NCBI GenBank assembly: GCA_029219285.1
Contig: JAQXTC010000015.1
Location: 1-36,329 of the forward strand
Length of the DNA stretch: 36,329 bases
Origin: Clostridiaceae bacterium
Lineage (GTDB): Bacteria; Bacillota; Clostridia; Clostridiales; Clostridiaceae
Direction: 5' to 3'
The notes beneath the pieces are model-generated. The model was not told the DNA's origin, made no database searches, and saw only the letters and a list, made by a program, of their open reading frames with translations. How positions within the stretch are numbered: the stretch's first letter is position 1; every line of letters begins with the position of its first letter. Shown here in pieces: positions 1-36,329 of this stretch. The position numbers and the translations under genes were made by a program.

Positions 1-45
1 CCGCCAGCGTTCGTCCTGAGCCAGGATCAAACTCTCAATAAAAAG
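1..45 (-). rRNA. rrs: 16S ribosomal RNA, 5' end only (truncated by the window edge)
   Basis: Reverse complement reads GAGTTTGATCCTGGCTCAGGACGAACGCTGGCGG, the universal bacterial 16S 5' end. The exact mature 5' end is approximate. Confidence 0.95.
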
Positions 46-158
46 TTTAATCTGTGTCTCATAAAACTTACTAATAAAAGAATTGCTGGTTCTTAACTTA
101 TTTATTCTGTTCAATTTTCAAAGACCAATTTATCTCGTCGCCCTCAAGCGACTCATTT

Positions 159-187
159 ATCATATCACCTAATTCAACATCTGTCAA
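159..187 (-). promoter_or_regulatory. rRNA operon promoter (sigma-A type)
   Basis: Minus strand TTGACA (187-182), 17-nt spacer, TATGAT (164-159), about 115-140 nt upstream of 16S. The leader then contains GGTCTTTGAAAATTGAAC, typical of Firmicutes 16S leaders. Confidence 0.85.
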
Positions 188-444
188 CAAGTTTTTTTAC
201 CTTTTTCAAAACTTTTTTTGACTTGTTGCCTCGTTGCCTCAGCGACGAGATTTATCTTACCATAAATTCATACGTCCGAAGTACATCATATAATAATTAC
301 AGCTATTTATTTTTACTTTTCATAATTATGCTACTTCTTTCTAACTTTTTCGTATACCGACACACCCGGATAAGATTATCAAATTAATTTCATATTTTAA
401 CCAAACAAAATCATTATTCTATACGTTTCATTAAAATTTTGTAC

Positions 445-525
445 AAAAAAAGAATGGTTGAGAACTGCAATGAGTGTTCTCTGAAAAGCAAGCTCCAAAT
501 CGACACTCCCTATACTCTCACCATT
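445..525 (-). ncRNA. Candidate structured RNA ending in an intrinsic terminator (unassigned)
   Basis: On the minus strand AATGGT-GAGA (525-516) pairs with TCTC-A-ACCATT (463-453), followed directly by C and seven T. An inner helix GAGTGT/ACACTC (472-477/503-508) is possible. No ORF explains it. Confidence 0.35.
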
Positions 526-633
526 TACTAAGTAAAGCAAACAAAATCCTTTAACACTTTTGACTTTTAAATTTTTTTAAATCTAGTATTTAAGCTAATA
601 ATAGATGCTTGTACTTTTATGCTTTCCTAGTAC

Positions 634-672
634 ATAAAAAATAACCCTAATACACAAATTGTACTAGGGTTA
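634..672 (-). terminator. gyrA intrinsic terminator
   Basis: Inverted repeat ataaccctaatac / gtactagggttat followed on the minus strand by a T-run. Confidence 0.8.
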
Positions 673-690
673 TCTTAAAATATTTATAAG

Positions 691-3168
691 TTAATTATCC
701 TGTTCTGTATTTTCATTTTCACTTATTTCTGTTTCATCATCTGTTGCTGAAATTTTAGTTATTGCAACAACCTTTTCTTCATCTGTAGTTCTCATCAATC
801 TAACACCCATAGTAGATCTACTTGTTACAGAAATGTCACTAACATTAATTCTTATTGCTACTCCACTAGAATTGATAAGCATAAGTTCATTATCTTCAGT
901 ACACATAGTAGCACCTATAACCTTACCAGTCTTTTCACTAATCTTATATGTAATAAGGCCTATTCCACCTCTATTTTGAACTTTATACTCGCTTATTGGA
1001 GTTCTCTTTCCATATCCATTTTCACTTACAACTAAGAATTCTTCACCATCAACAGCAATATCCATGCAAACAGCTCTATCATCATCTTTAAGATTTATAG
1101 CCTTAACACCAGATGCAGTTCTACCCATTGGTCTTACATCTTGTTCATTGAACTTAACTGCATAACCATTTTGAGTTGCCATTATTATATTTGCATCTCC
1201 ACGAGTAATCTTAACCTTAAGAAGCTCATCACCTTCTCTTAATGATATAGCAATAAGACCATTCTTACGTAAGTTCTTGAACTCTTCTAATGGAGTCTTC
1301 TTAACAATACCATTCTTAGTTCCCATGAATAAGAAACCTTCTCTATTGTCATCTGTAACAGTTAAAACGGCTTCTATTTTTTCATTAGGTTCTATAGCAA
1401 TAAGGTTTATAATATTAGTTCCCTTAGCAGTTCTACCTGCTTCAGGTATTTCATAAGCTCTTAACTTATATACCCTACCCCTATTAGTAAAGAATAATAC
1501 ATCTGAATGTGTTGAAGTTATCATAACTTGATCTACAAAGTCATCTTCCTTAGTAGTCATAGCTTGAATACCCTTTCCACCTCTTCTTTGTGCAGAATAA
1601 GTATCAGCAGAAATTCTCTTAATATATCCATTGTTTGTAAGAGTAATTACTACTTCCTCTTCTTGAATTAAGTCCTCAATATCAATTTCGTTAACTACTT
1701 TTTCGATATGAGATCTTCTTTCATCGCTATATTTATTCTTTATTTCTGTTAATTCATCTTTAATTACTTCAAGTAATTTTTCTTCACTTTCAAGAATTGA
1801 AGTTAAATATTCAATTTGTTTCATTAATTCAGCATATTCTGCCTCTATCTTATCTCTTTCTAAGCCTGTTAATCTTCTAAGTCTCATTTCTAAGATAGCT
1901 ACAGCTTGCTTTTCTGAAAGTCCAAATTTCTCCATTAATGTATTCTTAGCAATTTCAGATGTTTCTGAATGTCTAATAATTCTTATAACTTCATCAATGT
2001 TATCTAATGCAATTCTTAATCCTTCAAGTATATGAGCTCTTGCTTTAGCTTTATTTAACTCAAATATAGTTCTTCTAGTTATTACTTCTTTTTGGAATGA
2101 AATATAATTAGTTAAAATTTCTTTTAAGCTTAATACTCTTGGCTCATTATCAACTAATGCAAGCATTATAACACCAAAAGTATCTTGCATCTTAGTATGT
2201 TTATATAATAGATTTAAAATAACATTAGGATTTGCATCCCTCTTAAGTTCTATTACTATTCTCATACCTTCTCTATCCGATTCATCTCTTAAATCTGATA
2301 TACCAACTATTCTTTTATCTTTAACAAGATCAGCTATATTTTCTATAAGTTTAGCTTTGTTTACTTGGTATGGAATTTCTGTAACTACTATTCTATGCCT
2401 TGAATTCTCTTCTTCTATTTCAGCCTTAGCTCTAACTATTATCTTTCCTCTACCAGTTTCATAAGCAGCTCTTATACCTGCTTTTCCCATGATTATTCCA
2501 CCTGTTGGAAAGTCAGGTCCCTTAATTATAGACATAAGTTCTAAAGAAGATGTTTCTGGTTCATCTATAAGTTTTATAGTACCATCTATTACTTCTCCTA
2601 AGTTATGTGGTGGTATATTAGTTGCCATACCAACTGCAATACCAGAAGAACCATTAACTAAAAGGTTTGGAAATCTTGATGGTAATACTGAAGGTTCTTG
2701 CTCTTCTCCATCAAAGTTTGGAACAAAATCAATTGTATCCTTGTTAATATCTCTTAACATTTCTACAGCAATCTTATTCATTTTAGCTTCTGTATATCTC
2801 ATAGCAGCTGCACTATCTCCATCTACAGAACCAAAGTTTCCATGACCATCAACTAACATATATCTCATAGAGAAATCTTGTGCCATTCTAACTAGTGCAT
2901 CATAAACTGCAGTATCACCATGTGGATGATATTTACCTAAAACGTCACCAACTATTCTTGCACATTTTCTATATCCTTTCTCAGGATATAAACCCAATTC
3001 TTGTAAAGAATATAGTATTCTTCTATGAACTGGTTTTAAACCATCCCTTACATCAGGCAATGCACGACCAACTATAACACTCATTGCATAGTCAATGTAA
3101 CATCTTTTCATTTCCTCGTTAATATCAACGGGAATGACTTTTCCTTCATTAAAATCCATGTACTTCAC
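691..3168 (-). CDS. gyrA: DNA gyrase subunit A
   Basis: 825 aa ORF with [23 protein letters not shown] and the [10 protein letters not shown] active-site Tyr region, plus C-terminal GyrA repeats. Adjacent to gyrB. Confidence 0.98.
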
Positions 3169-3180
3169 CTCGTATTAGTA

Positions 3181-5100
<1,920 letters not shown>

Positions 5101-5148
5101 CTAAAAAATTATCAATAATTAAACACGAAGGTTTAAATATTGGAGTTT

Positions 5149-5409
5149 TTATGGGTTATAATCCATATCTGTCCTCTTACTTAATGTAGCTGAAGATATA
5201 GGTGATAGATATATCTTGCTTTTTTTGTTAATTTCTGCAATAACATATGACTTAGGTGTTTCATCAGTTATTCTTTCTACAAATCCGTCTTCTTCTGCCA
5301 TTCTTAAAAACTGAATCGTATCTGAACCATACATTGTTGTTTCTAAATCAAATATTCCAATAATATCTTTTATAGGAACAGCAACATTTTCGCCTAAATG
5401 TAAAAACAT
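5149..5409 (-). CDS. remB: RemB-like extracellular matrix regulatory protein (DUF370 family)
   Basis: 86 aa MFLHLGENVAVPIKDIIGIFDLE between gyrB and recF, as in other Firmicutes. Confidence 0.85.
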   Translation of the reverse strand: MFLHLGENVAVPIKDIIGIFDLETTMYGSDTIQFLRMAEEDGFVERITDETPKSYVIAEINKKSKIYLSPISSATLSKRTDMDYNP

Positions 5410-5424
5410 GAATTATTCCTCCTT

Positions 5425-6510
5425 CTAATTTAAGATTATTCCATCTTTTACTTTAAACACTTTTGAATTGGAATCTAAGTATTCATCTATATCTGAAATA
5501 CCAGTACAAGTTATTACTGTTTGAATCTCTCCAATTGTACTTAGTATGTATTTTTTACGATTAAAATCAAGTTCTGATAGTACATCATCTAGTAAGAGTA
5601 CCGGATATTCTCCATTGATTTCTTTAATTATTTTTAAAGAAGCAAACTTAATTGTTAATACAGCTGTTCTTTGTTGTCCTTGTGAGCCATAACTCTTTGT
5701 TTCAACATCATTAATAAATACAGAAAAGTCATCCCTATGTGGTCCTATTGTAGAGACACCCTTATAAATATCTTTTTTTCTATTACTTTTTAGCTGTTTG
5801 TAAAAATTATTTTCAATATCATCCAAGTTCTTAATTGATGATTGATACTTAAATTCTATTTCTTCTTTTCCTCTAGTTATATCTTTATGAATATCTTTTC
5901 CATATTGGTTTAACTTTTCAATATATTCAAGTCTTCTCTTGATTATATAATCACCAAAAGCAACTAACTGTAGATCATATATATCTAACATATCCTCATC
6001 TACATTATTGTTTTTTAATACTATATTTCTTTCGTTAATTACCTTATTGTACTGAACAAGATTATAATAATAAGTTTTATCAAGTTGACATAATTCCATA
6101 TCAATAAATCTTCTTCTAAGACCTGGTGATTCTTTGATAATTTTCAAATCTTCTGGAGAAAACATAACAACATTGAATGTTCCAAATAGTTCTCCAATTT
6201 TATTAATTTTAATTGAATTCACCTTGATTGCTTTTCTACCATCTTTAAGAATATTAATATCAATTTTCTTATCAAGCCTATTTTTGCCAACACTTAAACT
6301 TATATATGATCCATCACTATTCCAATTAATAAGTTCCTTATCTCTGGAAGTTCTATGTGACTTTGCAAATGCACAATAATAAATTGATTCAAGAATATTA
6401 GTTTTTCCTTGAGCATTATCACCCATAAAGACATTAACGCCGCTACTAAATTTTATATTTAACTCCTTATAATTTCGGTAGTTAACCAACATTAATCTTT
6501 TAATATACAT
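5425..6510 (-). CDS. recF: DNA replication/repair protein RecF
   Basis: 361 aa with Walker A GDNAQGKTNILESIYY, the signature region YGSQGQQRTAVL and Walker B PVLLLDDVLSELD. Confidence 0.97.
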   Translation of the reverse strand: MYIKRLMLVNYRNYKELNIKFSSGVNVFMGDNAQGKTNILESIYYCAFAKSHRTSRDKELINWNSDGSYISLSVGKNRLDKKIDINILKDGRKAIKVNSIKINKIGELFGTFNVVMFSPEDLKIIKESPGLRRRFIDMELCQLDKTYYYNLVQYNKVINERNIVLKNNNVDEDMLDIYDLQLVAFGDYIIKRRLEYIEKLNQYGKDIHKDITRGKEEIEFKYQSSIKNLDDIENNFYKQLKSNRKKDIYKGVSTIGPHRDDFSVFINDVETKSYGSQGQQRTAVLTIKFASLKIIKEINGEYPVLLLDDVLSELDFNRKKYILSTIGEIQTVITCTGISDIDEYLDSNSKVFKVKDGIILN

Positions 6511-6560
6511 ATATATACACCTATATAATTATATCATATTCGATGAATAAACACCTAAAT

Positions 6561-6767
6561 TTATATGATTTTATAGTCTTCTCCATTAAAGGATACAACA
6601 TCACCTTTTCTTAGTTTTTTTCCTCTTTGAATACATACATCTCCATTAACTTTTACCAATTCATCGTATATATACATCTTAGCTTCACTTCCTAAAGTTG
6701 CTATACCACACCATTTTAAGAAAGCATCTAGTTTTATAAAATCCGTACTAATTTCAATTTCCTTCAA
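6561..6767 (-). CDS. yaaA: S4 domain-containing RNA-binding protein (YaaA family)
   Basis: 68 aa S4-like protein (LDAFLKWCGIATLGSEAKMYI...VNGDVCIQRGKKLRKGD) between dnaN and recF. Confidence 0.88.
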   Translation of the reverse strand: MKEIEISTDFIKLDAFLKWCGIATLGSEAKMYIYDELVKVNGDVCIQRGKKLRKGDVVSFNGEDYKII

Positions 6768-6807
6768 TGCACCTTCTGTATAAATAATGAATATTTATAC
6801 ATACCTC

Positions 6808-7908
6808 CTATCTAATCAATCTTACTGGTAAAACTAAGTATTTGTAAGAATCTGTTTCCTTAGCCTTAATTACACATGGAGTAACACTAGAAGTCATCTC
6901 CATAATTACCATATCATCTTCCATATTTTTTAGGACATCTAAAAGGTATCTAGAATTAAATGCAATTTGAACTCCTTCGCCTTGCAAATTTATAACAACT
7001 TCTTCACGAACCTTTCCCAATTGAGAATTTGAAGTGATTACTAAAGTATCATCTTGAATTTCAAGTTTAATTAAATTGCTATTACCTTCCTTAGCCATTA
7101 AAGAAGCTCTTTCAATACCATTTTGAAGATCTTGTCTCTTTACTTCAACTATTAATTTGTGTTCTTGAGGTAATAATGAATTATAATTTACAAACTTACC
7201 ATCTAATAATCTAGATATTATCTTTGTTTGAGCAAGATTAAATAAAATATGATTATTAGTAAATGTTATGTCTACTATGGAATCATCATCTTCAAGTATT
7301 TTTGAAACTTCATTTAAAGTTTTTCCAGGTATAACAACTTCAATGTTAAAATCACTATCTAAATACTCACTCTTTATTGCTAATCTATATCCATCAAGAG
7401 CAACTAAGTTTAATTTTCTATCCTTCAATTCAAAAAGAATCCCTTGTAAAATTGGTCTTGTTTCATCTTGTGCAATTGCAAAAGATGTACTCTTAATCAT
7501 ATTTTTTAATATGTTTTGAGGAACTTCAATTTTCTTTTCTTCGTCTATTTGAGGTAATGAAGGAAACTCATCAGCATTCATATAAACAACGTTAAATACT
7601 GATTTTTGACAAGTAATTTGAACAGTATCACTTTCAATTATTTCAATTCTGACATCTGAATTTGGAAGCTTTCTTATAATTTCACCAAAAATCTTAGAAT
7701 CTATAACAACTGTACCTTCTTCTAGTACATCTGCTTGCACTTTAGTTTCTATTGATACATCCATGTCAGATCCTATTAGAGTTAATCCGTCTTTAGTTGC
7801 ATTTATATATATTCCTTCTAATATAGGCATTGTTGATTTACCTGTTATTGCCTTTTGAGCTATTAGAATTCCTTCTTGTAGTTTTTGCTTTTCACATATA
7901 AAAATCAT
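6808..7908 (-). CDS. dnaN: DNA polymerase III subunit beta
   Basis: 366 aa sliding-clamp sequence ending in YLVLPVRLIR. Located next to dnaA. Confidence 0.97.
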   Translation of the reverse strand: MIFICEKQKLQEGILIAQKAITGKSTMPILEGIYINATKDGLTLIGSDMDVSIETKVQADVLEEGTVVIDSKIFGEIIRKLPNSDVRIEIIESDTVQITCQKSVFNVVYMNADEFPSLPQIDEEKKIEVPQNILKNMIKSTSFAIAQDETRPILQGILFELKDRKLNLVALDGYRLAIKSEYLDSDFNIEVVIPGKTLNEVSKILEDDDSIVDITFTNNHILFNLAQTKIISRLLDGKFVNYNSLLPQEHKLIVEVKRQDLQNGIERASLMAKEGNSNLIKLEIQDDTLVITSNSQLGKVREEVVINLQGEGVQIAFNSRYLLDVLKNMEDDMVIMEMTSSVTPCVIKAKETDSYKYLVLPVRLIR

Positions 7909-7925
7909 GGTAAAACCTCCTTAAG

Positions 7926-8184
7926 TTATTCACAGTTAGTAACAATGAAATTGCTTTATATAATAAATAATAATATATATTATAATATAGTAGTAATAGT
8001 AATAGGCACTGTGGATATGTGAATAAGTACCTAAACCTTAGTGATATCAACGAAACTTTATGCAAAAATATTGTGGATAAGTCAGTAACAAAATGACCAT
8101 CTTATCCACAGTATTAACTAAAAAAATGATTTTTAAAAGTTATCCACAAATTGTTCAAGCATTATTATTCACAATTGTGAATTA
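7926..8184. promoter_or_regulatory. oriC: oriC subregion between dnaA and dnaN: DnaA boxes and AT-rich unwinding region
   Basis: TTATCCACA-type boxes at 7926-7934, 8010-8018, 8018-8026, 8072-8080 (TGTGGATAA), 8102-8110 (TTATCCACA), 8140-8148 (TTATCCACA), 8165-8173 and 8176-8184. An AT-rich stretch lies at about 7940-8005. Confidence 0.9.
7988..8018 (+). promoter_or_regulatory. DnaA-trio-like array next to a DnaA box (putative DUE entry)
   Basis: TAG TAG TAA TAG TAA TAG (7988-8005), then GCAC (8006-8009), then TGTGGATAT (8010-8018). Confidence 0.75.
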
Positions 8185-9543
8185 TCCTCTTGTTAACTTT
8201 TTTGTTATATCATCAATGGTATGCTGTAAGCTTTCGTCTTTATTTAAGTTATCAGAAATTTTTTCATATGCATGTATTACTGTTGTATGATCTCTACCAC
8301 CAAACTCTTCACCTATCTTTGGAAGAGACATATCTGTAAGCTTTCTACTTAAATACATTGCTATTTGTCTTGGATATGCGACATTTCTGGTTCTTCTTTG
8401 AGATTTTAAATCCTCAACTCTTAAATTAAAGTAGCTAGATACTATATCTTGAATTAAGTTAATAGTTATGCTTTTTCCTTGTTTCTTAGATATGATATCT
8501 TTTAGAGCTTCTGATGCTAAATCAACTGTAATTTCTCTATTAGTTAAAGAAGAGTACGCAACTATTCTAATTAATGCACCTTCAAGCTCTCTAATATTTG
8601 ATTTTATTTTTGTAGCAATATAAACCATAACTTCATTAGCTACATTTAAATTTTCTACTTCGGCCTTTTTCTTTAGAATTGCCATTCTAGTTTCAAAATC
8701 CGGAATTTGAATATCTGCGATTAAGCCCCATTCAAATCTTGATCTAAGTCTATCTTCAAGAGTAGGGATTTCTTTTGGTGGTCTATCTGAAGATAGAATT
8801 ATTTGTTTATTTGCATCATGCAATGCATTGAATGTATGGAAGAATTCTTCTTGAGTTCTTTCTTTACCAGCTATGAATTGAATATCATCGATTAGAAGAA
8901 TATCTACATTTCTATATTTATTTCTAAATTCTTCATTTTTATCGTCTCTAATTGAATTGATCAATTCATTAGTAAACTTTTCTGATGATACGTAAACAAC
9001 CTTTGCACTAGGGTTGTTTTGTAATATGTAATGTCCGATGGCATGCATCAAGTGAGTTTTTCCAAGTCCAACTCCTCCATAAATAAATAAAGGATTATAA
9101 GCTTTTGCTGGCGCTTCAGCAACTGCTAATGATGCTGCATGAGCAAATCTATTACTATTACCAATTACGAAAGAATCGAATGTATATTTAGGATTTAAGG
9201 TAGTAGTCATTTCATCATTTACAGTTACTACATTTGTTTTTCTATTTTCATTTATTTCTTTTGGAGTTGCTTCTTCAGTAGTAGTTTGTAGATCAGAAGC
9301 TATTAAAAATTCTACATTATATAACTTAGAACAAATGGCTTTGATTGAATTGGCTACTAAATCCTTATATCTTTTCTCTAGAATATCTTGAGTAAAGGAA
9401 TTAGGAACACTAATCTTTATAGTATCTGAAGACATAGAAATTGGTTCGCAACTCTTAATCCAGGTATTAAAGCTAACTTCGCTCATTTCACCTTTAATAA
9501 TATTTAATGTTTTTTGCCATAAATCTTGTAGATCAGTTTCCAT
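8182..9543 (-). CDS. dnaA: Chromosomal replication initiator protein DnaA
   Basis: 453 aa with Walker [18 protein letters not shown], Walker [26 protein letters not shown] and the DnaA signature [15 protein letters not shown]. Confidence 0.99.
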
Positions 9544-9659
9544 TTACTTTCCTCCGAAAAAAAATTTTATATAAAAATTATTTATATTATAGACTTATTA
9601 ACAGATTTATTAACAGAAAATGTTGATAACTTTTATTTTGTTGATAATGTATATAAAAG

Positions 9660-9965
9660 TTATGCACATGTTGATAAATTAAAAAGTGTACAAGTTGATT
9701 TATAAATTATCCACAATTGCTGTAGTGGTAGTTATAAACAGCCTTGTACCAGTATAAAAGTAAGTAAAAACAGTCATTATAATATATATAAAGAATATTT
9801 TTTAAAAATTTTGAACAAGTTATACACAATTTTATCCACAAATGTGGATAAGTCTTATTTATCAACAAGTTATTCACAGTCTCCTTATAATAATAGCATA
9901 ATAGAATAGAATGATTCAATAAGTTATCCACAAAAAAAGGGTTATTCGTCTATTATTTATTCACA
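9660..9965. promoter_or_regulatory. oriC: oriC subregion between dnaA and rpmH: DnaA box cluster
   Basis: TTATCCACA at 9707-9715, 9832-9840 and 9924-9932; TGTGGATAA at 9843-9851. Near matches at 9660-9668, 9820-9828, 9859-9867, 9870-9878 and 9957-9965. Confidence 0.9.
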
Positions 9966-10075
9966 AGCAAGTCCATTCTTGACACTTTTAAGTGATATAT
10001 ATATAATTAGAAAGTAAATTAAAATCGAGTAATATAGTTTTTTGCTATAAATTTTTTCAAAGGGGGTGTAGTGTA

Positions 10076-10210
10076 ATGTTCATGACATACCAACCTAAAA
10101 AGAGACAAAGAAAAAAGGAACATGGATTCAGAAAGAGAATGAAAACTTCTTCTGGAAGAAACATTCTTAGAAAAAGAAGACAAAAAGGTAGAAAGAAATT
10201 AACAGCATAA
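10076..10210 (+). CDS. rpmH: 50S ribosomal protein L34
   Basis: 44 aa [44 protein letters not shown], preceded by AGGGGGTG. Absent from the supplied ORF track because it is below 60 aa. Confidence 0.97.
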
Positions 10211-10268
10211 GGGCCGCAATTGTGGCCTTTTTTCTGCAAATGCAGGAAAAAAGGAGTAGGAAATACCT

Positions 10269-10643
10269 ATGATTTATAGAGTTAAGAAGAATAATGAATT
10301 TCGTATGATATATAGAAGAGGAAAATCTATTGCTAACGATCTTTTAGTTCTATACATCTTTAAAAATAGAAGAAATAAAGATAAAGAAGGAAGCCAATAT
10401 AATAAAATAGGAATTTCTGTGAGTAAAAAAGTTGGTAATAGCGTAGTAAGAAGTAGAAGCAAAAGATTAATAACTGAAAGTTACAGATTAAAAAGTAATT
10501 TAAAACAAGGTTATGATTTTGTTTTTGTTGCCAGAACAAAGCTTAAAGATAAAAGTTATCATGAAGTAGATAAATCAATTGATAATTTATTTAAGAAGGC
10601 AGGCTTATATAATAATGAAAAAAATACTAATAGGTCTAATTAA
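10269..10643 (+). CDS. rnpA: Ribonuclease P protein component
   Basis: 124 aa with [29 protein letters not shown] (RnpA signature). Located after rpmH. Confidence 0.97.
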
Positions 10644-10824
10644 ATTTTACAGAAAGCAAATATCTCCTATGAGTCCACCAAAATGTAAATACATACCTAC
10701 ATGTTCTCAATATGCAATTGAGGCTATTGAAAAGTATGGCGTAATTAAAGGTGGATTCAAGGCACTTTGGAGAATCTTAAGGTGTAATCCTTTTAGTAGG
10801 GGGGGATACGATCCTGTGAAATGA
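10615..10824 (+). CDS. yidD: Membrane protein insertion efficiency factor YidD
   Basis: [42 protein letters not shown]. Start taken as ATG 10615 rather than the ORF-track start at 10579. Overlaps the rnpA end. Confidence 0.95.
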
Positions 10825-10865
10825 GACTAATAATATCTTGTTAGAAATAAGGAGGAAGTTGAGAA

Positions 10866-11645
10866 TTGATGAACATTTTTTCACCAATAGTGGACTTTTT
10901 TAAACTAGTTTTTGAAAATCTTTATGATTTCGTTACAAACCTTGGTGTAACAGGAGGACTTGCATATGTACTTGCAATTACTATTTTAACTGTTATTATT
11001 AGAGGAATTTTATTACCATTTAACATAAAGTCAGCTAGGTCATCACAAAAGATGCAAGAAGTACAACCTGAAATAAATAAAATTAAAGAAAAATATAAAA
11101 ATGATCCTCAAAAAATGAATGCAGAAGTAATGAGAATATATAAAGAAAAGAATATTAGTATGGCCGGTGGATGTTTACCTGCATTATTACCACTACCAAT
11201 ATTAATGGCACTTTATTATTCATTTTATGATATGGATATTAGTGGATCATTCCTATGGATACCTAATTTAGGTCAACCTGATCCATTGTTTATATTACCA
11301 ATATTAGCTGCTTTATCAACTTTTGTACCATCATATTTAATGTCAAAAGCAACACCTAAAAATTCTGAAGGTGCAATGAACATGATGCCTATGAATATCA
11401 TGATGTCATTAATGATGGGATTCATGGCTTTAAATTTCAAATCGATTCTAGTAATCTATTGGGTTTTAGGTGGAGTTATTCAATTAGCTACAACTTATTT
11501 TATTAACTATAGACCAGCAATGCAAAAGAAAAATGAAGTTATGAAAATTGAAGCAGAAAAGGAAGCGGCAAGAGCACCTAAATTTGTTATGCCTGATTAT
11601 AAGGAAACAAATAAATCTAGTAAGAAGAAAAAGAAAAAGAAATAA
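10866..11645 (+). CDS. yidC: Membrane protein insertase YidC/SpoIIIJ family
   Basis: 259 aa polytopic ORF with the YidC core (GGCLPALLPLPILMALYYSFY) and a polylysine C-terminus. Located after yidD. Confidence 0.95.
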   Translation: MMNIFSPIVDFFKLVFENLYDFVTNLGVTGGLAYVLAITILTVIIRGILLPFNIKSARSSQKMQEVQPEINKIKEKYKNDPQKMNAEVMRIYKEKNISMAGGCLPALLPLPILMALYYSFYDMDISGSFLWIPNLGQPDPLFILPILAALSTFVPSYLMSKATPKNSEGAMNMMPMNIMMSLMMGFMALNFKSILVIYWVLGGVIQLATTYFINYRPAMQKKNEVMKIEAEKEAARAPKFVMPDYKETNKSSKKKKKKK

Positions 11646-11685
11646 TATAAATTTAGCCTAAATTTTAAGGGTGGGTGAATATGGT

Positions 11686-12315
11686 ATGAAATCAATTGAA
11701 GTGATTGGAAAAACCGTAGATGAAGCACTAAACAAAGCTTTAGCTCAGTTAAATGTAACTAAAGATAATGTAATGATTGACATTATAGATGAAGGTTCTA
11801 AGGGGTTATTTAATTTAATTGGAGTAAGACCTGCAAAAATTAACGTAACTGTTAAGAAAAGTGCTATAGATGATGCGAAAAACTTTTTGAATGATATATT
11901 AAATAATATGAATATCACTGCAGATATTAGTATTATAGAAAAAGATAATACTTTGAATATCGATATAACAGGAAAAAATGTTGGAAGTATTATAGGATAT
12001 AGGGGGGAAACCTTAGATTCTATTCAATATCTAGTTTCTATAATAGTTAATAAGAATCATGAAGAACCTTATAGAAAAGTAATCGTAGATGTTGAAAATT
12101 ATAGAAAAAAAAGAGAAGATACATTAAAAGGCGTTGCTGTAAAAGCTGCAAATAGAGTGCGTAAAAGTGGTAGAGCTTATAAGCTTGAACCAATGAATCC
12201 TTATGAGAGAAGAATTATTCACTCAGCTCTTCAAGAATTTAATGATATCACTACACATAGTGAAGGAGAAGATCCTCACAGAAGAGTAATTATAGAGCTA
12301 AAAAAGAATTTTTAG
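11686..12315 (+). CDS. jag: RNA-binding protein Jag/SpoIIIJ-associated (KhpB)
   Basis: Jag-N (IEVIGKTVDEALNKALAQLN), KH (GSIIGYRGETLDSIQYL) and R3H (NPYERRIIHSALQ) segments. ATG 11686 preferred over GTG 11671. Confidence 0.93.
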   Translation: MKSIEVIGKTVDEALNKALAQLNVTKDNVMIDIIDEGSKGLFNLIGVRPAKINVTVKKSAIDDAKNFLNDILNNMNITADISIIEKDNTLNIDITGKNVGSIIGYRGETLDSIQYLVSIIVNKNHEEPYRKVIVDVENYRKKREDTLKGVAVKAANRVRKSGRAYKLEPMNPYERRIIHSALQEFNDITTHSEGEDPHRRVIIELKKNF

Positions 12316-12345
12316 AAGAAAGTTGAATGACTTTCTTCTTTTTTT
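12314..12345 (+). terminator. jag intrinsic terminator
   Basis: AGAAGAAAGT-tgaatg-ACTTTCTTCT followed by a T-run. Confidence 0.85.
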
Positions 12346-12386
12346 ATAATTTATTATTTTTTACATATTTTAAAGTGCCTATTTTT

Positions 12387-12415
12387 TTGACTTATTTATT
12401 ATTGTTTTGTAAAAT
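12387..12415 (+). promoter_or_regulatory. Sigma-A type promoter upstream of mnmE
   Basis: TTGACT (12387-12392), 17-nt spacer, TAAAAT (12410-12415). Confidence 0.6.
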
Positions 12416-12475
12416 GTATATTAGTTTGATAGGAGTACAATAATTTAAAGTAAGTACTTCTAAGGAGGATAACAG

Positions 12476-13855
12476 ATGAAGGAATTTGATACTATCTGTG
12501 GTATTGCAACACCAATTGGTGAAGGTGGTATTTCTATAATAAGAGTATCAGGTGCTAATGCTTTAAATATTATAAATAAGGTGTTTAAAGGTGTTAATAA
12601 ATCAAGCATACTTGATATGAAGAGCTACACTATGAGATATGGCAACATTTGTGGTTTAGGAACGGACAACATTATTGATGAAGTTATCATAAGTTATATG
12701 AAGGGGCCAAAGAGTTTTACAGCAGAAGATGTAGTTGAAGTAAATTGTCATGGTGGAGTTGTTTCAACTAATAAAGTATTAGAAGAAATAATAAAAGCAG
12801 GATGTAGAATTGCAGAGCCTGGAGAATTTACAAAGAGGGCATTCTTAAATGGAAGAATAGACTTAAGCCAGGCAGAAGCTGTCATGGATATAATAAGAGC
12901 TAAGACAGACCTTTCAATGAAGTCAGCAGTAATGCAAAGTAGCGGCCATCTTTCCCAGGAAATAAATAAACTTAGAGAGTATATGTTAAATACATTAGCT
13001 ATAATAGAACACTCTGTAGATTTTACTGAAGACGATGAAGAGTTAGATCCAGAGGTTCCTAAAAGTGTATTAAGACAATTACATAAGGCCATTGATAAAA
13101 TGGATGCATTACTTAAGAGTGCAGATGAAGGTAGAATTATAAGAGATGGATTAAAGCTAGCTATAGTCGGTAAACCAAATGTTGGAAAATCATCCCTTTT
13201 AAATACGTTATTAAAGGAAAAGAGAGCTATAGTAACAGATATACCTGGAACAACTAGAGATGTTATAGAAGAGTTTGTTAATCTTGATGGAATTCCAGTA
13301 AAAATAGTGGATACAGCAGGAATAAGAGACACTGAGGATATTGTTGAAAAAATAGGTGTTGAGAAGTCTAGAGAAAAGATTAATGAAGCTGACTTAATTA
13401 TATTAGTACTTGATTCATCTAGAGAGTTAGATGAGGATGATAAAGAAATAATCAATACTATTAAAGATAAAAAATATATGGTGCTACTAAATAAGGTGGA
13501 TTTAGACTCAAAAATTAATGAAGAAGACCTAAAGGATCTTGAAAATATTGTGAAGATATCAGCTAAATCTGGTTTTGGAATAGAAGATTTAAAGTTAAAG
13601 ATAAAAGAAATGTTCTTCAGTGGAGAAGTTGATACCGAAAGTTTAATTATATCTAATGGAAGACATAAACAAGCACTTTATAGGGCATTAGAAAATTGCA
13701 AAACTGCAGAAGAAAAAGTTAATATGAATGAATATTTAGATTTAGTTTCAATTTTTGTTACAGCTGCTTTAAAGGCATTAGGAGAAATAACTGGAGCTGA
13801 ATTAGAAGAAGATTTAGTAAACAAAATATTTAGTGAATTTTGTGTAGGAAAATAG
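12476..13855 (+). CDS. mnmE: tRNA uridine-5-carboxymethylaminomethyl(34) synthesis GTPase MnmE
   Basis: 459 aa with [40 protein letters not shown] and the C-terminal FCVGK. Confidence 0.98.
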
Positions 13856-13867
13856 GAGTGAAATTAA

Positions 13868-15748
13868 ATGGAATATAATGCAGGCGAATTTGATATAGTT
13901 GTTGTCGGCGCTGGGCATGCAGGATGTGAAGCAGCACTAGCGTGTGCAAGAATGGGATTAAAGACTCTTGTTTGTACGATTAGTTTAGATGCCATTGGAA
14001 TGATGCCTTGTAATCCTAATATAGGGGGAACTGCTAAGGGACATATAGTAAGAGAAATTGATGCATTAGGTGGAGAAATGGGAGTTAATATTGACCAGAC
14101 ATTTATCCAATCGAGAATGCTAAATACATCTAAAGGGCCAGCAGTTCATTCATTACGTGCACAAGCTGATAAATTAAAATATCAACATAGAATGAAAACT
14201 GTTTTAGAGAAACAGGAAAATCTTCAAGTAAGACAAATAGAAGTAACTAGATTGATAGTTGAAGATAATAAGGTTTGTGGTGTTGTAACTAGAAATGGCG
14301 CTACATTTAAGTGTAAAGCTGTTGTTTTAGCAACTGGTACATATTTAAAAGGAAAAATAATAATAGGTGAAGTAAGTTATAGTGGTGGTCCAAATGGATT
14401 ATTCCCAGCTAATGATTTATCACAATCTTTATTAGATTTAGGTATTTCATTAAGAAGATTTAAGACTGGTACACCAGCAAGAGTTAATAAGAGATCAATT
14501 GATTTTTCTAAAATGATTGAACAAAAAGGTGACGATAGAATAGTTCCTTTCTCTTTCATGAATGATAATGTAGATAGAGAGCAAATTTCTTGTTACTTAA
14601 CTTATACTAATGAAAAAACACGTAAGATAATTGAAGACAATATTGACAGATCTCCAATTTATAATGGTTCAATTAAAGGTGTTGGACCAAGATATTGTCC
14701 GTCAATAGAAGATAAAATAATGAGATTTCCAGATAAGAACCAACATCAAATTTTTATTGAGCCAGAAGGTGAAGATACTTTGGAAATGTATGTTGGTGGA
14801 ATGAGTTCATCATTACCGGAAGAAGTTCAAGTTCAAATGTTAAGAACATTACCAGGACTTGAAAATGTTGAAATGATGAGGACTGCATACGCTATAGAGT
14901 ATGATTCAATAGATCCAACTCAACTTAAGCCAACTCTTGAATTTAAAAATATTGAAGGTTTATACGGGGCTGGACAGTTAAATGGAAGTTCTGGATATGA
15001 AGAGGCTGGTGGACAAGGAATAGTAGCTGGTATCAATGCTGCTTTAAAGGTTAAAGGTGAAGAACCTTTAATACTTACTCGTTCAGATGCTTATATTGGA
15101 GTATTAATTGATGATTTAGTTACAAAGGGTACTAATGAACCATATAGGATGATGACTTCTAGAGCTGAATATAGACTATTATTAAGACAAGATAATGCAG
15201 ATTTCAGATTAACTGAAATTGGTCATAAAGTAGGATTAGTTACAGAAGAAAGATATAATAAATTCTTGGCTAGAAAAAAAGCTATAGAAGATGAAGTTCA
15301 AAGATTAAAAGATCTTCAAGTAACTAACAAAAAGGAAGTAAATGAATTTTTAGTTTCTTTAGGTTCAGCTGAATTAAAGAAACCAACTAGGTTCTACGAA
15401 TTAATTAAGAGAACAGAATTAAATTATTTTTCATTAGAACCATTAGATCCTGAAAGAGGGGAACTTAGTCGTGATATTGGTGAACAAGTTGATATTATTG
15501 CTAAGTATGAAGGCTATATTAATAGCCAATTAGAACAAGTTGGACAATTCAAGAAATTTGAAAAGAAGCTTATCCCAACAGATTTAGATTATTCTGATGT
15601 TAAAGGATTAAGAACTGAAGCTATTCAAAAATTATCTAATATTAGACCTATTAGTATTGGGCAGGCTTCTAGAATTTCAGGGGTATCTCCGGCAGATATT
15701 TCGGTGTTACTAATTTATTTAGAACATCAATATGGAAAAAATAAATAA
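13868..15748 (+). CDS. mnmG: tRNA uridine-5-carboxymethylaminomethyl(34) synthesis enzyme MnmG
   Basis: 626 aa with [14 protein letters not shown] and [24 protein letters not shown]. Confidence 0.98.
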
Positions 15749-15763
15749 CTCAGGAGGTAATGT

Positions 15764-16483
15764 ATGAGCTTTTTCGATATAATGAAACAAGCTGCGAATG
15801 ATGTTGATATGGAACTATCAGAAAAGCAGTATGATCAGTTTATAAAGTACATGAAATTAGTTCAGGAGTGGAATCAAAAGATTAACCTTACAGCTATAAC
15901 TGAGGATGAAGAATTTATAAAGAAACATTTTATAGACTGTATCAAAGCTTTTAAAAGCAACGAACTTAAGAGCGCTTCTAGTTTAATTGATGTTGGCACA
16001 GGAGCTGGCTTTCCTGGTATACCAATAGCTATAATGAGACCAGATTTAAGTGTGACTTTATTAGATTCATTAAATAAGAGAATTAATTTTTTAAATATAG
16101 TTGTTAATGCTTTAGGATTAACAAATGTAAAAACAATTCATTCTAGAGCAGAAGATGGTGCCAGAATAAAGGAATTAAGAGAAAACTTTGACATTGCCAC
16201 TTCAAGAGCTGTTGCTAATATGACAGTTTTGGCAGAATTCTGTATACCTTATATAAAGGTAGGTGGACATTTTGTAGCTTTAAAAGGACCTGCAATTGAA
16301 GAGGAACTTGCGAATTCTAAAAATGCATTAGGAGTACTAGGTGGAAAGCTAAAGGATGTTATAGAAGTAGAAATTGAAGGTACAGATTTGAAACATAATA
16401 TTGTAATAGTTGATAAGGTAAAAGAATGTCCTTCATCATACCCTAGAAAAGCAGGAATTGTTACAAAGAAACCTTTAAAATAG
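15764..16483 (+). CDS. rsmG: 16S rRNA (guanine(527)-N(7))-methyltransferase RsmG
   Basis: 239 aa with [10 protein letters not shown] and [17 protein letters not shown]. Located after mnmG. Confidence 0.97.
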
Positions 16484-16613
16484 AAGAATAAGAGATTTTA
16501 TTTTAAACAAAAAAAAATATTTAAAAAATAAATGTAAAAAGAAGGAAAATATTAATATATATAGAACTATATTAATAGATACAGAAGTAAAAATATAAGG
16601 ATGGTTGGGTAAT

Positions 16614-17396
16614 ATGAGTAATGAAATAATAAAGGTAAAAATTGATGATATAATTCCCAATACGTATCAACCTCGTAAATACTTTAAAGAAGAGGCTTTA
16701 GAGGAATTATCGCAATCAATTAAAGAGCATGGAATAATACAACCTTTAACTGTCAGAAGACGTGGAAGTATCTTTGAACTAGTTGCAGGAGAAAGAAGAT
16801 GGAGAGCGGCAAGACTTGCTGAATTAGTCGAAGTACCATGTGCTGTTGTTGATATTAGCGATACAGAATCTGCTCAAATTGCGTTATTAGAAAATTTACA
16901 AAGAGAAGATTTGAATTTTATTGAAGAGGCAGAAGCTTATTATAACTTAATTAAAGATCATCATTTTACGCAAGAAGAAATTGCAGTCAAAATGGGAAAG
17001 AAACAGTCTACTATTGCTAATAAACTTAGACTTTTGAAATTGTCACCAAATGTTAGAGAAATATGTTTGGAGAATAATTTAACTGAAAGACATGCAAGAG
17101 CTCTATTGAGTTTATCTGATGAAAAGTTACAATTAAAAGTTGTAGAGAAAGTAGTTAGTAAAGGACTTAATGTAAAGAAGACAGAAGAATTAATAAATAA
17201 GGAATTATTAAAGCTTGCAGGCAAAGAATTAAATGGTAAGAATAAGAAAAATATCAAGTCTGTTTTTCCAGCTAAGTTATATGTGAATACAATAAAGCAA
17301 GTATTTGATAAATTTAATATTCCAGCGGCTTATAAGTTTGATGAAAAAGAAGAATATATTCAAATTACAGTAAATATTCCTAAGAATAAAAAATAA
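16614..17396 (+). CDS. noc: Nucleoid occlusion protein Noc (ParB/Spo0J paralogue)
   Basis: ParB-like N-domain (QPRKYFKEEALEELSQSIKEHGIIQPLTVRR..AGERRWRAARLA), located after rsmG as in B. subtilis. ATG 16614 preferred over TTG 16605. Confidence 0.85.
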   Translation: MSNEIIKVKIDDIIPNTYQPRKYFKEEALEELSQSIKEHGIIQPLTVRRRGSIFELVAGERRWRAARLAELVEVPCAVVDISDTESAQIALLENLQREDLNFIEEAEAYYNLIKDHHFTQEEIAVKMGKKQSTIANKLRLLKLSPNVREICLENNLTERHARALLSLSDEKLQLKVVEKVVSKGLNVKKTEELINKELLKLAGKELNGKNKKNIKSVFPAKLYVNTIKQVFDKFNIPAAYKFDEKEEYIQITVNIPKNKK

Positions 17397-17411
17397 ATAT
17401 GGTAAGATACT

Positions 17412-17473
17412 AAAAAGTAGCAATGATAACTTTTAATTTTTTCTTAAATGTGAGTCAATGCTACTTTTTTTTT
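17412..17473 (+). terminator. noc intrinsic terminator (long loop)
   Basis: AAAAAGTAGCA ... TGCTACTTTTTTTTT. Confidence 0.65.
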
Positions 17474-17559
17474 AGAAATTTTCTTTTATTATGGTATAAA
17501 AATATATATAATATTAATAAGGGAAAGGGGGTGTAGGCTCTAATAGATTGGAGCTTTAT

Positions 17560-18336
17560 ATGAAGGTAATTTGTATATTTAATCAAAAAGGTGGAGTTGG
17601 AAAAACAACCACTAACATAAATTTATGTTCTTATCTAGCAATGGAAGGGTATAAAGTTTTGACTTTAGATATTGACCCCCAAGGTAATACAACAAGCGGA
17701 TTAGGGTTAGACAAAAGAAATTTAGAGTTATCAATGTATGATGTATTAACAGGTGATACTTCACTTAATGATGTTATTATAAAAAGTGATTTGATTCAAA
17801 ATCTTTCAATTGCACCTTCTACAATGGAATTAGCAGGAGCAGAAGTTGAAATTATAGGAAAAGAAAATAGAGAACATATTTTACAAAATAAAATTGAAGC
17901 TCTTGATGAAGAGTATGATTTTATATTTATAGATTGTCCTCCATCACTAGGTTTTTTAACTATAAATGCATTAACAGCTAGTAATTCTGTTCTTATTCCT
18001 ATTCAGTGTGAATTTTATGCACTAGAAGGTGTTGGACAATTAATGAATACAGTACAATTGGTTAAAAAGTCTCTTAACAAAGAACTAGAATTTGAAGGTG
18101 TTGTTATGACTATGTATGATTATCGCACTAATTTAAGTAATGAAGTTTATAAAGAAGTTAAGAAGTATTTCAAGGAATTAATGTTTAATACAACAATACC
18201 AAGAAATATTAGGTTAGCAGAATCACCTAGCTTTGGACTTCCAATTATGTTATATGATGAAAAGTGTAAAGGTGCAGATGCGTATATGAATTTTACAAAG
18301 GAGTTTTTAGAAAGGCAAAAATTAAAGGTGAAATAG
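17560..18336 (+). CDS. soj: Chromosome-partitioning ATPase ParA/Soj
   Basis: Deviant Walker A FNQKGGVGKTTTNINL and FIDCPPSLGFLTINAL. ATG 17560 with GGAG upstream. Confidence 0.96.
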   Translation: MKVICIFNQKGGVGKTTTNINLCSYLAMEGYKVLTLDIDPQGNTTSGLGLDKRNLELSMYDVLTGDTSLNDVIIKSDLIQNLSIAPSTMELAGAEVEIIGKENREHILQNKIEALDEEYDFIFIDCPPSLGFLTINALTASNSVLIPIQCEFYALEGVGQLMNTVQLVKKSLNKELEFEGVVMTMYDYRTNLSNEVYKEVKKYFKELMFNTTIPRNIRLAESPSFGLPIMLYDEKCKGADAYMNFTKEFLERQKLKVK

Positions 18337-18337
18337 G

Positions 18338-19195
18338 ATGAGTAAGAAATTTGCTTTGGGAAAAGGATTAGGAGCTCTTATTCCAGAAGATACTTTAAAA
18401 GAAGAAAAGAATAATAACTTGATGGTTTCTATTAATGAAATAAAAAATAATAGTGAACAGCCTAGAAAAACTTTTGATAATGAGAAAATAGCTGAGCTTG
18501 CAGAATCGATTAAGCATAACGGAATTATTCAACCATTAATTTTAAGAAAAGTTGAAGATGGTTATGTTATTGTCGCAGGAGAAAGAAGATGGAGAGCTGC
18601 GAAGTTAGTTGGACTTAAAGAAGTACCTGCTATTGTGATGGAATTAACTGATAAGCAAGTGCTTGAAATATCATTAATTGAAAATATTCAAAGACAAGAT
18701 TTAAATCCTATTGAAGAAGCTCTAGCATATATGAAGCTATTATCTGAATTCAACTTAACTCAAGAAGAATTGAGTAAAAGATTGGGCAAATCTAGAACTA
18801 GTATAACTAATTCTATGAGACTTATTAATTTGGATGAGCGTGTTCAACAGTATTTAGTTGACGGTGTTCTTAGTGAAGGTCATGGAAGAGCGTTACTTAG
18901 AATTCAATTAAAAGATGTTCAATATGAGGTGGCCCAAAGAGTTATTGATGAAAAACTTTCTGTTCGTGAATTAGAAAAAATAGTAAAGAATATGATGGCG
19001 GCACAAGATGGTGGCAAAATTAAATTTGATGAAAAAAAGGAATTAAATCCATATTATAAAGATATAAAAGATAGATTACAAAATTACTTCGGTACAAAAG
19101 TTAACTTAAGTGCTAAGAAGAACAAAGGAAAAATAGAAATTGAATATTATTCAGAAGAAGATCTTCAAAGAATTTTAGATATAATCAATTTATAG
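18338..19195 (+). CDS. spo0J: Chromosome-partitioning protein ParB/Spo0J
   Basis: 285 aa with the N-terminal LGKGLGALIP motif, AGERRWRAAKL and NIQRQDLNPIEEA. Located after soj. Confidence 0.96.
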   Translation: MSKKFALGKGLGALIPEDTLKEEKNNNLMVSINEIKNNSEQPRKTFDNEKIAELAESIKHNGIIQPLILRKVEDGYVIVAGERRWRAAKLVGLKEVPAIVMELTDKQVLEISLIENIQRQDLNPIEEALAYMKLLSEFNLTQEELSKRLGKSRTSITNSMRLINLDERVQQYLVDGVLSEGHGRALLRIQLKDVQYEVAQRVIDEKLSVRELEKIVKNMMAAQDGGKIKFDEKKELNPYYKDIKDRLQNYFGTKVNLSAKKNKGKIEIEYYSEEDLQRILDIINL

Positions 19196-19197
19196 AA

Positions 19198-19213
19198 TGT
19201 TTCACGTGAAACA
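19198..19213. promoter_or_regulatory. parS: parS site 1
   Basis: TGTTTCACGTGAAACA, the exact 16-bp consensus palindrome, 2 nt after the spo0J stop codon. Confidence 0.97.
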
Positions 19214-19239
19214 TTTTGTTTGTGAAAGGATGAATCTAC

Positions 19240-19758
19240 TTGGAAAGTTTTATAAATATATTAAATGATTTTACACCATATATTTTATGTGGTATGGCAG
19301 TAATAATATTTTTATTACTTATTTTAGTTATATCATTATTTAAGGCTGTAAATAGAGTTGAAGCTAGATACAGAAAAATGATGAGAGGAGTTTCTAATAA
19401 AAATTTAGAAGAAATGATAATTGAGCAATTAGATAATATTGAAAAAGCTAATGTTAATTCTGAAGAAGCTCTTAAGAAATGTGATGATATAAGAGAAAAG
19501 GTAAAAGAATGTGTTCAAAAAGTTGCTATTATGAGATATAAAGCTTTTGAAGACATTGGTAGTGATTTGAGTTTTTCTATAGCAATATTAGATGAACATA
19601 ATGATGGTGTTATGATTACAGGTATATATGGAAGACAAGAAAGTACTACATATGCGAAACCAATTGATAAAGGTATTTCAAGATACGATTTATCAGAAGA
19701 GGAAATTCATGTGTTAAATCAAGCAGTTAATAAAGGTACAGTTGTAGAGACTGAATAA
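19240..19758 (+). CDS. DUF4446 family protein
   Basis: 172 aa with an N-terminal TM segment and the MRYKAFEDIGSDLSFSIAILDEHNDGVMITGIYGR core. Located downstream of spo0J. TTG start. Confidence 0.85.
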   Translation: MESFINILNDFTPYILCGMAVIIFLLLILVISLFKAVNRVEARYRKMMRGVSNKNLEEMIIEQLDNIEKANVNSEEALKKCDDIREKVKECVQKVAIMRYKAFEDIGSDLSFSIAILDEHNDGVMITGIYGRQESTTYAKPIDKGISRYDLSEEEIHVLNQAVNKGTVVETE

Positions 19759-19760
19759 TA

Positions 19761-19797
19761 AAAAACTGATGACTATCTAATTAGTCATCAGTTTTTT
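19761..19797. terminator. Bidirectional terminator between DUF4446 and yyaC
   Basis: AAAAACTGATGACTA-tctaat-TAGTCATCAGTTTTT, 15-bp stem between convergent genes. It overlaps the yyaC 3' end. Confidence 0.88.
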
Positions 19798-20408
19798 ATT
19801 TCTGTAGATGATATATATTTACTTTCAATTATATCAATGAGTCTTTTTCGACCTTTTGAAGATTTTAATATAAAGTGATAAATTGCAGTAGCAATTGCAT
19901 CAGCTAGTAACATCACAGTATATAATCTTGTATTTTGTAAAACCATAAATTCAAAAGATCCTGATATGTTAACAATACCTGTAATGCTCATATCTCCTAC
20001 AGATGGTAAATCTTTATTCATAGCTGCACCAGGCATAAGAGGTTTCTTTTCTATAAAGACTTTTCCAATATTTTTTAAGGAACCTAAACAAGCATCAATA
20101 GCAACAATGTATGGATTATCAAAAGTTAATTGTATCTTGTTTAATATTGAAACAAGATTTTTTGAATGCACTGGATTCGATAAATTACCAAATACATAAA
20201 AATTTTCTCTTTTGAGTTGGCTTAATTTATGTCCAACTAATGGACCTAAAGAATCTCCAGTTGATCTATCAGTACCGATGCATAAAAATATTATTGGACG
20301 ATTACTTTTAACAATTGGTTTTAGTTCTTTAATTAAGTAATCTTTTATTTGTAATGCAGAGTTATCTGATGTTGCATCAACATAAAAGCATGTATCTGAA
20401 TTTTTCAT
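19788..20408 (-). CDS. yyaC: Sporulation protein YyaC
   Basis: 206 aa with PIIFLCIGTDRSTGDSLGPLVG and DACLGS..GDMSITGIVN, typical of the YyaC family. Confidence 0.92.
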   Translation of the reverse strand: MKNSDTCFYVDATSDNSALQIKDYLIKELKPIVKSNRPIIFLCIGTDRSTGDSLGPLVGHKLSQLKRENFYVFGNLSNPVHSKNLVSILNKIQLTFDNPYIVAIDACLGSLKNIGKVFIEKKPLMPGAAMNKDLPSVGDMSITGIVNISGSFEFMVLQNTRLYTVMLLADAIATAIYHFILKSSKGRKRLIDIIESKYISSTEIKN

Positions 20409-20411
20409 AAG

Positions 20412-20452
20412 AAATCCTCCTATACTGGATTATAGACAGTATAGGAGGATTT
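20412..20452 (-). promoter_or_regulatory. Perfect 16-bp inverted repeat sequestering the yyaC Shine-Dalgarno sequence
   Basis: AAATCCTCCTATACTG (20412-20427), 9-nt loop, CAGTATAGGAGGATTT (20437-20452). The minus-strand RNA has AGGAGG 7 nt before the yyaC ATG, fully paired with CCUCCU. Confidence 0.85.
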
Positions 20453-20457
20453 TATGC
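20429..20457 (-). promoter_or_regulatory. Candidate forespore SigF/SigG-type promoter for yyaC
   Basis: Minus strand GCATA (20457-20453), 15-nt spacer, GTCTATAAT (20437-20429), compared with the SigF consensus GYATA / GGNNANANT (one mismatch). Confidence 0.45.
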
Positions 20458-20464
20458 ATTTAAT

Positions 20465-21688
20465 CTATAACTTAAAATTATTTAATATTTTTAACGTATA
20501 ATTAATATCATCGATAGTATTAAAATAACTTAGACTCAATCTAACAGTACCTGTAGGAAATGTATTAATTGATTTATGAGCTAGTGGAGCACAATGTAAA
20601 CCAGCACGCGTTTTTATACCTTCTGATTCAAGTATGTAAGCTACTTCTGAAGGATCAAGGTTTTTATAATTAAAAGATAAACATGTAGTTGAATTTAAAT
20701 TATTCAAATCACCATAGACAGTAATTCCATCAATATTAAGTAATCCATCTAAAAGCTTTCCTCTTAGTGTAGATACATGATTTTTTATATGTTCTATTCC
20801 GATTTCATTTAAATATTTTATACTATTTAATAATCCAATAACTCCAGGCATATTCATTGTTCCAGATTCGAATTTATCCGGAAGAAAATCTGGTTGAGTC
20901 ATGGAGTGCGAAAGACTACCTGTTCCCCCTACGACTAGAGGCGTACAGTTTTTATTTAATTCATCATCTATTATAAATCCACCAATACCTTGTGGACCTA
21001 ATAAACTTTTGTGACCAGTAAAAGCAATAGCGTTAGCTTTGATTTCTTTCATGTCTATAGGTATCATTCCGGCGGATTGCGCTGAATCTACAACAAAGAA
21101 AATATTATTTTTAAAGCAGATATCACCTATTGATTTAATATCTTGTATAGAACCAGTAACATTAGAAGCATGTGATATTACTATTAATTTTGTGTTGGGT
21201 CTAATTTCATTTTCTATGTCTTTAGGATTTATAAAACCTTTTTGATCAGCTTGAACAATACTAATTTCAATTCCTAAATCATTTTTACATTGCATTAATG
21301 GTCTTAGTACTGAATTATGTTCCATTGAAGATGTTATGACATGATCACCTGATTTAAGAATTCCTTTTATTAAGGTATTTAAAGATGTTGTAATATTATT
21401 TGTGAAAATCACATTGTTAGGATTATTAAAATTAAAGAAGTTACAAATTGTTTCACGTGAAACATAAAGACTTCTACTACTTTCTAAAGAATTAGAATAA
21501 TTTGATCTGTTAGCATTACCACCTACATTAACAATGTAGTTATATATTGAATCAGCAACAACTTTAGGTTTTGGAAAAGTCGTGCTGGCATTATCTAAAT
21601 AAATATCCACTAAGTTCACCATCCAGTTATTTATAATTGAGAATATGTATTTAATTATAGTAATGAGTAATGTTACTTTAAAATACAA
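20465..21688 (-). CDS. Aminotransferase class V / cysteine desulfurase family protein (EF2568-like)
   Basis: PLP-binding AFTGHKSLLGPQGIGG and TRAGLHCAPLAHKS with N-terminal DIYLDNASTTFPKP. The true start is probably near 21622 or just downstream, not 21688. Confidence 0.88.
   Translation of the reverse strand: MYFKVTLLITIIKYIFSIINNWMVNLVDIYLDNASTTFPKPKVVADSIYNYIVNVGGNANRSNYSNSLESSRSLYVSRETICNFFNFNNPNNVIFTNNITTSLNTLIKGILKSGDHVITSSMEHNSVLRPLMQCKNDLGIEISIVQADQKGFINPKDIENEIRPNTKLIVISHASNVTGSIQDIKSIGDICFKNNIFFVVDSAQSAGMIPIDMKEIKANAIAFTGHKSLLGPQGIGGFIIDDELNKNCTPLVVGGTGSLSHSMTQPDFLPDKFESGTMNMPGVIGLLNSIKYLNEIGIEHIKNHVSTLRGKLLDGLLNIDGITVYGDLNNLNSTTCLSFNYKNLDPSEVAYILESEGIKTRAGLHCAPLAHKSINTFPTGTVRLSLSYFNTIDDINYTLKILNNFKL
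21449..21464. promoter_or_regulatory. parS: parS site 2, inside the desulfurase-like CDS
   Basis: TGTTTCACGTGAAACA exact consensus. On the minus strand it encodes the VSRET part of LYVSRETICNF. Confidence 0.95.
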
Positions 21689-21787
21689 TTCTTATTTTAA
21701 GATATTAATATTTAATTTACAAATTAAAAGATGTGAAATAATGATATAATATATATAATTCAAAAGTTAATAAAGGAGGAAAAAACA

Positions 21788-22027
21788 ATGGATTATTATA
21801 TTATTGTATATAAAAACACTCAAGATGCTATGGCAGCAGAAAAAATATTGAATGAGAATAATTTTAATTTTAGAATTATGCCTACTCCTACATCCATTAC
21901 TCAAAGTTGTGGTATTTGCACTAGATTTGAGGATAAAGTGGATGTAGATAAAATAGTAAAGGAAAATTTATTAATATATAAAGAAATATATCATAGAACT
22001 AGTAATTCATATGAACAAATAGTATAA
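21788..22027 (+). CDS. DUF3343 domain protein (putative Se/S carrier-like)
   Basis: 79 aa MDYYIIVYKNTQDAMAAEKILNENNFNFRIMPTPTSITQSCGICTRF with the conserved Cys-Gly near the middle. Confidence 0.85.
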   Translation: MDYYIIVYKNTQDAMAAEKILNENNFNFRIMPTPTSITQSCGICTRFEDKVDVDKIVKENLLIYKEIYHRTSNSYEQIV

Positions 22028-22037
22028 GGAGGGATAT

Positions 22038-22907
22038 ATGATAAGATTATTTGGGTTGAATACTGAGGCAGAGTCGCTTAATATAGGGAAATTTTCCATA
22101 ACCATGGAGGAAGTTAATAAATTTATAGGAAAATTAATTCATGTCGCAATAATAATTATTTTAATGTTTTTAATTATTAAAATAGGTAATGCATTAATTA
22201 ATAAATTTGTTAAGAGACAAGTTAAAAGCGATGCTCGATTTTCATTAGATGATAAGAAAGCAATTACATTAGGCGCAGTAATGAAGAGCATTTTGAAGTA
22301 TACTACATATTTTATAGGTGCATTTTCTATTATATCTGTATTTACAAATGTATCTTTTGGAGTCGCTGGTGTAGGTGGTGCAGCAATAGTAGGTCTTGGA
22401 GCTAAAGACTTAGTTAATGATGTTATTAATGGATTCTTTATTCTATTTGAAAATCAATATGCAGTTGGAGATCATGTAAAAATAGGAACATTTTCTGGTA
22501 TAGTAGAAAGTATAGGAATACGAAGCACAACTATAAGAGATTTCAGTGGAGCACTTCATATCATGCGAAATGGAACAGTTTCAGAAGTTACAAATTTTTC
22601 AAGAGGTAATATAAGATTTACCGTAGACATAGAAATACCATATGAAGATGATATAGATAAAGCTATGAAAATCATAAAAAGAGTAAGTGAAAAATTTGAA
22701 CAAGAAAATGAAGAAATAACAGAACCTATTGATGTCTTTGGCGTTAATTCATTAAATCCATCTGGAGTAACAATAAGAGTATATGGAAGAAGTAAGTCAT
22801 TAATGCAATTTAGAATGGAAGCAAAGCTTAGAAAAATATTGAAAGAGGAATTGGAGAAGGAAGGGATATATGCGCCTTATCCAAAGACGGAATTAATTAA
22901 TAAGTAG
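22038..22907 (+). CDS. Small-conductance mechanosensitive channel, MscS family
   Basis: 289 aa with GVAGVGGAAIVGLGAKDLVNDVINGFFILFENQYAVGDHVKIG. Confidence 0.94.
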   Translation: MIRLFGLNTEAESLNIGKFSITMEEVNKFIGKLIHVAIIIILMFLIIKIGNALINKFVKRQVKSDARFSLDDKKAITLGAVMKSILKYTTYFIGAFSIISVFTNVSFGVAGVGGAAIVGLGAKDLVNDVINGFFILFENQYAVGDHVKIGTFSGIVESIGIRSTTIRDFSGALHIMRNGTVSEVTNFSRGNIRFTVDIEIPYEDDIDKAMKIIKRVSEKFEQENEEITEPIDVFGVNSLNPSGVTIRVYGRSKSLMQFRMEAKLRKILKEELEKEGIYAPYPKTELINK

Positions 22908-22920
22908 GAGGGAAAAATAG

Positions 22921-23112
22921 ATGATAGAATCATTTAATTTGGGTGATATAGTTGAAATGAAAAAACAACATCCTTGTGGAAGTAATGAATTTGAAATAAT
23001 TAGAGTTGGGGCAGATGTGAAAATTAAATGTGTAGGTTGCTCTAGAATAGTAATGATACCTCGTTCAAAATTTGTTAAAGGTGCAAAGAAAATAGTTAAG
23101 CATGCAGAATAA
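22921..23112 (+). CDS. DUF951 domain-containing protein
   Basis: 63 aa NLGDIVEMKKQHPCGSNEFEIIRVGADVKIKCVGCSRIVMIPRSKF. Confidence 0.9.
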   Translation: MIESFNLGDIVEMKKQHPCGSNEFEIIRVGADVKIKCVGCSRIVMIPRSKFVKGAKKIVKHAE

Positions 23113-23166
23113 TAAATTTAATTTAAAAAATTTACAAAATTTACAAATAACAAAAAAGAAAAAAGC

Positions 23167-23195
23167 TTGAAAATGTTAAAACATAATGATAAAAT
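23167..23195 (+). promoter_or_regulatory. Sigma-A type promoter upstream of rpsF
   Basis: TTGAAA (23167-23172), 17-nt spacer, TAAAAT (23190-23195). Confidence 0.65.
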
Positions 23196-23207
23196 TATGA
23201 ATTGTAA

Positions 23208-23246
23208 TCCCTGCTGTGTAAAGCACAGCCGTTAGTCCAAGGGGAG
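23208..23246 (+). promoter_or_regulatory. Candidate S6:S18-responsive leader RNA
   Basis: CCCT-GCTGTG-taaag-CACAGC-CGTTAGTCCA-AGGGG just upstream of the rpsF RBS. This is a hairpin with an adjacent CCG on the 3' side, as in the described S6:S18 binding motif. Confidence 0.55.
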
Positions 23247-23258
23247 GAGGTGAATTAG

Positions 23259-23546
23259 ATGAGAAAGTACGAAACTATATTCATACTAAACCCATCATTT
23301 GATGAAGAAACTGTTAAAGCTAACATCGAAAAGTTTAAGGGTGTAATTGAAAATGGTGGTGGAACTGTTGAAAATGTTGATTTCTGGGGTAAGAGAAAGC
23401 TTGCTTATGAAATTGCAAAAGTAAACGAAGGTTACTACACTTTAGTAAACTTCACTGCTGATTCAGAATTACCAAGAGAATTAGACAGAATATTTAGAAT
23501 TACTGATGGTGTTATGAGACACATCATAGTTAAAGAAGAAGCATAA
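23259..23546 (+). CDS. rpsF: 30S ribosomal protein S6
   Basis: 95 aa MRKYETIFILNPSFDEE...VDFWGKRKLAYEIAKVNEGYY. Confidence 0.98.
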   Translation: MRKYETIFILNPSFDEETVKANIEKFKGVIENGGGTVENVDFWGKRKLAYEIAKVNEGYYTLVNFTADSELPRELDRIFRITDGVMRHIIVKEEA

Positions 23547-23560
23547 TTGGGGGTATTGTA

Positions 23561-24004
23561 ATGAATAAGGTTATTCTTATAGGAAGACTTACAAAAGATC
23601 CAGAATTAAGATTTGCTGCTGGAAGTGGTACTGCTGTTAGCAGATTTACTGTGGCTGTAAATAGACAATTCAAAAAGGATGAGACAGATTTTATTAATTG
23701 CGTAGCTTTTGGTAAAACTGCTGAAACAATATCTCAATACCTAACTAAAGGTAGACAAATTGCTGTTACTGGAAGTATTAGAACTGGTAGCTACGATGCT
23801 CAAGATGGAACAAAGAGATACACAACTGATGTTGCTGTAGAAAGTTTTGAATTCATTGGTTCTGGTAACGGAGGTAACCATTCAGATTCATTTAATGGTG
23901 GATCTAATTCTAATTATTCGGCAGAGCCTAAGAACGATCCGTTCAGTGGCGGAAGCTTCAATGATGACATAACTCCTGTAGATGATGGAGATATGCCGTT
24001 CTAA
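23561..24004 (+). CDS. ssb: Single-stranded DNA-binding protein
   Basis: 147 aa OB-fold SSB with acidic tip DDGDMPF. Located between rpsF and rpsR. Confidence 0.98.
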   Translation: MNKVILIGRLTKDPELRFAAGSGTAVSRFTVAVNRQFKKDETDFINCVAFGKTAETISQYLTKGRQIAVTGSIRTGSYDAQDGTKRYTTDVAVESFEFIGSGNGGNHSDSFNGGSNSNYSAEPKNDPFSGGSFNDDITPVDDGDMPF

Positions 24005-24030
24005 TTTTTTAAGGTAAGGAGGGAAACATA

Positions 24031-24276
24031 GTGAAAGATGGCAGAAGACCTAATGGTAAGATGAGAAGATCTAGAAAGAAAGTATGTGCTTTCTGTTCAG
24101 ATAAAGCTGAAAAGATAGATTACAAAGATGTTGCTAAGTTAAGAAAGTATGTTACTGAAAGAGGTAAGATACTACCAAGAAGAATCTCTGGAACTTGTGC
24201 TAAGCACCAAAGAGAATTAACTTTAGCAATTAAGAGATCAAGAAATATAGCATTATTACCATTCACAACTGAGTAG
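24031..24276 (+). CDS. rpsR: 30S ribosomal protein S18
   Basis: 81 aa with GTG start. [16 protein letters not shown]...[25 protein letters not shown], a form with CxxC/CxxH Zn ligands. Confidence 0.97.
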
Positions 24277-24283
24277 TAATAAT

Positions 24284-24316
24284 AAAACCTCTGATGAAAG
24301 TCAGAGGTTTTTTTGT
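24284..24316 (+). terminator. rpsR intrinsic terminator
   Basis: AAACCTCTGA-tgaaag-TCAGAGGTTTTTTT. Confidence 0.88.
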
Positions 24317-24428
24317 TATAAAAAAAGTTGGTTTTACAAAAAATGTAAAAAGAGTTTTTATATTGTTGCAATAGCCTTAAAAAAAATTTACAATAGATAT
24401 ACAAGGGAAAACAGGGGTGTGAGAAGTT

Positions 24429-24749
24429 ATGAAACGTAAAGAACTCAATATTATGGGAAACATAAAGATAATAGAAAATTTAAAAGCCCAATTACTTTGT
24501 ATTATTGGAGAATTTTTTAGACTATTGACCAAAGGCAGTAATGTAGCACAAGATGCTATATTAGAATGTATTTCAGGAGCAATAATAATATTATATGTTT
24601 TAGGAAGAAAACTTGGATATTCATTACCTGAAATAGATCATACAGTAAAGAAAAAGTTAGAATTAGGAATCAAAGCAGAAGATGAAGTTGAAAAAGAAGG
24701 TAAGAGTCTTAGTGAATTAAAAAATTATATAGGTAATAGGAGAGAATAG
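24429..24749 (+). CDS. MazG-like family protein
   Basis: 106 aa helical ORF with IIGEFFRLLTKGSNVAQDAILECISGAIIILYVLGRKLGYSLPEIDHTVKKKLELGI, positioned upstream of gdpP as in other clostridia. Confidence 0.75.
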   Translation: MKRKELNIMGNIKIIENLKAQLLCIIGEFFRLLTKGSNVAQDAILECISGAIIILYVLGRKLGYSLPEIDHTVKKKLELGIKAEDEVEKEGKSLSELKNYIGNRRE

Positions 24750-24772
24750 GGTATTACTTAGGAGGATATGAC

Positions 24773-26722
24773 ATGAAAAAGCTTAAAGTATTTCAGCCAT
24801 ATATATTTCAACTCGTTCTAATAATTACAATAATGTATTTAGTACATTATGAATATGAAATATTAGCAATAATAGTTCTTTTAGTAGACCTAGTTTATAG
24901 TTTATATCTATTGTATTCATATAAGAGGAAAGAGCATAATACTCAAGAATTTATCAGAAATATTAATGAAAAAATTTCTGATAATTTAGGCAGTATTTCG
25001 ATGCCTATTGTTCTTATCAAAGAAAATGGTGAGATTATTTGGTATAACAATAAATTCAAATTATTAGATAAAGAGCAGATTTCAATTGGAGGAAATATAA
25101 TAGATATTATATCAACACTAGACATAGAAAAGATATTGGACGATACAGAAATATTTCATCAAAGGCTTAAGATACGTGAAGTATTTTATGATGTAACAAG
25201 TAGAAAAATTCAAAAAGAAGAAAATGTATTTAGGCTTTTATGCTTTAATGATGTAACAGAATTAATAGGATTAGATGATATTAGAGAAAGTGTTGTATTA
25301 ATAGAAGTTGATAATTTGGTTGAAGTTTTAGATACTACTGATGAAGAAGATAAGCCTTTGGTGGTAGCTGAAATAGAACGTACTATAAATGCTTATGCTC
25401 ATAGACTTAAAGCAATGTCAAAAAAATATGATACTAATAAGTATGTATTATCTGTTCAAGATAGATATATAAAAAGTGAAATAGAAAATAATTTTAGTAT
25501 TTTAGATGAAATATCTAAAATTGATAAAGGAAATAAACTCAATTTAACACTAAGTATTGGAATTGGGAGGAATGGATTATCTCCACAAGAAAATAATGAT
25601 TTTGCTACAGTGGCAAAAGAACTTGCATTAGGTAGAGGTGGAGATCAAGTTGTTATAAAGAGTAATGATGAAATTAAGTTCTTCGGTGCAAATACTAAAG
25701 AATTTGAAAAGAGAACAAGAGTAAGGGCTAGAGTAATTTCTCATGCATTAAAAGAGTTAATTTATGAAAGTAGCAAAGTTTTTATAGTTGGTCATATGAG
25801 TCCTGATATGGATTGCTTTGGTTCAGCAGTAGCTCTTTCATCAACTATAATACAGCTTGGAAAAGAGACTAAAATTGTTTTAAATGATGATAATACTGAA
25901 ATAGAGTATTTTCTGAATAAAATTAAAAATTTAGAACAATATCATGATAGATTTATTTCAGGAGAGACAGCAGAAAGTGAACTAGATGATGAAACATTAA
26001 TAATTGTAGTAGATGTCCATAATAAGAGCTATGTTAGTAATAAAAATCTAGTTGAAAAGGCAAAAAGAAAAGTTATAATTGACCATCACAGAAGAAGTCC
26101 TGATATAATAGAAGGTACAATGTTAAATTATATTGAAGTATATGCATCATCAACTTCAGAAATGATAACAGAAATAGTACAATATATAATGGAAAAGCCA
26201 AAGTTATCAAAAGAAGATGCAGATGGACTTCTTGCTGGTATTTATATGGATACAAAGAACTTCTCTTTTAAAACAGGAGTTAGAACTTTTGAAGCTGCTT
26301 CATTTTTAAGAAATAGAGGTGGCGATACTGTAGAAGTTAAAAAGATGTTTGCAGATACTCTGGATGATTATTTACTTATAGCTGAAACTATAAAATCAGC
26401 TAAACTGGATAATGAGGGAAATACTGCGATAGCTGTATGTCCTGATAATGTTGATACTGTTATTATTGCTAAAGCAGCAGATGAACTTCTTAATATTTCT
26501 GGAATATTAGCAAGTTTTGTTTTAGCAAATATTAATGGAGATGTTCAAATTAGTGGAAGGTCTATAGGAGATATTAATGTTCAAATAGTTTTAGAAGCAC
26601 TAGGTGGCGGAGGCCATATGAATATTGCTGGTACTAAAATATTAAATACAACTATAGATGAAGTTATGCCAAAACTAGAAGATGCAATGGCTAAATATTT
26701 AAGGGTAGGTGAACAACAATGA
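24773..26722 (+). CDS. gdpP: c-di-AMP phosphodiesterase GdpP (DHH-DHHA1 family)
   Basis: 649 aa. Two N-terminal TM segments, PAS-like and degenerate GGDEF-like regions, then [27 protein letters not shown] and [10 protein letters not shown]. Confidence 0.93.
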
Positions 26723-27162
26723 AAGTAATTTTATTACAAGATGTTAAAAAGATAGGTAAAAAAGGTGATGTTATAAACACATCAGATGGATATGCAAGAA
26801 ATTTCTTATTCCCAAGAAAGTTAGCAAAGGAAGCTACAGATGCAAATCTTCATATTTTAAATAATCAAAAGGAAAATGAAAGAAAGCAAAAATTAGCTGA
26901 AATAGAAGCTGCTCAAAAACTTGCGGCAGAGCTTAAGGGAAAAGAAGTTAAAATATCAAGTAAAACTGGTGAAAATGGAAAGCTATTCGGAGCAATAACT
27001 AGCAAAGATGTAGCTGAGTTAATTAAAAAGCAATACAATGTAGAAGTAGATAAGAAAAAAGTTGTTATGGATACAATAAAAGTTGCAGGAACATTTGAAA
27101 TAGAAGTTAAATTATATCCAGAAGTTGCAACTAAAATGAAAGTTATTGTTGTCCCACAATAA
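26719..27162 (+). CDS. rplI: 50S ribosomal protein L9
   Basis: [32 protein letters not shown]. 4-nt ATGA overlap with gdpP. Confidence 0.98.
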
Positions 27163-27176
27163 TAAGGAGGAATAAC

Positions 27177-29078
27177 ATGAACTTTAAGGATGAAGCAAAG
27201 TTCTTGAAAGATGTATTAGATGGTGATTTGAGCAAAGAATCTCAAATTAATGTGCTTTTTGAAATACTTGAAAATGTATTAGATAAAGGTGCTATTAGAG
27301 CTAGAACAGTAAAATTTAAGCTTCAAAAGTATGTAAATTCACCAAATGTGTGTGAAAGGATATATGCTTTAAATATGATTGCTTCCGATGGTAAAGGATT
27401 AGAAGTAATACCAAAGGAAGAAGAACTTGATAAAGTTCTAGAAGATACAGTTGATTGGATTTCTGAAAATATAGCAAGAAGATATATTCAAGGTAAGATT
27501 GAAGCAGAAGTTGAAAAATCAATTGTTGAAAAGCAAGAAAAGTATATTGATGAAGTAAAATTATCTGTAATCAAAAAACAAAAAGGTACAGAAAATAAGA
27601 AAACTAAAAAGAAGTATGATGATTTAGTAAAGTTAGATAGTAAGGTTACAAGCAAAAATATTATGAGCCTTTTAAGACCGGAGGAACTTTCGGAGATAGT
27701 TGGTCAAGAGAGAGCTGTTAAGTCTCTTTTATCAAAATTATCTTCACCATATCCTCAGCATATCATACTTTATGGACCTTCAGGAGTAGGTAAAACTACA
27801 GCTGCAAGACTTGCATTGAAGGAATCTAAGAAGTTATCTTATACTCCATTTGATGAAGATTCTAAGTTTGTTGAAGTTGATGGAACTACTTTAAGATGGG
27901 ATCCAAGAGAAATAACTAATCCATTATTAGGTTCAGTTCACGATCCAATATATCAAGGTAGTAAAAGAGATCTTGCTGAAATTGGAGTACCAGAACCAAA
28001 ACCAGGTTTAGTAACAGAAGCTCATGGTGGTATTTTGTTTATTGATGAAATAGGTGAGCTTGATACAATATTACAAAATAAATTATTAAAGGTTCTTGAA
28101 GATAAGAGAGTGGAATTTTCATCTTCTTATTATGATCCTGATGATGAAAATATTCCAAAGTATATCAAATATCTTTTTGATAACGGTGCACCTGCAGATT
28201 TTGTTTTAATTGGTGCAACTACAAGAGAACCAGGTGAAATAAATCCAGCGTTAAGATCAAGATGTACAGAAGTATATTTTGAACCACTGTCAGCTAAAGA
28301 TGTTCAACAAATAGTTGAAAATGCAGCTGAAAAGCTTAATGTTTCACTAGAAGAAGGTGTATCTGAACTTATAAGCAGATATACAATAGAAGGTAGAAAA
28401 GCGGTTAATATGCTTACAGATGCATATGGTTTTGCTTTATATAGTGAAAACAATGAGAATGCAGAAAATATTCAAATAAAGCTTAAAGATATAGAAGAGG
28501 TTATTTCTATCGGAAGATATGTTCCTCTTGAAAGAATTGATGAAGAAACAGAATATGAAGTAGGTCATGTTAATGGTCTAGGAGTAAGTGGATTTTTAGG
28601 ATCTACTATAGAAATTGAAGCAGCAGTATTCCCTGCTAAGAAAAAAGGCACTGGTACTGTTAGATTTAATGAGACAGCAGGATCAATGGCAAAAGATTCA
28701 GTATTTAATGCAGCTTCAGTAATTAGAAAATTAACTGATAAGGATATTAAAGATTATGATATACATGTAAATGTTGTTGGTGGAGGAAAGATTGATGGTC
28801 CTTCAGCAGGAGCAGCTATTACTATATGTGTAGTTAGTGCATTATTGAATAAACCACTTAGACAGGATATTGCTATTACCGGGGAAATATCATTAAGAGG
28901 TACAGTAAAACCTGTAGGTGGTATATTTGAAAAGGTATATGGAGCTAGAAGAAAAGGCATAAAGCTTGTTTTAGTTCCTAAAGAAAATGAAGCACAAATT
29001 CCAACTGGATTAACAGATATAGAAGTAAAGACTGTTAGTAAGATAGAAGAATTAATGGAAATAGTTTTTGAAAAATAG
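27177..29078 (+). CDS. lonC: Lon-family ATP-dependent protease (LonC-type, sporulation-associated)
   Basis: 633 aa with AAA+ Walker A LYGPSGVGKTTAARLA and Lon protease core DGPSAGAAITICVVSALLNKPLRQDIAITGEISLRG. Located between rplI and dnaB. Confidence 0.9.
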   Translation: MNFKDEAKFLKDVLDGDLSKESQINVLFEILENVLDKGAIRARTVKFKLQKYVNSPNVCERIYALNMIASDGKGLEVIPKEEELDKVLEDTVDWISENIARRYIQGKIEAEVEKSIVEKQEKYIDEVKLSVIKKQKGTENKKTKKKYDDLVKLDSKVTSKNIMSLLRPEELSEIVGQERAVKSLLSKLSSPYPQHIILYGPSGVGKTTAARLALKESKKLSYTPFDEDSKFVEVDGTTLRWDPREITNPLLGSVHDPIYQGSKRDLAEIGVPEPKPGLVTEAHGGILFIDEIGELDTILQNKLLKVLEDKRVEFSSSYYDPDDENIPKYIKYLFDNGAPADFVLIGATTREPGEINPALRSRCTEVYFEPLSAKDVQQIVENAAEKLNVSLEEGVSELISRYTIEGRKAVNMLTDAYGFALYSENNENAENIQIKLKDIEEVISIGRYVPLERIDEETEYEVGHVNGLGVSGFLGSTIEIEAAVFPAKKKGTGTVRFNETAGSMAKDSVFNAASVIRKLTDKDIKDYDIHVNVVGGGKIDGPSAGAAITICVVSALLNKPLRQDIAITGEISLRGTVKPVGGIFEKVYGARRKGIKLVLVPKENEAQIPTGLTDIEVKTVSKIEELMEIVFEK

Positions 29079-29093
29079 AATGGAGGGGTAATC

Positions 29094-30422
29094 TTGGATG
29101 AATCAGTAATGAGAAGTTTACCTCAAAGTATAGAAGCTGAGCAATCGGTAATAGGTTCAATGATTATAGATAAGAATGCTATTGTAAAAGTTGCAGAAAA
29201 GTTAGAAGAAAACGACTTTTATAGAGATGGACATAAAATTATCTTCAAAGCTATATCAGAAATGTTTAAAAATGATATGGCTGTGGACCTATTAACATTA
29301 TTAGAGTATCTAAAATCTAATGATCAATTAGAAAAGGCCGGAGGAGTAACTTATATTACAGAATTAAGTTCTTCCGTACCAACTACTGCAAACCTTTCTT
29401 CATATATAGAGATTGTTGAACAAAAATCAACATTAAGAAAGCTTATTAAAGCTTCAACATCTATTATTGAAGATAGTTACAATAAACAAGGAAAAGTAGC
29501 GGATGTACTTGATCATGCGGAAAAGAAAATTTTTGATATTGCCGAAAAAAGAAGCACAAGTGATTTTGAACCACTAAGTGTTGTACTTGAAAGAGGATTT
29601 TTAGAAATAGAAAGACTTTTCAATAACAAGGGTGAAATTACAGGTGTTGGTTCTGGAATTAGAGATTTAGATGCAAAGACATCAGGTTTCCAAAAAGGTG
29701 ATATGGTTCTTATTGCAGCCAGACCTTCTATGGGAAAAACAACATTTGCCCTTAATATAGCAGAAAATGCTGCTCTTAGAGAAGGTAAAAGTGTAGTTAT
29801 ATTTTCTCTGGAAATGTCTAAGGAACAGTTAGCATATAAGCTTTTGTGTTCTGAAGCTAATGTTGATATGCTTAAGCTTAGAACTGGTAATCTTGAAGAT
29901 AAAGACTGGGAAAACATTGCACGAGCAACAGGTCCTTTGTCAAAAGCTAAAATATACATAGATGATACTGCTGGTGTATCAGTAATGGAAATGAGATCTA
30001 AGTGTAGAAGATTAAAAATGGAATATGGAATAGATTTAATATTAATTGACTATCTTCAATTAATGTCAGGATCTAATCCAGATAATAGACAACAAGAAGT
30101 ATCTGAGATATCAAGATCTATAAAGGCATTAGCTAAAGAAATGCAGTGTCCAGTTATAGCTCTATCTCAGTTATCCCGTGCACCAGAACAAAGAGCAGAC
30201 CATAGACCAATGCTTTCTGACCTTAGAGAATCTGGGTCAATTGAGCAGGACGCTGACGTTGTTATGTTCCTTTATAGAGATGAATACTATGATAAGGAAA
30301 GTGAAGATAAAGGAATAGCAGAATGTATCATAGCTAAGCAAAGAAATGGCCCAGTAGGGACTGTTAAGATGGCATGGCTTGGTCAATTCAGTAAATTTGG
30401 TGATCTGGATATAGGTCATTAA
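29094..30422 (+). CDS. dnaB: Replicative DNA helicase DnaB
   Basis: 442 aa with PQSIEAEQSVIGSMI, AARPSMGKTTFALNIAENAA and IDYLQLMSG. TTG start with TGGAGGGG upstream. Confidence 0.97.
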   Translation: MDESVMRSLPQSIEAEQSVIGSMIIDKNAIVKVAEKLEENDFYRDGHKIIFKAISEMFKNDMAVDLLTLLEYLKSNDQLEKAGGVTYITELSSSVPTTANLSSYIEIVEQKSTLRKLIKASTSIIEDSYNKQGKVADVLDHAEKKIFDIAEKRSTSDFEPLSVVLERGFLEIERLFNNKGEITGVGSGIRDLDAKTSGFQKGDMVLIAARPSMGKTTFALNIAENAALREGKSVVIFSLEMSKEQLAYKLLCSEANVDMLKLRTGNLEDKDWENIARATGPLSKAKIYIDDTAGVSVMEMRSKCRRLKMEYGIDLILIDYLQLMSGSNPDNRQQEVSEISRSIKALAKEMQCPVIALSQLSRAPEQRADHRPMLSDLRESGSIEQDADVVMFLYRDEYYDKESEDKGIAECIIAKQRNGPVGTVKMAWLGQFSKFGDLDIGH

Positions 30423-30425
30423 TAT

Positions 30426-30464
30426 AAAAAGGTATTGCATTTTGAATTGCAATACCTTTTTTTG
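30426..30464. terminator. Bidirectional terminator between dnaB and the chemotaxis receptor
   Basis: AAAAAGGTATTGCA...TGCAATACCTTTTTTT between convergent genes. Confidence 0.87.
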
Positions 30465-30473
30465 TATTTATAT

Positions 30474-32639
30474 TTACTTTAATGTAAATGAATCAACCAA
30501 AGTATAAAGAGTTTCAGATGCATTTTCTAAAATCTTAGTAGAAAGATTCAAATTGTTAATCTCATATAATATTTCATTAACTGAATCAAGTGATTCCTTA
30601 CTCTCTTTAGAAGTATTTTTAGTAGATAGCTTAATCTTATTTGCCAAACTATTTATATTAGACATAACTTCATTAAAGTTTTTGTTTTCATTTTGAATAA
30701 GAGTTGATATTGAATTTATTGAGTTAGATAATACATTAATATCTGAATTAATATTTTCAAATGAATCTATAGTATTTTTTACGCTCATTCGTGAAATATT
30801 AATTTTTTTAGTCATTTTTTCAGCATAATTAAAAGTTGTTTCAGTTTCAGATTTGACAGTATTGATTACATCAGTGATTGACTTTGTTGCCTCTTGTGTT
30901 TGAAGAGCAAGTTTTGAAATTTCATCAGCTACTACGGCAAATCCTTTTCCTGCTTCTCCGGCTCTAGCAGATTCTATTGATGCATTTAATGATAGTAATT
31001 GAGTCTGTTGGCTAATATTATTTATTAAATTTATTACATCTGTAATTTTATTTGAATTGTCTTTAAGTATATTTATAGAATTTACAGTACTTTCGATAGT
31101 TGAAGTAAGATCATTCATATTACTAAGTACGTCGTTTGATAATCCTTTGGCAGTAGAAGCATTGCTATTTGTAGAACTTATTAGTGATACTATTTCTGAA
31201 ATAAAATTATTCATTTCATCTATTGAATCTGAAATTTGAGAAAAGTTATTTCGTGTATTTTGAAATACCGAATTTTGATATTCAGCATTTTCTAATAAAT
31301 TAACAACAGTACTTTGTATATCATCCATGCCATTTTTTACATTGTTACTTATTGAAGAAACTAAACTTATTGATTTTTTTGTTGCTGTTGAAGATTCTTT
31401 TACTCTAGATAACATGTGCATTTGATTGTTTATAAATTTGTTAAACCATTTAGATAATTCACCTACTTCATCAGAAGATAATTTATGAACTCTACTTGTT
31501 AAATCACCTTCTCCTTCGGCCATATTTTCAAGTATATTAATAGTTGAACTTAAAGGCTTTGTGATAATATTTCGTGATGCAAAAAAGGTGATTATGCTTA
31601 AACAAATCCAACAGATTATTGTACAGATTATATTTTGTTTTGAGAAGTAGTTATTTGTTATGTAATTAATGAAGAACAAAGCAGCTCCTGAGCAGGAGAT
31701 TGTTAAAGGAAGCTTTAAATCAATACTAGTAAATTTGTAGAGTTCATCTATATCAGCTTCACACATCATTCCCCAAACTTCATCACAGTTAGGTGGGGTT
31801 ATTAATACACCTTTACCACCAACCATTATATGTCTATAGTCAGGATAACCGGGCCAACTATCAAGGTTTTCTCCGTTATCTATTGTGTTTTTTATACCTG
31901 TATGAAGTTCATTTGTTTCAGGATCTGTAAATATTATTTCAAATTCTGTATGTTTTTCTATCTTAACTATTCCGTATTTTTTTGTTTTAATACCTGCTTT
32001 TAAATTATCACCTAATGTGAAGGTATCATCTTCAAATCTACTTCTTGATAATGCAGTACCTTTAGGAATATTTCTATTGGATTTAACCATGAATAGATAG
32101 TTATCACCAGAATCTTTATAAATATGAGTGTCTTCATCCTGGATTACATTGCTCATATCATCATTTAACACTCGTGCACAGAGAATTTGTAATTCATTAT
32201 TTTTATTTCTGCAAGGAATTGAAAACATTAATGTAACTTCATCGTAAAAGTGTTTTGAAGTTAAATCAATATCTAATGTGTTTTTATCAATATAAGGTCC
32301 ATACATTAATGGTTGTTCCTTTAGCCCACGTTCTAAGTTAGGTAAAAAACTCATATCTAAACCTATATGCTTATTACAAGATGAAATAGTAACTATACCT
32401 TCATGGTTTATTATGAATAATTCACAAAAATCCGAATGTTTTTTAATTGCTTCTTCAAGAAAGCTATTGATTGTTGTATCACTATTAAGAAGTAAAAGAG
32501 AATTTTTGATATTGTCTAATTGATTCCATTTGTCATTAAACCAGGTATCTAAGGCTCTTTTTCTGCCATTAGCAATTCCATCAAATACTTTGCGATAGTG
32601 ATTCCTTAAGTTTTTGTTTAATAAATACTTTACTTTCAT
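30474..32639 (-). CDS. Methyl-accepting chemotaxis protein
   Basis: 721 aa. Signalling hairpin [44 protein letters not shown]-like region after two adjacent TM segments, N-terminal Cache-like sensor region. SD GGGAGGAGGGGG. Confidence 0.93.
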
Positions 32640-32669
32640 AAACGTCCCCCTCCTCCCATTATTAGGTTA

Positions 32670-32696
32670 ATTATACCAGTAAAATACAATTGTATT
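32670..32696 (-). promoter_or_regulatory. Extended -10 promoter with an adjacent 14-bp palindrome upstream of the chemotaxis receptor
   Basis: Minus strand TGGTATAAT (32678-32670). Perfect palindrome AATACAATTGTATT at 32683-32696. Confidence 0.45.
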
Positions 32697-32856
32697 CTGA
32701 TAAATAATATTTTCTTTATATAATAAAGAATGTATTGGCTTAAGTACACGTTTTAAAAGTGTTTTGATTAATAAAATAAGTAAATATCAATTTATCAACA
32801 TGAAAGTATGCAACGAACCTTCTTGATAATAAAGTTATAAATATTCGACTTATGTA

Positions 32857-34207
<1,351 letters not shown>

Positions 34208-34222
34208 TTCCGACTGCTTTGC

Positions 34223-34251
34223 TTGACATTAAATATTGAATAAAATATAAT
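34223..34251 (+). promoter_or_regulatory. Consensus sigma-A promoter for the DUF1858 gene
   Basis: TTGACA (34223-34228), 17-nt spacer, TATAAT (34246-34251), a perfect consensus. Confidence 0.85.
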
Positions 34252-34297
34252 TTTTATAAGATAATAAAATTAGATAGCAAAAAAAGAGGTGAACACC

Positions 34298-34480
34298 ATG
34301 ATAACTAAGGACATGACAATTGGAGAAGTTATTAGAATAGATGCTAGTAAGGCAGAAGTATTAATGAGCTTTGGTATGGGTTGTGTTGGTTGTCCATCTG
34401 CACAAGCAGAAACTATCGAAGAAGCTGCTATGGTACATGGATTAAACCTAGACGCACTAATGGAAGCATTAAATAAGTAA
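34298..34480 (+). CDS. DUF1858 domain-containing protein
   Basis: 60 aa [50 protein letters not shown] with CVGC. ATG 34298 preferred over GTG 34289. Confidence 0.9.
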
Positions 34481-34487
34481 GTTAGGA

Positions 34488-34518
34488 AAGATGAACTTTT
34501 ATAGTTCATCTTTTTTTA
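34488..34518 (+). terminator. DUF1858 gene intrinsic terminator
   Basis: AAAGATGAACT-tttat-AGTTCATCTTTTTTT. Confidence 0.87.
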
Positions 34519-34545
34519 TAAAGAAAATTACATCAAGTAACAAGA

Positions 34546-34571
34546 ATATTATGTGATTATTAACATAATAT
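34546..34571. promoter_or_regulatory. Operator-like inverted repeat upstream of the DUF819 gene
   Basis: ATATTATGT-gattatta-ACATAATAT, perfect 9-bp arms overlapping a probable -35 region (TACAAT -10 at 34585-34590). Confidence 0.4.
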
Positions 34572-34625
34572 GATTTAAGTGTGCTACAATAAGTAGCATA
34601 GAAATTATGAAGGAGGAAGTGTGTT

Positions 34626-35837
34626 ATGGATACACTTATTAGTGCTGATAATACGTGGGCTTTGTTATCGATTATGTGTGGTTCTGTTGCTATATCAATA
34701 TGGCTTGAACAGAAATATCAATGGGCTTCTAAAATTTCAGGCGCTATATTGGCACTTATATTTGCACTTGTATTTACTAATTTAAATATAATACCAACAA
34801 GTTGTGAGTTATATGATAATGTTATATGGGGATTTGCAGTGCCACTTGCAATTCCATTATTACTTTTACAATGTAATATAAAAAAGATTTGGAAAGAAAC
34901 AGGTCGTTTACTTATTCTATTTTTAATTGGAGCAGTAGGATCATGTTGTGGGGCAGTTCTTGGTTACTTTTTATTAAGAGGTAATATAAATGAATTGAAT
35001 GGATTAGCTGCTATGATGACAGGGTCATATATAGGTGGAGGAATAAACTTTACAGCATTAGCAGATGCATTTAAAGTTTCAGGAACTATGATTTCAGCCA
35101 CAACGGTAGCAGATAATTTAGTAACTGCAACATCTATGTTTTTGTTACTTACAATTCCTGCTGTAGGGTTCTTTAAAAAACATTTTAAACATCCTCATAT
35201 TGATGAAGTGGAGAGAGAAAGTAATTCGGGAAATAATGAAAATGCAGCAGCTGCATATTGGTCTAAGAAAGAGATTTCATTAAAAGATATTGCAATTAAC
35301 TTTGCTTATGCATCTATAGTTGTAACAGTATCAAAATTAATAGCAGAAGGACTTTCAAATATTATTCCTACAGGTAATATAATACTTAATATGTGTAATA
35401 CTTTCTTTGGAAGTCAATATATTTGGATAACAACAATTTCTATTATTATTGCAGCTATTTTTGAAAAGCAAATTGAAGAACTTTCAGGTTATACAGAACT
35501 TGGAACATATTTAATATATTTATTTTTCTTTGTAATAGGTGTACCTGCATCAATTGCTATGATAATAGAAAATGCACCGTTACTATTTGTATTCACACTT
35601 ATAATTGCAGTAGTAAATATGATTTTCTGTTTTATTGGTGGTAAGCTTTTAAAATTTAATCTTGAAGATATAGTATTAGCTTCAAATGCTAATATAGGTG
35701 GACCTACAACAGCTGTAGCTATGGCAATTTCTAAAGGTTGGACAAAGTTAGTTGGACCTATAATGCTTATAGGAACGTTAGGATATGTAATAGGAACTTA
35801 CTTTGGAATTATTGTTGGAAGTCTATTAGGAGCTTAA
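34626..35837 (+). CDS. DUF819 family membrane protein
   Basis: 403 aa polytopic protein with GSYIGGGINFTALADAF and ASNANIGGPTTAVAMAISKGW repeats, typical of the DUF819 (YjcL-like) family. Confidence 0.9.
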   Translation: MDTLISADNTWALLSIMCGSVAISIWLEQKYQWASKISGAILALIFALVFTNLNIIPTSCELYDNVIWGFAVPLAIPLLLLQCNIKKIWKETGRLLILFLIGAVGSCCGAVLGYFLLRGNINELNGLAAMMTGSYIGGGINFTALADAFKVSGTMISATTVADNLVTATSMFLLLTIPAVGFFKKHFKHPHIDEVERESNSGNNENAAAAYWSKKEISLKDIAINFAYASIVVTVSKLIAEGLSNIIPTGNIILNMCNTFFGSQYIWITTISIIIAAIFEKQIEELSGYTELGTYLIYLFFFVIGVPASIAMIIENAPLLFVFTLIIAVVNMIFCFIGGKLLKFNLEDIVLASNANIGGPTTAVAMAISKGWTKLVGPIMLIGTLGYVIGTYFGIIVGSLLGA

Positions 35838-35852
35838 TTAAATAATATAAAT

Positions 35853-35892
35853 AAAAAAGAGTAGCTTTAAGTTTTTTAGAGCTACTCTTTTT
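35853..35892 (+). terminator. DUF819 gene intrinsic terminator (also the intron target)
   Basis: AAAAAAGAGTAGCT...AGCTACTCTTTTT. Confidence 0.88.
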
Positions 35893-35893
35893 G

Positions 35894-36329
35894 GTGCGCC
35901 CAGCATGGGCGTGCACTAATCGGTGAAAGTCCGTAACGGGGGCTGATAGTGCCAACCGTATAGCTTAAGACAAGGGTGTCCGTCGTGAGGCGGAATCTGA
36001 AGGAAGTCGGCGGCAAAGCTTTGGTCTGAGGTACACGAACTACATTTGAGGCTGATGTCTATGGGTAAGCTTGCAAAACAAAGCAAAGCCCTATAACTAT
36101 CCGAAATAGACAGAGTAAATGTAGCAGATAGATGAAGTGAAAGTGCACGTTCTTACCTGGGGAGGTCTGATAATATATCAATTAGTAGATGAAATTTCGA
36201 AATTGATAACCTATATAGTGATATATAGTTGAATTATCAGAAGTCAGCAGACGTCATAGTACCCGAGCTAATCGCGATAGCGGAGGGAAGGACTGAACAT
36301 TAGAAGGTTTACAACTTTGATAAATCTAA
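35894..36329 (+). mobile_element. Group IIC (bacterial class C) intron, 5' portion, truncated by the window edge
   Basis: GTGCGCCCAGCATGGGCGTGCA..., CAAGGGTGTCCGTCGTGAGGCGGAATCTGAAGGAAGTCGGCGGCAAAGC, GGTCTGAGGTACACGAACT, CAAAACAAAGCAAAGCCCT and TTCTTACCTGGGGAGGTCTG closely resemble the Oceanobacillus iheyensis group IIC intron as I recall it. The reverse transcriptase ORF and domains V/VI would lie beyond the window. Confidence 0.92.

Follow-up and report, generated by a model that had tools for sequence, protein, structure and literature searches.

A forespore-type promoter nested in an RNA hairpin may insulate the spore gene yyaC from its upstream neighbour in Clostridium

The window analysed here, a stretch of 36,329 nucleotides from a Clostridiaceae bacterium, carries on its minus strand a gene for a YyaC-like spore protease immediately downstream of a cysteine desulfurase-family gene. 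The yyaC product scores 219.7 bits against the TIGR02841 cut-off of 84.9 (NCBIfam), which places it in the YyaC spore protease family. The desulfurase stop codon (20465) and the yyaC ATG (20408) are separated by an intergenic gap of 56 nt, and the following features lie in and around it:

20465 to 21610, minus strand: cysteine desulfurase-family gene adjoining yyaC upstream, start codon uncertain (TIGR01977, E 4.7e-148)
20453 to 20457, minus strand: GCATA, -35 element of a SigF/G-like promoter, flanking the 5' hairpin arm
20437 to 20452, minus strand: 5' arm of the hairpin (anti-Shine-Dalgarno), coinciding with the promoter spacer, AAATCCTCCTATACTG
20429 to 20437, minus strand: -10 element, in the hairpin loop, GTCTATAAT
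20428 to 20436, minus strand: hairpin loop, 9 nt, TCTATAATC
20421 to 20423, minus strand: predicted forespore transcription start, 3' of the 5' arm, deduced from the position of the -10 element
20412 to 20427, minus strand: 3' arm of the hairpin with the Shine-Dalgarno sequence, CAGTATAGGAGGATTT
20416 to 20421, minus strand: yyaC Shine-Dalgarno sequence AGGAGG, 7 nt from the ATG
20409 to 20414, minus strand: T-rich gap TTTCTT between Shine-Dalgarno sequence and start codon, a possible weak terminator U-tract
19788 to 20408, minus strand: yyaC, spore protease-like DUF1256 protein of 206 aa (TIGR02841, E 1.3e-65; PF06866)
19757 to 19800, no strand assigned: bidirectional terminator-like hairpin at the yyaC 3' end (inverted repeat with T-runs on both sides)

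Read along the minus strand, the order is GCATA, AAATCCTCCTATACTG, TCTATAATC, CAGTATAGGAGGATTT, and cttATG. A repeat search bears out the perfect 16-bp hairpin holding the yyaC Shine-Dalgarno (SD) sequence that the first-pass annotation had described: between 20412 and 20452 (minus strand), arms of 16 nt with 100% complementarity enclose a 9-nt loop, and the RNA has a minimum free energy of -25.2 kcal/mol (z = -7.9), with none of 200 shuffled sequences folding as well. Perfect inverted repeats of at least 14 bp with a loop shorter than 15 nt occur three times in the whole window, the yyaC hairpin included, and mononucleotide shuffles of the window contain none of that size. The other two precede T-runs, and one of them sits between convergent genes. 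The hairpin at 19757-19800 is a 19-bp perfect inverted repeat located between yyaC and a convergent 172-aa ORF. An Rfam search yielded no family at gathering score, the best hit being RefA9 with 32.7 bits for a cut-off of 49. The genome to which the window belongs also encodes a second yyaC paralogue, whose leader (L147, G000:C213) reads CACCTCC ... CTCATATA ... GGGAGGTG followed by a GTG start and encloses a SigE-like -10 in an SD hairpin of similar kind; a hairpin of this type is absent from two other species examined (L148, L149).

Promoters were scored against the SigF/SigG patterns GHATA-N15-GGNNANANT or GHATA-N17-CANNNTA. The window promoter, GCATA-N15-GTCTATAAT, has 9 of the 10 bases fixed in the SigF pattern, with the single mismatch noted at first reading, and is in register with the hairpin: the 5' arm fills the spacer and shares its last base with the start of the -10 element, the remainder of which lies in the loop. 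When both transcript isoforms are folded, the SD has a predicted unpaired probability of 0.00 in the read-through RNA and a higher predicted accessibility in the short isoforms, although in the one starting at 20423 it is predicted to pair weakly with the coding sequence (-5.5 kcal/mol), so that a "free" SD is to be understood in relative terms.

We compared this leader with those of YyaC orthologues from 69 genomes of the genus plus named GTDB representatives (84 non-redundant leaders), using as a control set 152 other SD-led leaders from the same loci. The first-pass annotation had named absence of the hairpin from close relatives as the outcome that would count against its idea; on a symmetric score, 63 of the 84 Clostridium yyaC leaders carry a strong SD-pairing stem, versus 2 of the 152 control leaders, one of which is itself a yyaC. 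In almost every case the upstream gene is a co-directional open frame as long as the desulfurase, and its end often lies a mere 50 nt or so from yyaC. Some 17 of the 84 leaders have only a weak hairpin or have lost it, with no evident replacement terminator there, which implies that such a lock is not essential. Outside the genus, we found no such hairpin at yyaC, and the neighbours are usually different or divergent.

It is the pairing of the arms rather than their sequence that has been kept, with covariation of the kind that the first reading had proposed to look for. Watson-Crick pairs make up 83% in native arms and 70.5% +/- 0.85% after exchange of arms between species (2000 permutations). 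Along the YyaC protein tree, we counted 55 pair-keeping double changes versus a null mean of 12.8 (maximum 22) and 62 pair-breaking single changes versus 131.6, a contrast that is somewhat inflated as the null deals left arms anew without the per-sequence choice of best register. RNAalifold detected no structure when the leaders were aligned freely with MAFFT, since the register of the arms changes from one leader to another, and pairing was then scored by SD-anchored comparison. Departures from Watson-Crick pairing at the five SD positions comprise 30 U-G versus 5 others, and whole stems contain, with symmetric scoring, 75 G-U versus 26 A-C; such G-U-tolerated changes opposite the SD point to a helix in the sense RNA rather than to a DNA operator.

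A SigF match of 9 or 10 out of 10 positions, with spacers of 14-15, is present in 81 of the 84 yyaC leaders (31 of them perfect), for a control frequency of 52 among 1546 SD-led starts in the genome of a relative (G006). The -10 element ends at a median of 21 nt before the ATG across the 84 leaders, so that, judging from the consensus, transcription would start past the 5' arm. In a clade that includes, among others, leaders L056, L057, L061, L064, L065, and L122, the hairpin has been lost and the promoter kept, indicating that the promoter itself needs no pairing. Taken as a whole, we have high confidence that the element is real, conserved, and functional.

Pattern scans of 12 genomes for GNATA, an anti-SD, and an SD in that order retrieved yyaC and two further genes, tepA and pbp. 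The first codes for a Clp-protease-like protein (PF00574) and lies behind an aspartokinase gene; the -35 element of the tepA promoter (GAATA-N17-CAAAATA in G006) overlaps the stop codon of that gene. The second codes for a class B transpeptidase (TIGR02214-like), lies behind the uridine kinase gene udk and has, in G006, a perfect SigF match (GTATA-N15-GGCTAGAAT). In this complete genome, scanned over 2.4 of its 2.87 Mb and the 1546 SD-led starts, pbp and tepA reach the highest in-register-promoter stem scores (45 and 40, most others being below 30). Among its 13 strict forespore-like promoters near an SD, those of tepA and pbp are also the only ones preceded by a co-directional gene ending at most 60 nt away and the only ones with a compact hairpin. 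The stem is present in 22 of 23 leaders where tepA follows aspartokinase; where tepA has been relocated behind another gene, stem and promoter are both absent in 10 of 10. The pbp version is common to ten species. The sequences at yyaC, tepA, and pbp differ from one another and share the SD complement alone. In the window's own genome, tepA (C33) and pbp (C103) do not match the strict patterns.

Several other observations were made in the course of these scans. The relocated tepA leaders are L338, L340, L341, L343-L346, L348, L349, and L351; the gene upstream of them encodes a signal-peptide-like protein of about 230 aa, which had no Pfam match in the one example scanned, and most genomes with a relocated tepA are also without the yyaC hairpin. 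G006 may offer a fourth case in a DUF378 gene (1576055, plus strand, L276): an Lrp-like gene lies 76 nt upstream, GCATA-N15-GGTTAAAAT is present, and the SD hairpin (-21 kcal/mol) is longer and made of two parts. Other pattern hits with SD complementarity, among them energy-coupling transporter-like (L184, L185), lgt-like (L187), and fabZ-like (L189) genes, were discarded for having no in-register promoter or weak stems. In the window's genome, the SD of a helix-turn-helix transposase-like ORF (L194, G000:C71:977-1035, minus strand) is enclosed in a long hairpin that looks perfect (-38.5 kcal/mol) and has a T-run after it, resembling the protection of insertion sequences against outside read-through. 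Finally, an HD-domain/helicase-like ORF of G006 (1515805, minus strand, L273), which follows a 264-aa Cas5-like ORF, has its SD in a strong hairpin (score 37) and no forespore promoter.

We propose, with a probability of roughly 0.7, that the forespore promoter nested in the RNA hairpin insulates yyaC from its neighbour as a promoter-swap lock that would silence vegetative read-through. The presumed read-through RNA from the upstream housekeeping gene, here the cysteine desulfurase, would hold both arms and have the yyaC SD paired, so that it would remain untranslated or, where the U-tract is good, be cut short by termination just ahead of the start codon. In the forespore, SigF or SigG polymerase would recognize the -35 element that directly precedes the hairpin, together with the -10 element in its loop, and start about 7 nt past the latter, and the resulting RNA, devoid of the 5' arm, would escape the hairpin and be translated. 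By either route, occlusion or termination, read-through would give no protein and promoter-started RNA would. The start site, the translational silencing, and the partial termination are what we infer from the sequences, and the comparative data back this logic, already outlined in the first-pass annotation; we hold with fair confidence that promoter-swap insulation is the function. A leader of no more than about 13 nt, as predicted for the forespore yyaC transcript, is one point counted against the lock. A broader proposal, for which we see somewhat less than an even chance, is that this is a recurring Clostridium element of about 50 bp that places a forespore promoter, the intrinsic terminator of the housekeeping gene ahead of it, and a ribosome-binding site on the same bases. 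A single hairpin would then act on read-through in two ways, by ending it or by silencing it, and only the developmental polymerase starting in the loop would give a translatable RNA; such elements would have arisen separately at yyaC, tepA, and pbp, and perhaps elsewhere, wherever a spore gene abuts a growth gene.

The most serious competitor is that the hairpin is mainly the intrinsic terminator of the upstream gene, its 3' arm and U-tract having been economically reused as SD and gap, the forespore promoter starting transcription within it, and occlusion being incidental. The SD-to-ATG gap is indeed 82% T in the yyaC orthologues versus 38% in control genes, and the terminator score d (d'Aubenton Carafa formula, E. 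coli-trained, threshold d>0) is positive in 33 of 84 yyaC and 7 of 33 tepA leaders versus 0 of 150 control leaders, and amounts to 33.7 for the single pbp leader scored (G006). These values weaken the first impression that the hairpin is not an obvious terminator. A small correction also applies to the remark that it has no good U-tract: in the window one is present though weak (GGA-TTTCTT-ATG, with d at -0.7, borderline on this E. coli-trained score), and in many relatives it is strong. A consensus terminator scan with a loop limit of 8, which leaves out the 9-nt loop, found none at the window hairpin. Like an intrinsic terminator, the element consists of a perfect stem with an A-tract before and a U-rich tract after it in many relatives; intergenic gaps of about 50 nt leave no room for another terminator, and the window's other two perfect hairpins of like size look like terminators. 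It differs from one in that its 3' arm is the SD and its U-tract runs into the start codon and is degenerate in several species, including that of the window. Moreover, the window's leader combines an intact SD stem with a broken U-tract, as do many leaders of tepA (d from -10 to -45), and pairing of the SD itself is not needed for termination. We regard a mainly terminating role as unlikely. Given the T-rich gap in relatives, a second role of the hairpin is probably to end transcription coming from the upstream gene, and we infer that occlusion would be the common function, to which termination is added where the U-tract allows.

The other alternatives fare worse than this one. The hairpin might act inside a forespore transcript that starts upstream, damping translation as does the small RBS hairpin of B. 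subtilis sigG, since RBS hairpins in sporulation mRNAs are known (PMC5942855). In 81 of 84 leaders, however, the conserved -10 element in the loop would place the start beyond the 5' arm, and a 16-bp stem, far stronger than the sigG hairpin of -6 kcal/mol, would shut translation off, making this very improbable. Slightly more improbable still is a DNA operator, a palindrome over the -10 region bound by a dimeric repressor or activator: the perfect inverted repeat with the -10 at its centre would suit it, but the arm sequence varies freely among species while the pairing is kept, departures opposite the SD are of the G-U-tolerated kind, and the three genes have nothing but the SD complement in common. 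As for a compositional palindrome without function in an AT-rich genome, its probability is negligible, since the z-score, the genus-wide conservation, the covariation, and the near absence of such stems from controls refute it; the hairpin is not due to chance.

The promoter-swap lock has parallels among known systems. In IS10-type elements, which are protected in this way from outside promoters, read-through RNA folds over the transposase start, a fold that is absent from RNA initiated at the promoter of the element itself; hiding of the start in read-through RNA would be shared with yyaC, which differs in being a cellular developmental gene and not a mobile element. The two precedents invoked by the first-pass annotation are both documented. 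In the leaders of the phage T4 genes e (lysozyme), soc, 49, and I-TevI, the SD is sequestered in long early transcripts, and the late promoters lie in the region of the 5' strand of the hairpin, so that late transcripts lack that strand and are translated (PMC3014915). As in gene e, the longer transcript would hold the yyaC SD in a stable helix, according to the predicted structure, and a second promoter would yield RNA without the 5' strand, judging from its consensus and position. In contrast with T4, the yyaC element resides on a bacterial chromosome, would involve sporulation sigma factors, and would receive its read-through from a neighbouring housekeeping gene; its 5' arm coincides with the promoter spacer, and a terminator-like U-tract is often present. 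In B. subtilis, a hairpin of 20 bp or more has been proposed to block translation of spoIIGA-sigE read-through RNA at sigG (spoIIIG); transcripts initiated at the sigG promoter are unable to form it (PMC5942855). That case is a proposal for a single gene, whereas the Clostridium element is genus-wide, occurs at three unrelated genes, shows covariation, and is far more compact. B. subtilis yyaC, described in the annotation as a forespore gene, is reported to be Gpr-like and SigF-controlled in that compartment (PMC12700454), two yyaC paralogues of C. perfringens are sporulation-specific in reporter assays (PMC9332280), and C. difficile tepA is listed in the SigF regulon (PMC3789822).

Our search of the open-access literature found no description of such an element at yyaC, tepA, or pbp. 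Several features appear to be new: promoter spacer, anti-SD, SD, and possible terminator are merged into one compact unit, which is conserved genus-wide, recurs at three unrelated genes of forespore type, and is tied to a growth gene read in the same direction. It would provide a testable bacterial counterpart to the T4 lysozyme switch in an industrially and medically important genus, as well as a ready-made insulator part for engineering, and it predicts that operon predictions and read-through RNA-seq misjudge the expression of such genes. The genes concerned encode a Gpr-like protease, a Clp-like protease, and a cell-wall transpeptidase, which a growing cell may need to have off, and the benefit would lie in keeping these two proteases and this cell-wall enzyme off during growth. 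With such an element, a compact genome could place a developmental gene right behind an always-on gene with no leak and no regulator protein.
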